A stretch of DNA of 57,995 nucleotides from Mycobacterium sp. UM_WGJ. Its GTDB lineage: Bacteria > Actinomycetota > Actinomycetes > Mycobacteriales > Mycobacteriaceae. Below, piece after piece: positions 1-57,995 of this stretch. Below the pieces are notes generated by a model. It searched no databases and was not told the origin of the DNA. It worked only from the letters and a program-made list of their open reading frames with translations. The first letter of the stretch is position 1, and every line of letters begins with the position of its first letter. The stretch is from assembly GCF_000455125.1 (NCBI RefSeq), contig NZ_AUWR01000062.1, forward strand, positions 1-57,995. The letters run 5' to 3'. The translations under genes were made by a program, and so were the position numbers.

Positions 1-17
1 GGACACCGCCGAACACA
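1..17 (+). rRNA. rrf: 3' end of 5S rRNA gene (partial)
   Basis: The first bases, GGACACCGCCGAACACA, match from memory the 3' tail of mycobacterial 5S rRNA, whose CCGCCG pairs with CGGCGG at the 5' end of the molecule. A strong terminator follows at once, as expected for the end of an rRNA operon. In H37Rv the rrs-rrl-rrf operon lies directly beside ogt, which is also nearby here. Only the tail is in the window, so the exact 3' end is approximate. Confidence 0.75.
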
Positions 18-24
18 ATTTAGT

Positions 25-57
25 GAAACGCCCCCCGACACAGTCGGGGGGCGTTTC
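25..57 (+). terminator. rRNA operon terminator hairpin
   Basis: A perfect 15-bp stem (25-39 with 43-57) closes a 3-base ACA loop. The stem holds a run of six C pairing with six G and ends in GTTTC. It lies directly after the 5S tail and most likely terminates the rRNA transcript. Confidence 0.85.
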
Positions 58-146
58 CATATTTACGCTCCGCGGGCTGTCGCAAAGATCTGGCCGGCGA
101 GATGCGTTCCCGGTTTTGTTTGCTGTTGCGGGAAGTGGGGCGGAAC

Positions 147-178
147 TATACCGTTAAGCGGCAGTTAAGGTGCTTAAC
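147..178 (+). promoter_or_regulatory. candidate promoter and GTTAAG operator
   Basis: The hexamer GTTAAG occurs at 153-158 and 164-169, 11 bases apart (one helical turn), and inverted as CTTAAC at 173-178. The last two form the perfect repeat GTTAAG-GTG-CTTAAC. The -10-like TATACC lies at 147-152 and the AGGAGG ribosome site at 179-184, so the array would cover the transcription start. A repressor site is inferred; the regulator is unknown. Confidence 0.4.
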
Positions 179-190
179 AGGAGGATTCGC

Positions 191-1339
191 GTGCACGCTC
201 AACTTTGCCTGCCACTCGTCGCGAGTGTTGCAGCCGCCGGCCTGGTCGCGGGCGCACCCGTCGCGCCGTCGGCCGTCCCAGCGCACACGTCTGCCTTCAC
301 CCTCACGGGCAACGGCACGTCGCTCGGTGACGGTATCGCCTACATCATGGGCGGGACCGGGATGCCGCAACCGTCCGATCGGTATCTCGACGCGGTAGAC
401 GCGCTGTACCTGCAGCCCCACGGATTCACCGGGGAGCTGTTCTCTTTGTGGACCCCGGAGAACGTCAGTTCGACCTCCCAGGCGGTGGGCGGCCAGATCC
501 TCTACAACGCGGTCATGGACCAGATCAACGGCGGCGACGTGGACGCCGACAGTCCAGTGGTGGTCTTCGGCTACTCGCAGAGTGCATCGATCTCGGTGCG
601 CCTGATGGAGCGCTTGGCCGATGAAGGCGTATCCGACGACCTGGTGCGGTTCGTGCTGATCGGCTCGCCGGGAACGAGCGGCGTTCCCACTGACCTCTAC
701 CACACCGACGTCTACAACTATGAATACGATCCCGTCGCGTTCCAGCCGACGTACTTCAACCCGCTGGCTTATCTCAACGCGGCTTTGGGCTTCCTCTACG
801 GGCATTCAGTGCTGTTGAGTGCGACTCCCGAGCAGGTGGCCTCGGCGATTGAACTGCCGACGTCAGACCCCGATTCGATGGCCAGCTTCTACATGATTCC
901 CTCGGAGCTGCTCCCGATTCTGGCGCCCCTGCAGTTGATCCCCATTCTGGGGCAGCCCCTGTACGAGCTGCTGGAACCCGTCACCCGGATCCTGGTGAAC
1001 CTCGGCTACGGCAATATCGAGAACGGCTGGCCGCCAGGAGACGTCGATGCGCCCGGCGGTTCCGCACTGTTCCCCAACGTCGACCTCGGCGAACTCATCT
1101 CTGCGCTGGGCAACGGTGTGCAGTCTGGAATCACCAACGCCATCGACACCTTGCTGGACCCCGACAACTACCAGATCATTCCGCTGATCGAACACCCCTC
1201 GCTGGCGGCGATCATCCAAGAGGGCTACATCGTGGGTGCTATCGACTCGCCGAACCCCACGTTCAGTGAAGCCCTGACTGGTTTGGTCGAGTTCTTCCAG
1301 GGTTTCACCGACACCACCGAATACCCGATGCCGGGCTAG
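191..1339 (+). CDS. secreted PE-PPE-domain serine hydrolase, copy 1
   Basis: The 382-residue product has an N-terminal signal sequence (hydrophobic stretch about residues 5-30) followed by a PE-PPE (PF08237-type) alpha/beta hydrolase domain. The nucleophile elbow is GYSQS with Ser at about 129. Conserved blocks include YLQPHGF, TDVYNYEYDP and ILVNLGYG. Family members are esterase or cutinase-like and are usually fused to PE or PPE domains; neither is present, so Sec export is inferred. GTG 191 was chosen because AGGAGG lies 6 bases upstream; an in-frame GTG at 170 has no such site. It forms a tandem pair with the next gene. The substrate is unknown, with lipid or wall esters likely. Confidence 0.85.
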   Translation: MHAQLCLPLVASVAAAGLVAGAPVAPSAVPAHTSAFTLTGNGTSLGDGIAYIMGGTGMPQPSDRYLDAVDALYLQPHGFTGELFSLWTPENVSSTSQAVGGQILYNAVMDQINGGDVDADSPVVVFGYSQSASISVRLMERLADEGVSDDLVRFVLIGSPGTSGVPTDLYHTDVYNYEYDPVAFQPTYFNPLAYLNAALGFLYGHSVLLSATPEQVASAIELPTSDPDSMASFYMIPSELLPILAPLQLIPILGQPLYELLEPVTRILVNLGYGNIENGWPPGDVDAPGGSALFPNVDLGELISALGNGVQSGITNAIDTLLDPDNYQIIPLIEHPSLAAIIQEGYIVGAIDSPNPTFSEALTGLVEFFQGFTDTTEYPMPG

Positions 1340-1451
1340 GTGGCGAGCCGGCGCTCGAACCCCACCCGGTGACACCCCCGCTGCTCTTGCACGGGTATTT
1401 ATTGCGCAGTAGCGTTCAGGTCTGACTCAGTAAATTTCTAGGAGGTTGGGC

Positions 1452-2624
1452 GTGCGCGACTTCTCTTGCCTACCGCTGGTGGCCGGCGTTGCGGCGGCGA
1501 GTGTTATGGCCGCCCCTCCGGTGGTGGCGTCGGCGGTGAGCACCCAGGTTCCTGCGGTCGTGCTGACCGGCAACGGAACGTCGTTGGGGGATGGCACCGC
1601 GTTCGTGATGGGCGGGACCGGCATTCCGCAGCCACCGCAGGCCTATCTGGATGCGATTGACGAGCTGTACCTGCAGCCCCACGGATTCGGCGGGGAGACG
1701 GTCTCGCTCTTCACGCCGGAGAATGTCAGCGACACATCGCGTGAAGTTGGTCTGCAGCTGCTCAAGAACGCGGTGGCCACCGAGCTCAACAGCGGGCAGG
1801 TGGACTCCGACAACCCGGTGGTGGTGTTCGGCTACTCGCAGAGTGCGGGAATCTCCGTGGGATTGATGCACTGGCTAGCCGAGAACGACGTCTCCAATGA
1901 CCTCGTCCGTTTTGTGCTGATCGGCTCTACGGCTACCAACTACGTGCCTACCGACCTGTACCACACCGACGTCTACAACTACGAATACGACCCGGTCGCC
2001 TTCCGGCCGACGTACTTCAACCCGTTGTCCGATCTCAACTCCACCCTGGGCTTCATCTACGGGCACTCGGTGCTTCCGAGCGTGACACCCGAGCAGATCG
2101 CCTCGGCGATTGAGCTGCCTGTCTCGGACCCTGATTCGCTGACCACCTTCTACATGATTCCCTCGGAGATCTTGCCGCTGTTGGCTCCGCTGCAGTTGAT
2201 CCCGATCCTGGGCCAGCCGCTCTACGAGCTGTTGGAGCCAGTCACTCGGATCCTGGTGAACCTGGGTTACGGCAGCATCGAGAACGGCTGGCCGCCGGGG
2301 GATGTCGATGCGCCGGCAGCTTCGGGATTCTTCCCCACCGATATCGACCTCGGCGAACTCTTCACCGCGCTGGGCAGGGCAGTGTTCGACGGGATCAGCA
2401 ACTCGGTCAGCAGCTGGTTCGATCCCGACACCTACACGATCTACTCCCTCGAGGACCACCCGTCGTTGGCCGGGATCATCAACACCGGCTACCTCGCGGG
2501 CTACCTCGACTCCCCGAACCCGCCGTTGGACGAAGCGCTCGAGGGACTGGCCAACTTCTTGGCGGCGTTCACCGATACCACCCCGTACCCCATGCCCGAC
2601 CCGGTGGACCTGCTGGGCGGATAG
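1452..2624 (+). CDS. secreted PE-PPE-domain serine hydrolase, copy 2
   Basis: This 390-residue paralogue of the preceding gene shares its layout: signal peptide, PE-PPE hydrolase domain with GYSQS (Ser about 129), and the long near-identical stretch around PILGQPLYELLEPVTRILV. AGGAGG at 1440-1445 sits 6 bases before GTG 1452, the same start design as copy 1. The 112-base gap to copy 1 shows no terminator, so the two may be co-transcribed. The C terminus ends in a slightly longer tail (MPDPVDLLGG). It is convergent with ogt, whose stop codon is only 7 bases away. This is a recent-looking tandem duplication; the substrate is unknown. Confidence 0.85.
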   Translation: MRDFSCLPLVAGVAAASVMAAPPVVASAVSTQVPAVVLTGNGTSLGDGTAFVMGGTGIPQPPQAYLDAIDELYLQPHGFGGETVSLFTPENVSDTSREVGLQLLKNAVATELNSGQVDSDNPVVVFGYSQSAGISVGLMHWLAENDVSNDLVRFVLIGSTATNYVPTDLYHTDVYNYEYDPVAFRPTYFNPLSDLNSTLGFIYGHSVLPSVTPEQIASAIELPVSDPDSLTTFYMIPSEILPLLAPLQLIPILGQPLYELLEPVTRILVNLGYGSIENGWPPGDVDAPAASGFFPTDIDLGELFTALGRAVFDGISNSVSSWFDPDTYTIYSLEDHPSLAGIINTGYLAGYLDSPNPPLDEALEGLANFLAAFTDTTPYPMPDPVDLLGG

Positions 2625-2631
2625 TTCTCTG

Positions 2632-3120
2632 TCAGAACAGGGTGGCGTGGCTGCGCCGGCGTTCTAGGTCCAGCAGCGATTTCTTACGGTCGATACCGCC
2701 CCCGTAGCCGGTGAGGCTGCCGTTGCTGCCGATGACGCGGTGGCACGGCACGATGATCGAGATCGGGTTGCGGCCGTTGGCCAAACCGACGGCACGCGAC
2801 GCGGTGGGAGAACCGATCTGGCTGGCCAGCTCGCCATAGGACCGTGTCTGGCCGTAGGGAATGGTCAGCAGGGCGGTCCACACTCGGCGCTGGAAGTCGG
2901 TGCCCAGCAGCGCGTAGTCCACGTCGAACTCGGTGAGGTCGCCGGCGAAGTATGCCGACAGCTGTTGCGCCACATCGGAAAACGCGGTGTCGGCACGCCG
3001 CCAGCCGTTTCGGTCGGGAGCGTGGGCATGATCGAGCATGAGCAGGTGAGTGAGCCTGCCGTCGTCGCCGGCCAGGGTGAGTGGGCCGATCGGACTGTCG
3101 ATCGTGCGGAAACACGTCAT
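2632..3120 (-). CDS. ogt: methylated-DNA--protein-cysteine methyltransferase
   Basis: This 162-residue suicide enzyme takes the methyl group from O6-methylguanine onto its own cysteine. The signature PCHRV carries the acceptor Cys at about 126, followed by GYGGG near the C terminus, and length and layout fit the Ogt/MGMT family. ATG 3120 was chosen because a GGAGAT ribosome site precedes it and its ATG overlaps the alkA stop codon as ATGA, indicating translational coupling. The alkA-ogt pair matches Rv1317c-Rv1316c. Expression is probably tied to methylation sensing by the Ada-type N-terminal domain of AlkA. Confidence 0.93.
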   Translation of the reverse strand: MTCFRTIDSPIGPLTLAGDDGRLTHLLMLDHAHAPDRNGWRRADTAFSDVAQQLSAYFAGDLTEFDVDYALLGTDFQRRVWTALLTIPYGQTRSYGELASQIGSPTASRAVGLANGRNPISIIVPCHRVIGSNGSLTGYGGGIDRKKSLLDLERRRSHATLF

Positions 3121-4622
3121 GCGATCTCCTTCGAGGCCGGGGGCCAATGGTTCACGGCGTGATCCAGGCTGGTCCACAGATGCTGGGTGGCATAGGAACG
3201 CCACGGCCGCCAGCGAGCACTGCGTTGGATCAGTGCCCGCGGCGTGTGGGGCAGTCCGTAGTGGCGGGCGGCCAGGTGAAGCCCCAGGTCGGTGGTGGGA
3301 AACGCGTCAGGGTCGCCCAACCCGCGCATGGCGATCACCTCGGCTGTCCAGGCCCCGACGCCCGGCAGCGCTCTGAGGTCGCGGCGGGCCTGTTCCCAGT
3401 CGCAACCGGCACTCAGGCCCAGGCTGCCGTCAGCCAGGCGGGAGACCAGGGTGAGCAGTGTTCGCCGGCGGGCCCGGGGAAGCGCGAGTTGCTCGGGATC
3501 GATGTCGGCGAGACGTTCCGCCGACGGAAAGACATGCGTGAGCCCGCCGTCGGGGTCGTCGATCTGTTGGCCATGGGCGACCACCAACCGCTGGGCATGG
3601 GTGCGTGCCGCTTTGGTCGACACCTGCTGGCTGAGGACCGCCCGCACCGCCAGCTCGGCTTCGTCGACGGTCCGTGGAATGCGCTGCCCCGGTGCCTTGG
3701 CCACCAGGGGAGCCAGGTCGGGGTCGGCGGTGAGGGCATCGACGACGGCTTCGGGGTCAGCGTCAAGGTCCAACAGTCGTCGGCAGCGGGTGATCGCGGC
3801 GGTGAGGTCGCGGAAGTCGTCGAGCACGAGTCGGCATCGGACATGGCGGGGAGCCGGGCGCAGGCTGACGATGCCGTTGCCGTGCGGCAGACGCAGGGTG
3901 CGCCGGAAAGCGCCGTCGCGTACCTCTTCGCAACCGGGCACCGCACAGGCGGCCAAGTGTCCGAACACGCCCTCGAACGCAAACGGGGTGCGCACCGGCA
4001 GGCGCAGCGACAGGGCGCCCGGGCCGGGGGCGTCGCGGTCGGACGAGGCTCGTGAGCGTGCGGCGGCGTTGCTGCGCAACACCGTTGGCGTCGTGGCGCA
4101 CACGGCGCGGATGGTGTCGTTGAACTGCCGAATACTGGCGAAACCGGCGGCGAACGCGACATCACCCAACGGCAGGTCAGTGGTCTCGATCAGGACGCGG
4201 GCGGTCTGCGTGCGCTGGGCGCGGGCCAGTGCCAGCGGGCCGGCGCCGACCTCGGCTTGCAGCAACCGCTGCAATTGGCGGGCCGAGTAGCCGAGGTGGC
4301 CGGCAAGCCCGCCCACTCCCTCCCTATCGACCGTGCCGTCGGCGATCATGCGCATAGCCCGGCCCACGATGTCGCCCCGGATGTTCCATTCCGGAGAACC
4401 CGGCGCGGCGTCCGGGCGGCAACGCTTGCAGGCGCGGAAGCCGGCTCGCTGCGCTGCGGCAGCGGTGGGGTAGAACTCCACATTCGGTGGCAGCGGCGTA
4501 CGCGCCGGGCAACTGGGCCGGCAATAGATGCCTGTCGTGCGCACCGCGGTGATGAACCAGCCGTCGAAGCGGGCGTCCTTGGACTGCACGGCGCGATAGC
4601 AGCGGTCGAAGTCGTCGTGCAC
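3117..4622 (-). CDS. alkA: Ada-AlkA fusion: methyl sensor/regulator with 3-methyladenine DNA glycosylase
   Basis: The 501-residue protein begins with an Ada zinc domain whose ligands Cys34, Cys38, Cys65 and Cys68 mirror the E. coli Ada spacing; one is the methylphosphotriester acceptor. An AraC-type HTH region follows (about 85-190), then an AlkA N-terminal domain and an HhH-GPD glycosylase domain with the GVGAWTAE hairpin and a catalytic Asp downstream. It should sense methylated DNA, activate transcription and excise alkylated bases. Start is GTG 4622. It is the first gene of the alkA-ogt operon and is divergent from the glutaminase gene. Orthologue: Rv1317c (about 496 residues). Confidence 0.93.
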   Translation of the reverse strand: MHDDFDRCYRAVQSKDARFDGWFITAVRTTGIYCRPSCPARTPLPPNVEFYPTAAAAQRAGFRACKRCRPDAAPGSPEWNIRGDIVGRAMRMIADGTVDREGVGGLAGHLGYSARQLQRLLQAEVGAGPLALARAQRTQTARVLIETTDLPLGDVAFAAGFASIRQFNDTIRAVCATTPTVLRSNAAARSRASSDRDAPGPGALSLRLPVRTPFAFEGVFGHLAACAVPGCEEVRDGAFRRTLRLPHGNGIVSLRPAPRHVRCRLVLDDFRDLTAAITRCRRLLDLDADPEAVVDALTADPDLAPLVAKAPGQRIPRTVDEAELAVRAVLSQQVSTKAARTHAQRLVVAHGQQIDDPDGGLTHVFPSAERLADIDPEQLALPRARRRTLLTLVSRLADGSLGLSAGCDWEQARRDLRALPGVGAWTAEVIAMRGLGDPDAFPTTDLGLHLAARHYGLPHTPRALIQRSARWRPWRSYATQHLWTSLDHAVNHWPPASKEIA

Positions 4623-4705
4623 GCCTTCAACGATGGCACGATGCGGCCGGCGACACTAGCGGAAAAACGACAGCGCAGTGCCGGGCCGTGCGCCGTGGCG
4701 GGGGC

Positions 4706-4711
4706 TAGCAT
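4706..4711 (+). promoter_or_regulatory. -10 hexamer TAGCAT, leaderless start of glutaminase gene
   Basis: TAGCAT ends 6 bases before GTG 4718, so transcription would begin at or beside the start codon. Confidence 0.6.
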
Positions 4712-4717
4712 CGGTTC

Positions 4718-5992
4718 GTGGCGGCGCTGGTGCAGCAGTACTTGGACGGGATCCTCGCCGAGCATGCCGGCGCCAACCATGGTGCCCTGGCCAGCTATAT
4801 CCCCGAGCTCGCCCAGGTCGACCCGACGAAGTACGGCCTGGCGCTGTCGTCGTCGGACGGCTACGTCTACGAATGCGGCGATGCCGAGGTGCCGTTCACC
4901 ATGCAGTCGATATCCAAGCCGTTCACCTACGCGCTTGCACTCGATCAGCTGGGGCAGACGGAGGTCGACGCGCGGATCGGCGTGGAGCCCTCCGGTGAGG
5001 GCTTCAACAAGATCAGCGTGGACCAGGTCACCAATGTGCCGAAGAACCCGATGATCAATGCTGGGGCGATCGTGGCCTGCTCCCTGATACCCGGGAAGAC
5101 CATTGAAGACCGGTTCGATCTCGTCCGGGATTTCTTCAGCGCCTGCGCCGGACGCAGCCTGGAGTTTGACGACGGCGTATATCAGTCCGAGCGAGCCAGC
5201 GGCAGTCGCAATCGTGGGATCGCCTATCTGCTGGAGAGTTTCGGCGCACTGGGCGCCGACCCCGACGATGCCCTGGATCTCTATATCCGCCAGTGTTCGC
5301 TGAAGGTCACCAGCACCGACCTGGCTCGGATGGCCGCGACGCTGGCCCGCGGCGGTCTCAACCCCCTGACCGGGCGGCAGGTGACCGATGCCACGGTGGT
5401 ACGGCGAACCCTGTCGGTGATGGTGACCTGCGGCATGTACGACGCCGCCGGTGCGTGGGTCAGTGCGGTCGGGATGCCGGCCAAGAGCGGTGTGGCCGGC
5501 GGCATCGTGGCGGTGCTGCCCGGACAGCTCGGTATCGGCGTCTATTCCCCGCGGATCGACGTCAGGGGCAACAGCGTGCGCGGGATGCTGGTGTGCCGCA
5601 GCCTGTCCCAACAGCTCGGCCTGCACTTCCTGACGGTGAGCAGTGAAGCGCATTCGGCGATCCGTGGGGTGTACACCCCACGTCCGGGCATTCGGGTCTA
5701 CGAGGTGCACGGTGATCTTCTGTTCGCCGGAGCCGAACAGGTGGCTCGCACCGCGACCCGCGAATGTGGGGAGTTCGACACCGCCATCCTCGACGTCTCG
5801 CGGCTGCACACGATCAGCGAGCCGGCGCGAGGCCTGCTTGCGGGGCTCTCCGAGGAGTTGCGGGCACTGGACAAGCAGGGTCTGCTCGTCGATCCCAACG
5901 GATCGGTGACGCCCGATCCGGCGGGCCATGCCGGGCTGGTGTTCGCCACGGTCGAGGATGCGCTGGCGGCAACCGAGACGTGGGCAGAGTAG
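4718..5992 (+). CDS. glsA: glutaminase with C-terminal STAS domain
   Basis: The 424-residue protein hydrolyses glutamine to glutamate and ammonia. Residues about 20-310 are a serine-dependent glutaminase domain with the SxxK-type motif (Ser64, Lys67 in MQSISKPF) and the conserved NPMINAGAI block. Residues about 325-424 resemble a STAS domain (VYEVHGDLLF, then DVSRLHTI), giving a fusion known in other actinobacteria. The STAS role is unknown; regulation or partner binding is likely. GTG 4718 is supported by the -10 box placed for a leaderless mRNA. The gene sits between alkA and the cyclase gene, where H37Rv has none. It is convergent with the cyclase, 6 bases between stops. Confidence 0.9.
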   Translation: MAALVQQYLDGILAEHAGANHGALASYIPELAQVDPTKYGLALSSSDGYVYECGDAEVPFTMQSISKPFTYALALDQLGQTEVDARIGVEPSGEGFNKISVDQVTNVPKNPMINAGAIVACSLIPGKTIEDRFDLVRDFFSACAGRSLEFDDGVYQSERASGSRNRGIAYLLESFGALGADPDDALDLYIRQCSLKVTSTDLARMAATLARGGLNPLTGRQVTDATVVRRTLSVMVTCGMYDAAGAWVSAVGMPAKSGVAGGIVAVLPGQLGIGVYSPRIDVRGNSVRGMLVCRSLSQQLGLHFLTVSSEAHSAIRGVYTPRPGIRVYEVHGDLLFAGAEQVARTATRECGEFDTAILDVSRLHTISEPARGLLAGLSEELRALDKQGLLVDPNGSVTPDPAGHAGLVFATVEDALAATETWAE

Positions 5993-5998
5993 CCGGAG

Positions 5999-7603
5999 CT
6001 ATAGCGGGCTGGCGAGCACGGTGGGCTGCTCGTAGCCGCGCAACACGATCGACTCACCCACGACCCAGTGGGCCTGCTCGCTGACGCTGGCCGCGTACAT
6101 GGTTCTCGCGGTGGTCAATAGCTGCACGCGTTGGGTTTTGGCCAATTCACACAACCGGGCGGCCTCGTTGACCGGCTCGCCGATCACGGTGTACTCGAAC
6201 CGCTCCTTGGCGCCGACGTTTCCAGCAACCACCTGTCCCGCGGCCACGCCGATACCGGCGCGGATCTCGGGCACTTCCTCGGCCAGGCGGTACAGGATGC
6301 CCCGGGCCGCGGCCAGGGCCTCATCCTCGGGCTGGTCGAGGTGGTTGGGGGCGCCGAAGATCGCCAGCGTGGCGTCGCCCTCGAACTTGTTGATCAGGCC
6401 CTGGTGGCGGTCGACCTCATCGACGACAACGGCAAAGAATCGGTTCAACAGACTGACGACTTCGGTCGCGGGCTTGGCTGTCACGATCTGTGTCGAGCCG
6501 ACGATGTCGACGAAAATCACTGCGACGTGGCGCTCTTCGCCGCCAAGCTGGATTTGATCGCGTTCCGCGGCGGCCGCCACCTCGCGCCCGACGTGGCGGC
6601 CGAACAGATCGCGCACCCGCTCGCGCTCGCGCAGGCCGTGCACCATCGCGTTGAAACCGCTCTGGAGCTCGCCGAGTTCGGTTCCGTCGAACACCACGAG
6701 GTCACCTTGCAGATTGCCCTGCTCGACGCGCTTCAGAGCGGCGCGCACCACCCGGACCGGGGTCGCGGTGAGCCAGGACAGAATCAACATCAGCAGGAAG
6801 CCGAAGATCAGCGTCGTCACCGAGGCGGTCAGAACGGCGACCCCGAACTGGGTCAACGTCAGATTCTTGAGCACCACAGCGAAAAAGGCCGCTAGCGCGA
6901 TACCCATGATCGGCACACCTGAGGTGAGAAACCAGACCAGCATCGTCCGGCCCATGATCCCGGACAGGATCCGCCGCGGAGGTGGGCCGGCGGCGAGCGC
7001 CTGGGCGGCCACCGGCCGCAAGGCGAACTCGGTGAACAGGTAGCAGGCGGTGGCCACCAGGATGCCGCAGACGCTCATGGTGAACCCGATGATCGGGATG
7101 AAGATCCTGTCGGCCAATCCGTAGAGCACGGTGAACATCACCGTCGCGACGCCCCATAGCGCCAGCACGACCTGCGCCACCCGCCACGGGGTCAGGAAGG
7201 CGTTGCGTTCGTCCTCGGGCGTCGGCCGCTGTTCCTTGATGGCCCAACGCAATTTCTTGATGGTGCGCCGGGTGATCACGTAGGTCCCGCCGATCAGCGC
7301 GGCCACCACGTAGGCCGGCACCAGCCCGAATGTGAGCCACGCCGGGGCGTCGTGGAACACGCTGGGAACCGGGAACGCCACCGTCACCAGCAGCACGTCC
7401 ACGGCGACGCCCAGCAGATTCGTGCCCACCATGACGACGGTCAGGATGAACTGGATGCGAATCCGCCTTAGGTACTGGCTTTCGGACACCTGGCCCAGCA
7501 GCCAGGAGCCGTATTCCGGTGTCTCGGGCAGGCGACCGCTCTGACGGGTGAGCATCTCCAGCGCTCGGCCCAGGCGTTGTGCGGTTGTCTTCGGCGGCTT
7601 CAT
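5999..7603 (-). CDS. membrane-bound class III adenylate cyclase with HAMP domain
   Basis: The 534-residue protein has a membrane domain of about six helices (about 45-310), a HAMP linker (about 290-345, helix TATPVRVVRAALKRVEQGN) and a catalytic domain from about 357. Catalytic features visible are FVDIVGST and EGDAT (metal-binding Asp residues), Lys in NKFEGDA, Thr in EYTVIGEP at the adenine-specifying position, and Asn and Arg in VNEAAR. The Lys-Thr pair fits an adenylate cyclase. It should make cAMP at the membrane. It resembles Rv1318c-Rv1320c, but only one copy is present. ATG 7603 begins a more typical N terminus than the in-frame ATG at 7675. Confidence 0.9.
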   Translation of the reverse strand: MKPPKTTAQRLGRALEMLTRQSGRLPETPEYGSWLLGQVSESQYLRRIRIQFILTVVMVGTNLLGVAVDVLLVTVAFPVPSVFHDAPAWLTFGLVPAYVVAALIGGTYVITRRTIKKLRWAIKEQRPTPEDERNAFLTPWRVAQVVLALWGVATVMFTVLYGLADRIFIPIIGFTMSVCGILVATACYLFTEFALRPVAAQALAAGPPPRRILSGIMGRTMLVWFLTSGVPIMGIALAAFFAVVLKNLTLTQFGVAVLTASVTTLIFGFLLMLILSWLTATPVRVVRAALKRVEQGNLQGDLVVFDGTELGELQSGFNAMVHGLRERERVRDLFGRHVGREVAAAAERDQIQLGGEERHVAVIFVDIVGSTQIVTAKPATEVVSLLNRFFAVVVDEVDRHQGLINKFEGDATLAIFGAPNHLDQPEDEALAAARGILYRLAEEVPEIRAGIGVAAGQVVAGNVGAKERFEYTVIGEPVNEAARLCELAKTQRVQLLTTARTMYAASVSEQAHWVVGESIVLRGYEQPTVLASPL

Positions 7604-7636
7604 CGTGGCGTAAGAATAATTGCTCAGCGCTGCCCT

Positions 7637-7642
7637 TAAGGT
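7637..7642 (+). promoter_or_regulatory. -10 hexamer TAAGGT, leaderless start of nucS
   Basis: TAAGGT ends 7 bases before ATG 7650, consistent with a leaderless mRNA and decisive against the in-frame upstream start at 7620. Confidence 0.65.
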
Positions 7643-7649
7643 GGATCGG

Positions 7650-8321
7650 ATGCGACTAGTGATCGCCCAGTGCACCGTCGACTACGTCGGCAGGCTCACC
7701 GCGCACCTGCCCTCTGCCCGGCGACTGCTGCTGTTGAAGGCCGACGGCTCGGTCAGCGTGCATGCCGACGACCGTGCCTACAAACCACTGAACTGGATGA
7801 GTCCACCGTGTCGGCTCACTGAGGAGGTCGGTGGTGAGCTGCCGGTGTGGGTGGTGGCGAACAAGAGCGGCGATCAGCTCCGTATCACCATCGAGGACAT
7901 CGAGCACGACTCCAGCCACGAGCTCGGTGTTGACCCCGGTCTGGTGAAAGACGGCGTCGAGGCGCAACTGCAGGCGCTGCTCGCCGAGCACGTCGAGCTG
8001 CTCGGCGAGGGCTACTCACTGGTGCGGCGGGAGTACATGACCGCCATCGGCCCGGTGGACCTCTTGTGCCGCGACGAACACGGCCGAGCGGTCGCCGTGG
8101 AGATCAAACGGCGCGGGGAGATCGACGGTGTGGAACAGCTCACGCGTTATCTGGAACTGCTCAACCGCGACAGCCTGCTGGCGCCGGTCAGCGGAGTATT
8201 CGCCGCCCAGCAGATCAAGCCCCAGGCCCGCACCCTGGCCACCGACCGCGGCATTCGTTGCCTGACACTGGATTATGACGCGATGCGCGGTATGACCAGC
8301 GATGAATACCGGCTTTTCTGA
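7650..8321 (+). CDS. nucS: mismatch-specific endonuclease NucS/EndoMS
   Basis: The 223-residue protein matches the actinobacterial NucS family (Rv1321), which cuts both strands at G-T, G-G and T-T mismatches and replaces MutS-MutL repair in these bacteria. The N-terminal half is the dimerising DNA-binding domain. The C-terminal RecB-like nuclease carries the acidic and lysine residues of [10 protein letters not shown] and [19 protein letters not shown] 7650 gives the usual length and fits the -10 box. The family's C-terminal end normally binds the sliding clamp. The next gene begins close to or just inside its 3' end. Confidence 0.93.
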
Positions 8322-8367
8322 TCTGCCCGCCGGAATACAAGCAGACGGCGTGGCGTTGCAGCCCGTC

Positions 8368-9474
8368 ATGGCAGTCACCCCCCGATTCCAGGGCCTTTTC
8401 CAGCCCCTGACACTGCGCTCGCTGACCGTGCCCAATCGGTTCGCCATGGCGCCGATGACTCGTCAGGCCTCGCCGAACGGTATTCCTGGCGAAGACGTGG
8501 CGCAGTATTACCGGCGGCGGGCGGCGGGCGGCGTCGGACTGATCATCACCGAGGGCATCCGGCTGCCCGACCCGGCCGCGGGATTCCCGGCCAGCGTGCC
8601 GACGATCGCCGGCGATGAGGTGCTCGCCGGGTGGACTCGCGTGGTCGACAGCGTCCATGCCGAGGGGTCCACGATCGCCGCCCAGCTATGGCATCAGGGG
8701 GTGGAGCGCCGCGACGACGACGGGGTCCAGCCCGTCGGCCCGTCGGGCGTCGACGGCCACGGTGAGCCGCGTGGCCGCGCGTTGCACTCCGACGAGCTCG
8801 CAGAGATCGCCCAGCAGTACGCCGACAGTGCCGCCACCGCCCGCGACATCGGCTTCGATGCGGTCGAGATCCACGGCGCCCACGGCTACCTGTTGGACGA
8901 ATTCTTCTGGGAGCGCACCAACTTGCGCACCGACGGCTACGGCGGATCACTGGCAGCGCGCACCCGGTTCCCAGCTGAAGTGGTCGCGGCCGTCCGTGCG
9001 GCGGTCGGCCCGGACTATCCGATCCTCTTCCGTTTCTCGCAATGGAAGGGCGTGGACTACGCGGCGACCATCGCCGATGATCCGTCGCAGCTTCAGGAAC
9101 TGCTGGCGCCGCTGGTCGAGGCGGGCGTGGACGCACTGCATCCGTCGACGCGCAGGTACTACGGGCCCGGATTCCCGGAACATGACAGTGATTTGAGCCT
9201 CGCCGGGTGGACCAAAAAGGTCACCGGAAAACCGGTCATCGCGGTGGGATCGGTCGGATTGGAGACCCAGTTCCGCAGCGAGAAGCGGGGGCAGGTGATT
9301 GCGCCGGCTCCCATCGACCGGGTGGTGGAGCAGTTCGAGGCCGGCGAATTCGACATTGTCGCGATCGGGCGCGCGCTGCTGGCCGACCCGAACTGGGTGA
9401 ATCGCCTCCGCGACGGCGAGCTGGACGGCTTCACCGGCTACGACGCGGCGGCCGCACTGTCCAAACTGGCCTGA
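8368..9474 (+). CDS. old-yellow-enzyme family NADH:flavin oxidoreductase
   Basis: The 368-residue TIM-barrel flavoprotein shows the FMN-binding start LTVPNRFAMAPMTR, the active-site HGAHGYLLDEFFWERTN block (about 170-187) and a late GRALLADPNW motif. Such enzymes reduce activated C=C bonds of enones or nitro compounds with NAD(P)H; the physiological substrate cannot be told. Neither ATG 8368 nor the upstream ATG 8302 has a convincing ribosome site. ATG 8302 would overlap nucS by 20 bases and add 22 residues; 8368 was chosen because family members begin shortly before this motif. Confidence 0.85.
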   Translation: MAVTPRFQGLFQPLTLRSLTVPNRFAMAPMTRQASPNGIPGEDVAQYYRRRAAGGVGLIITEGIRLPDPAAGFPASVPTIAGDEVLAGWTRVVDSVHAEGSTIAAQLWHQGVERRDDDGVQPVGPSGVDGHGEPRGRALHSDELAEIAQQYADSAATARDIGFDAVEIHGAHGYLLDEFFWERTNLRTDGYGGSLAARTRFPAEVVAAVRAAVGPDYPILFRFSQWKGVDYAATIADDPSQLQELLAPLVEAGVDALHPSTRRYYGPGFPEHDSDLSLAGWTKKVTGKPVIAVGSVGLETQFRSEKRGQVIAPAPIDRVVEQFEAGEFDIVAIGRALLADPNWVNRLRDGELDGFTGYDAAAALSKLA

Positions 9475-9485
9475 TGCTGGGTCAT

Positions 9486-9491
9486 TAGGCT
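9486..9491 (+). promoter_or_regulatory. -10 hexamer TAGGCT, leaderless start of Rv1322-like gene
   Basis: TAGGCT ends 7 bases before ATG 9499. Confidence 0.6.
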
Positions 9492-9498
9492 GGTCGGT

Positions 9499-9795
9499 AT
9501 GGCTCGTCGTCGCAGTTCCTCGCGTCGGCAACAGCCGTTAGGGCCATTGCCGCTGCACCAACGCGTGGAGACCGGCCCCGACGGCTACGACTACATCGTC
9601 GTGCCGATTGCGGGCTCGCGCGCCCTCAAGGTCTACCGTTGCCCGGGTTGCGACCATGAAATCCGTTGCGGAATCGCCCATGTGGTGGTGTGGCCGGCCG
9701 GGCACGGCGGTTCGGCGGACGAGGATCGGCGGCACTGGCACACGCCGTGTTGGGCGAACAGCAGCAACCGGAGTCCGACCCGGAAGTGGTCCTAG
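9499..9795 (+). CDS. small Cys/His-rich conserved protein (Rv1322-like)
   Basis: The 98-residue protein begins with a very basic segment ([10 protein letters not shown]), then a core with [10 protein letters not shown] and a later HWHTPCW. The three cysteines and nearby histidines suggest one zinc site. Length and position between nucS and the epimerase gene match Rv1322, whose function is unknown. The basic N terminus could bind nucleic acid; this is inference. Its stop codon is 4 bases from that of the epimerase gene, which converges on it. Confidence 0.85.
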
Positions 9796-9799
9796 TCGC

Positions 9800-10291
9800 T
9801 CAGTGCGCTTCGGCGTTCGCGGCCGGCTCGACCAGCTCGACCAGCACGCCGCCGGCGTCCTTGGGGTGGATGAAATTGATCCGCGAGTTCGACGTGCCAC
9901 GCCGCGGTGCCTCATAGAGAAGCCGGACACCCTGCTCACGCAGCCGCTCGGAGAGCGCGTCGATATCACTGGTCCGGTAGGCCAGCTGCTGCAGACCGGG
10001 GCCGCGCTTGTCCAGGAACTTCGCGATCGTCGAGGACTCGTCGATCGGGGCCATCAGCTGAATCTGTGCGCTGCCGACGGGGGCGCCGCGCACCGCAAGC
10101 ATCGCCTCGACGATGCCCTGCTCCTCGTTGGTCTCCTCGTGCAGCACGATCATCCCGAGCTTGTCGTGGTACCACTTCTTGGCCACTTCCAGGTCCGGGA
10201 CCGCGATACCGACGTGGTCGACCGCCGTCACCAAGGCCGAGGCCAGGGCGGGGCGTACCTCACAAGGTTCAGCGACGGATTCGGTGGTCAT
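9800..10291 (-). CDS. mce: methylmalonyl-CoA epimerase
   Basis: The 163-residue glyoxalase/VOC-fold metalloenzyme interconverts (S)- and (R)-methylmalonyl-CoA, linking propionyl-CoA carboxylation to methylmalonyl-CoA mutase. Visible features are [18 protein letters not shown] with the first metal His, and the paired C-terminal half with [12 protein letters not shown] and VELVEP carrying later ligands. ATG 10291 lies 6 bases after a -10 box and excludes the long upstream in-frame extension, which is antisense to fadA4. It is divergent from fadA4, consistent with a shared role in fatty acid and propionate catabolism. Orthologue: Rv1322A. Confidence 0.92.
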
Positions 10292-10297
10292 AACGTA

Positions 10298-10303
10298 ACG
10301 GTA
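10298..10303 (-). promoter_or_regulatory. -10 hexamer TACCGT, leaderless start of epimerase gene
   Basis: On the minus strand TACCGT ends 6 bases before ATG 10291. Confidence 0.6.
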
Positions 10304-10372
10304 ACCTGGGCGGAAACATCGTGCTGCGCCGACCGGAAAGATCGGCCTTTCAGACCCGCCCGGGAGGTAGTC

Positions 10373-11554
10373 ATGACGACATCGGTGATCGTTGCTGGGG
10401 CTCGGACCCCGATCGGCCGGTTGATGGGTTCGCTGAAGGATTTCTCCGGCAGCGACCTGGGTGCTGTGGCCATTGCGGGGGCGCTGGAGAAGGCGCAGGT
10501 ACCGGCATCGCTGGTGCAGTACGTGATCATGGGCCAGGTGCTGACCGCGGGGGCCGGCCAGATGCCGGCTCGGCAGGCGGCGGTGGGCGCGGGCATCGGC
10601 TGGGATGTGCCGACACTGACCATCAACAAGATGTGTCTGTCGGGAATCAACGCCATCGCCATGGCTGACCAGCTCATTCGCGCCGGCGAGTTCGATGTGG
10701 TGGTGGCCGGCGGCCAGGAGTCCATGAGCAAGGCACCGCACCTGCTGCTGGACAGCCGGTCGGGCTACAAGTACGGCGATGTGACGGTGCGCGACCACCT
10801 CGCCTACGACGGCCTGCACGACGTTTTCACCGACCAGCCGATGGGTGCGCTCACCGAGCAGCGCAACGACGAGGACAAGTTCACGCGCGCTGAGCAGGAC
10901 GAGTTTGCGGCCGAGTCGCACCGCAGGGCCGCGGCTGCCTGGAAGGACGGCGTTTTCGCCGACGAGGTGGTGCCGGTGAAGATCCCGCAGCGTAAAGGGG
11001 ATCCGCTGGAGTTCACCGAGGACGAGGGCATCCGGGCCAACACCACCGCCGAGTCGCTGTCCGGGCTCAAGCCGGCGTTCCGCAAGGACGGCACCATCAC
11101 CGCGGGCTCGTCGTCGCAGATCTCCGACGGCGCCGCCGCGGTGGTCGTGATGAGCAAGGCGAAGGCGCAAGAGTTGGGTCTGGACTGGCTGTGTGAGATC
11201 GGCGCCCACGGCGTGGTGGCCGGGCCGGATTCGACCCTGCAGTCCCAGCCGGCCAACGCCATCAAGAAGGCGGTCGAGCGCGAGGGGATCTCGGTCGACC
11301 AACTCGACGTGGTGGAGATCAACGAGGCCTTTGCCGCGGTGTCGCTGGCTTCGACCCGGGAGCTGGGGCTGAACGGCGACGTCGTCAATGTGCACGGCGG
11401 CGCGATCGCGGTGGGGCACCCGATCGGGATGTCCGGGGCGCGGATCACCTTGCACGCCGCCCTGGAGCTCAAGCGGCGCGGTTCGGGCTATGCGGTGGCC
11501 GCGCTGTGCGGTGCCGGCGGCCAGGGCGACGCGCTGATCCTGCGCGCGGGGTAA
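10373..11554 (+). CDS. fadA4: acetyl-CoA acetyltransferase (thiolase)
   Basis: The 393-residue thiolase condenses two acetyl-CoA molecules or cleaves acetoacetyl-CoA. The nucleophilic Cys is in [10 protein letters not shown] (about residue 89). The catalytic His is in [14 protein letters not shown] and the second Cys in CGAGGQGDA near the C terminus. ATG 10373 has a GGGAGG ribosome site 7 bases upstream; an open frame extends much further upstream but runs antisense to the epimerase gene. Orthologue: Rv1323. The divergent epimerase gene suggests a joint acyl-CoA catabolic role. Confidence 0.93.
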
Positions 11555-11698
11555 CGGCTTCCCTACGGTTGCGTAGGTTGCTGGCGCGGGCTGTTTCGGC
11601 GCCGCGACACCCGGGTGTGATCTTGGTCATAGCGCGGTGGTTGTGGGCGAAAGCGGCCGTCGGCGGCGCAGCGGGGACGACGTGACAGACTTGACGGC

Positions 11699-12610
11699 GT
11701 GACTCGTCCTCGACCCCCGATCGGCCCGGCGTTGGCCGGAGCAGTGGATTTGTCCGGCCTGAAGAAGCCGGCTCAATCCGGCGCCACCGCCGCGAAGGCC
11801 CCGGCTCCCCCTGGTGCCACCGAGATCACCGAGGCCAACTTCGAAGACGAGGTGCTGGTCCGGTCCAATCAAGTGCCGGTGGTGGTGCTGCTGTGGTCAC
11901 CGCGCAGCGAAGCCTGCATTCAGCTGGCCGACACCCTGGCGGCGCTGGCCCAAGACGACAACGCCGACGGCGCACCCAAGTGGGCGCTGGCAACCGTCAA
12001 TGTCGACGTGGCCCCGCGGGTGGCGCAGGTGTTCGGGGTGGACGCGGTGCCGACCGTGGTGGCGCTGGCCGCCGGACAACCGATCACCAGTTTTCAGGGG
12101 TCCCAGCCGCCGGACCAGCTGCGCCGCTGGGTGGACTCGCTGGTGTCGGCCACCGCGGGCAAGCTCGCCGGCGGCGGCGACGCTGAGCAGCCCGAGCAGG
12201 TGGACCCGGTGCTGGCGCAGGCCCGCGACCACCTCGATGCCGGTGACTTCCAAGCGGCGCGAGCCTCTTACCAGGCGTTGCTGGACACCGACCCCAACCA
12301 CGTCGAGGCCAAGGGGGCGCTGCGCCAGCTCACCTTCCTGGAGCGCGCGACCGGGCGGCAACCCGATGCGCCGGCGCAGGCCGACGCCGACCCGGGCAAC
12401 ATCGAGGCCGCCTTCGCAGCCGCGGACGTGCAGATCCTCAACCAGGACGTCACCGCGGCGTTCGACCGGCTGATCGCGCTGGTGCGACGGACCGCCGGTG
12501 ACGAGCGGGCCGCGGTGCGGACCCGGCTGGTGGAACTGTTCGAGCTGTTCGACCCCGCCGATCCGGAGGTCGTCGCCGGACGGCGCAATCTGGCCAACGC
12601 GCTCTACTGA
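11699..12610 (+). CDS. thioredoxin-fold co-chaperone-like protein lacking CXXC, with TPR-like C terminus
   Basis: The 303-residue cytoplasmic protein has a Pro/Ala-rich N terminus (about 1-45), a thioredoxin fold (about 45-150, with VVVLLWSP and the cis-Pro region DAVPTVVAL) and a helical C terminus with paired TPR-like repeats. The active site reads WSPRSEAC where WCGPC is expected, so dithiol chemistry is not possible in the usual way. The layout matches Rv1324 and the YbbN/CnoX family, which acts as a holdase and binds chaperonin clients. Start is GTG 11699. In H37Rv a PE_PGRS gene separates it from glgB; that gene is absent here. Confidence 0.85.
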   Translation: MTRPRPPIGPALAGAVDLSGLKKPAQSGATAAKAPAPPGATEITEANFEDEVLVRSNQVPVVVLLWSPRSEACIQLADTLAALAQDDNADGAPKWALATVNVDVAPRVAQVFGVDAVPTVVALAAGQPITSFQGSQPPDQLRRWVDSLVSATAGKLAGGGDAEQPEQVDPVLAQARDHLDAGDFQAARASYQALLDTDPNHVEAKGALRQLTFLERATGRQPDAPAQADADPGNIEAAFAAADVQILNQDVTAAFDRLIALVRRTAGDERAAVRTRLVELFELFDPADPEVVAGRRNLANALY

Positions 12611-12634
12611 GCCCGCGTTATGGCCCGCTCGGCG

Positions 12635-14851
12635 CTACTCGGGTGCCAGCCACACCGCCGACAAGGCGGGTAACACCAGCACCGCCGAGGCCGGCCGGCC
12701 GTGCCACGGTTCATCGGTGGCCTCGACGCCGCCTAAGTTGCCCTCGCCCCAGCCGCGGTAGCCGACCGCATCGGTGTTGAGCACCTCACGCCAGCGGCCC
12801 GCCCGGGGCAACCCCAGGTGGTAATCGGCGTGGGTGACCCCGGCGAAGTTGAATACGCAGGCCAGCACCGAACCGTCGGTGCCGTAGCGCAGGAAGCTCA
12901 GCACGTTGTTGGCCGAGTCGTTGGCGTCGATCCAGGAGTAGCCCCGCGGGTCGGCATCCTGGGTCCACAGGGCGGGCAGGGCGCGGTAATGGGCGTTGAG
13001 GTCACTGACCAGCCGCAGAATGCCGGGGGAGTAGCCGTCAGGCTCGATCCGGGGGTCGAGCTGAAACCAGTCGACGCCGCGCTCGTTGCACCACTCGGCG
13101 CGCTGGCCGAACTCCTGGCCCATGAACAGCAATTGCTTGCCGGGATGCGCCCACTGGTAGGCCAGCAGGGCGCGCAGACCGGCGGCCCTGTGGTGGTCGT
13201 CGCCGGGCATCCTGGACCACAGCGTGCCCTTGCCGTGCACCACCTCGTCATGGCTGACCGGCAGCACGTAGTTCTCGCTGAATGCGTAGAGCATCGAGAA
13301 CGTCATGTTGTGGTGGTGGTAGCTGCGGTGCACCGGATCGTGGCCGAGGTAGGCCAGGGTGTCGTGCATCCAGCCCATGTTCCACTTCATTGAAAAACCC
13401 AGTCCGCCAAGGCTGGTGTCGCGGGTGACTCCCGGCCAGGAGGTGGACTCCTCGGCGATGGTCACGATGCCCGGCGCGACCCGGTGGGTGGTCGCGTTCA
13501 GCTCCTGCAGGAACTGCACCGCCTCCAGGTTCTCTCGGCCGCCGTGGATGTTGGGGGTCCATCCGCCGTGCGGACGCGAATAGTCCAGGTAGAGCATCGA
13601 TGCGACGGCATCCACCCGCAGCCCGTCCACGTGGAACTCGGTCAGCCAGTACAGCGCGTTGGCGACCAGGAAGTTGCGTACCTCCGGGCGGCCGAAGTCG
13701 AACACGTAGGTGCCCCAGTCGAGTTGCTCCCCGCGATGCGGATCGGAGTGCTCGTAGAGCGGGGTCCCATCGAATCGGCCCAGCGCCCAGTCGTCCTTGG
13801 GGAAATGCGCCGGCACCCAGTCCACGATGACGCCGATGCCGGCCCCGTGCAGCGCGTCGACCAGTGCCCGAAAGTCGTCGGGGGTGCCGAAGCGCGCGGT
13901 CGGGGCGTAATACGACGTCACCTGGTATCCCCAAGACCCACCGAACGGGTGCTCTGCCACCGGCAGCAGTTCGACGTGGGTGAAGCCCTGCTGGACAACG
14001 TATTCGGTCAGTTCGACGGCCAACTGGCGGTAGCTGAGCCCGGGTCGCCAAGAGCCCAGATGGACCTCGTAGGTGCTCATCGGCTCGCTCACCGGGTCGC
14101 GCTTGCAGCGCTGGGCCATCCAGTCCGCGTCGTTCCAGGTGTAGTCGCTGAACGTCACCATCGATGCGGTGCGCGGTGGCACCTCGGTGGCGTAGGCGAA
14201 CGGATCGGCGCGCTCGGTGACGGCGCCGTCGGCCCCGTGGATACGGAATTTGTAGAGGCCGGCGGTGGGGAAGTCCGGCCAGAACAGTTCCCAGATCCCC
14301 GAAGAGCCCAGTGACCGCAGCGGGGCGTCGTCGCCGGTCCAGCCGTTGAAGTCGCCGATCAGGCTCACCCCGGTGGCGTTGGGTGCCCACACCGCGAAGG
14401 ACACGCCGGACACCTCGCCGTCGGGAGTGGTGAAGCTGCGGTGCTGAGCCCCCATCACTTGCCAGAGACGTTCGTGGCGTCCTTCGGCGAACAGGTACAG
14501 GTCGAAATCGCCCAGGGTCGGGGCGAATCGATACCCGTCGGCGACCGTGTGCACCCCGGTGGGTTCGGCGAACTCGGCCGTCTCCGGATAGTGCACCTCC
14601 AGGCGGTAGTCGATGAGGTCGGTGAACGGCAGGGCAGCGGCGAACAACCCGGAGCCCAGGTCGCGCATGGTGAAGCGCTCGGTACCGACGAGCACCACCA
14701 CGCGCCGAGCGCGTGGGCGCAACGCCCGGATGACGGTGGTTTTGCCGTACTCGTGAGCGCCCAGGACGGAGTGCGGATCGTGGTGTTCACCGGCACGTAG
14801 CCGAGCCAGGTCGGCAGGGTGGGGTGCCAGGTGTGGGGTCACGGTGCTCAT
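12635..14851 (-). CDS. glgB: 1,4-alpha-glucan branching enzyme
   Basis: The 738-residue GH13 enzyme introduces alpha-1,6 branches into cytoplasmic glucan. Two N-terminal CBM48-type segments (up to about 220) precede a (beta/alpha)8 barrel with conserved blocks [21 protein letters not shown] (nucleophile Asp), TIAEESTSW (acid/base Glu) and [12 protein letters not shown], then a C-terminal beta domain. Length matches Rv1326c (731). Its ATG shares one base with the glgE stop codon (TGATG), so the two are translationally coupled. It branches the chains that GlgE extends from maltose-1-phosphate. Confidence 0.95.
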
Positions 14852-16884
14852 CAGCGGCGCAGCATCTCGGTTCGGGCACCGGCGTTGATCGGCGGCATGG
14901 TGACGATGTGGGCGACCGCGTGTGCCGGGTCCAAGCGCACATAGTTGTCCTGGCCCCAGTTGTAGTCCTCGCCGCTGATCTGATCACGTACCCAGAAGCG
15001 TTGGTAGTCAGGCATTCCCAGCGCCCACATGTCCAGGTGTAGTGTCGCCTGCTCGGCGCCGAACGGGTTCAGCGTGACCACCACCAGCACGGTGTCGCCG
15101 GTGGCCGGGTCGAACTTGCTGTAGGCCAGCAGCGCGTCGTTGTCGACATGGTGGAAGTGCACGGTGCGCAGCTGGTTGAACGCCGGGTGCAGTCGGCGAA
15201 TCTCGTTGAGCCGCGCGATGAACGGTTCTAGGGAGCGGCCTTCGGCGATGGCGCCGGCGAAGTCGCGGGGCCGAAGTTCGTATTTCTCCGAATCGAGGTA
15301 CTCCTCGCTGCCTTCATGGACCGCACGGTCCTCGAACAACTCGAATCCGGAGTAGACGCCCCACGCCGGACCCAGTGTCGCCGCCAGAACTGCGCGGATG
15401 GCGAACATCCCGGGGCCGCCGTGTTGCAGGCTGGCGTGCAGGATGTCAGGGGTGTTGACGAACAGGTTCGGCCGGCGGAAGTCGGCGAGTTCGGCGATCT
15501 GCCGTCCGAACTCGGTGAGCTCGGATTTCGTTGTCCGCCAGGTGAAGTAGGAGTAGGACTGGGTGAATCCCAGCTTGGCCAGGCCGTACTGGCGCGCCGG
15601 CGGGGTGAACGCCTCGGACAGGAACAGCACATCCGGGTCGATATTCTTGACGGCGGCGATCAACCACAGCCAGAAGTCCGGGGGCTTGGTGTGCGGGTTG
15701 TCCACCCGAAAGATCCTCACCCCGTGGTCCATCCAGAATCGGACCACCCGCAGCACCTCCGCGTACAGGCCGGCCGGATCGTTGTCGAAATTCAGCGGGT
15801 AGATGTCCTGGTACTTCTTCGGCGGGTTCTCCGCGTAGGCGATGGTGCCATCGGGCAGTTCGGTGAACCATTCCCGGTGCTGGGTGGCCCACGGATGATC
15901 GGGTGCGCACTGCAGCGCCAGGTCCAGGGCAACCTCCAGGTCGAGCCGGTGGGCCGCGGCGACGAAGTCGTCGAAGTCACCGATGTCGCCCAGTGCCGGA
16001 TGTACCGCGTCGTGGCCGCCCTCGGCGCTGCCGATGGCCCACGGCGAACCCACGTCGCCGGGTTGGGCGGTCGCGGAGTTGTTGCGGCCCTTGCGGTGTA
16101 CTCGCCCGATGGGGTGAACTGGCGGCAGGTACACCACATCGAAGCCCATCGCCGCGATCCGGGGCAGTGCCGCGGCTGCCGTGGCGAACGTACCGTGCAC
16201 GGGACGTCCCTCGGCGTCCCAGCCGCCGGTCGAGCGGGGGAACATCTCGTACCACGCGCCGCCTCGTGCCAGCGGCCGATCCACCCACACCTGGTGCTCG
16301 ACGCCGGCGGTGACCAGCTCACGCAGCGGGTAGCGGGTCAGCAGCTCGTCGAGCTCGGAGGACAGTGCCGGCGCCGCTCGCGACACCGGATCGCCTGAAG
16401 CGCGCAACGCCGCGGCCGCCGCCAGCACCGGTTTACGTAGTGCGGTCGGTACCCCGGCCGCGGCGCGGTCGAACAACTCGGCGCCGATCACCAGGTCGTT
16501 GGACAGTTCGGCCGCGGCTTGGCCGGCGTCCAATTTGGCGGTCACCGCGTGCCGCCAGCTCTGCAACGGATCCCCCCAGCCCTCGACGCGGAACGTCCAC
16601 AGGCCGACTGCGTCGGGGGTGAAGGCACCGTGGAAGACGTAGGCGTCGAACCCGGTGTGCATGGGCAGCTGCAGTGCTGAGCCCGCGGCGGCCGGTGGGG
16701 AATCACCGGGCAGCGGATAGCGGCGCCCCACGTAGCGCACCACCAACGTCGCCGCGACGGCTTCGTGGCCTTCACGCCAGACGGTGGCCTTGACCGGTAC
16801 GGTCTCACCGACCACCGCCTTGGCCGGGTAACGGCCGCACGAGACGACCGGCTCGACATCGTCGACCTCGACTCGGCCAGCCAC
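14851..16884 (-). CDS. glgE: alpha-1,4-glucan:maltose-1-phosphate maltosyltransferase
   Basis: This GH13_3 enzyme (677 residues from this start) transfers maltose from maltose-1-phosphate onto alpha-glucan, the committed step of the trehalose-to-glucan route. Conserved features are [11 protein letters not shown], the nucleophile Asp in [11 protein letters not shown], the Glu in FLSEAFTPP and the FVNTPDILH block. GTG 16884 was chosen because AAGGAG precedes it by 4 bases and the next residues, VAGRVEVDD, match the usual N terminus; GTG 16887 is equally possible and an open frame extends to 16965. It is divergent from glgP and coupled to glgB. Orthologue: Rv1327c. Confidence 0.94.
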
Positions 16885-16916
16885 CACACTCCTTCGTCGT
16901 TGGGCTGTATGCGCCC

Positions 16917-16922
16917 ACGGTA
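16917..16922 (-). promoter_or_regulatory. -10 hexamer TACCGT for glgE-glgB
   Basis: On the minus strand TACCGT lies about 33 bases before GTG 16884, leaving a leader of about 26 bases that holds the AAGGAG ribosome site. It therefore looks like a leadered promoter, unlike the divergent glgP promoter. Confidence 0.45.
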
Positions 16923-17002
16923 GCTGTCCAGTGACGTCTACCGGAATCAAGCGAGGTGTTCGCAACCGAATCGTCAGGTCTGTTCGTCAGGCTCCGCTTC
17001 GG

Positions 17003-17008
17003 TAAGGT
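17003..17008 (+). promoter_or_regulatory. -10 hexamer TAAGGT, leaderless start of glgP
   Basis: TAAGGT ends 8 bases before GTG 17017. Confidence 0.55.
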
Positions 17009-17016
17009 GGTGAGGC

Positions 17017-19599
17017 GTGAAGGCCCTCCGCCGGTTCACCGTTCGCGCCCACCTTCCCGAGAGGCTGCTGGCACTCGAGCAGCTGTCGATGAACCTCCGC
17101 TGGTCATGGGAGCAGCCGACTCAGGAACTCTTCGCCGCCATCGACCCCGAATTGTGGGACGGGTGCGCGCGCGACCCGGTTGCGCTGCTGGGGGCGGTCA
17201 GTCCCGCGCGGCTCGAAGAGCTGGCCGCCGACCCGGAGTTCACCGCCCGGCTCGATGCGCTGTCTGCCGATCTCACGGCATACCTGACGCTGCCGAGGTG
17301 GTACCAGCGCCAGCAGGAGGACGGGGCGGCGCTGCCGACGGCGGTCGCGTACTTCTCGATGGAATTCGGTGTCGCCGAAGCTCTGCCCAACTACTCGGGC
17401 GGTCTGGGGATCCTGGCCGGGGATCACCTCAAGTCGGCGTCGGACCTCGGCGTGCCGCTGATCGCAGTGGGCCTGTACTACCGGTCCGGATATTTCCGTC
17501 AAGCGCTGACCGCCGACGGCTGGCAGCGCGAAACCTATCCGGCACTGGACCCGCAGGGGCTGCCGCTGCGACTGCTCGTCGATACCGACAGCCGACCGGT
17601 GCTGATCGACGTGGCGCTGCCCGGCGCCGGCCGGTTGCGGGCCCGGATCTGGGTCGCGCAGGTGGGCCGTGTGCCGTTGCTGCTGCTGGATTCCGATATC
17701 GGTGAGAACCCACACCAGCTGCGCGGGATCACCGACCGGCTGTACGGCGGGGACCAGGAGCACCGGATCCGTCAGGAGATTCTGGCTGGAATCGGCGGTG
17801 TGCGGGCGATCCGCGAATTCACCCGTCTGCAGAACATGCCCGCGCCCGAGGTCTTTCACATGAACGAGGGGCACGCGGGCTTCCTCGGCATCGAACGCAT
17901 CCGCGAGCTGATGGCCGAGCAGGGTCTGGATTTCGACACCGCGCTGGCGGTGGTCCGTTCGGCGACGGTGTTCACCACCCACACCCCGGTGCCGGCCGGA
18001 ATCGATCGGTTTCCCGCCGACATGGTCTGCCGCTATTTCGATGACAGCGGTGATGCTCTGGTCGCCGGGGTGCCCACCGAGCGGATCATGGAACTGGGCG
18101 TGGAACCCGATCCCGGCATGTTCAACATGGCCCACATGGGGCTGCGGCTGGCGCAGCGCGCCAATGGCGTCTCTCGGTTGCACGGTCGGGTCAGCCGGGT
18201 CATGTTCAACGATCTGTGGCCCGGGTTCGACGGCGACGAGGTGCCGATCGGGTCGATCACCAACGGCGTGCACGCGCCGAGTTGGGCGGCGCCGCCGTGG
18301 CTGCAGCTCAGTCGCGACGTGGCCGCTCCCGACTCGTTCAGCGAGCCCGCCGCCTGGCAACGCCTGCAGCAGGTCGATCCCGTCACCCTGTGGTCCATCC
18401 GCTCGCAGCTGCGGGCACTGCTCGTCGACGAGGTCCGGTTGCGACTGCTGAAGTCCGGGCTGGAACGCGGTTCTTCAGAGGCCGAGTTGGGCTGGATCGC
18501 TTCGGCATTCGACCCGGACGTGCTGACCATTGGCTTCGCCCGGCGGGTGCCGACCTACAAGCGGCTGACGCTGATGCTGCGTGATCCCGACCGATTGGAG
18601 CAACTGCTGCTCGATGAGCAGCGCCCCATCCAGTTGATCGTCGCCGGCAAGTCCCATCCGGCCGACGAAGACGGAAAGGCGCTGATTCAGCAGGTGGTGC
18701 GGTTCGCCGACCGCCCTGAGGTACGGCACCGCATCGCGTTCCTGCCCGACTACGATATGTCGATGGCGCGTCGGCTCTACGCCGGATGCGATGTCTGGCT
18801 GAACAATCCGCTGCGCCCGTTGGAGGCCTGCGGTACCTCGGGGATGAAGAGCGCGCTCAACGGCGGGCTGAACCTGTCGATTCGCGACGGCTGGTGGGAC
18901 GAGTGGTTCGATGGGCAGAACGGCTGGGCGATTCCCACCGCGGACGGCGTCGCCGACGAGAATCGGCGCGACGATCTGGAAGCCGCGGCGCTCTATGACC
19001 TGCTGGCGTCATCGGTGGTGCCGAAGTTCTACGAGCGCGACGAGAGCGGCGTGCCGTCGCGCTGGATGGAGATGGTGCACCACACCCTGCAGACGCTGGG
19101 ACCGAAAGTGCTGGCGTCGCGGATGGTGCACGACTACGTCCAGCAGTGTTATGCGCCGGCCGCACAGTCCTTGCAGCGGACCTGCGAGCCGATCGACGGG
19201 GTGCCCTTCGGTGCGGCACGTCAGTTGGCCGGCTACCGGCGTCGAGCGGAAGCGGCCTGGCCGCACATCCAGATCACTGACGTCGACAGCACTGGGCTGC
19301 CCGACGCCCCCTGGCTGGGCTCGGAGTTGACGTTGACCGCCTCGGTACGCCTGGCTGGGTTGCGGCCCGACGAGGTGGTGGTGCAGGCGGTGCTGGGCCG
19401 GGTGGATTCCGCTGACACCCTGCTCGGTCCGGTCACCGTGGCGATGTCACACGCCCACACCGACGCTGACGGCACGGAAGTCTTCTCCACGACCAGTCGG
19501 CTACCGGTGGCCGGGGCGGTGGGCTACACCGTGCGGGTGCTGCCGTGCCATCCGTTGCTGTCCGGCGATGCCGAACTGGGACTGGTGACCTTGGCCTGA
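17017..19599 (+). CDS. glgP: alpha-glucan (glycogen) phosphorylase
   Basis: The 860-residue enzyme releases glucose-1-phosphate from alpha-glucan ends. The N-terminal DUF3417 domain (about 10-120) begins with HLPERLLALEQLSMNLRWSW. The phosphorylase body follows, with AYFSMEFGVAEALPNYSGGLG, the long MNEGHAGF motif and the PLP region EACGTSGMKSALNGG. Length matches Rv1328 (863). GTG 17017 sits directly after a -10 box. Divergence from glgE-glgB places glucan breakdown opposite glucan synthesis across a 132-base shared region. Confidence 0.95.
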   Translation: MKALRRFTVRAHLPERLLALEQLSMNLRWSWEQPTQELFAAIDPELWDGCARDPVALLGAVSPARLEELAADPEFTARLDALSADLTAYLTLPRWYQRQQEDGAALPTAVAYFSMEFGVAEALPNYSGGLGILAGDHLKSASDLGVPLIAVGLYYRSGYFRQALTADGWQRETYPALDPQGLPLRLLVDTDSRPVLIDVALPGAGRLRARIWVAQVGRVPLLLLDSDIGENPHQLRGITDRLYGGDQEHRIRQEILAGIGGVRAIREFTRLQNMPAPEVFHMNEGHAGFLGIERIRELMAEQGLDFDTALAVVRSATVFTTHTPVPAGIDRFPADMVCRYFDDSGDALVAGVPTERIMELGVEPDPGMFNMAHMGLRLAQRANGVSRLHGRVSRVMFNDLWPGFDGDEVPIGSITNGVHAPSWAAPPWLQLSRDVAAPDSFSEPAAWQRLQQVDPVTLWSIRSQLRALLVDEVRLRLLKSGLERGSSEAELGWIASAFDPDVLTIGFARRVPTYKRLTLMLRDPDRLEQLLLDEQRPIQLIVAGKSHPADEDGKALIQQVVRFADRPEVRHRIAFLPDYDMSMARRLYAGCDVWLNNPLRPLEACGTSGMKSALNGGLNLSIRDGWWDEWFDGQNGWAIPTADGVADENRRDDLEAAALYDLLASSVVPKFYERDESGVPSRWMEMVHHTLQTLGPKVLASRMVHDYVQQCYAPAAQSLQRTCEPIDGVPFGAARQLAGYRRRAEAAWPHIQITDVDSTGLPDAPWLGSELTLTASVRLAGLRPDEVVVQAVLGRVDSADTLLGPVTVAMSHAHTDADGTEVFSTTSRLPVAGAVGYTVRVLPCHPLLSGDAELGLVTLA

Positions 19600-19723
19600 G
19601 AGTTGCGGTAAGGGGCAGCGTGAGCTTTCCCGTCGATGAGATTGCGCTCAGGGCTGCGATTCGTCGAAATCTACGACCTTCAGTGCAATCTGAACGGCTT
19701 TCCTGCCCGCGGAGAACACAGCC

Positions 19724-21229
19724 TCAGGGGAAGCGGGCCAGACAGCGATCGAAATCGCCGAGCACCCCGGTGCGGTAGGCGTCGATGCGCGAGAAGCCGG
19801 CCGGGACCGACTCGCCGTTGATGTCACCGGCGGCCAGGCCGTTGGTCAGCAGCCCGGCGACCGCCTCGTCCAGATCGCCCGCGGTCAATGCGATCCGGCC
19901 GCCGTTGGAGGTGGTGACGCCCTGGGACAGCCGGGTGGTGGCCACCCCGGTCAGGCACGCGGTGCGCAGCGCGGCCGCGGCGTTGTCGAGCACCAACCCG
20001 CCGTGTTCGATCTGCACGCGCTGCAGGTACCGCGAGACCAGCGCCGAATAGGCGGTGTTGTCACCGGACAGCGTGGCCAACTTCTGGTCCTTGCTGGGTG
20101 TGCCCATGGTCTGCAGGGCCGGCAGGTCGACCGCAATGGTGTTGGAGTCCGGACAGTACGAGACCGGTGGACTGGGCCGAGCGTCCGAGCATGACGATGC
20201 GACCGCGGCATCGAAGGTGAGTGTCGGTGGCTGGTCCGGCATGAACGCGATGTTCATCGCGTCGACGACCAGCCGTACCGATTCCTCGCTGACCGGAACC
20301 TCGCCGGTCTCGTCCTGTTGCAGTTGCACGGGTAGTTCACCGCGCCGCTGCTCGATCTCATTGGCGTCGATGGCATTACACGAGTCGGCGCCGTCGGTGA
20401 ACCCGAACTGGAACGCTGAGATCCGCTCGAAGGCCGAGCCATGCTCGTTGTTGCCGATCGACTCGTCTGGACCGAGCAACGGATCACGCAGCGCCAGCAT
20501 TGCGGCCAACACGCCATTGAGCCCGTCGCCGGTGCTCAGCGTGAAGCGGGGTGAATCCCCCTGAGCCACCCAGCGCAAGTAGACACCCGCCAAGCAGTCG
20601 GCCTGCTGCTCGGCCACCAGTGTCGGGGTCTGACGCCGCTTGGTGATGCCGGCGGTGCGGGCAATCGCGTGGCCGTACTCGTGCGCGAGCACCATGGTGA
20701 TGGCCATGTCGCCATAGGCGCTGCGCAGTGCGGGCAGCAGCAGCCGGCGATCCCAGCCGATGGTGTTGTCCAGGTAGCAGTAGGCAGCGTTGACCAGCAG
20801 GAAAGTCCTGCTGTCACAGAACTTTCCGCGTAGCTGCGCCGGATCCCAAGACAGCAGTGACTTCGCCGGCCTGAACTCGCCGTCGAAGGTGTTGGGATAG
20901 GTCGTGGTCCAAAACGCCTCGAGGTCGCTGACCGATTGTGCGGCGAGCTGATCGATCCGTCCGCCGTCGGTGCCGTCGACCTCCCGGGTCGGCGGCGGGG
21001 CGTCAGGGCGCAGCCCGGTGGGGCCGTCGACCGCCTGCAAGCCACCCACCCGGAAGGGGTCGGCGAAGACCGACACGGGTTCCCCGTCGAGCATCCGGGC
21101 GCAACCGCTCAGCAATAACACCAATGTGCAGGAGGTGACGAGGACCCGGCGGGTCAGCGAGCCTCGACGAAGGAGAGGCGAAGCTGGGGCCGCCGCATTA
21201 ATACGGTGCCGTCGGCGGGCAGGGCGCAT
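19724..21229 (-). CDS. lipoprotein zinc metallopeptidase (LpqM-like)
   Basis: The 501-residue predicted lipoprotein has a basic N terminus, a hydrophobic segment and the lipobox LLSGC (Cys43). The zinc motif HEYGH lies at 183-187 with a likely third ligand in AEQQADCLAG (about 207-211), typical of putative neutral zinc metallopeptidases. Length and layout recall LpqM (Rv0419, about 498 residues), but orthology is uncertain. The substrate is unknown; the active site should face the cell wall side. ATG 21229 is 8 bases after a -10 box. It is inserted between glgP and dinG, adjacent in H37Rv numbering. Confidence 0.82.
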   Translation of the reverse strand: MRPARRRHRINAAAPASPLLRRGSLTRRVLVTSCTLVLLLSGCARMLDGEPVSVFADPFRVGGLQAVDGPTGLRPDAPPPTREVDGTDGGRIDQLAAQSVSDLEAFWTTTYPNTFDGEFRPAKSLLSWDPAQLRGKFCDSRTFLLVNAAYCYLDNTIGWDRRLLLPALRSAYGDMAITMVLAHEYGHAIARTAGITKRRQTPTLVAEQQADCLAGVYLRWVAQGDSPRFTLSTGDGLNGVLAAMLALRDPLLGPDESIGNNEHGSAFERISAFQFGFTDGADSCNAIDANEIEQRRGELPVQLQQDETGEVPVSEESVRLVVDAMNIAFMPDQPPTLTFDAAVASSCSDARPSPPVSYCPDSNTIAVDLPALQTMGTPSKDQKLATLSGDNTAYSALVSRYLQRVQIEHGGLVLDNAAAALRTACLTGVATTRLSQGVTTSNGGRIALTAGDLDEAVAGLLTNGLAAGDINGESVPAGFSRIDAYRTGVLGDFDRCLARFP

Positions 21230-21237
21230 GAGGTACC

Positions 21238-21243
21238 ACGATA
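21238..21243 (-). promoter_or_regulatory. -10 hexamer TATCGT, leaderless start of metallopeptidase gene
   Basis: On the minus strand TATCGT ends 8 bases before ATG 21229. Confidence 0.55.
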
Positions 21244-21249
21244 GTGGGC

Positions 21250-23232
21250 TTAGCCCCCGCGCAGCCGCTGCAGCGCTAGTTGCACTTTGGCGGCGTCAGT
21301 GGTGCCCCAGAACGGCGGCAGCGAGGCGCGCAGATATCCGGCGTAACGGGCGGTGGCCATCCGGGAGTCGAGTACCGCCACCACGCCCCGGTCGTCGGTC
21401 CCGCGCAGCAGCCGGCCGGCGCCCTGGGCCAGCAGCAGAGCCGCGTGGGTGGCGGCCACCGCCATGAAGCCGTTGCCACCGCGCGCGGTGATGGCGCGCT
21501 GCCGGGCGGTCAACAGCGGATCGTCGGGCCGCGGGAACGGGATGCGGTCGATGAGCACCAGCGACAGCGACGGTCCCGGTACGTCGACACCCTGCCACAG
21601 CGACAGCGTGCCGAACAGCGAGGTTTCGGCGTCATCGGCGAACTGCTCGACCAGCGCGCCCGTGGCGTCGTCGCCCTGGCACAGCACCGGGGTGTCGAGG
21701 CGCTCGCGCATCGCTTCGGCCGCGGCTCGTGCCGCCCGCATCGACGAAAACAAGCCCAGGGTGCGGCCGCCGGCCGCGGTGATCAGGGCGGTGATCTCAT
21801 CGAGCTGTTCGGCCGTGCCGGTGCCGTCACGCCCGGGTGGCGGCAGATGTGCCGCGATGTAGAGGATGCCCGACTTGGCGTGCGCAAACGGCGAGCCGAC
21901 ATCAAGCCCCCGCCAGCGCGCGGCCTGGGGATCGTCGCCGCGCCGCAGACCCCAGTCGCCGGCCATGGCGTCGAAGGATCCGCCGACCGTCAGCGTCGCC
22001 GAGGTCAGCACCGTCGTTGCGCGGGCGAACAACCGCTCGCGCAGCAGGCCGGCTACCGACAGCGGCGCCACCCGCAGCACGGCCCGCACCGAGCCCCGGT
22101 TGTCCTCGTGGCTGAGCCAGACCACGTCGTAGCGGTCGGGGATCGCCGGTTCGAACGAGGTCAGGATCCGGGAAGCGGTGTCGGCGATCTCGGTCAGCGC
22201 GGCGACCGACTCCTTGCGTGCCGCGGCGGCCTTGGGATCGGCGGGGGCGGTGTCAATCGCGGCGCGGGCCGCACCGGCGGCATCACGCAGGGCCGCCAGA
22301 TAGGTGGCCAGCTCGTCGTCGAGGTGATCCATCCGGCCGGGCGTGCCGTCGTGGATCGCCGAGCCGAACGTGAGCGATGCGGCATCGAGGCGCTGAACCA
22401 ATTCGGGGGAGACCAACCGCGCGACGCGGCGCACCGCGACGCTGAGCATGGTCGCGCTGAGCTCGGCGGTGGCCACCGAGGTCACCCGGTCGGCGAGTTC
22501 GTGCGCTTCGTCGATCACCAGCAGACGATGCTCGGGCAGCACGGTGGTGTCGGAGATGGCGTCGATGGCCAGCAGTGCGTGGTTGGTGACGACGACATCG
22601 GCCTCGGCAGCGACGGCGCGGGCCCGCTCGGCAAAGCAGTCCGTGCCGTATTGGCAGCGCACGGCGCCCACGCATTCCCGCGCCGAGACGCTGACTTGCG
22701 ACCAGGACCGTTCCGGTACACCGGGTTTGAGGTCGTCGCGGTCACCGGTGTCGGTGTCTTCAGCCCACGCGGTCAGCCGCTGTACGTCGCGGCCCAGTGC
22801 GCTTGCCGCGAACGGATCGAACAGCTCGGCCTGCGGCTCAGCGTCGGACTCTTCGGCGATGCCGGTATGGACCTTGTTCAAGCACAAGTAATTCCGTCGC
22901 CCCTTGAGCAGGGCGAAGGTGGGGCGCCGGGGCAGCACCTTTTCCAGGGCGCCGGCCAGCCGCGGCAGGTCACGGTCCACCAGCTGGCGTTGCAGTGCGA
23001 TGGTCGCGGTCGACACCACGACCGGGTTTTCGTCGGCCAACGCCCGCGCGATCGCCGGCACCAGGTAGGCCAGCGACTTGCCGGTACCGGTGCCGGCCTG
23101 CACCGCCAGATGCTCGCCGGTATCGAAACAGCGTGCCACCGCCTCGGCCATACGGACCTGGCCCTCGCGTTCGCTGCCACCCAGTGCGGCTACCGCGGCG
23201 GCGAGCAGCTCGGATACGGACGGGTCAGCCAT
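21250..23232 (-). CDS. dinG: DinG-family ATP-dependent DNA helicase
   Basis: The 660-residue superfamily 2 helicase has Walker A AGTGTGKS (46-53), a DEAH box in VIDEAHEL and the iron-sulfur cluster cysteines around YLCLN, ECVGAVRC and GTDC. The C-terminal domain carries LWQGVDVPGPSL and the late GRLLRGTDDRG motif. It should unwind 5'-3' and resolve R-loops or other structures. ATG 23232 matches the family N terminus; an open frame continues upstream to 23397 but overlaps the divergent small gene. TACCGT ends 9 bases upstream of the ATG. No SOS box was recognised. Orthologue: Rv1329c (about 664). Confidence 0.93.
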   Translation of the reverse strand: MADPSVSELLAAAVAALGGSEREGQVRMAEAVARCFDTGEHLAVQAGTGTGKSLAYLVPAIARALADENPVVVSTATIALQRQLVDRDLPRLAGALEKVLPRRPTFALLKGRRNYLCLNKVHTGIAEESDAEPQAELFDPFAASALGRDVQRLTAWAEDTDTGDRDDLKPGVPERSWSQVSVSARECVGAVRCQYGTDCFAERARAVAAEADVVVTNHALLAIDAISDTTVLPEHRLLVIDEAHELADRVTSVATAELSATMLSVAVRRVARLVSPELVQRLDAASLTFGSAIHDGTPGRMDHLDDELATYLAALRDAAGAARAAIDTAPADPKAAAARKESVAALTEIADTASRILTSFEPAIPDRYDVVWLSHEDNRGSVRAVLRVAPLSVAGLLRERLFARATTVLTSATLTVGGSFDAMAGDWGLRRGDDPQAARWRGLDVGSPFAHAKSGILYIAAHLPPPGRDGTGTAEQLDEITALITAAGGRTLGLFSSMRAARAAAEAMRERLDTPVLCQGDDATGALVEQFADDAETSLFGTLSLWQGVDVPGPSLSLVLIDRIPFPRPDDPLLTARQRAITARGGNGFMAVAATHAALLLAQGAGRLLRGTDDRGVVAVLDSRMATARYAGYLRASLPPFWGTTDAAKVQLALQRLRGG

Positions 23233-23349
23233 GGTGTGCACACGGTAGCCCGCTTTGGGATCCGCATGCGCATTCGTCAGGTCGTGGCGGCGGACCGGGC
23301 GGTAGCCACACCGGCGCCCGCGCCCCACCATTTTCCCACCGACGGCCGC

Positions 23350-23355
23350 TACCCT
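23350..23355 (+). promoter_or_regulatory. -10 hexamer TACCCT, leaderless start of small gene
   Basis: TACCCT ends 6 bases before ATG 23362. Confidence 0.6.
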
Positions 23356-23361
23356 GAGGCG

Positions 23362-23628
23362 ATGAGCAGCCAGCGATTGCCAGGCGGCGCAGTGCACGAA
23401 CTACCGGAAGACCTGCGCGACGGACTGTTGGTCAGCCCCACCGCACTTGAGGCGTGGCTGAGCATTACGACTTTGGCCCGCAACGAGTTCATCTGCTGGG
23501 TCGAAGACGCCAAGCAGCAGGTCACCCGCGAGCGCCGGATTCGGCGAACTCGTGAGGAACTCGAGGAAGGCAAGCGGCGCCCGTGCTGCTGGCCGGGGTG
23601 CAAGCACCGGGAACGCAACGGCAAGTAG
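23362..23628 (+). CDS. YdeI/OmpD-associated-type small protein
   Basis: The 88-residue protein resembles the small actinobacterial YdeI/OmpD-associated (PF13376-like) family, with the central ALEAWLSITTLARNEFICWV stretch and a basic helix RERRIRRTREELEEG. It ends with CCWPGCKHR, a possible metal site. ATG 23362 directly follows a -10 box. It lies between divergent dinG and convergent pncB, where many mycobacteria carry a similar gene. Function is unknown. An in-frame open stretch running back to 21280 is antisense to dinG and not coding. Confidence 0.8.
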   Translation: MSSQRLPGGAVHELPEDLRDGLLVSPTALEAWLSITTLARNEFICWVEDAKQQVTRERRIRRTREELEEGKRRPCCWPGCKHRERNGK

Positions 23629-23636
23629 GACCGCGC

Positions 23637-24947
23637 TCAGGCGCCGCCGGGAACTAGCCGGGTCGGGATCGCCGGCTCGCCGTGCGCGAGTTTGAGCCCC
23701 TCCCAGGGCAGGCTGTGCAGGCCGGCCACCACGCGCTCGCGCGCCGCGGCCAGCGCCGTCGCCCCGGTGTCGGTCACCACCTCACCGCCGCGTACCAGTG
23801 GCACGGTCAAGGGCCGGGCCCGCGCGTCCGTCGTCGGCGGGTGCCCGGCCGGGTAGACGACCTCGTCGGTGACGATGCCGCTTTCGCGGGCGACCCGTAG
23901 CGCCTGTTTGAGTCCGCCTTGGGACTCTTTGCCGGTGCTGCGCTTGGACACCGGCTTGCCGTCCACTTCGACCAGTTTGTAGACGAAACCGGCTGCGGGA
24001 ACTCCTGAGCCGGTCACCAGCGCGGTGCCGACGCCGTAGCTGTCCACCGGCGCCGCCCGCAGCGCGGCGATGCCGTACTCGTCGAGGTCACCGGAGACCA
24101 CGATCTTGGTGTTGGTGGCCCCCAGCCGGTCCAGCTGGTGACGGACCTGATGGGCCAACACCCCCAACTCACCGGAGTCGATGCGCACCGCGCCGAGCCC
24201 CGGGCCGGCCGCTGCGACGGCGTTGGCCACCCCGGTGGTGACGTCGTAAGTGTCCACCAGCAGCGTGGTGTCGACACCCTGCGCAGCGACCTGGGCGCGA
24301 AACGCCGCCACCTCGCCGTCGGGCCCGGTATGCAACAGCGTGAAGGCGTGCGCGCTGGTGCCCAGCACCGGCACGCCGAAGCGCTGGTGTGCCGCCAGAT
24401 TGGAGGTTCCGGCAAAGCCCGCCAGGTAGGCGGCCCGGGCCGCAGCCACGGCGGCCTGCTCGTGCGTGCGACGTGAGCCCATCTCGATCAGGGGCCGTCC
24501 GCCGGCGGCGTTGACCATGCGAGCGGCCGCCGAGGCGATCGCGCTGTCGTGATTGAAGATCGACAGCAGCAGCGTTTCCAGCACGACACACTCGGCGAAA
24601 CTGCCCTGTACGTTGAGCACTGGCGACGCGGCGAAATACAGCTCCCCTTCGGGGTAGCCGTCGATGTCGCCGCGGAAGCGGAAATCCGCCAGGAAATTGA
24701 CGGTCTGGCGATCAAGGAACCCCGAGAGCAGGCTCAGCGCGGCGTCGTCGAAGGTGAACCCGGCCAGGGCCTGAAGGAACCGTCCGGTGCCGGCCACCAC
24801 CCCGTAGCGGCGTGCCTCGGGGAGGCGGCGCGTGAACACTTCAAAGCCGGCCGGTCGAGCCGCCGTGCCGTCGCGCAGCGCCGCGGCGAGCATGGTCAGC
24901 TCGTACTTGTCGGTGAGCAGTCCGCCGCCCTGGGCCGAGTGGTTCAC
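23637..24947 (-). CDS. pncB: nicotinate phosphoribosyltransferase
   Basis: The 436-residue enzyme converts nicotinate and PRPP to nicotinate mononucleotide in NAD salvage. The N terminus shows [18 protein letters not shown] and [16 protein letters not shown]. The catalytic region includes [32 protein letters not shown] and [10 protein letters not shown], the PRPP and phosphate-binding loops. GTG 24947 lies 6 bases after a minus-strand -10 box and gives the normal length; the frame stays open upstream over the divergent clpS start. Orthologue: Rv1330c (448). Confidence 0.94.
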
Positions 24948-24953
24948 CCGCCA

Positions 24954-24959
24954 ACCGTA
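24954..24959 (-). promoter_or_regulatory. -10 hexamer TACGGT, leaderless start of pncB
   Basis: On the minus strand TACGGT ends 6 bases before GTG 24947. Confidence 0.6.
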
Positions 24960-24989
24960 TCGACTGGACTGCACCCCACCTCGGCTCGG

Positions 24990-24995
24990 TATCCT
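24990..24995 (+). promoter_or_regulatory. -10 hexamer TATCCT, leaderless start of clpS
   Basis: TATCCT ends 7 bases before ATG 25003. Confidence 0.65.
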
Positions 24996-25002
24996 GACCG
25001 GT

Positions 25003-25317
25003 ATGGCCACGTCAGTACCGACGTCCGCCCCGGTGAAACCGCAGGGCACCGGACAGCGGCACGCCGACCCGGTCGAGGAGACGGCTTCGCCCTGGGTGAC
25101 CATCGTCTGGGACGACCCGGTCAACTTGATGACCTATGTGACCTACATCTTTCAGAAGCTGTTCGGCTACAGCGAGCAGCACGCGACCAAGCTGATGCTG
25201 CAGGTGCACCACGAGGGCAAGGCCGTGGTGTCGGCGGGAAGCCGTGAGTCGATGGAAGTCGACGTGTCCAAGCTGCATGCCGCCGGTTTGTGGGCGACCA
25301 TGCAGCAGGACCGCTGA
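25003..25317 (+). CDS. clpS: ATP-dependent Clp protease adaptor ClpS
   Basis: The 104-residue adaptor delivers N-degron substrates to a Clp ATPase. After a flexible N-terminal tail (1-30) the ClpS core shows [20 protein letters not shown], carrying the Asn-Asp-type pocket residues, then HHEGKAVVS and a C-terminal strand. ATG 25003 fits the -10 box. It heads the run clpS-DUF2017-S58 peptidase-rhomboid-murI, as at Rv1331 onward. Confidence 0.93.
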
Positions 25318-25346
25318 GACCCAACCGAAGGGAACCGGACTTCACC

Positions 25347-25934
25347 GTGCAGAAATGGAAGCGGGTCGAGACCGACGACGGACCCCGCTTCCGGTCTGCG
25401 CTGGCCCTTCACGAGGCCGCGCTGCTCCGGAATCTGGTCGGCTCGATCGTCGAGATGCTCGACGCGCGCGAGGCTGCTTCTCCGCCAGACGAACTTGAAC
25501 GGATCACCGGGATACGAACCGGCAACACTCGAACACCCGAAGACGCCACGACACGCCGGCTGCTGCCGGATTTCTATCGCCCGGAGGGTGATGCGGACGT
25601 TTCCGCGATCGACGCAGATGGCCTGAACGCGGCGCTGCGCAGTCTGCATGAACCAGGCATCATCGACGCGAAACGTGTTGCGGCACAACAGGTCCTGGCC
25701 ACTGTTCCGGAACAGGGCGGTCGATTCGAGCTGACCGAGGAGCAGGCCAACGCCTGGATTGCCGCGGTCAACGACATCCGCCTCGCGCTGGGAGCCGTGC
25801 TCAAGATAGGTCCCGACGGCCCGGATCAGTTGTCCGCGGGTGATCCAATGGCTGGACAGCTCAACGTGTATCAGTGGCTCACCGTGCTGCAGGAATTCCT
25901 GGTGGTCGCGCTGATGGGAAGGCCCAGACGATGA
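25347..25934 (+). CDS. DUF2017 family protein (Rv1332-like)
   Basis: The 195-residue protein belongs to the actinobacterial DUF2017 family always found beside clpS. It shows the opening MQKWKRVE, an early helix HEAALLRNLVGSIVEML and the C-terminal YQWLTVLQEFLVVALMGR. GTG 25347 begins 29 bases after the clpS stop. Its stop overlaps the next ATG (ATGA), so translation is coupled. Function is unknown; constant linkage with clpS suggests a role in regulated proteolysis. Confidence 0.88.
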   Translation: MQKWKRVETDDGPRFRSALALHEAALLRNLVGSIVEMLDAREAASPPDELERITGIRTGNTRTPEDATTRRLLPDFYRPEGDADVSAIDADGLNAALRSLHEPGIIDAKRVAAQQVLATVPEQGGRFELTEEQANAWIAAVNDIRLALGAVLKIGPDGPDQLSAGDPMAGQLNVYQWLTVLQEFLVVALMGRPRR

Positions 25935-27010
25935 CAGGCATGGGTTCGATCACCGATGTCGCCGGCATCCGGGTGGGCCACCACCAGCGGATCGATCCGG
26001 AGGCGACACTTGGCTCCGGCTGGGCCACCGGCGTCACCGTCGTGCTGGCGCCACCCGGGACGGTCGGCGCCGTCGACGGTCGCGGTGGAGCACCGGGCAC
26101 TCGCGAAACCGACCTGCTGGACCCGGCCAACAGCGTGCGCTGGGTGGACGCCGTGGTGCTCTCTGGCGGCAGCGCCTACGGACTGGCGACCGCCGACGGT
26201 GTGATGACCTGGTTGGAGGAGCAGGGCCGGGGTGTGGCGCTGGAGGGCGGCGTGGTGCCGATCGTGCCGGCCGCGGTCATCTTCGACCTGCCCGTCGGCG
26301 GCTGGGACTGCCGGCCCACCGCAGAATTCGGCTACGCCGCCGCGGCCGCGGCCGCCGGCCCCGACGGTCAGCAACCGTTGTCGGGCAGCGTCGGTGCCGG
26401 CGCCGGGGCCCGGGCCGGGGTCTTCAAGGGTGGCGTGGGCACCGCATCGATGACACTGGAGCTCGGGGACGACGTGGTCACCGTGGGCGCCATGGTCGTG
26501 GTGAATCCGACCGGTGAACTCATCGATCCCACCACCGGGTTGCCCTGGTCGACGCTGCTCATCGAAGAATTCGGTCTGACGGCACCGCCGTCCGAACAGC
26601 TGGCGATCCTGGCCGGCCTGGAGCCCAAATCAATGTCCCTCAACACCACCATCGCCGTGGTGGCCACCGACGCCGCGCTGAGCCCGGCCGGCTGCCGCCG
26701 GGTGGCGATCGCCGGGCAGGACGGGCTGGCCCGCACCATCCGGCCCTCGCACACTCCGGTCGACGGCGACGTGGTGTTCGCCTTATCGACCGGGACCGTC
26801 GAGGTTCCGCCGCTGCCGGGAACACCGGCCGCGATGTCCCCGGAGACGGGCCTGATTGCCGAGGTCGGTGCCGCCGCGGCGGACTGTCTGGCCCGAGCGG
26901 TGCTGTCGGGCTTGTTGTGTGCTGATCCGGTGGCCGGAATCCCGACCTACCGCGGCACCGTGCCGGGCGCATTCGCCGAGCGGCTCGGTGACCGATCGGG
27001 AAGGGCGTGA
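25931..27010 (+). CDS. P1 family (S58) aminopeptidase, DmpA/BapA type
   Basis: The 359-residue protein is a self-cleaving N-terminal nucleophile hydrolase of the DmpA/L-aminopeptidase family. Conserved features are GIRVGHH near the start, VLSGGSAYGLATADGVM, VGAGAGARAGVFKGGVG and SLNTTIAVVATDAAL, the likely autocleavage and nucleophile region. It should remove N-terminal residues from peptides or amides; the substrate is unknown. Orthologue: Rv1333. In H37Rv the mec-cysO-cysM genes follow; here the rhomboid gene starts one base after the stop codon. Confidence 0.9.
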   Translation: MTGMGSITDVAGIRVGHHQRIDPEATLGSGWATGVTVVLAPPGTVGAVDGRGGAPGTRETDLLDPANSVRWVDAVVLSGGSAYGLATADGVMTWLEEQGRGVALEGGVVPIVPAAVIFDLPVGGWDCRPTAEFGYAAAAAAAGPDGQQPLSGSVGAGAGARAGVFKGGVGTASMTLELGDDVVTVGAMVVVNPTGELIDPTTGLPWSTLLIEEFGLTAPPSEQLAILAGLEPKSMSLNTTIAVVATDAALSPAGCRRVAIAGQDGLARTIRPSHTPVDGDVVFALSTGTVEVPPLPGTPAAMSPETGLIAEVGAAAADCLARAVLSGLLCADPVAGIPTYRGTVPGAFAERLGDRSGRA

Positions 27011-27011
27011 G

Positions 27012-27671
27012 GTGGGCGTGACTTCCCGCGGGGGAACCGCACCCGCACCGCAACCCGAAGAGAAGTCCGTCTGGCGCACCGGCGGGGCCACCATCATCGC
27101 TTTCGTCGGGCTGCTCTACCTGATCGAAGCCGTCGATCAGGTCGGCGGTCACCAGCTGGACCGCAACGGCATCCGGCCGCTGGAGACCGACGGCTTGTGG
27201 GGGGTGCTGTTTGCGCCGCTGCTGCACGCGAACTGGGCGCACCTGCTGGCCAACACCGGCCCCGCGCTGGTGCTGGGCTTCTTGTTGACTTTGACTGGGC
27301 TGTCTCGGTTTGTGCTGGCCACCGCCATCGTGTGGATTGTCGGGGGACTGGGGACATGGTTGATCGGCAACGTCGGGTCGTCGTGCGGGCCGACGGACCA
27401 CATCGGTGCCTCTGGCCTGATCTTCGGCTGGCTGGCCTTTTTGGTGGTGTTCGGATGGTTCACTCGCCATCTCTGGCAGATCCTGGTCGGCGTCGTAGTG
27501 CTATTCCTCTACGGCGGAATCCTGTGGGGAGCGGTGCCGGTGCTGAACGTATGCGGTGGGGTGTCCTGGCAGGGCCACCTGTGCGGGGCGCTCGCCGGCG
27601 TGCTGGCCGCCTACTGGCTGGCGGCTCCCGAGCGTAAGGCCCGGACACTGCGTCGGGGGGCGGGTGCGTGA
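27012..27671 (+). CDS. rhomboid-family intramembrane serine protease
   Basis: The 219-residue membrane protein has about six helices. The catalytic Ser is in GASGLIFGW and the His in the last helix, [11 protein letters not shown], as in rhomboids; the early [11 protein letters not shown] motif is the usual structural block. It should cleave other membrane proteins within the bilayer. GTG 27012 lies one base after the previous stop; GTG 27018 is possible. Its stop overlaps the murI start as GTGA. Orthologue: Rv1337. Confidence 0.9.
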
Positions 27672-28474
27672 GCCCGATCGGAATCTTCGACTCCGGCGTC
27701 GGCGGGCTGACTGTGGCCCGATCGATCATCGACCAGCTGCCCGACGAGGACATCATCTACGTCGGCGACACCGGCAACGGTCCTTACGGCCCGCTGACCA
27801 TCCCCGAGGTCCGTGCGCACGCCCTGGCCATCGGGGACGACCTGGTCTCGCGGGGCATCAAGGCGTTGGTGATCGCCTGCAACACCGCCTCGGCGGCGTG
27901 CCTGCGCGACGCGCGGGAACGCTATGACGTGCCGGTCGTCGAGGTGATCCTGCCGGCGGTGCGCCGGGCGGTAGCAACCACCCGCAACGGCCGCATCGGG
28001 GTGATCGGGACGCAGGCAACCATCGCCAGTCACGCCTACCAGGATGCGTTCGCGGCGGCTCGTGACACCGATATCACCGCGGTGGCCTGCCCGCGCTTTG
28101 TCGACTTCGTCGAGCGCGGTATCACCAGCGGCCGTCAGGTGCTGGGGCTGGCCGAGGGCTATCTGGAGCCGCTGCAACGCGCGGGAGTCGACACCCTGGT
28201 GTTGGGCTGCACGCACTACCCGCTGTTGTCGGGATTGATCCAGCTCGCGATGGGTGATCAGGTGACGCTGGTGTCCAGCGCCGAAGAGACCGCCAAGGAA
28301 CTGTTACGGGTGCTCACCGAGCGCGACTTGCTGCGCCCGCGTGAGGCCGCTCCGGCGACGCGGGTCTTCGAAGCCACCGGCGATCCGGAGGCATTCGCTG
28401 AACTGGCGACCCGCTTTCTGGGCCCGGCGATCACCGGCGTCGGAGCCGTCCACCGCCACGCCCCATTGCGCTAG
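27668..28474 (+). CDS. murI: glutamate racemase
   Basis: The 268-residue enzyme makes D-glutamate for peptidoglycan precursors. The motifs match: [13 protein letters not shown] at the start, VIACNTASA with the first catalytic Cys (about 75) and [11 protein letters not shown] with the second (about 185). GTG 27668 overlaps the rhomboid stop codon. Length equals Rv1338 (271) within a few residues. It is part of the tight clpS-to-murI run. Confidence 0.95.
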
Positions 28475-28554
28475 CCCGTGATTTCGATGACGAATAGTGA
28501 GCAAAGCGCCGGTGTCTTCATCATGGTCGCGGCGAACATGGCACAGTAGGGAAC

Positions 28555-29331
28555 GTGCGACTGACCGTGCTGGGCTGCTCCGGCAGTGTGGTGGGTCCGG
28601 ACTCGCCGGCATCGGGATACCTGTTGCAGGCGCCGGACTCGCCGCCGCTGGTAATCGACTTCGGAGGTGGGGTTCTCGGCGCCCTGCAACGCCATGTCGA
28701 TCCGGGGTCGGTGCATGTGCTGTTGTCGCACTTGCACGCCGACCACTGCCTGGATCTGCCCGGGTTGTTCGTCTGGCGCCGTTACCACCCATCGGTGGCG
28801 AGCAAGCCGTTCGACAAGGGGCTGCTCTACGGGCCCAGCGACACCTGGTCGCGGATGGGTGCGGCGTCCTCGCCCTACGGCGGCGAGATCGACGACATCA
28901 CCGACATCTTCGACGTCCGCGCCTGGGTGGACGGTGAGCCCGTCACGTTCGGGGCGTTGCGCGTGCAGCCCGGACTGGTGGCGCATCCAACCGAGTCGTA
29001 CGGCATGCGGATCATCGATCCGTCCGGCGCGACGCTGGTTTACAGCGCCGACACCGGCTTCTGCGATGCGGTGATCGAGCTGGCGCGCGGCGCCGATGTG
29101 TTCTTGTGCGAGGCGTCGTGGACCCATGACGCAACCCGGCCGCCCAACCTGCACCTGTCGGGAACCGAGGCCGGGCGCATCGCCGCGGCCGCGGGTGTCG
29201 GACAACTGCTGCTGACCCACATCCCGCCCTGGACTTCGCGCGAGGACGTGATCGGGGAGGCCAAGGCGGAGTTCGACGGTCCGGTGCACGCCGTGGTGTG
29301 CGACGAGTCGTTCGACATCAAGCGGTCCTGA
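28555..29331 (+). CDS. metallo-beta-lactamase-fold cyclic nucleotide phosphodiesterase (Rv1339-like)
   Basis: The 258-residue protein carries the metal motif SHLHADH (His59, His61, Asp63, His64) and further ligands in HPTESYG, SADTGF and LLTHIPP. The orthologue Rv1339 has been reported as an atypical class II cAMP phosphodiesterase, so it may oppose the adenylate cyclase encoded at 5999-7603. GTG 28555 is used. The 80-base gap after murI and 35 bases before the rph start suggest partial operon continuity. Confidence 0.88.
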
Positions 29332-29353
29332 CACAGCATTTCGCACCCCCCGA

Positions 29354-29359
29354 TAGGGT
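29354..29359 (+). promoter_or_regulatory. -10 hexamer TAGGGT, leaderless start of rph
   Basis: TAGGGT ends 7 bases before GTG 29367, giving rph its own promoter within the run. Confidence 0.65.
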
Positions 29360-29366
29360 TATCCGC

Positions 29367-30146
29367 GTGTCCAAACGAGAAGACGGTCGCCTCGACGACG
29401 AGCTGCGCCCGGTTGTCATCACCCGCGGCTTCACCGCCAACCCGGCCGGATCGGTTCTGGTCGAGTTCGGCAACACCCGGGTCATGTGCACGGCCAGCGT
29501 CACTGAAGGCGTTCCGCGCTGGCGGAAGGGCTCCGGCCGCGGTTGGCTGACCGCCGAGTACGCCATGCTGCCGGCCGCCACCCACACCCGCTCGGATCGC
29601 GAATCGGTCAAGGGCCGAGTCGGCGGGCGAACTCAGGAGATCAGTCGGCTGGTGGGTCGCTCGCTGCGTGCCTGCATCGACCTGGCCGCGCTGGGGGAGA
29701 ACACCATCGCGATCGACTGCGACGTCCTGCAGGCTGACGGCGGTACCCGTACCGCGGCGATCACCGGTGCCTATGTGGCGCTCGCCGATGCGGTCACCTA
29801 CCTGTCGGCCGCAGGCAAGTTGTCGGACCCGCGCCCGTTGTCGTGCGCGATCTCAGCGGTCAGCGTCGGCGTGGTCGACGGCCGGGTCCGCGTCGACCTC
29901 CCCTATGAGGAGGACTCGCGCGCCGAGGTCGACATGAACGTGGTCGCCACCGACACCGGAACCCTGGTGGAGATCCAGGGCACTGGCGAGGGGGCGACGT
30001 TCCCGCGCTCGACCCTGGACAAGATGCTCGACGCGGCGCTGGCCGCCTGCGAGAAGCTGTTCGTGGTGCAGCGCGAAGCGCTGGCGTTGCCGTATCCGGG
30101 GGTGCTGCCGGAGGGGCCGGCGCCGAAGAAGGCGTTCGGCAGCTGA
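29367..30146 (+). CDS. rph: ribonuclease PH
   Basis: The 259-residue phosphorolytic 3'-5' exoribonuclease trims tRNA precursors. Conserved blocks are [38 protein letters not shown] (phosphate site) and [22 protein letters not shown] 29367 matches the -10 box; the frame is open back to 29298 but that overlaps the previous gene. rdgB follows after 8 bases. Orthologue: Rv1340. Confidence 0.95.
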
Positions 30147-30154
30147 CCGCGCCG

Positions 30155-30763
30155 GTGACGCAACTGCTGGTCGCCAGCCGCAACCGCAAGAAGCTGGCCG
30201 AACTGAGCCGGGTGCTGGAGCACGCCGGAGTCTCGGGCGTACAACTGGTTTCGCTGGATGAGGTGCCGCCGTATCCCGAAGCGCCGGAAACCGCGGCGAC
30301 GTTCGAAGAGAACGCCCTGGCCAAAGCCCGTGACGGTTACGCTGCCACCGGATTGCCTTGTGTCGCAGATGATTCGGGCTTGACCGTCGCTGCGCTCAAC
30401 GGTATGCCGGGGGTGCTGTCGGCGCGCTGGTCGGGCAGCCACGGCGATGACGCGGCCAACACCGCGCTGTTGCTGGCGCAGCTGCGCGACGTGCCCGACG
30501 AGCGGCGCGGCGCGGCGTTCGTCTCCGCGTGCGCGCTGGTCTGGGGCACCGGCCCCGAACACGAGGTGGTGGTGCGCGGCGAATGGGTCGGCAACATCGC
30601 CCGGGAACCGCACGGCGACGGCGGATTCGGCTACGACCCGGTGTTTGTCCCGGCGGGCACCGACCGCACCGCCGCGCAGTTGAGCCCGGCCGAAAAGGAC
30701 GCCGCGTCGCACCGCGGCCGGGCGCTGGAGTTGCTGCTGCCGGCGCTGCGCTCGCTGGCCTAA
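30155..30763 (+). CDS. rdgB: non-canonical purine NTP pyrophosphatase
   Basis: The 202-residue RdgB/HAM1 enzyme removes dITP, XTP and similar nucleotides. Features are LLVASRNRKKLAEL, the FEENALAKAR and CVADDSGLTVAALNG motifs, and GFGYDPVFVP with a late SHRGRAL. GTG 30155 lies 8 bases after rph, so the two are co-transcribed. It converges on the DUF3817 gene, 14 bases between stops. Orthologue: Rv1341. Confidence 0.94.
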   Translation: MTQLLVASRNRKKLAELSRVLEHAGVSGVQLVSLDEVPPYPEAPETAATFEENALAKARDGYAATGLPCVADDSGLTVAALNGMPGVLSARWSGSHGDDAANTALLLAQLRDVPDERRGAAFVSACALVWGTGPEHEVVVRGEWVGNIAREPHGDGGFGYDPVFVPAGTDRTAAQLSPAEKDAASHRGRALELLLPALRSLA

Positions 30764-30777
30764 CGACGCCGCGGGGC

Positions 30778-31119
30778 TCAGAGGTTGAACTGGGCCTTGA
30801 TGTTTCGGGACTGGAAGTGCTCGACGATGATGCCGAGCAGCGGAATGGTGCCCGACAGCAGCACCCCGACGGTCTTGCCGAGGGGCCAGCGGACCTTGAC
30901 CGCCAGGTTGAACGCGGCCAGCAGGTAGGCGAAGTACACCCAGCCGTGCACCACGGCGATCCAGGTCGGCGGGTTGTCCACCTTGACCACGTAGCGCATC
31001 ACGATCTCGTAGCACAGGGCGATCAGCCAGACACCCGTTGCCCACGCCATCACCCGGTAGGGCAGCAGCGCGCTGCGGATCTTCCCGACGGGGGCGGCCT
31101 GGGCGGGGGAGGAGGTCAT
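30778..31119 (-). CDS. DUF3817 membrane protein (Rv1342c-like)
   Basis: The 113-residue protein has about three membrane helices and the DUF3817 layout: MAWATGVWLIALCYEIVMRY, then a helix starting VVHGWVYFAYLL, then a third helix before a short tail. It is translationally coupled to the upstream gene, whose stop overlaps its ATG as ATGA. Function is unknown. Confidence 0.85.
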   Translation of the reverse strand: MTSSPAQAAPVGKIRSALLPYRVMAWATGVWLIALCYEIVMRYVVKVDNPPTWIAVVHGWVYFAYLLAAFNLAVKVRWPLGKTVGVLLSGTIPLLGIIVEHFQSRNIKAQFNL

Positions 31120-31487
31120 GCGGTGTTCCTGTTCTGTCGGGCGTTCTCGGAGAGCTCGGCCAAATAGGCGTTGTACTCGCGCATCGCGGGGTCATCGGTG
31201 GGGGCGGCGGGCGCGGGCCGTTCCGGCAGCAGCCCCGCGGGTATCTCGGTCAGCGTGTCTTCGGGGTGCAGTTCGGGCGGCTCTTCTTCGTAGCGGACGA
31301 ACTTGCGATAGGCGTACACGCAGAACCAGGCGAACAACGGCCACTGCAGCGCGTAGCCGAGATTCTGGAAGGTGCCGTTGACCTCTTGGAACCGGCTCCA
31401 CTGCCACCAGCCCAGGCCCAGGCACGAGCTGGCGGCGACGATCACCAGCACGACCAGTGCAGGTCTCCGACGCCGTGTAGTGGACAC
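31116..31487 (-). CDS. lprD: small membrane or lipoprotein, LprD-like
   Basis: The 123-residue protein has one N-terminal hydrophobic segment (about 9-27) with AASSC, which could act as a lipobox, and a second hydrophobic stretch around LQWPLFAWFCVYAY. The acidic C terminus is PE-rich and ends ENARQNRNTA. Position and size match Rv1343c (lprD), although two membrane helices without lipidation are equally possible. GTG 31487 lies 6 bases after a -10 box. It forms a coupled pair with the DUF3817 gene. Function is unknown. Confidence 0.78.
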   Translation of the reverse strand: MSTTRRRRPALVVLVIVAASSCLGLGWWQWSRFQEVNGTFQNLGYALQWPLFAWFCVYAYRKFVRYEEEPPELHPEDTLTEIPAGLLPERPAPAAPTDDPAMREYNAYLAELSENARQNRNTA

Positions 31488-31493
31488 CCCTTG

Positions 31494-31499
31494 ACGGTA
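31494..31499 (-). promoter_or_regulatory. -10 hexamer TACCGT, leaderless start of lprD-like gene
   Basis: On the minus strand TACCGT ends 6 bases before GTG 31487. Confidence 0.6.
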
Positions 31500-31521
31500 C
31501 CGCGCTTGGTGCGGAATGCCG

Positions 31522-32244
31522 TCAGGCCTTCGGGCCGACGAACTCGTCGAGTCGCGCCGTGGCGGCTTTGCGATACACGGCGATCTGGTACGTGCTGTTC
31601 TGCGTCCACGGAATCCCGAGACGATCTAGCGCCGCACAGAACAGGCCGCGGATATCGTCGGAGCGGTTGGAGAAGTGGTAACGGACGCTTCGCACACCGC
31701 GGTCATTGGCCACCGTCCGGCAGCCGTCGCTGTCGATGAGGCCGCGAATGAACTCCTCGGTCGCCTGCTCGACGAGCGCTTGCTGCCACGCTTCCAGCCG
31801 GATCGGCCGATGATGCTTCTTGCCGGGGCCGTGCTGGGGGAAAAGGCAGGGCCAGTGTTTCGAGTACAGGTAAACCTCGATGCAATGATCGGAACGATGA
31901 AATGCCGCGGCGCGTTGACCAGGCATCAGTACGTCGATCGCGCTGCGGCAACGCTCAACGATTCGCGGGTACTTGGCATCGAGGGTGATCCTGAGACGGC
32001 ATGCTCGGGCGTATTGGGAGATACAGCCATCGCCCAGGTACAGGCCGAGCAGGTAGCAGTATTCAGCTGCTGGTAGGCGAGAGAAATCATGGCTGCGGCC
32101 AGCAGATGCGTGCCGAACCTTGGGGCCATGCCGCCATTGACACACAGTGCGCCGAGGAACAGCGGTCTGGCGAGCGATAGCGCAGTCGCTGAGCCCCGAG
32201 GCGATGAGTCGCTGTACAGCGTCGAATTCCTCGGTGGATCGGAT
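31522..32244 (-). CDS. HTH plus LAGLIDADG-type protein, standard start codon missing
   Basis: The frame encodes an N-terminal helix-turn-helix (EEFDAVQRLIASGLSDCAIA, then VPRRTVCQW) and a domain with two LAGLIDADG-like motifs, LLGLYLGDGCIS and FIRGLIDSDGC, plus LFPQHGPGKKHHRPIRLE. Similar proteins recur in actinobacteria, annotated as HTH or homing-endonuclease-like. The first ATG/GTG/TTG in frame is GTG 32145, inside the HTH. Conserved-looking sequence extends upstream to ATC at 32244-32242, which has GGAAAGG about 8 bases before it, where ATG would be expected. Either ATC is used, or the gene lost its start and is decaying. With ATC the product has 240 residues. Confidence 0.6.
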   Translation of the reverse strand: MRSTEEFDAVQRLIASGLSDCAIARQTAVPRRTVCQWRHGPKVRHASAGRSHDFSRLPAAEYCYLLGLYLGDGCISQYARACRLRITLDAKYPRIVERCRSAIDVLMPGQRAAAFHRSDHCIEVYLYSKHWPCLFPQHGPGKKHHRPIRLEAWQQALVEQATEEFIRGLIDSDGCRTVANDRGVRSVRYHFSNRSDDIRGLFCAALDRLGIPWTQNSTYQIAVYRKAATARLDEFVGPKA

Positions 32245-32334
32245 GTTCCGGCCTTTCCGCGCGTTGTGCCCAAACGTTAGTTCGGAACACCGACAGATTT
32301 TTCGATCGGCTGGCCCAGTAGAATTCGTGCGTCC

Positions 32335-32421
32335 GCGGGCGTGATGGAATTGGCAGACATGATGGCTTTAGGTGCCATTGCTCGAAAGAGCGTGAGGGTT
32401 CGAGTCCCTCCGCCCGCACCA
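32335..32421 (+). tRNA. tRNA-Leu (anticodon UAG)
   Basis: The acceptor stem GCGGGCG (32335-32341) pairs with CGCCCGC (32411-32417), followed by A and an encoded CCA (32419-32421). The anticodon stem ATGGC/GCCAT encloses a 7-base loop with TAG at 32369-32371. A long variable arm (about GCTCGAAAGAGC) and the T arm GGGTTCGAGTCCC are present, as in leucine tRNAs. It reads CUN codons. Confidence 0.95.
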
Positions 32422-32457
32422 TTGGGAACTGGGTTGGCAGGGGGATGCCCCGAGCCC

Positions 32458-33990
32458 CTACAGCCCGAAGCTGTCCCAGATGCTCGACAGCGAACTCCAG
32501 AAGTCGGTGAGGTCACCCGACAGATTCCCGGTTGGGTCGGCGACGCCGAGCAGGTCCGGCCAGACCTGCAGCGGGTTCCACCCACCCAACTCCGTTGGTA
32601 CCGAGGGAACGTCGACGCCGCTGTCCGGGCCTCCGGTTCCGGTCCAGGGACCCAGGTACCCCGGGTCGGTCATCAGCCCCGAATTGACGAGAAGCTCGGC
32701 CAGGTTGGGGTTGATGCTGTTGAGGTAGTCAACGATCTGCGCCTCGGTGCCCGGGTTCAGCGTGAGCACCCCGGTTTGCAGGCCGGCCACGGTGGCGTCG
32801 ATCTGGTCTTGGGTCGGCGCGTTCGCCAGACCTGAACTGTTGAGGCTGAGCCATTCGCTGATCAGCGGGCTGGGCGGCCCGACGTTTTGGATGGACTGCA
32901 CCAGGTCCGCCGTGGTGAGACCGAAGGGCGGCGCGAACGGAGGCTGGTCGCACAACGCCGGGCACAGCGGGCTGCCGGGGGAGAACGGGTCGAAGTCCAC
33001 CACCGCCCCTGCGGCCAAAGCCTTCAGGGCCTCGGATACGTCGTCCGGGCCGACCAGCTGGAAGCCGTTCGGATTGACCGGCGCCTCCAGGCTCTGAAAC
33101 CACTGTTCGAACGGCCCGAGCGGGTTGAGCTGAACGTTGACCCCTGACCACGGCATCAAGTTCTGCCCGTCGGGTCCGGAGGCGGTGCCCGGGAAGCCGA
33201 AGCCCGGTTGAGCCTGACTGCCCGGTACCGCGTCGAGCGGGGCGCCGGGCACCGAACCGCCCGGGCCGATACCCGCTGAAGGGTCCGCGATTCCGGCGGC
33301 CGTCGGGTTGGCGGTGTCAGCTGCTGTGCTGGGGAACTGATATCCGTTGAGCAGCTGCTGCAACGGCACCTGCAACCAGTGGCTGAATAGCGGCAACTGG
33401 TTGTCGGCATTGGGAAAGTTTGTGAACACCTTCTCGAAGTCGATCAACTTGTCGATCCCGGTGACACCGGTGATCGGGTCCGTCGGCACCATCGGGGCGC
33501 ATTGGACGGCGTCGCACGAGGCGCTGACGGGGAGCTCGGCTGCGGCCAGCATGGCGAACTGCTGCCCCAGGCCCGCGGTCCCGTTTGCCAGCAGGGTCGG
33601 ATCGATCTCTGGCTGGTCGAGGCCTGAGACCTGCGGAGCGAACGGAAACAGGTAGTCGAAGATGGCCATGAAGTGCCCCGGGTCGCCGGGGTCCTCGCCC
33701 CACAGGTTCGTCGCGCTCGGCGTCCACCAGGTGCCGGTCCAGAAAAAGGAGTCAGCGAGTACATCGGTGGCGGCGACTTCGTTGGCCGGAACATTGAAGA
33801 GGTCTTGGGCCAGGTTGAAGGGGACGGCGAGCAGGGAGTCGCCGGCAACCAGGCGCACCGCCCGCTCGACAGCCGACCTCCCCGCCGGCCACGGCGTGAC
33901 CGGCGCGACGGTGGCCGCGACCACTACGCTCGCCGCGGCCAGCAACCAGCCCGTCCGCGCATGCCGATGGCAGAGTGGTGCGTTGATCAT
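32458..33990 (-). CDS. exported mycobacterial protein of unknown function
   Basis: The 510-residue protein has a basic N terminus and signal sequence (about 14-35, ending near PVTPWPAG). It then carries AVERAVRLVAG and a long low-complexity mature region rich in Pro, Gly, Asp and Leu, with four Cys (two around SASCDAVQC, two in LCPALC) that could form disulfides. The centre (about 230-290) is Gly/Pro-rich and probably disordered. No catalytic motif was recognised. The short post-signal motif resembles that of the exported protein at 51525-52496. ATG 33990 has a GGGGGAAG site. A surface or outer membrane location is inferred. Confidence 0.75.
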   Translation of the reverse strand: MINAPLCHRHARTGWLLAAASVVVAATVAPVTPWPAGRSAVERAVRLVAGDSLLAVPFNLAQDLFNVPANEVAATDVLADSFFWTGTWWTPSATNLWGEDPGDPGHFMAIFDYLFPFAPQVSGLDQPEIDPTLLANGTAGLGQQFAMLAAAELPVSASCDAVQCAPMVPTDPITGVTGIDKLIDFEKVFTNFPNADNQLPLFSHWLQVPLQQLLNGYQFPSTAADTANPTAAGIADPSAGIGPGGSVPGAPLDAVPGSQAQPGFGFPGTASGPDGQNLMPWSGVNVQLNPLGPFEQWFQSLEAPVNPNGFQLVGPDDVSEALKALAAGAVVDFDPFSPGSPLCPALCDQPPFAPPFGLTTADLVQSIQNVGPPSPLISEWLSLNSSGLANAPTQDQIDATVAGLQTGVLTLNPGTEAQIVDYLNSINPNLAELLVNSGLMTDPGYLGPWTGTGGPDSGVDVPSVPTELGGWNPLQVWPDLLGVADPTGNLSGDLTDFWSSLSSIWDSFGL

Positions 33991-34393
33991 GTCTTCCCCC
34001 GATAGTCAGACCACCCAGGTGGTTCGACCGTCCCCCTTGACGGCGCATCAGCCGGGCGGTCCTGCGAAGACGAGCGCGACCTGCTGTACGCGTGAGACGA
34101 ACGATAGACCGGGTTTCTGATAGGCCCATCCCATCCAGCTAATAAATTCGACGCCGCGCGTCGCGACGCCGTCTTGGGGGATAGAAGGCCTTTGAACAGC
34201 TATTCTGTTCCGCGACAGTAGGGAAAATGGTGCGCTCGACAGCCGACTGTCAGCACCCCTACAGCTAATACGGGGGTGAAGCGGCTGTAGTGAAGGACGA
34301 AGGTCGGTTCGCCGGCCGCTCAAGTTCGCCCCGCCGGTGCTCCCGCCGGTGTCAGAATGAACGATGCAGTCGTCCGAGGATTGGTGCAACACG
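33991..34393. other. 403-base intergenic region between divergent exported-protein genes
   Basis: No gene was seen. It is locally less GC-rich and holds a 12-bp palindrome GCGTCGCGACGC (34158-34169) and the inverted repeat GAACAG-N5-CTGTTC (34194-34210). Either could be a regulator site; promoters for both flanking genes should lie here, but none was assigned with confidence. Confidence 0.5.
34194..34210. promoter_or_regulatory. inverted repeat GAACAG-N5-CTGTTC
   Basis: Perfect 6-bp arms with a 5-base AT-rich spacer between two divergent genes. The half-site spacing does not fit the mycobacterial LexA box (GAAC-N4-GTTC). The binding protein is unknown. Confidence 0.3.
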
Positions 34394-34765
34394 ATGAAAA
34401 CGTGGGTGGCCAGCGCTTTCAGCGTCGCGATGGTTGGTGCCGGGGGTCTTGTGCCACTACCGGTTGCCGCAGCGCAACCTGACGAAGACCAGGTGTTCTT
34501 CGGCGAACTGCAGCAACAGGGGTTGCATCTCGACTACGACAAACAGATCTGCGGCAGCATCAAGTGCGAGTCGCTGCGCAATCTGATGGTGCAGGAGGGC
34601 CACGCGGTCTGCGTGGCGCTGAGCGATTCGCCCCGGCTGGTGCCGGTTTCGGTCATCGCGAATCTGGAAGTGACACCCGACGAGGCGCACGCCATCATCA
34701 ACGCGGCTCGGCACGCCTACTGCCCGCAGCTGCCGGATCCGTATCTACATGTACCGGGGCGCTGA
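34394..34765 (+). CDS. DUF732 family exported protein
   Basis: The 123-residue secreted protein has a signal sequence (about 1-27, ending VAAAQ) and a DUF732-type domain. The domain shows FFGELQQQGLHLDYDKQ, three Cys and the closing helix AHAIINAARHAYCPQ. DUF732 proteins are small mycobacterial exported proteins of unknown function. ATG 34394 gives a standard signal peptide; the upstream ATG 34364 would add ten mostly polar or acidic residues, though it lies 5 bases after a weak -10-like hexamer. It converges on the MFS gene, 5 bases between stops. Confidence 0.85.
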   Translation: MKTWVASAFSVAMVGAGGLVPLPVAAAQPDEDQVFFGELQQQGLHLDYDKQICGSIKCESLRNLMVQEGHAVCVALSDSPRLVPVSVIANLEVTPDEAHAIINAARHAYCPQLPDPYLHVPGR

Positions 34766-34770
34766 TTGGT

Positions 34771-36027
34771 TCAATGCTCGGAGACGGCCACCGGTATGGG
34801 AGTTTCCCCGAACGTCTCGGAGTCTCGTGCCCTGCGCGCGTAGATCACCACGCCGACAGCGGCCACCGCCCAGACGACGTACTGCATGGTCCAGGCCAGC
34901 CGGAACGCGGCGAATGAGTAGCCGCCGGTCATTGCGATGACCACCCCCATCGCCTGCATGATGAGCAGGGTGGCGATGAAGCCGCCGGTATTGACCATGC
35001 CTTGCGCGGTGCCCAACGAGGCCGGCGGGTTGTAGGTGCGGGCAAAGTCGAAGGCCAGCATCGACACTGGCTGGCCCGCCGAGATCACCAGGATCAGCAC
35101 CACCAACAGCCAGTGCGGCGCGGGCTGCGGCAGCGCCAGCAGCACCGTCCAGGTCAGCGCGATCAGCGCCATCATGGTCAGCGCCACCCGCGAACGGTGC
35201 CCCGGCCAACGTCCCGAAATCGTTCCGGCCAGCAGTCCCACCACGATGAAGGGCAGTACCGACAGCGTCAGCGCCGCGCCCGCCATGCCGCGCGAAAGGC
35301 CTTGCGCGGTCGTCAGGTATGGCACCCCCCACATCAGCGCGAACACGCCGGGGGAGAACGCGTTGCCCATGTGGGTGTAAAAGCCCGCCTTAGTCCCCGG
35401 CCGCGACCACACGGTCTTAATCTCACCGAACGCGTCGCCGAAGCTTCGTGCGTGCACGGCGGTCGGCGTTCCCGGCGGGGCGTCGCGGGTGACGGCCAGT
35501 GTCAGCATGCCGGCGAACAGGCCCAGCCCTGCGGCCGACAGGTAGGCGGCCGTCCAGCCGCCGTGCAGCAGGATCGCCAGGAACGGCACCGCCGAGAGGA
35601 ACTGGCCGAACTGGCCGCAGATGCCGGTCAGTTGGGTGAGCAGCGGAACACGCTTGGGGGCAAACCAATTGGGCAGCAGGCGGATGACCGAGATGAAGAT
35701 GAACGAGTCGCCCAGGCCGATGACGCCGTACGCGCCGACCGCGGTGGGAAGCGAATGGGTCAGTGACAGCGTCAGTTGGGCGGCGGAGAGCACCAGGACG
35801 CCGGTGGCGATCATCGCCCGGGGGCCGAAGCGGTCCAAGAGCACTCCGGCCGGAATCTGCATGGCCGCGTAGATGACCAATTGCACGATCACGAACGACG
35901 ACAGCGTGCTCGGGCCGGCGTGGAAGCGATCGGCGGCGTCGAGGCCCGAGACTCCGAAAGTGGTTCGGTCCAGCACGGCCACCAAATAGGACAGCAGGCC
36001 GGTGCCCCACACGATCCAGGGACGCAA
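34771..36027 (-). CDS. MFS transporter (Rv1200-like)
   Basis: The 418-residue major facilitator has about 12 membrane helices. Motifs include DRTTFGVSGLDAADRF in the first loop, GVLLDRFGPR (motif A-like) and FARTYNPPASLGTAQGMVN in the second half. The substrate is unknown; the family is often labelled alpha-ketoglutarate or sugar permease-like without proof. TTG 36027 was chosen because AAGGTAGG precedes it by 6 bases and LRPWIVWGTGLL fits the usual N terminus. An open frame continues to 36252, where it would overlap the divergent gene. It is divergent from the DUF1906 gene. Confidence 0.85.
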   Translation of the reverse strand: MRPWIVWGTGLLSYLVAVLDRTTFGVSGLDAADRFHAGPSTLSSFVIVQLVIYAAMQIPAGVLLDRFGPRAMIATGVLVLSAAQLTLSLTHSLPTAVGAYGVIGLGDSFIFISVIRLLPNWFAPKRVPLLTQLTGICGQFGQFLSAVPFLAILLHGGWTAAYLSAAGLGLFAGMLTLAVTRDAPPGTPTAVHARSFGDAFGEIKTVWSRPGTKAGFYTHMGNAFSPGVFALMWGVPYLTTAQGLSRGMAGAALTLSVLPFIVVGLLAGTISGRWPGHRSRVALTMMALIALTWTVLLALPQPAPHWLLVVLILVISAGQPVSMLAFDFARTYNPPASLGTAQGMVNTGGFIATLLIMQAMGVVIAMTGGYSFAAFRLAWTMQYVVWAVAAVGVVIYARRARDSETFGETPIPVAVSEH

Positions 36028-36132
36028 TTCGGGCCTACCTTGTCTGTCTTTTGCCGGACACCGGCTATGGTCGCACACGATTTCGGCACGGTTTTCGCCG
36101 GTGACCGGCCAAAACTGCGCCAAAGTCTGTCC

Positions 36133-36138
36133 TAGTCT
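36133..36138 (+). promoter_or_regulatory. -10 hexamer TAGTCT, leaderless start of DUF1906 gene
   Basis: TAGTCT ends 7 bases before GTG 36146; ATG follows directly as codon 2. Confidence 0.55.
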
Positions 36139-36145
36139 GTGTCGC

Positions 36146-36856
36146 GTGATGTTTTCACGGCGCGACGTATTCAAACTCACCGCGGCGGCAGGACTCGGCG
36201 CCGGGGCTTCGGCGCTGCTCTCCGCGGTCGCCGAGGCGGCGCCGCTGGGCATTCTGCTGGACTACTCGGCCGGGGTTTTGCCGGCCGACGCCATCAAGGC
36301 GTCCGGCGCGGCGGGTGCGATCCGCTATGTGTCGGACCGTCGGCCGGGTGCCGACTGGATGCTCGGCAAGCCGATGCAGCTGGCCGAGGCGCGCGACCTG
36401 CAGGAGAACGGACTCACGGTGGTCTCCTGCTACCAGTTCGGAAAGCAGGCGACGGCGGATTGGCTGGGCGGCCAAGACGCGGGTGTAGACCACGCCAAGC
36501 GTGGCGCGCAGCTGCACACGGCGGCCGGTGGTCCGGACAGTGCGCCGATCTACGCCTCCATCGACGACAATCCGTCCTTCGAGCAGTACAAAGAGCAGGT
36601 TGCTCCCTACCTGCGGGGCTGGCAGTCGGTGATCGGGCCGGAGCGCACCGGTGTCTACGCCAACTCCAAAACCATTGAGTGGGCGCTGCAGGACGGTCTG
36701 GGCTCGTGCTTCTGGCAACACAACTTCGGCTCACCCGGCGGTGTCGCCCATCCGGCGGCCAACTTGCATCAAGTCGAGATCGACAGGCGCACGGTCGGCG
36801 GCATTGGTGTGGACATTAACGAGATCCTGGTGCCCCAGTTCGGTCAGTGGGCCTGA
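36146..36856 (+). CDS. Tat-exported DUF1906 glycoside-hydrolase-like protein (Rv2525c-like)
   Basis: The 236-residue protein has a twin-arginine signal (SRRDVFK) and an alanine-rich hydrophobic stretch to about residue 33. A DUF1906 TIM-barrel-like domain follows, with GILLDYSAG, GAIRYVSDRRPGADWMLGKP, YASIDDNPSFEQY and CFWQHNFGSPGG. Rv2525c is a Tat substrate with a glycoside-hydrolase-like fold, linked to the wall; its substrate is unsettled. Start is GTG 36146 or ATG 36149. It lies just upstream of fas in the same direction, as Rv2525c does, separated by 435 bases. Confidence 0.9.
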   Translation: MMFSRRDVFKLTAAAGLGAGASALLSAVAEAAPLGILLDYSAGVLPADAIKASGAAGAIRYVSDRRPGADWMLGKPMQLAEARDLQENGLTVVSCYQFGKQATADWLGGQDAGVDHAKRGAQLHTAAGGPDSAPIYASIDDNPSFEQYKEQVAPYLRGWQSVIGPERTGVYANSKTIEWALQDGLGSCFWQHNFGSPGGVAHPAANLHQVEIDRRTVGGIGVDINEILVPQFGQWA

Positions 36857-37291
36857 CCAAGCTCCGGCCCGCCGTCCGCCCAGCAAACCAGCTCCGAAAC
36901 GGGCTGCGAAGGCCTGGGATCACCGGGCCCGTTCAGGCTCGGAGCCCCGGGCACCGCCAAACCCAGTTGGCCTGGCTGATTCAAACATAACGATTAGATA
37001 ACAATGGAGCCTTGATCAGCGTCGTTATGGCTACTCGACCGTAACCCCACGCATGCAGGACGTTTGTCCCGGATCGTTCCGGCCGTGGTCAAGGCCCGTG
37101 ATATCCGAGGCTGGGTTACCCGAGCGTAGAACTCACCAGTAACCAATTTGCTGCCGAAACGGCACAGGTTCTTATGACACTCTTACGGCTGTAGCGCGGC
37201 CGCGAACACGCGAGAACCCGCTGTTAGGCCGGTCATTCCGGCCGGCGTCGAAGACGACGCGACGTTAACCAGGGCAGGGGAGATACATACC
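36857..37291. other. 435-base region upstream of fas
   Basis: No gene was seen. The region should carry the fas promoter and operator. It contains the spaced inverted repeat GGTTAC/GTAACC (37114-37144), a GTTA/TAAC pair around 37024-37045, and -35/-10-like TTGCTG (37148-37153) and TTATGA (37172-37177). The assignments are tentative. Confidence 0.5.
37114..37144. promoter_or_regulatory. candidate fas operator, GGTTAC-N19-GTAACC
   Basis: Perfect 6-bp arms separated by 19 bases lie just upstream of the putative fas -35 box. The TetR-type activator FasR is known to bind inverted repeats in mycobacterial fas promoters. Identity with that site is inferred from position and symmetry only. Confidence 0.3.
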
Positions 37292-40200
37292 GTGACGATC
37301 CACGAACACGACCGGGTTTCCGCTGAGGGCGCAGGCTCGGGGCGGTTCCCCAGTGCCTCGTCCGCTCTGGTGGATCGGTTGACGGGCGGCGAGCCGTACG
37401 CGGTCGCCTTCGGTGGACAGGGCAGTGCCTGGCTGGAGTCGCTCGAGGAGCTGGTGTCGTCGGCCGGCATCGAGACGGAGCTGGCCACGCTGGCCGGTGA
37501 AGCGGACCTGCTGCTCGAGCCGATCGCCAAGGAACTTGTGGTGGTCCGGCCCATCGGCTTCGAGCCGCTGCAATGGGTGCGGGCGCTGGCCGCCGAGGAC
37601 CCGATCCCGTCGGCCAAGCAGCTGACTTCGGCGGCCGTGTCGGTGCCGGGAGTGCTGCTGACCCAGATCGCCGCTATGCGGGCGCTGGAGCGCCAAGGGC
37701 TGGACCTGGCGGCCACCCCGCCGGTCGCTGCGGCCGGGCACTCGCAGGGCATCCTGGCCGTCGAGTCGCTGAAGGCCGGTGGCGCCACCGACGTGCAACT
37801 GCTCGCGATCGCCCAGCTGCTGGGGGCCGCCGGAACGCTGGTCGCCCGGCGCCGCGGCATTTCGATCCTGGGCGACCGCCCGCCGATGGTCTCGGTCACC
37901 AATGTTGACCCCGAGCGCATCCGGCAGCTGCTGGACGAGTTCTCCCAGGACGTGCGCACGGTGCTGCCGCCGGTGCTGTCCATCCGCAACGGTCGCCGTG
38001 CCGTGGTGATCACCGGGACGCCCGAGCAGCTGTCGCGCTTCGAGTTGTACTGCGAGCAGATCGCCGAGAAGGAGGCCGCCGAGCGCAAAAACAAGCTGCG
38101 TGGTGGAGCGGTCTTCGCCCCGGTCTTCGAGCCGGTTCAGGTCGAGGTCGGCTTCCACTCGCCTCGCCTGTCCGACGGCATCGAGATCGTGGCGCAGTGG
38201 GCCGCCCAGATAGGTTTCGACGCCGAAGGTGTCGCGTTGACCCGCAAGCTGGCCGACTCGATCCTGGTCGGCGAGGTCGACTGGGTCGACGAGGTCACCA
38301 CGCTGCACGATGCGGGCGCCCGCTGGATTCTGGATCTGGGACCCGGCGACATCCTGACCCGGCTGACCGCGCCGGTGATCCGCGGCCTGGGCATCGGCAT
38401 CGTGCCGGTGGCCACCCGCGGTGGGCAGCGCAACCTGTTCACCATCGGTGCCGTCCCGGAGGTCGCCCGGCCGTGGACGAGCTACGCCCCCTCGGTGGTG
38501 CGGTTTCCCGACGGTCGGGTCAAGCTCGACACCAAGTTCACCCGGCTGACCGGCCGTTCGCCGATCCTGCTGGCCGGTATGACCCCGACGACCGTCGACG
38601 CCAAGATCGTCGCCGCGGCCGCCAATGCCGGGCACTGGTCTGAGCTGGCCGGCGGCGGGCAGGTCACCGAGGAGATCTTCAACGACCGGGTCGCCGAGCT
38701 CACGACGCTGCTCGAGCCGGGCCGCACCGTCCAGTTCAACTCGCTGTTCCTGGACCCCTACCTGTGGAAGTTGCAGGTCGGCGGTAAGCGGTTGGTGCAG
38801 AAGGCGCGTCAGTCCGGCGCGCCGTTCGACGGGCTGGTGATCAGTGCCGGCATCCCCGAGCTGGAAGAGGCTGTCGAGCTGATCGCCGAGCTCAACGAAT
38901 CCGGCATCAGCCACGTGGTGTTCAAGCCCGGCACCGTTGAGCAGATCCGGTCGGTGATCCGCATCGCCGCCGAGGTCCCCACCACGCCGGTGATCGCCCA
39001 CGTCGAGGGTGGCCGCGCCGGTGGGCACCACTCCTGGGAAGACCTCGACGACCTGCTGTTGGCGACCTACTCCGAGCTGCGCTCGCAGCCCAACATCACG
39101 CTGTGCGTCGGCGGCGGAATCGGCACCCCCGAGCAGGCCGCCGAATATCTGTCCGGCCGTTGGTCGCAGCAGCACGGCTTCCCGTTGATGCCCGTCGACG
39201 GCATTCTGGTCGGGACCGCGGCAATGGCCACCTTGGAGGCCACCACGTCGCCGGCAGTCAAGCAGATGCTGGTGGACACCAAGGGCACCGACCATTGGAT
39301 CGGCGCCGGTAAAGCGCAGGGCGGCATGGCTTCTTCGCGCAGCCAGCTCGGTGCCGACATCCACGAGATCGACAACGTCGCCTCGCGGTGCGGCCGGCTG
39401 CTCGACGAGGTCGCCGGTGACGGCGAGGCTGTCGCGGCGCGTCGCGACGAGATCATCGCGGCGCTGGCCGACACCGCCAAGCCCTACTTCGGCGATGTCA
39501 CCGAGATGACGTACGCGCAGTGGCTGCGCCGCTACGTGGAATTGGCCATCGGTGCGGGCGACTCGACCGCCGACACCGCGTCACCGGACAGCCCGTGGCT
39601 GGCCGACACCTGGCGGGAGCGGTTCGGTTCGATGCTGCAGCGCGCCGAAGCGCGGCTCAACGAACTCGAGTCGGGTCCGATCGAGACCCTTTTCGCCGAT
39701 TCCCAAGGCACACAGTCGATCCTGGAGCGTCCCGAAGAGGCCATCGCGGCGCTGCTGGCTCGCTACCCCGAGGCCGAGACCGTCCGGCTGCACCCGGCCG
39801 ACGCGCCGTTCTTCACCCAGCTCTGCAAGACGCCGGGCAAGCCGGTCAACTTCGTGCCGGTGATCGACAAGGACGTGCGCCGTTGGTGGCGCAGCGACTC
39901 ACTGTGGCAGGCGCATGACGCCCGCTACACCGCCGAGCAGGTCTGCATCATTCCGGGCATCACCGCGGTCGCCGGGATCACCCGGGTCGACGAGCCGGTC
40001 GGAGAGCTGCTGGACCGCTTCGAGCAGGCGGCAGTGGACCAGGTGCTCGCCACGGGCGTGGAGCCCACCCCGGTGACGGCGCGCCGTCAGGGCCGCACCG
40101 ATGTGACCGGCCCGCTGGCCGTGCTGCTCGACGCCCCCGACGTGCTGTGGGCGGGTCGCACCGCGACCAACCCGGTGCACCGGATTGCCGACCCCGATGA

Positions 40201-43200
40201 GTGGCAGGTGCACGAGAATCGCACCGCCACCCACCCGTCGACCGCGGCACGTCTGGAGGTCGCCTCGGACTCGAGCGTCGTACTGAGCGTGCCGTTGTCC
40301 GGTGTCTGGATCAACATTCGCTTCACCGTGCCGGCAGCCGTCGTCGACGGCGCCACCCCGCTGGTCTCCACCGAGGACGCCGCCGCCGCCATGCGCGCGG
40401 TGCTGGCCATCGCCGCCGGTGTCGACGGCCCGGAGGCCCTGCCGCCGGTGACCGATGGCTCGGCCACCGTCACCGTGGAGTGGAACCCCGAGCAGGTCGC
40501 TGACCACACCGGGGTGACCGCAACGTTCGGCGCGCCGCTGGCGCCGGGTCTGTCCACCGTGCCCGACGCACTGGTCGGCCGGTGCTGGCCGGCGGTGTTC
40601 GCCGCCATCGGCTCGGCCAGCACCGACACCGGGTTCCCGGTTGTCGAGGGTCTGTTGTCCCTGGTGCATCTGGACCACGCGGCGCAGCTGCTCGCCCCGT
40701 TGCCGGCTGAACCGGCCGAATTGCGCGTCACCGCAACGGTGTCGGCGGCCACCGACACCGAGGTCGGCCGCGTCGTTCCGGTCTCGGTCACCGTGGCGGC
40801 AGCCGATGGCGCCGTGCTGGCCACGCTGGAGGAGCGCTTCGCGATCCGCGGACGCACCGGTGCCGCGGAACTGACCGACCCGGTCCGGGCCGGTGGTGCG
40901 GTCTCCGACAACGCCACCGACACCCCGCGCCGCCGTCGGCGCGACGTCACCGTGACCGCACCGGTGGACATGCGCCCGTTCGCGGCGGTCTCCGGCGACT
41001 ACAACCCGATCCACACCGACCGGGCCGCAGCCCTGTTGGCCGGCCTGGAATCACCCATCGTGCACGGCATGTGGCTCTCGGCCGCGGCCCAGCACGTGGT
41101 GACCGCCACCGACGGCCAGGCTCGTCCACCGGCGCGACTGGTCGGCTGGACCGCGCGCTTCCTAGGCATGGTCAAGCCCGGCGATGACGTCGACTTCCGG
41201 GTGGACCGGGTCGGAATCGACCTGGGCGCAGAGGTTCTGGAGATCAGCGCACGGATCGGTTCGGACCTGGTGATGTCGGCTACCGCCCGGCTTACCGCCC
41301 CCAAGACTGTCTATGCGTTCCCGGGACAGGGCATCCAGCACAAGGGCATGGGCATGGAGGTCCGTGCCCGGTCCAAGGCCGCGCGCAAGGTCTGGGACTC
41401 CGCGGACAAGTTCACCCGTGAAACCTTGGGCTTCTCGGTGCTGCACGTGGTGCGCGACAACCCGACTTCCCTGATCGCCTCCGGTGTGCACTACCAGCAT
41501 CCCGAGGGCGTGCTGTACCTGACCCAGTTCACCCAGGTGGCCATGGCCACAGTGGCCGCCGCGCAGGTCGCCGAGATGCGCGAGCAGGGGGCGTTCGTCG
41601 AAGGAGCGATCGCCTGCGGTCACTCCGTCGGTGAGTACACCGCGCTGGCGTGTGTCAGCGGTGTCTACGAGCTCGAGGCGCTGCTGGAGGTGGTGTTCCA
41701 TCGCGGCTCGAAGATGCACGACATCGTCCCGCGTGACGCCATGGGACGCTCCAACTATCGGCTGGCGGCCATCCGGCCGTCGCAGATCGATCTCGATGAC
41801 GCCGACGTCACCGCGTTTGTCGCCGAAATCTCCGAGCGCACCGGCGAATTCCTGCAGATCGTCAACTTCAACCTGCGCGGCTCGCAGTATGCGATCGCCG
41901 GTACGGTAGCCGGCCTGGAGGCGCTGGAGGCCGAGGTCGAGCGGCGCCGTGAGATCAGCGGCGGCAAGCGGTCTTTCATCCTGGTGCCCGGCATCGACGT
42001 GCCGTTCCACTCCGAGGTGCTGCGTATCGGCGTGGACGACTTCCGGCGTTCGCTGGAGCGGGTCATGCCGCGCGATCAGGACCCGGCGCTGATCGTCGGC
42101 CGTTACATCCCCAACCTGGTGCCCAAGCCGTTCACCCTGGACCGGGAGTTCATCCAGGAGATCCGCGACCTGGTGCCGGCCGAGCCGCTCGATGAGGTGC
42201 TGGCCGACTACGACACCTGGCGCAACGAGAAGCCGGCCGAGCTGTGCCGCAAGGTCGTCATCGAGTTGCTGGCCTGGCAGTTCGCCAGCCCGGTGCGCTG
42301 GATCGAGACCCAGGACCTGCTGTTCATCGAACAGGCCGCCGGCGGGTTGGGCGTGGAACGATTTGTCGAGATCGGGGTCAAGACCGCTCCGACGGTCGCC
42401 GGACTGGCCACCAACACGCTCAAGTTGCCCGAGTACGCCCACAGCACCGTGGAGGTGCTCAACGCTGAGCGCGACGCCGCTGTGCTGTTCGCCACCGACA
42501 CCGACCCGGAGCCGGAGGAGGTGGTTGAGGAGGATTCCGGCGCCGGCGCGCCGGAGGGTGCGCTCAGCCCCGATGTCGCCCCGGCCGTCGCCGCGGCTCC
42601 GCCTGCGGCTCCGTCCGGTGCTCCCCGCCCCGACGACATTGCGTTCGACGCCGCCGACGCCACCTGCGCACTGATCGCGTTGAGCGCCAAGATGCGCATC
42701 GACCAGATCGAGGCGCTGGACTCCATCGAGTCCATCACCGACGGCGCGTCGTCGCGGCGTAACCAGCTGCTGGTGGACCTGGGTTCGGAGTTGAACCTGG
42801 GCGCCATCGACGGCGCCGCCGAAGCCGACCTGTCCGGGCTCAAGTCGCAGGTGACCAAGCTGGCCCGCACCTACAAGCCGTACGGCCCGGTGCTGACCGA
42901 CGCGATCAACGACCAGCTGCGCACCATTCTCGGACCGTCCGGCAAGCGGCCCGGTGCCATCGCCGAACGGGTCAAGAAGACCTGGGAGCTCGGTGATGGC
43001 TGGGCCAAGCACGTCACCGTCGAGGTGGCGTTGGGGACCCGCGAGGGCACCAGTGTCCGGGGCGGCGCCTTGGGCGGTTTGCACGAGGGCGCGCTGGCCG
43101 ACGCCGCGGCCGTCGACAAGGCCATCGATGCGGCCGTGCAGGCCGTCGCCGCACGCCGTGGTGTCGCGGTCAGCCTGCCGTCGGCAGGCGGTGGCGGCGG

Positions 43201-46200
43201 CGCGACCGTGGACGCCGCCGCGCTGGGCGAGTTCACCGCCCAGATCACCGGCCGCGACGGTGTGCTCGCCTCAGCGGCCCGGCTGGTGTTGGGCCAGCTC
43301 GGGTTCGACGATGCAATGAGCGCCCCGGCAGGTGCCACCGACAGCGAGCTGATCGACCTGGTGACCGCCGAATTGGGCTCGGACTGGCCGCGGCTGGTGG
43401 CGCCGGCCTTCGACGGCCGCAAGGCGGTGCTGTTCGACGACCGCTGGGCCAGTGCCCGCGAGGATCTGGTCAAGCTGTGGCTGGCCGACGAAGGCGACAT
43501 CGACGCCGACTGGCCCCGCCTCGCCGAGCGTTTCGAAGGCGCCGGCCACGTGGTCGCCACCCAGGCGTCCTGGTGGCAGGCCCGGGCACTGGCCACCGGC
43601 CGGCAGATCCACGGCTCCTTGTACGCGCGGATCGCCGCCGGCGCGGAAAACCCGGGCCGGGGCCGCTACAGCGACGAGGTGGCGGTGGTGACCGGCGCCT
43701 CCAAGGGCTCGATCGCGGCATCGGTGGTCGGGCAGCTGCTCGACGGCGGTGCGACCGTCATCGCCACCACGTCTCGACTCGACGACGAGCGACTGGGCTT
43801 CTACCGCGACCTTTACCGTGACCACGCCCGGTTCGGTGCCGCGTTGTGGGTGGTTCCGGCCAACATGGCTTCCTACTCCGACATCGACGCACTGGTCGAA
43901 TGGGTCGGAACGGAGCAGACCGAAAGCCTTGGACCGCAGTCGATTCACCTCAAGGACGCGCAGACCCCGACGCTGCTGTTCCCGTTCGCGGCGCCGCGGG
44001 TCACCGGCGATCTGTCGGAGGCCGGTGCCCGTGCCGAGATGGAGATGAAGGTTCTGCTGTGGGCGGTGCAGCGCCTCATCGGCGGCCTGTCGAAGATCGG
44101 CGCCGAGCGTGACATCGCCTCCCGGTTGCACGTGGTGCTGCCCGGCTCGCCCAACCGCGGCATGTTCGGCGGTGACGGCGCCTACGGCGAGGCCAAGGCG
44201 TCACTGGACGCGCTGGTGTCGCGCTGGAAGGCGGAGTCCTCGTGGGCTTCCCGGGTCAGCCTGGCCCACGCGCTGATCGGCTGGACTCGCGGCACCGGGC
44301 TGATGGGCCACAACGACGTCATCGTCGATGCGGTCGAGGAAGCCGGCGTCACCACCTACTCGACCGAGCAGATGGCGGCCATGCTGCTGGACCTGTGCAA
44401 CGTCGAGTCCAAGGTGGCCGCGGCCAACGCCCCGATCGAGGCCGACCTGACCGGTGGGCTGGCCGAGGCGAACCTGGACATGGCCGAGCTGGCTGCCCGG
44501 GCTCGTGAGGAGATGACGAGCGAAGCCGCGGTCGACGACGAGGCTGATGCCGGCAACACCATTGCGGCACTGCCGAGCCCGCCACGGGGCCACACTCCGG
44601 CACCCCCGCCGGCCTGGGCCGACCTCGACGTCGACCTCGCCGACCTGGTGGTCATCGTCGGTGGCGCCGAATTGGGCCCGCTGGGCTCGTCACGGACCCG
44701 CTTCGAGATGGAGGTCTCCGGCGAGCTGTCGGCCGCTGGGGTGCTCGAGCTGGCCTGGACCACCGGCCTGGTCAAGTGGGAGGACGACCCGACCCCGGGT
44801 TGGTATGACACCGCGACCGGCGAACTGGTCGACGAGGCCGAGTTGGTGGAGCGCTACCACGACGCCGTGGTGGAACGCGTCGGTGTTCGCGAGTTCGTCG
44901 ATGACGGTGCGATCGACCCCGACCACGCCTCACCGCTTCTGGTCAGTGTGTTCCTGGACAAGGACTTCTCGTTCGTGGTCTCCAGCGAGGCCGACGCCCG
45001 GGCGTTCGTCGAGTTCGACCCCGAGCACACCGTGGTGCGCCCGGTGCCGGACTCCTCGGACTGGCAGGTGATCCGCAAGGCCGGCACCGAGATTCGGGTG
45101 CCGCGCAAGAGCAAGCTGTCGCGCACCGTGGGTGCTCAGATCCCCACCGGATTCGACCCGACGGTCTGGGGGATCAGCCAGGACATGGCCACCTCCATCG
45201 ACCGGGTGGCGCTATGGAACATCGTCGCGACCGTTGACGCGTTCCTGTCGGCGGGCTTCACCCCGACCGAGTTGATGCGCTGGGTGCACCCGTCGTTGGT
45301 GGCCAGCACTCAGGGCACCGGCATGGGCGGCATGACCTCGATGCAGACCATGTACCACGGCAACCTGCTCGGGCGTGCCAAGCCGAACGACATCCTGCAG
45401 GAAGTTCTGCCCAACGTCGTTGCCGCACACGTGGTTCAGAGCTACGTCGGGTCCTACGGCGCGATGATCCACCCGGTGGCCGCCTGTGCCACCGCGGCGG
45501 TCTCGGTCGAAGAGGGCGTCGACAAGATCCGGCTGGGCAAGGCCGAGCTGGTGGTCACCGGCGGCTACGACGACCTGACCCTGGAGGCCATCATCGGCTT
45601 CGGTGACATGGCGGCCACCGCCGACACCGAGATGATGCGGGCCAAGGGAATCAGCGACTCGAAGTTCTCCCGCGCCAACGACCGGCGCCGGTTGGGCTTC
45701 GTCGAGGCGCAGGGCGGTGGCACCATTCTGCTGGCCCGCGGCGACCTGGCCGCCAAGATGGGCCTGCCGGTCCTGGCGGTGGTGGCCTACGCGCAGAGCT
45801 TCGCCGACGGTGTGCACACCTCGATCCCCGCTCCGGGGCTGGGCGCGCTGGGCGCGGGCCGGGGCGGCAGGGACTCGGTGCTGGCCCGTTCGCTGGCCAA
45901 GCTGGGTGTGGGCGCCGATGACATCGCGGTGGTCTCCAAGCACGACACCTCGACGTTGGCCAACGACCCCAACGAGACCGAGTTGCACGAGCGGCTGGCC
46001 GATTCACTGGGCCGCTCTGACGGTGCGCCGCTGTTCGTGATCAGCCAGAAGAGCCTCACCGGGCACGCCAAGGGCGGCGCGGCGGTCTTCCAGATGATGG
46101 GCCTGTGCCAGGTGCTGCGCGACGGGGTGATCCCGCCGAACCGCAGCCTGGACTGTGTCGACGACGAGCTGGCCACTGCCGGGCACCTGGTGTGGGTGCG

Positions 46201-46537
46201 CGAGACGCTGGAGCTGGGGGAGAAATTCCCGCTCAAGGCAGGTTTGGTCACCAGCCTGGGCTTCGGTCACGTGTCTGGTCTGGTCGCCCTGGTGCACCCG
46301 GCGGCGTTCCTGGCGGCGCTGGACCCGAGTCAGCGCGCGGCGTACGAGGAGCAGGCCAACGCCCGGGTGCTGGCCGGTCAGCGGCGACTCGCCTCAGCGA
46401 TCGCCGGCGGCAAGCCGATGTATGAGCGGCCCGCCGACCGGCGGTTCGACCACGACTCGTCGGAGAAGCGCCAGGAGTCGGCCATGTTGCTCAATCCGGC
46501 GGCACGGCTCGGCGACGGCGACGTCTACATCGGCTGA
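37292..46537 (+). CDS. fas: type I fatty acid synthase
   Basis: The 3081-residue multienzyme makes C16-C26 acyl-CoAs for membrane lipids and mycolic acid synthesis. Domains in order: acetyltransferase (GHSQG, Ser151), FMN enoyl reductase (from about 410, GRSPILLAGMTPT), dehydratase (about 1225-1300, GDYNPIHTD), malonyl/palmitoyl transferase (GHSVGE, Ser1445), acyl carrier domain (GASSRRNQLLVDLG, likely pantetheinylated Ser1820), ketoreductase (about 2125, VVTGASKGS) and ketosynthase (AACATAAVS, Cys2732; His in KHDTSTLAND and TGHAKGGAAV). Start is GTG 37292 with GGGGAG upstream. The frame is uninterrupted. Orthologue: Rv2524c (3069). acpS, which activates it, follows after 27 bases. Confidence 0.98.
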   Translation: MTIHEHDRVSAEGAGSGRFPSASSALVDRLTGGEPYAVAFGGQGSAWLESLEELVSSAGIETELATLAGEADLLLEPIAKELVVVRPIGFEPLQWVRALAAEDPIPSAKQLTSAAVSVPGVLLTQIAAMRALERQGLDLAATPPVAAAGHSQGILAVESLKAGGATDVQLLAIAQLLGAAGTLVARRRGISILGDRPPMVSVTNVDPERIRQLLDEFSQDVRTVLPPVLSIRNGRRAVVITGTPEQLSRFELYCEQIAEKEAAERKNKLRGGAVFAPVFEPVQVEVGFHSPRLSDGIEIVAQWAAQIGFDAEGVALTRKLADSILVGEVDWVDEVTTLHDAGARWILDLGPGDILTRLTAPVIRGLGIGIVPVATRGGQRNLFTIGAVPEVARPWTSYAPSVVRFPDGRVKLDTKFTRLTGRSPILLAGMTPTTVDAKIVAAAANAGHWSELAGGGQVTEEIFNDRVAELTTLLEPGRTVQFNSLFLDPYLWKLQVGGKRLVQKARQSGAPFDGLVISAGIPELEEAVELIAELNESGISHVVFKPGTVEQIRSVIRIAAEVPTTPVIAHVEGGRAGGHHSWEDLDDLLLATYSELRSQPNITLCVGGGIGTPEQAAEYLSGRWSQQHGFPLMPVDGILVGTAAMATLEATTSPAVKQMLVDTKGTDHWIGAGKAQGGMASSRSQLGADIHEIDNVASRCGRLLDEVAGDGEAVAARRDEIIAALADTAKPYFGDVTEMTYAQWLRRYVELAIGAGDSTADTASPDSPWLADTWRERFGSMLQRAEARLNELESGPIETLFADSQGTQSILERPEEAIAALLARYPEAETVRLHPADAPFFTQLCKTPGKPVNFVPVIDKDVRRWWRSDSLWQAHDARYTAEQVCIIPGITAVAGITRVDEPVGELLDRFEQAAVDQVLATGVEPTPVTARRQGRTDVTGPLAVLLDAPDVLWAGRTATNPVHRIADPDEWQVHENRTATHPSTAARLEVASDSSVVLSVPLSGVWINIRFTVPAAVVDGATPLVSTEDAAAAMRAVLAIAAGVDGPEALPPVTDGSATVTVEWNPEQVADHTGVTATFGAPLAPGLSTVPDALVGRCWPAVFAAIGSASTDTGFPVVEGLLSLVHLDHAAQLLAPLPAEPAELRVTATVSAATDTEVGRVVPVSVTVAAADGAVLATLEERFAIRGRTGAAELTDPVRAGGAVSDNATDTPRRRRRDVTVTAPVDMRPFAAVSGDYNPIHTDRAAALLAGLESPIVHGMWLSAAAQHVVTATDGQARPPARLVGWTARFLGMVKPGDDVDFRVDRVGIDLGAEVLEISARIGSDLVMSATARLTAPKTVYAFPGQGIQHKGMGMEVRARSKAARKVWDSADKFTRETLGFSVLHVVRDNPTSLIASGVHYQHPEGVLYLTQFTQVAMATVAAAQVAEMREQGAFVEGAIACGHSVGEYTALACVSGVYELEALLEVVFHRGSKMHDIVPRDAMGRSNYRLAAIRPSQIDLDDADVTAFVAEISERTGEFLQIVNFNLRGSQYAIAGTVAGLEALEAEVERRREISGGKRSFILVPGIDVPFHSEVLRIGVDDFRRSLERVMPRDQDPALIVGRYIPNLVPKPFTLDREFIQEIRDLVPAEPLDEVLADYDTWRNEKPAELCRKVVIELLAWQFASPVRWIETQDLLFIEQAAGGLGVERFVEIGVKTAPTVAGLATNTLKLPEYAHSTVEVLNAERDAAVLFATDTDPEPEEVVEEDSGAGAPEGALSPDVAPAVAAAPPAAPSGAPRPDDIAFDAADATCALIALSAKMRIDQIEALDSIESITDGASSRRNQLLVDLGSELNLGAIDGAAEADLSGLKSQVTKLARTYKPYGPVLTDAINDQLRTILGPSGKRPGAIAERVKKTWELGDGWAKHVTVEVALGTREGTSVRGGALGGLHEGALADAAAVDKAIDAAVQAVAARRGVAVSLPSAGGGGGATVDAAALGEFTAQITGRDGVLASAARLVLGQLGFDDAMSAPAGATDSELIDLVTAELGSDWPRLVAPAFDGRKAVLFDDRWASAREDLVKLWLADEGDIDADWPRLAERFEGAGHVVATQASWWQARALATGRQIHGSLYARIAAGAENPGRGRYSDEVAVVTGASKGSIAASVVGQLLDGGATVIATTSRLDDERLGFYRDLYRDHARFGAALWVVPANMASYSDIDALVEWVGTEQTESLGPQSIHLKDAQTPTLLFPFAAPRVTGDLSEAGARAEMEMKVLLWAVQRLIGGLSKIGAERDIASRLHVVLPGSPNRGMFGGDGAYGEAKASLDALVSRWKAESSWASRVSLAHALIGWTRGTGLMGHNDVIVDAVEEAGVTTYSTEQMAAMLLDLCNVESKVAAANAPIEADLTGGLAEANLDMAELAARAREEMTSEAAVDDEADAGNTIAALPSPPRGHTPAPPPAWADLDVDLADLVVIVGGAELGPLGSSRTRFEMEVSGELSAAGVLELAWTTGLVKWEDDPTPGWYDTATGELVDEAELVERYHDAVVERVGVREFVDDGAIDPDHASPLLVSVFLDKDFSFVVSSEADARAFVEFDPEHTVVRPVPDSSDWQVIRKAGTEIRVPRKSKLSRTVGAQIPTGFDPTVWGISQDMATSIDRVALWNIVATVDAFLSAGFTPTELMRWVHPSLVASTQGTGMGGMTSMQTMYHGNLLGRAKPNDILQEVLPNVVAAHVVQSYVGSYGAMIHPVAACATAAVSVEEGVDKIRLGKAELVVTGGYDDLTLEAIIGFGDMAATADTEMMRAKGISDSKFSRANDRRRLGFVEAQGGGTILLARGDLAAKMGLPVLAVVAYAQSFADGVHTSIPAPGLGALGAGRGGRDSVLARSLAKLGVGADDIAVVSKHDTSTLANDPNETELHERLADSLGRSDGAPLFVISQKSLTGHAKGGAAVFQMMGLCQVLRDGVIPPNRSLDCVDDELATAGHLVWVRETLELGEKFPLKAGLVTSLGFGHVSGLVALVHPAAFLAALDPSQRAAYEEQANARVLAGQRRLASAIAGGKPMYERPADRRFDHDSSEKRQESAMLLNPAARLGDGDVYIG

Positions 46538-46551
46538 GCACATGCGGTCTG

Positions 46552-46557
46552 TAGGTT
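46552..46557 (+). promoter_or_regulatory. -10 hexamer TAGGTT, leaderless start of acpS
   Basis: TAGGTT ends 7 bases before GTG 46565, so acpS can be transcribed apart from fas. Confidence 0.55.
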
Positions 46558-46564
46558 TGGGCGC

Positions 46565-46954
46565 GTGAGCATCGTTGGTGTCGGGATCGACCTGGTGTCG
46601 ATCCCCGACTTCGCCGAGCAGGTCGACCAACCCGGGACGGTGTTCGCCGAGACGTTCACCCCCGGGGAGCGGCGCGACGCCTCCGACAAAAGTTCGTCGG
46701 CGGCGCGGCACCTGGCGGCCCGCTGGGCGGCCAAGGAGGCGGTGATCAAGGCATGGTCCGGTTCGCGGTTTGCGCAGAAACCGGTGTTGCCGGAGGCGAT
46801 TCACCGGGACATCGAGGTGGTCACCGACATGTGGGGACGCCCGAAGGTGCGACTCTCCGGTGAGATCGCGCAGCATCTGGCCGAGGTCACGATCCACGTG
46901 TCGCTGACCCACGAGGCCGATACCGCCGCCGCCGTCGCGATCTTGGAGATCTGA
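46565..46954 (+). CDS. acpS: holo-[acyl-carrier-protein] synthase
   Basis: The 129-residue enzyme transfers 4'-phosphopantetheine from CoA to the acyl carrier domain of Fas and probably to AcpM. Metal and catalytic motifs are GVGIDLVSIPDF (Asp near residue 8) and RWAAKEAVIKAW. It lies directly downstream of fas, as Rv2523c does, and may be read both from fas and from its own -10 box. Confidence 0.95.
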   Translation: MSIVGVGIDLVSIPDFAEQVDQPGTVFAETFTPGERRDASDKSSSAARHLAARWAAKEAVIKAWSGSRFAQKPVLPEAIHRDIEVVTDMWGRPKVRLSGEIAQHLAEVTIHVSLTHEADTAAAVAILEI

Positions 46955-46993
46955 CGGCCGAGCAGTCGGGAAAGCGCCCCAAATAGCGCGTCG

Positions 46994-46999
46994 TAGGGT
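46994..46999 (+). promoter_or_regulatory. -10 hexamer TAGGGT, leaderless start of M20 peptidase gene
   Basis: TAGGGT ends 6 bases before ATG 47006. Confidence 0.6.
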
Positions 47000-47005
47000 G
47001 CTTTT

Positions 47006-48355
47006 ATGTCTGCTCGTTCTAGTGACCTGATCCAGCGAGTCCGCGACGTCCTGCCGTCGGTGCGGGCTGACCTGGAGGGTCTGGTGCGCATCGAGTCGGT
47101 GTGGGCCGACCCCGCGCGACGACCCGAGGTGCACCGCAGCGCCCAGCGCGTCGCAGACCTGCTGAGCCAGGCCGGTTTCCCGCAGGTGCAGATCGTCGCC
47201 GAAGGCGGTGCGCCGGCCGTCATCGCGCACTATCCGCCGCCTCCGGGTGCCCCGACTGTGCTGCTCTACGCGCACCATGACGTGCAGCCCGAAGGCGACG
47301 TGGCGCAGTGGGATTCACCGCCGTTCGAACCCACCGAACGCGACGGGCGCCTCTACGGCCGCGGCACCGCCGACGACAAGGCCGGTATCGCAACGCATCT
47401 GGCGGCATTCCGGGCACACGGCGGCCAGCCGCCGGTCGGTGTGACGGTCTTCGTCGAAGGCGAGGAGGAATCCGGGTCGCCGTCGCTGGGGGCACTGCTC
47501 GCCGCGCACCGCGACGCGCTGAGCGCCGACGTGATCGTGATTGCCGACTCCGACAACTGGAGCACCGATATCCCCTCGCTGACGGTGTCGCTGCGGGGAC
47601 TGGCCGACTGCGTAGTAGAAGTCGCGACGCTGGACCACGGGCTGCACTCCGGGCTGTGGGGTGGGGTGGTGCCCGACGCGCTGACCGTCCTGGTGCGGCT
47701 GCTGGCCAGCCTGCACGACGACGACGGGAATGTCGCGGTCGCCGGGCTTCACCAGAGCACCGCGGCACCAGTCGACTACCCACCCGAGCGCGTGCGGGTC
47801 GACACCGGACTGCTGGACGGGGTGGCCGAGATCGGCTCCGGTTCGGTGCCGCAGCGGATGTGGGCCAAGCCGGCGATCACCGTCATCGGTATCGACACCA
47901 CGAGCATCGCGGCATCGTCGAACACGCTGATCCCGCGGGCCCGCGCCAAGATCAGCATGCGGGTGGCTCCCGGCGGGGACGCCGCCGCTCACCTGGAGGC
48001 GCTCACCGCTCATTTGCAGCAACACGTCCCGTGGGGAGCACAACTAACCGTCATCCCGGGCGACGTTGGGCAGCCCTACGCGATCGACGCCACGGGCCCG
48101 GTGTACGACGCGGCCCGGGCCGCGTTCGCCCAGGCGTGGGGCGTCGAACCCATCGACATGGGCATGGGCGGTTCCATCCCGTTCATCGCCGAGTTCGCCG
48201 CCGCCTACCCGCAGGCGACCATCCTGGTCACCGGGGTGGAAGATCCCGGCACCCAGGCACACAGCATCAATGAGAGCCTGCATCTGGGAGTGTTGGAACG
48301 CGCCGCCACCGCCGAAGCGCTGCTGCTGGCGAAGCTGGGGGATCAGCCCGCCTGA
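47006..48355 (+). CDS. M20 family metallopeptidase (Rv2522c-like)
   Basis: The 449-residue cytoplasmic di-zinc peptidase carries YAHHDVQPEG (first metal His and catalytic Asp), YGRGTADDKAG, the EGEEESGSPS catalytic Glu pair and a late GVEDPGTQAHSINE with the last His. A dimerisation insert lies at about 190-310. It should cleave dipeptides or acylamino acids; the substrate is unknown. ATG 47006 fits the -10 box. The position after acpS matches Rv2522c. Confidence 0.9.
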   Translation: MSARSSDLIQRVRDVLPSVRADLEGLVRIESVWADPARRPEVHRSAQRVADLLSQAGFPQVQIVAEGGAPAVIAHYPPPPGAPTVLLYAHHDVQPEGDVAQWDSPPFEPTERDGRLYGRGTADDKAGIATHLAAFRAHGGQPPVGVTVFVEGEEESGSPSLGALLAAHRDALSADVIVIADSDNWSTDIPSLTVSLRGLADCVVEVATLDHGLHSGLWGGVVPDALTVLVRLLASLHDDDGNVAVAGLHQSTAAPVDYPPERVRVDTGLLDGVAEIGSGSVPQRMWAKPAITVIGIDTTSIAASSNTLIPRARAKISMRVAPGGDAAAHLEALTAHLQQHVPWGAQLTVIPGDVGQPYAIDATGPVYDAARAAFAQAWGVEPIDMGMGGSIPFIAEFAAAYPQATILVTGVEDPGTQAHSINESLHLGVLERAATAEALLLAKLGDQPA

Positions 48356-48409
48356 TGACCGGTCCCTGATCGACGGGCCCACAAGGGCCATTTGTGATTG
48401 CATGGGGAG

Positions 48410-49354
48410 ATGGCGCTGAGCCCCCGCATGCCCGATTTGCCGGCGTTCGAGATGTTGGTGGCTATCGCCAGAACCGGCAGCCTCGGCGCTGCCGGCCGGG
48501 AATTGGGGCTGACGCAGCAGGCGGTTTCGGCACGCCTGTCAGCGATGGAGGCCCAGACCGGTGTGCGACTTGTGAGCCGTAGTGCGCGTGGTTCGCAGTT
48601 AACCTCGGCCGGGGCGGTCGTGACGGAGTGGGCAGACCAGCTACTGGATATTGCCAGTCACGTCGACGCCGGGATGGCTTCGTTGCGGTCCGCCAGCCGT
48701 AAGAAGATGAAGGTGGCTGCGAGTCTCACGGTTGCCGAACAGTTGATGCCGCGCTGGATCGTGACACTGCAGGCTTCCGCCACGCGAACCGGTCGCCAGG
48801 CACCGGAGGTCATTCTGACCGCCACCAACAGCGAGCAGGTCATCGCGAGCGTGCGAGGCGGAGCGGCGGACCTGGGCTTCATCGAGAGCCCGGGAGCGCT
48901 GACCGGTATTCGAAGCCGTGTTGTTGCGCGCGACGAACTCGTGGTGATCGTGCCGCCGGACCACAAATGGGCGCGTCGCATCAACGGCGTGACCGCCGCA
49001 GAACTCAGCCAGACCCCGCTGGTCGTGCGTGAACAGGGTTCGGGAACGCGTGACTCGCTGACGTCGGCGCTGCGTGCGGTCTTGGGCCACGAGGTGGCAC
49101 AGCCACGTCCGGCATTGGAACTGTCTTCGTCGGTCGCCGTTCGTGGGGCCGTACTGGCCGGAGCCGGGCCGGCGGTGATGAGCAGGTTGGCGGTCGCCGA
49201 TGACCTTGCGGTCGGCCGGCTCCGCAGCGTCGAAGTACCGGAACTGGACCTGCATCGTGATCTCAGGGCGATCTGGGCGGGCGGGCGCACACCGCCGGCC
49301 GGTGCCGTCCGGGACCTGTTGAGCCACATCGGCGGCGCCAACCCACCGCGCTGA
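48410..49354 (+). CDS. LysR family transcriptional regulator
   Basis: The 314-residue regulator has an N-terminal winged HTH (MPDLPAFEMLVAIARTGS, then AAGRELGLTQQAVSARLSAME) and a periplasmic-binding-like effector domain (about 95-300) with GGAADLGFIESPG. The start is uncertain: ATG 48410 is used, with ATG 48428 and TTG 48398 possible. There is no counterpart between Rv2522c and Rv2521 in H37Rv. It converges on the flavoprotein gene at 49367, which is a plausible target together with the inverted repeat at 50536-50558. The effector is unknown. Confidence 0.88.
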   Translation: MALSPRMPDLPAFEMLVAIARTGSLGAAGRELGLTQQAVSARLSAMEAQTGVRLVSRSARGSQLTSAGAVVTEWADQLLDIASHVDAGMASLRSASRKKMKVAASLTVAEQLMPRWIVTLQASATRTGRQAPEVILTATNSEQVIASVRGGAADLGFIESPGALTGIRSRVVARDELVVIVPPDHKWARRINGVTAAELSQTPLVVREQGSGTRDSLTSALRAVLGHEVAQPRPALELSSSVAVRGAVLAGAGPAVMSRLAVADDLAVGRLRSVEVPELDLHRDLRAIWAGGRTPPAGAVRDLLSHIGGANPPR

Positions 49355-49366
49355 AGCACGTCTCGG

Positions 49367-50404
49367 CTATGTCCCGTACTGCAACCACAGGGGCAGAGCG
49401 CTGTTGAGCCGCTGCATGAACTTGATCAGTCCGATCCGATACTGCCCAGATCCGAACGAGTCGATTCCGTACTCGGGGAAGGCAATCCCGACCCCGAACA
49501 GTCCCGGGGCAATGATCCCGGTCACCGGATCGTATTCCAGCTCCCCCCACTGCGGGGTCGCGGGGAGCTGCCGCCGGGTGAACCCGACGGTGTAGACAAC
49601 GTGGCTACAGGCCTGCAGCTGCTCGGCGAACTCCTTGTCGTCGACCCGATACCGCTCCAGGCGCTCCGGGAAGGTTCCGTCGATGTTCTCGCGGGCCCAC
49701 GTTGCGGCATTTCCCTTCAGGCCAGTGTCGTCGAACAGAATCTGATCACCTAGGTAGACAGCGTATTTCGTCGGGCTTCGATAGAAGTTGACGATCTTGC
49801 GGACCCGGGTGTCCAACAGGTTGGGCAGGGCCACCATCGATGAGTGTGACGAGCCGAAGACGGCCACCGTGGCATCGTCCAACGCCAGCTGTCCGAGCTT
49901 GTCGGGGTTCAGCGCCACGTCGATCGGAATCTCTTGCAGGTGGGGGTGATAGAGAGTCTTGGGAACCGAGCCGACGGCCAGAATCACGTTCTTCGCTTCG
50001 ATCTCGGTGTCCGGGGTGCTCACCAACCAGTGGCGGTTGCGCAGGGTGAGCTCGGTTGCCACCGTGCGAAGGGCGGTGACCCGCTCGGTCAGGTGTTGGG
50101 AGATCCACACCAGCGGATCGGCGATCAGGCCGAGTGGGCAGGTCTGCCCGGGATCGATGTCAGTCAGCTCAAAGTGCGGCGCTTCGGCGAAGCGGAACGA
50201 CGGGGAGCCGTTCAAGTAGTCGAGGAAGAGCGACACATGGGTGTTGCCCGGGACGGCGCGCCATTTGGTGCCGACGTCCCCGGCGGCAAAGTCGGGATCG
50301 ATCCAGACGATCTCGTTCCCGGGGATGCCATGGTCGAGCAGTCGGCCCACCGCGGCGATGCCTGCGGGTCCAGCTCCGATCACTGCCCAGCTATGCCCAG
50401 TCAT
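49367..50404 (-). CDS. FAD-dependent pyridine nucleotide-disulfide-type oxidoreductase
   Basis: The 345-residue flavoprotein has an N-terminal FAD motif AVIGAGPAGIAAVGRL (about 7-22), a central NAD(P)-type segment ATVAVFGSSHSSMVAL and the ILAVGSVPKT hinge. No redox CXXC is present, so a disulfide reductase role is unlikely; a monooxygenase-like or reductase activity on a small molecule is more likely. ATG 50404 has AGGAAG directly upstream. The gene and the convergent LysR gene form an island inside the fas-to-bcp block. The substrate is unknown. Confidence 0.82.
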   Translation of the reverse strand: MTGHSWAVIGAGPAGIAAVGRLLDHGIPGNEIVWIDPDFAAGDVGTKWRAVPGNTHVSLFLDYLNGSPSFRFAEAPHFELTDIDPGQTCPLGLIADPLVWISQHLTERVTALRTVATELTLRNRHWLVSTPDTEIEAKNVILAVGSVPKTLYHPHLQEIPIDVALNPDKLGQLALDDATVAVFGSSHSSMVALPNLLDTRVRKIVNFYRSPTKYAVYLGDQILFDDTGLKGNAATWARENIDGTFPERLERYRVDDKEFAEQLQACSHVVYTVGFTRRQLPATPQWGELEYDPVTGIIAPGLFGVGIAFPEYGIDSFGSGQYRIGLIKFMQRLNSALPLWLQYGT

Positions 50405-50535
50405 CTTCCTGCCTTCCAACGGGGTAGGAGTAGCGCGCCGTGTTGGTCGCTCGATCCGGCGGCTACCCAAGCCCGACCGTTGGAAACAATGCTCCGCCCG
50501 CCGCCAGCCCGTGACTAGTGGGGTTGTTCTTGTCG

Positions 50536-50558
50536 GCTCACAATTAGTAGTTGTGAGC
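50536..50558. promoter_or_regulatory. inverted repeat GCTCACAA-N7-TTGTGAGC
   Basis: Perfect 8-bp arms (50536-50543 and 50551-50558) flank TTAGTAG. The repeat lies upstream of the flavoprotein gene, just downstream of a TTGACC -35-like hexamer (minus strand, 50562-50567), so a bound repressor could block that promoter. The arms are in the opposite order to a CRP site. A weak terminator for bcp is the alternative. Confidence 0.45.
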
Positions 50559-50613
50559 TGCGGTCAACGCCCCCCGGCTGCCGCCGAGCGCTGGCCTTTA
50601 TCGAGGGCGGGGG

Positions 50614-51090
50614 TCAGACCGACAGATCGCGCCGCAGTTTCGCGACGTGCCCCGTTGCCCGCACGTTGTACTGGGCCTCGGCGATCTTGCCCTGCTCGTC
50701 GACGACGAACGTCGAGCGGATGACGCCTTGCACGGTCTTGCCGTACATCTTCTTCTCGCCGTAGGCGCCCCAGGCCGTCAACACCGATCGGTCCGGGTCG
50801 GACAGCAGCGGGAAGGTCAACCCCTCGGCGTCGCGGAATTTGGCCAGTTTGGCGGGCTTGTCGGGGGAGATCCCGACCACGTCGAGGCCGGCGTCGTTGA
50901 AGTCGCGCAGGTTGTCGCGGAAGTCGCAGGCCTGCTTGGTGCAGCCGGGGGTCGAGGCCGCCGGGTAGAAGTAGACGACGACCCGTCGTCCCCGGTAGTC
51001 GGCCAGTGACACGGTGTTGCCGTCGGCGTCGGGAAGCCTGAACGCGGGCGCTTCATCGCCGGGCGCCAGGCGTGCGGTGTCGGTCAACAA
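50614..51090 (-). CDS. bcp: thiol peroxidase of the Bcp/PrxQ type
   Basis: The 158-residue peroxiredoxin reduces hydrogen peroxide and organic peroxides. The peroxidatic Cys is in PAASTPGC (about Cys50) and the resolving Cys is five residues later in KQAC (Cys55), the alpha2 helix arrangement of PrxQ. GEKKMYGKTVQGVIRSTFVV is also typical. Start is TTG 51090 or the next codon, TTG 51087; AAAGGGG lies just upstream and its spacing favours 51087. It is divergent from the DUF3618 gene. Orthologue: Rv2521. Confidence 0.93.
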   Translation of the reverse strand: MLTDTARLAPGDEAPAFRLPDADGNTVSLADYRGRRVVVYFYPAASTPGCTKQACDFRDNLRDFNDAGLDVVGISPDKPAKLAKFRDAEGLTFPLLSDPDRSVLTAWGAYGEKKMYGKTVQGVIRSTFVVDEQGKIAEAQYNVRATGHVAKLRRDLSV

Positions 51091-51136
51091 CTGCCCCTTT
51101 CTGCTCGCCGGGGCCTGAGACGAACCCCGGCTGCTC

Positions 51137-51142
51137 TAGGGT
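51137..51142 (+). promoter_or_regulatory. -10 hexamer TAGGGT for DUF3618 gene
   Basis: TAGGGT lies 37 bases before GTG 51180, leaving a leader with a GGGAGGA ribosome site. Confidence 0.45.
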
Positions 51143-51179
51143 AGTTCGACAGGGTCAGCATCGGACAGGGAGGACGACA

Positions 51180-51407
51180 GTGGCGGAACGCGATCCCGAC
51201 ACGATCAAAAAGGACATCGATCAGGCCCGCGAGCAGCTGGCGTCGACGGTCGATATTCTCGCGGACCGGGCCAACCCCCGTCGGCTGGCCGACCGCGCCA
51301 AGGCCCGGGCGGTCGAGATCGTCACCCAGCCGGTGGTAATGGCGTCGCTGGCCGGTGTCGGCGGAGTGATCCTCATCCTGACCATTCGCCGAATCCGCAA
51401 CCGCTGA
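51180..51407 (+). CDS. DUF3618 small membrane protein (Rv2520c-like)
   Basis: The 75-residue protein has a charged helical N terminus (RDPDTIKKDIDQAREQL, then ADRANPRRLADRAKARA) and one C-terminal membrane helix ending with RRIRNR, so it is tail-anchored. GTG 51180 has GGGAGGA upstream. Size and position beside bcp match Rv2520c. Function is unknown. A strong terminator follows at 51458-51494. Confidence 0.88.
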   Translation: MAERDPDTIKKDIDQAREQLASTVDILADRANPRRLADRAKARAVEIVTQPVVMASLAGVGGVILILTIRRIRNR

Positions 51408-51457
51408 GATCTGCGCGCGCGACCGCGAAACTGGGTCTGGTGGCGCACTGAAGCCAA

Positions 51458-51494
51458 ACGGCCGGGAGGGGACTCAGTGTCCCTTCCCGGCCGT
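51458..51494. terminator. bidirectional terminator hairpin
   Basis: A 16-bp stem with one G-T pair (51458-51473 with 51479-51494) closes a 5-base loop. It lies between the convergent DUF3618 and porin-like genes and can serve both. Confidence 0.8.
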
Positions 51495-51524
51495 CGGTGC
51501 GTTCTACCGCTGCAACCCTGGGGC

Positions 51525-52496
51525 TTACAACAGGTCGCCGTCGATCTCGGGGACGGGCAGGATTTCCACGGCATTGACCGGCAGATCCGCGGTGCCCACC
51601 GTGAGTGCCTCGGCGGCGCGCGCCGGCCAGTCCACCAGCAGCAGGTCGAAGATGCTGTCGTTGTTGATCAGGCCCACGAAGACAGCTTCCGTCTCGGGGA
51701 CGACATAGCCGTTGACCAACGTGTTCACCAGGTCCGCGGGGGCACTCAGGAGCGCTTCGAAGTCACCGCCGAGGACGTTGGTCAGGGTTTCGGTCAGCTG
51801 GTAGAAGACGCCGATCATCGGCGCCATCATGGTCTGGCTGACCGCCTTGATGAAGGCCCACGCGTCCAGGGGGCCGATGAACTCGTTGAGCAGACTCGAC
51901 ATGTTCTCCGCCTCGCGGGCGGGGATGGACAGCACCGGGCCCATCGCCTTGCCGATGTCCTCAATGCCGTACAGCGTCCAGATGTTGAGTTCGTTGAACG
52001 CCTCGAACGGGTTTCCGTTGGCGAGAGCCTCGCCCATGCGCTCCAGGAGCACTTCAAGGCCCGGGTATTTCACATCCTGGCCTTCGACGCCGAAGATCAT
52101 CTTCTCGAACGCCTCACCGATACCGGCAAAGCCCGAAGTGACGAACCGCGGCTCCATGCCCGGGCGGGCGTCCAGCGGGACGTCCTCCATGCCGATGATC
52201 AGCTGACCGTAGTCGACCCAGTTGCTGCCCAGCTGGCCGATCACATCGAAGACGTTGGCATCGTTGAACAAGGTGCTGAGGTTCTCCGCGGTGCGCTCGA
52301 ACACCGAAGACCAGCCGAAGAAGCCCTCGATTCCGGCGGTCAGCTGTACCGCCTGGTGCCGGACTTCTTGCACGGCCGGCGCGACCGGATGAACAGCCAC
52401 CAGGCCGGCTCCCGCAACAGCAATCCCGGCAGCCGCCAATCGGGTCGTCAGACCGGTCTTGGTCCTGGTCGCATTGGGTTGGACGGCGAAATCCAC
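51525..52496 (-). CDS. exported porin-like (GjpA-type?) protein with IdeR-type box upstream
   Basis: The 323-residue protein has an N-terminal signal sequence (about 18-42) followed by VRHQAVQLTAG, then a mostly helical mature region without cysteine and with repeated small-residue helices. The pattern resembles mycobacterial proteins often annotated as outer membrane porin GjpA, but this is from memory and uncertain. ATG 52496 has AAGGAG just upstream. An IdeR-like box lies 80 bases upstream, so iron repression is predicted. H37Rv has no counterpart in this position between Rv2520c and tRNA-Lys. Surface location and an iron-related role are inferred. Confidence 0.75.
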   Translation of the reverse strand: MDFAVQPNATRTKTGLTTRLAAAGIAVAGAGLVAVHPVAPAVQEVRHQAVQLTAGIEGFFGWSSVFERTAENLSTLFNDANVFDVIGQLGSNWVDYGQLIIGMEDVPLDARPGMEPRFVTSGFAGIGEAFEKMIFGVEGQDVKYPGLEVLLERMGEALANGNPFEAFNELNIWTLYGIEDIGKAMGPVLSIPAREAENMSSLLNEFIGPLDAWAFIKAVSQTMMAPMIGVFYQLTETLTNVLGGDFEALLSAPADLVNTLVNGYVVPETEAVFVGLINNDSIFDLLLVDWPARAAEALTVGTADLPVNAVEILPVPEIDGDLL

Positions 52497-52575
52497 GGTA
52501 GCTCCTTAGTTGTTGTCTGAGCTGCACCCTAGAGTTAGAGAGCAGAAGTCTGCGAGGTCGCTGATAGACATTACC

Positions 52576-52594
52576 ATAGGCAAGGCTAACCTAG
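52576..52594 (-). promoter_or_regulatory. IdeR-type iron box
   Basis: Read on the minus strand the 19 bases are CTAGGTTAGCCTTGCCTAT, matching about 15 of 19 positions of the IdeR consensus (TTAGGTTAG-S-CTAACCTAA). It lies about 80 bases before ATG 52496, in promoter range, so IdeR with iron would repress the downstream gene. Confidence 0.6.
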
Positions 52595-52745
52595 CCGGGT
52601 AAAAGTGTGATGGCGGTGACGCCGGTCCCCGGGGCGGCGATGCGGTAGCTGGAGACCTGAGCGCGGCCCGTTGGAGGGAATGGACTTCGAAACGGTCAGC
52701 TACCCCCGAGGGTGTAGCGGAGTATCGAACATCGTCCGAACTAAG

Positions 52746-52818
<73 letters not shown>

Positions 52819-52972
52819 CGTGCGGTGAAGAACCGCGAAAGAGACAATAACAGGCGCCGCGCCGGGGGACGAAATCGCGACGTCAGAGCGCTCCTGCGGA
52901 CGGCACAGCGGCAGTTTCGATAACCCACTAGACTGCCTGCGAGCAGCATCAGCACGGTCAGGTGGGAAAAGC

Positions 52973-54202
52973 ATGGGGCAGGTTGGTTTGGCGGAACGCT
53001 GCCGGGGGTTCGGGTCCCGGGCAGCTGCATTGCTGATGGTTCCGGCCACGGTAATGAGCTTGAGTGCGTGTGGTAGCAGCGCCGACGCCGAAGCGGCGAA
53101 GATCATCACCGACAAGGGCACCCCTTTCGCTGACCTGCTTATTCCCAAGGTCACTGCGTCGGTCACCGACAAGGCTGTCGGGGTCGCGGTGGACGCGCCG
53201 GTGACCGTGACCGCCGAGGACGGCGTGCTCGATTCGGTCACCATGGTCAACGAGTACGGCGCAATCGTCGACGGCAAGCTCAGTGCCGACGGGTTGACGT
53301 GGGCGACATCCGAGCAGCTCGGCTACAACAAGCGCTACACGGTCAACGCGAAGGCGTTAGGCCTCGGTGGCGTGACCAGCCGGCAGATGACGTTTCAGAC
53401 GCACTCGCCGCAGAACCTGACCATGCCCTACGTCATGCCGCGAGACGGCGAGGTCGTCGGCGTCGGTCAGCCGGTGGCGATCCGGTTCGACGAGAACATC
53501 GTTGACCGCGAGGCAGCCGAGAAAGCGATCACCATCACCACCGATCCTCCGGTGGTGGGCGCGTTCTACTGGCTGAACAATCGTGAGGTCCGCTGGCGGC
53601 CGCAGGCCTTCTGGAAGCCCGGAACCAACGTCGACGTACAGGTCAACACCTACGGGGTGGATCTGGGCAACGGGGTGTACGGGCAGGACGACGCGGCCAG
53701 CCACTTCGTCATCGGCGACGAGGTGATCGCCACCGTCGACGACGACACCAAGTCGATGGTGGTGCGGATCAACGGTGAAGTGGCCAAGACCATGCCGGTC
53801 TCGATGGGCAAGGAAAGCACCCCGACCAACAACGGCACCTACATCGTCGGCGAGCGCTTCGCGCACATCGTCATGGACTCGTCGACCTACGGGGTACCGG
53901 TCAATTCGCCCAACGGGTATCGCACCGACGTGGACTGGGCCACCCAGATCTCCTACAGCGGTATCTTCGTGCACTCGGCGCCGTGGTCGGTGGGAGCCCA
54001 GGGCTACGCCAACACCAGCCACGGCTGCATCAACGTAAGCCCCAGCAACGCGCTGTGGTTCTATGACCACGTCAAACGCGGTGACGTGGTGCAGATCAAC
54101 AACACCATCGGCTCGCTGTTGCCCGGCAACGAGGGCCTCGGCGACTGGAACGTGCCGTGGTCGCAGTGGCAGGCCGGCAACGCCAAAGACTCAGTGCGCT
54201 AG
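52973..54202 (+). CDS. ldtB: L,D-transpeptidase of the LdtMt2 type
   Basis: The 409-residue lipoprotein forms 3-3 crosslinks in peptidoglycan. It has a signal with lipobox LSAC (Cys33), two bacterial Ig-like domains (about 50-250) and a YkuD catalytic domain (about 250-385) with [11 protein letters not shown] and SHGCINVSP carrying catalytic Cys352. A C-terminal tail with [10 protein letters not shown] closes the domain as in LdtMt2. Length matches Rv2518c (408). Carbapenems acylate this Cys in the family. ATG 52973 was used; no strong ribosome site is visible. It converges on the proline-rich gene. Confidence 0.94.
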
Positions 54203-54217
54203 ACACATTAGGCGCCG

Positions 54218-54976
54218 TCAGGCCGGGGGCGGTCCGGCTTCCTCGCGCAGGTACTCCTCGCTGCCATTGGGGTAGCCCCCGCCGAACGTGGTGATATGCA
54301 CGTGGTCGTAGTGGCCGTTACCGCCACCGCTGGGTCCGGCCGGTGTGTAATAGGTACCGCGCCAGATCGCGTCCTGCATGGCGAATCGACCGGCGTTCTC
54401 CCGGACGTAAGCGACGATCTGGTCTCCCAACGCGATGCCCTCCGGGCTGCCGGCGTTGGGGATCATCACGTCGATGGCCAGTCCGGACGGATGCCAGCGC
54501 TGACCATCGGGACGCACCCCGATCATGTCGTGAATCTGCGGGAACGCTTCGCTGATGCTGCGCGCGACGAGGATCGTCTTGACCTGCATGCCGCGCTCGT
54601 TGACGATCCCCGGCGGCAGCGCGTGCGGCGCCGGCATGGACCAGTTGGTCACCAGATCGGGTGCGGGCGGTCCCCAGTCCTGCGGAGGAGGCGGAAGGTC
54701 TTCCGGTGGCGGGGGCGGCCCGTCTTCGGGTGGCGGGGGAGGCGCGTCCTCCGGTGGCGGAGGCGGCAGGTCTTCGGGCGGCGGTGGCGGCGCGTCCTCC
54801 GGAGGCGGGGGTGGCCCGTCTTCCGGTGGTGGCGGGGGAGCGTCCTCGGGCGGCGGCGCATCGACTGCGGCCGGAGGGGGTGGTTCGTCGCTGTCTCCAG
54901 GCTCGGCGCCGACGCCGCCAGCCAAGAACACGGCGGCCGGCAACACTGTTGTCGCGGCCAGAACCGAGGATTTCAT
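54218..54976 (-). CDS. exported proline-rich protein with VldE/LAS-like hydrolase domain
   Basis: The 252-residue protein has a signal sequence (about 1-24), a repeat region of about eight units of type [A/G/L]PPPPPED (about 32-100) and a C-terminal domain. The domain has NERGMQVKTILVARSI, HPSGLAIDVMIPN and GHYDHVHI, the His-Asp-His pattern of LAS/VanY-like or ARB_07466/VldE-type domains. The stalk probably spans the wall while the domain acts on peptidoglycan or glycan; this is inferred. ATG 54976 gives a normal signal; the frame extends to 55024. It lies tail to tail with ldtB, 15 bases between stops. Confidence 0.8.
   Translation of the reverse strand: MKSSVLAATTVLPAAVFLAGGVGAEPGDSDEPPPPAAVDAPPPEDAPPPPPEDGPPPPPEDAPPPPPEDLPPPPPEDAPPPPPEDGPPPPPEDLPPPPQDWGPPAPDLVTNWSMPAPHALPPGIVNERGMQVKTILVARSISEAFPQIHDMIGVRPDGQRWHPSGLAIDVMIPNAGSPEGIALGDQIVAYVRENAGRFAMQDAIWRGTYYTPAGPSGGGNGHYDHVHITTFGGGYPNGSEEYLREEAGPPPA
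54685..54865 (-). repeat. 24-bp tandem repeats encoding [AGL]PPPPPED
   Basis: About seven to eight imperfect 24-bp units encode an eight-residue proline-rich repeat with alternating A, G or L at the first position. The copies differ at synonymous positions, so the array is not freshly expanded. Copy number may vary between strains. Confidence 0.85.
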
Positions 54977-55259
54977 GCGCAGATCTACTAGTCCTTGCGT
55001 GAGCACGCAGGGAACCGTAACCAAAACGTTATCTCGACATCAACCCGGCGCGCGGAAAGGCGCACCCCGGTTGGATGCTTCGCGCTAGGGCGAGGGCGGG
55101 CTGAGTGGCCGTCGGGCGAGGTCAGCTCGGTGTGTGACACCAGTCGGCGCAAACGTAGTGGGCGAGTGTTCGCTAGGTCACAGAATCCCGAACATGGCGG
55201 CGATTGCCGACTTACATCGGTGAAATCAGCTCGGCGGCCTCGGCCAGCGGCGTCAGGGC

Positions 55260-56315
55260 CTACCAGGGCTGGAACAGGTCGCTGATCGCGTTCTGGAAAC
55301 CTTGCTGGGCGCCATCGACTAGTGCTTGCTGGACGGCGGACCAGTCCAGGTCGGTCGGGAACAATCCGAGGGGCGCTACCACGTTTGCCGGTCCCGGGAA
55401 CCAGCCGTCGGTGATGTTGCCGTAGCCCAAGTTGACCAGGATCCGCATATCGGGCTCCAACAGGTCATAGAGCGGCTGACCGACTACCGGCAGGAGCAGT
55501 AGCGGCGACAGCAGCGGCAGGGTCTGCGCCGGAATCATGTAGTAGTTCGTCAGGCCCTCGCCGGTGAGATCCGCGGAGCCCGGCAACAGCACCGCGTTGC
55601 TGATCTGCTCTGCATCGACACTCAGATACGCGAGATGCTGAGTGAAGATGCCCATGAAGGCGTTGAGGTCGGACAGCAGGTTCAGCGGATATCGGGGGAA
55701 GTCGGCGAAACCGTCGTACTCGAAGTTGTAGATGTCGGTGGGGTACAGATTGTCGGGTGTCGCCGGGAACACCCCCAAGCCGGACCAGATACCGCCGTTG
55801 GGGGCAACAGGATCGCCGACCAGCATGAAACGCATGAGGTCGCTGGGCACGCCCTGGGCCTGCAACTGGTCCATGGTCAGCCCGGAGAATCCGGCGCTTT
55901 GCGAGTACCCGAACACCACGACCGGATTCTCCGCACTGACCTGCCCGCCGGCGATCTGCTGCGTGATCGCGGACGTCAAGATCTGTGCCCCTTCGATCCG
56001 CGATTCGGCCTTGTCGAAAAAGAGCCGTTCGGGCGTGGTCAGGATCTGCATGGTGCCGGTGAAGCCATGCGGCTGTAGGTAGAGCTCGTTGGCCAGATCG
56101 GCGTAGCGCTGGCCAGGCGTCGGAATCCCGCTGGGGCCCAGGATCAGGGCGGTGCCACCCCCGAGCGGGGAGCCGGTGGTATCGCTGGCGGTCAACCGAA
56201 CCTCGGCGCCGTCGTGTTGCGCAAGCGGCACGACTGCGGCGATCAGGCCGGCGGTGACGGCGGTGCAGGCGCCGAAGGCTCGGTGCCGGCCGATGGGGTT
56301 AGGCGCGGACCACAT
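55260..56315 (-). CDS. secreted PE-PPE-domain serine hydrolase, copy 3
   Basis: The 351-residue protein has a signal sequence (about 12-33) and a PE-PPE hydrolase domain with GYSQS (Ser138), LYLQPHGFTG, TDIYNFEYDG and LVNLGYGNI. It is more divergent than the tandem pair at 191-2624, with an insert after LVGDPVAPNGG. ATG 56315 has GGGAGGA 8 bases upstream. It lies divergent from an exported phosphatase-like gene. In H37Rv PE26 lies in this general neighbourhood, but relatedness was not tested. The substrate is unknown. Confidence 0.85.
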   Translation of the reverse strand: MWSAPNPIGRHRAFGACTAVTAGLIAAVVPLAQHDGAEVRLTASDTTGSPLGGGTALILGPSGIPTPGQRYADLANELYLQPHGFTGTMQILTTPERLFFDKAESRIEGAQILTSAITQQIAGGQVSAENPVVVFGYSQSAGFSGLTMDQLQAQGVPSDLMRFMLVGDPVAPNGGIWSGLGVFPATPDNLYPTDIYNFEYDGFADFPRYPLNLLSDLNAFMGIFTQHLAYLSVDAEQISNAVLLPGSADLTGEGLTNYYMIPAQTLPLLSPLLLLPVVGQPLYDLLEPDMRILVNLGYGNITDGWFPGPANVVAPLGLFPTDLDWSAVQQALVDGAQQGFQNAISDLFQPW

Positions 56316-56374
56316 CGAGAGTTCCTCCCTGCGGCGTCATCGACGCTGCCCTCTGCCCCCGGTGGCCGAGATGG

Positions 56375-56391
56375 CCGATTCTCAATATCGG
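56375..56391. promoter_or_regulatory. inverted repeat CCGAT-N7-ATCGG
   Basis: Five-base arms in the 186-base region between divergent genes for exported enzymes. It is short and could be chance; a shared operator is possible. Confidence 0.25.
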
Positions 56392-56455
56392 GGACGCAGC
56401 GGACGGCGTCAACGCCAGATTCCTCGCAATCCCTGAGCATTGCCTGTGTGGTTGT

Positions 56456-56461
56456 TAGGGT
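56456..56461 (+). promoter_or_regulatory. -10 hexamer TAGGGT for phosphatase-superfamily gene
   Basis: TAGGGT lies 40 bases before GTG 56502 and leaves a leader with a GAGGG ribosome site. Confidence 0.45.
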
Positions 56462-56501
56462 CGTCGGCAGTCTCGCGCAAACTCCGACGAGGGAATCCGA
56501 C

Positions 56502-57941
56502 GTGACAAAGATGAAGCGGTTTCTGTGTGGTGCGACCGTCGCCGGATTGATTGCCGGAACGGGGGCGGTGGTCGGGACGCAGCCGGGGCTGTCCGCGCGG
56601 ACTGCCGACTGGCTGCTTGCTGCCGAGCACGTGTTGCTGATCGGTACCGACGGCACCAACTTGGACAAGATCCTGGAGTACGCCTACAACCAAGACAGCG
56701 GCTTCAAAACCGCGATGGACCAAGGTATTACCGGAACCGCAAGTTTGGTCAATCACACCACCTTCTCCGGCCCGTCGTGGTCGACGATCCTCACCGGAGT
56801 GTGGGACGACAAGCATGGTGTGACCAACAACCTGTTCAGTCCCGAGCCGTACAACCTGTGGCCGACGGTGTTCAACCTGCTTGAGTACTACAAGCCGGAG
56901 ATCAACACCACGGTGATCGCCGACTGGGACTACATCAACGACATCGCTGCCGCGGGCGGCTACCCGGTCGACAACAACATCTTCGTTCCCTTCGAGACCA
57001 ACTGGGCCGATGCGGACGCGCTGGTCACCGCCCAGACCATCGCCCAGATCATGGCGACCGCGGACAACCCGGAAGACATCTCCAACTTCCTGTTCTCCTA
57101 TCAGGTGCAGGTCGATGAGGCCGGGCACGGATTCGGTGGGGGGTCGGCCGAATATGCCCAAGCTGTCGTGAATGTCGGTGCCAACATCCAGCAGATCCTA
57201 GCTGCGGTAGCACAGGTGAAGGCGATCACCGGTGACGATTGGTCGATCATCATCACCACCGACCACGGACACCAGCAGTCGCACGACATCTTGGGCCACG
57301 GCTTCCAATCGCCCAACGAGACATCGTCGTTCGTCATCTTCGATCAGGCCGGCGATCACGCGACCGACGGCAGCCAGAACCTAAATTACTCGATGGTGGA
57401 CATCACGCCCACGATCTTGTCGCTGTTCGGGGTCCCGCTGCGGTCGGACTTCGACGGCGTCTCCATGGTCAACGACCCCACCATCTTGAACAGCATCGTC
57501 ACTCCCGCCGACCTCAAGCGGGCGCTGCTCGACGCGCTCGCGATGTACGGCTACCCAAATATCGGCAATGAGATCGCCTTGGCCATTCGCACGGTGCTCA
57601 CCTCTATCCCGTACGGGCTCAATCTGGTCGTCACCGAGATTGACAAGCTCTTGCAGTCGATCGTCGATCAGGACATCTTCCTGGTCAGTGGACTGGCCCA
57701 ATTCGCGCAGCAGATCAACGATTTCGTGGGCGGTCTGGTGGTCGACACCAGCGTCGCGCTGGCTCGGGGCGTTGCGTTCCTGACCGGATCGGGAGTCATC
57801 TCGCCGTCCGACCCGCCGTTGCCGCTGCCTGGTGCCTCGGAGTTCTCCGACCCGTGGGGGCTGCTCTCCGCGGGCGGCAGCCTGTTCGCACCCGACCATT
57901 CGCTCGGGGAGCTCGAACTGCCCTGGCTGCTCGACGCCTGA
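56502..57941 (+). CDS. exported alkaline-phosphatase-superfamily hydrolase
   Basis: The 479-residue protein has a signal sequence (about 4-32) and a type I phosphodiesterase/nucleotide pyrophosphatase-like domain (about 42-330). Metal and catalytic motifs are LLIGTDGTN (Asp50), the nucleophile region FSGPSWSTILTGVWDDKHGV, VDEAGHGFG, ITTDHGHQQSHD and a late DITPTILSLFGVP. A C-terminal region of about 140 residues with helical segments and a Pro/Leu-rich tail follows. It should hydrolyse phosphodi- or monoesters outside the membrane. GTG 56502 is favoured by GAGGG 8 bases upstream over ATG 56511. It is divergent from the copy 3 hydrolase. Confidence 0.88.
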   Translation: MTKMKRFLCGATVAGLIAGTGAVVGTQPGLSARTADWLLAAEHVLLIGTDGTNLDKILEYAYNQDSGFKTAMDQGITGTASLVNHTTFSGPSWSTILTGVWDDKHGVTNNLFSPEPYNLWPTVFNLLEYYKPEINTTVIADWDYINDIAAAGGYPVDNNIFVPFETNWADADALVTAQTIAQIMATADNPEDISNFLFSYQVQVDEAGHGFGGGSAEYAQAVVNVGANIQQILAAVAQVKAITGDDWSIIITTDHGHQQSHDILGHGFQSPNETSSFVIFDQAGDHATDGSQNLNYSMVDITPTILSLFGVPLRSDFDGVSMVNDPTILNSIVTPADLKRALLDALAMYGYPNIGNEIALAIRTVLTSIPYGLNLVVTEIDKLLQSIVDQDIFLVSGLAQFAQQINDFVGGLVVDTSVALARGVAFLTGSGVISPSDPPLPLPGASEFSDPWGLLSAGGSLFAPDHSLGELELPWLLDA

Positions 57942-57995
57942 TCCGCCTTGGGCTTGTGGGTGCGCTAGCTCATTGCATCTAGTGTCCTGAGTCAT
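57942..57995. other. 54-base end of window
   Basis: No terminator or start of a further gene was recognised. Confidence 0.4.

Follow-up and report, generated by a model that had tools for sequence, protein, structure and literature searches.

The gene at positions 51525–52496 (minus strand) of the 57,995-nucleotide stretch of the Mycobacterium sp. UM_WGJ genome analyzed here (the window) is, on comparative sequence grounds, an unlinked copy of a hitherto uncharacterized family of predicted exported proteins whose genes carry a putative IdeR box and whose sisters are linked to mycobactin genes. The conservation of this box, together with the presence of sisters among the genes for mycobactin synthesis and import, suggests that the product is probably part of the iron-scavenging surface equipment of the cell. 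Our preferred reading, to which we give a probability of roughly 0.6, is an exported envelope protein that is repressed by IdeR in plentiful iron and likely aids the traffic of mycobactin, carboxymycobactin or iron.

The Window Gene and Its Predicted Product

The 323-aa open reading frame, an A-type member of the box-bearing family by its orthologs, begins with a GTG and has the ribosome-binding site AAGGAG, as read from the sequence, five bases 5′ of it (52502–52507, minus strand). Upstream of the GTG the frame is open for just 9 nt, and a TTG located 57 nt into the gene offers the next candidate start. A preliminary description had called the product exported and porin-like. The first term agrees with the N-terminus, where a basic N-region is followed by a hydrophobic stretch (best 19-residue hydropathy window 1.87, from residue 20; at most 1.34 past the N-terminus), and we place a putative export-type region at residues 1–42 (52371–52496, minus strand); on this hydropathy pattern the protein is predicted to be exported. 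The second term survives as an N-terminal similarity to GjpA (NF033942, “outer membrane porin GjpA”), the sole NCBIfam match, which covers residues 23–98 (E 8e-10) and, at 38.5 bits, stays below the cut-off of 100; assignment as a porin by family membership was rejected on this score. The family name of GjpA implies pore activity. An isolated pore-forming protein of Gordonia jacobaea is mentioned, with no use of the name GjpA, in PMC4559739, and the literature matches for GjpA looked unrelated judging by their titles.

Family alignment reveals a conserved C-terminal block, NGY...GL...P...AL, at residues 262–298 (51603–51713, minus strand), in which N262, G263, G275, L276, and P291 are invariant among 12 aligned members. 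The dN/dS of the window gene is 0.15 and 0.26 against the orthologs of Mycolicibacter engbaekii and M. nonchromogenicus, and 0.33 and 0.47 against the more distant L016 and L019. A Pfam scan of the protein returned just DHOR (E 0.14), a search for solved structural relatives found none, its one match (E 0.051) being regarded as chance like the DHOR match, and a plasmid search with the protein gave nothing useful. The predicted structure, made from three input sequences, is unusable (mean pLDDT 29), so that, with no solved relative, a pore or binding site is without structural support.

The window copy and its syntenic orthologs are located between DUF3618 and L,D-transpeptidase genes, outside the mycobactin/irt locus. 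None of the eight neighboring proteins scanned (48398–57938), two of which are without a family, has a siderophore or transport domain, which agrees with the earlier remark that no such gene is nearby.

A Conserved Putative IdeR Box Upstream of the Window Gene

The putative IdeR/DtxR box ATAGGCAAGGCTAACCTAG lies at 52576–52594, 79 bp before the GTG. It matches the published consensus TTAGGTTAGGCTAACCTAA at 15 of 19 positions on the plus strand and 14 of 19 on the minus strand, confirming the element of about 15/19 some 80 bases upstream that had been noticed in the preliminary description, and it matches the degenerate form TWAGGTWAGSCTWACCTWA at 16 of 19; the IdeR consensus is given as TTAGGTTAGSCTAACCTAA (excerpt of PMC10317159). 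It is the sole 16/19 site in the window, and the whole 4.47-Mb genome contains four places with at most three mismatches versus none for a reversed control pattern. First-order random sequence of 5.8 Mb yielded no site at 16 or above and two at 15, and a less strict estimate from letter frequencies gives 0.84 expected sites per 4.47 Mb. By itself the window box is thus suggestive; its conservation across loci makes the reading firm. Two DtxR-family genes exceeding the PF02742 cut-off are present in the genome.

A-type genes were sought in 396 genomes of the genus, with the best five candidates per genome scored in most of them, and this yielded 15 loci (at least 57% identity) in 13 genomes, including our own and those of Mycolicibacter engbaekii and M. 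nonchromogenicus. Each of the 15 carries, at the aligned position, a box of at least 14 (15 or 16 at 12 loci, and a weak 14 at L019, L084, and L087), so the loss in close relatives that would have spoken against the box was not seen. Alignment of the 15 upstream regions also points to a possible −10 element, TATCAG in the window (52561–52566, minus strand) and TATTAT-like in relatives, separated from the box by about 9 bp. The box immediately precedes this guessed −10 without covering it and would, if the guess holds, sit over the −35 region.

Thirteen of the A-type loci, the window included, retain window neighbors, for example the genes for the DUF3618 protein and the L,D-transpeptidase, the transpeptidase not being seen at L080 and L089 within the stretch examined. 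G078 and G181 each have an additional copy at another location, where it follows a gene for a 1058-aa protein that is an MMPL transporter in G078. The second copy of G078 (L083, 1795–10725) has a box of 15 and is flanked by the MMPL transporter gene on one side and P-type ATPase and multicopper oxidase genes on the other; that of G181 (L086, 1681–8920) has a box of 16. We considered and rejected the box as an element of the tRNA-Lys (52745–52818) or of the L,D-transpeptidase gene, because the B-type loci described below and the extra A-type loci keep it where tblastn finds no such transpeptidase.

Other High-Scoring Boxes in the Same Genome

The four best box places in the genome are those of the window gene, of a DUF2470 gene on contig C45 and two on contig C8. 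From its domain and neighbors, we regard the C45 gene as a putative counterpart of Rv3839 of Mycobacterium tuberculosis. Rv3839 has a DUF2470 domain, belongs to an operon strongly induced by low iron and affects heme levels (excerpt of PMC13258150). Its putative counterpart among the top boxes fits a rival view of the window protein as a surface receptor or pore for heme, akin to the PPE proteins of M. tuberculosis, as do the predicted IdeR control and export-type N-terminus. PPE36, PPE62, and PPE64 are mycomembrane proteins that serve heme use (PMC10117145, in the part available) and would share with the window protein a role in iron acquisition at the surface, but they are of another sequence family, the Pfam scan of the window protein returned no PPE domain, and its sisters are linked to mycobactin and IrtAB rather than heme genes. 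We regard a heme function as quite unlikely.

The two C8 boxes start 40 bp apart, between a gene for a 303-aa sister and divergent genes identified by NCBIfam as MbtM (870 bits, cut-off 621) and MbtN (766 bits, cut-off 700). Also encoded in the same 19 kb are a salicylate synthase (603 bits, cut-off 325.15), a GNAT protein and two ABC proteins, one of which is an IrtA-like transporter containing siderophore-interacting domains. As the irtA-like and mbtI promoters score 15 and the mbtM-side box 17, the window score of 16 falls in the range of expected IdeR targets of the same genome. The 303-aa C8 protein first surfaced as a weak paralog of the window protein, and hhalign indicates that the two are homologous over their full length (99.7%, E 9e-26).

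Comparison strongly supports the predicted regulation of the window gene by IdeR. The preliminary description is thereby supported in part: the iron regulation predicted in it stands in this form, resting on the conserved box and on the same box at the mycobactin- and IrtAB-linked sisters.

Sister Genes among Siderophore Genes

The C8 sister represents the B-type (mbtM-linked) proteins, found in 14 of 297 genomes. Every one of the 14 loci has a box scoring at least 15 at 100–104 bp before the start, about the same distance as at A-type loci. A divergent mbtM homolog is present at 13 of them; in G181 the B-type gene follows irtA and irtB. Most B-type intergenic regions contain two boxes, a feature that would fit activation by IdeR in high iron, as for bfrA and bfrB, and hence a role in iron storage or detoxification, since activated genes tend to have several boxes (excerpt of PMC10317159). 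The second B-type box adjoins the divergent gene, however (mbtL in G150), A-type promoters have one aligned box, and activating boxes are described as multiple and upstream of the promoter (excerpts of PMC9132128 and PMC10317159), all of which makes activation of the window gene very improbable. In published IdeR genes, a single box at the promoter means repression (same two excerpts), from which we infer high-iron repression of the window gene.

At 11 of the 14 B-type loci, homologs of an SDR gene and of a gene for a 306-aa, weakly AurF N-oxygenase-like protein (below cut-off) are found, seen after the mbtM-linked sister at L046 9965–11762; these two genes could belong to the iron locus.

Two C-type genes are also found within siderophore clusters, in which MbtA, MbtB, MbtK, and MbtL names were assigned by domains and gene order. 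In G388, the C-type gene, with a box of 18/19, is flanked by genes for an MbtB-like NRPS on one side and, on the other, for an MbtA-like adenylating enzyme that reaches 584 bits with TIGR02275, less than the cut-off of 723.55. In G150, it directly follows the MbtB-like NRPS gene, in a region that also contains a B-type copy, an acyl carrier protein gene in the mbtL position, mbtM, mbtN, irtA, irtB, and genes for a lysine/ornithine oxygenase and another NRPS. Ten stretches with family or siderophore genes (∼141 kb) contain 17 boxes of at least 15, of which 15 are upstream of mbtI, MbtB-like, mbtL-position, irtA or family genes; of the other two, the first directly adjoins a thioesterase gene and the second, which is unassigned, lies ∼0.6 kb ahead of a ketosynthase gene.

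Among three other members checked, a Fur-family gene lies beside L093 and L094 and not beside L092. These regulator genes (L093, 4505–5323; L094, 7864–8652) adjoin box-bearing C-type or related genes, so that some copies of the family may answer to a second metal regulator.

Relationship to GjpA

The window protein is homologous to the mbtM-linked sister and falls on the same side of the tree, as expected of a member of the box-bearing family. In a phylogeny of 61 proteins, 46 rows (A 15, B 14, C 6, and D 11) are separated from 15 GjpA rows by a branch with an SH-aLRT of 99, and the box label requires two changes, L033 being labeled as without a box. Rows were selected for their resemblance to the window protein or with the GjpA model, and long branches are seen among several of those for GjpA, so intermediate families may be missing from this tree.

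GjpA is among the closest known systems, being similar in the N-terminal region and having many paralogs in the same genomes, and a comparison of profiles points to remote homology spanning 224 columns (95.5%, E 1.5e-8). It differs in lacking the box: at 30 loci of GjpA relatives (14 of 41 genomes; 19 of the loci over the NF033942 cut-off), no box of at least 15 and one of 14 was found, with the qualification that at L053, L054, L055, L065, and L076 the match begins inside the profile and the scanned stretch is therefore partly coding. Seven other paralogs in our own genome, three of them among these 30 loci, likewise have none of at least 15 and one of 14. NF033942 does not match the B-type sister at E 0.001 and gives 26–35 bits with three long or mid-length members.

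A profile built from 12 members, themselves drawn from box-bearing ones, found 30 loci, 29 of which score at least 15 (L186: 12) versus 5 of 448 control stretches; all 14 of the loci new to the analysis score at least 15. The family is unevenly distributed, being present in 32 of 118 genomes at E 1e-30.

Proposed Role

When iron is plentiful, iron-loaded IdeR would bind the 19-bp box at the promoter and block transcription; in iron starvation, IdeR would be released and the window gene transcribed. Linkage of the sisters and the export-type N-terminus suggest that the product is sited in the periplasm or mycomembrane, where it may help mycobactin, carboxymycobactin or its iron to travel, in one direction or the other, from cell surface to inner-membrane machinery or back. 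The window protein would accordingly work like an accessory envelope part of the siderophore system and may contribute to moving siderophore or iron over the mycomembrane. Sisters in mycobactin and IrtAB loci tie it to siderophores far better than does the window alone. The likeness to IdeR-repressed mbt and irtAB genes lies in the same box, in the same score range within this genome, and in the sisters inside those loci; the window gene differs in being unlinked and in encoding no known synthesis or import enzyme. Another parallel is Rv0455c, a periplasmic protein needed for siderophore secretion; it is exported, extracytoplasmic and tied to siderophore traffic, but it is ∼14 kDa, has a DUF5078 domain and is encoded beside the mmpL4/5 genes (excerpt of PMC9042941), and the Pfam scan returned no such domain for the window protein.

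The same regulatory evidence would also suit an IdeR-repressed protein with a structural or protective task in the envelope during iron starvation, involving no movement of siderophore or iron. The adjoining gene of the window copy and its syntenic orthologs is that for an L,D-transpeptidase, not an iron gene, the envelope is altered by iron starvation (excerpt of PMC9132128) and the Ser/Gly/Asp-rich tails of D-type members resemble surface material. However, the B-type members and two C-type members are situated among siderophore genes, favoring a siderophore-related task, and we consider the structural or protective explanation unlikely.

For the passage of mycobactin over the mycobacterial outer membrane, a yet-unnamed outer-membrane protein and a putative surface receptor have been invoked (PMC9042941, in the part available). 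The boxed, predicted exported family supplies direct candidates, encoded next to mbtM, after irtAB or in the interval separating an mbtB-like from an mbtA-like gene. In its strongest form, which is tentative and about as doubtful as the structural explanation, the proposal would be that, wherever a species possesses the family, one of its members is the carrier that takes mycobactins over the mycomembrane, the window gene being a dispersed, IdeR-controlled copy that provides a second surface route. Unlinked copies such as this one enlarge what is likely the iron regulon in the Mycolicibacter group and would be overlooked by annotation based on neighborhood only. We recognized no description of the box-bearing family in the literature, as judged mostly from titles, with most subscription journals outside the search.

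D-Type Members and a Second Promoter Repeat

D-type proteins are longer (∼470–555 aa, including the Ser/Gly/Asp-rich tails), and a search at E 1e-40 recovered them from 36 of 396 genomes. Boxes of at least 14 were found at 23 of 30 D-type loci and in 4 of 447 control stretches, leaving seven loci without one. L138, L139, L140, L142, and L143 have no box above 12 in the upstream 250 bases, and this group likely lost, or never had, IdeR control.

At many D-type loci, a direct repeat, TCAGSTA-N4-TCAGSTA, falls on the right arm of the 19-mer; this repeat is also present in some GjpA promoters without an iron box. Given this overlap and the D-type loci without a box, the IdeR reading is firm for the A, B, and most C types and less sure for D. 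The presence of the repeat in related promoters might also be taken to mean that the window element itself is due to chance or is the site of another regulator. At 13 A-type loci, however, both arms of the box match (left 6–9 and right 6–7 of 9), and no stretch upstream of them matches the direct repeat at more than 11/14; the occurrence of the box at 15 of 15 loci and the random-sequence rates further argue against chance. We consider such an origin of the window element highly improbable.

The repeat has an 11-bp period and is found upstream of several GjpA-family and C- or D-type genes, at −92 (L052 and L060), −89 (L072), and −69 (L190) relative to the matched start. Its form suggests the site of a response regulator. 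In L029, L177, and L190, the iron box starts 25 bp upstream of this repeat.
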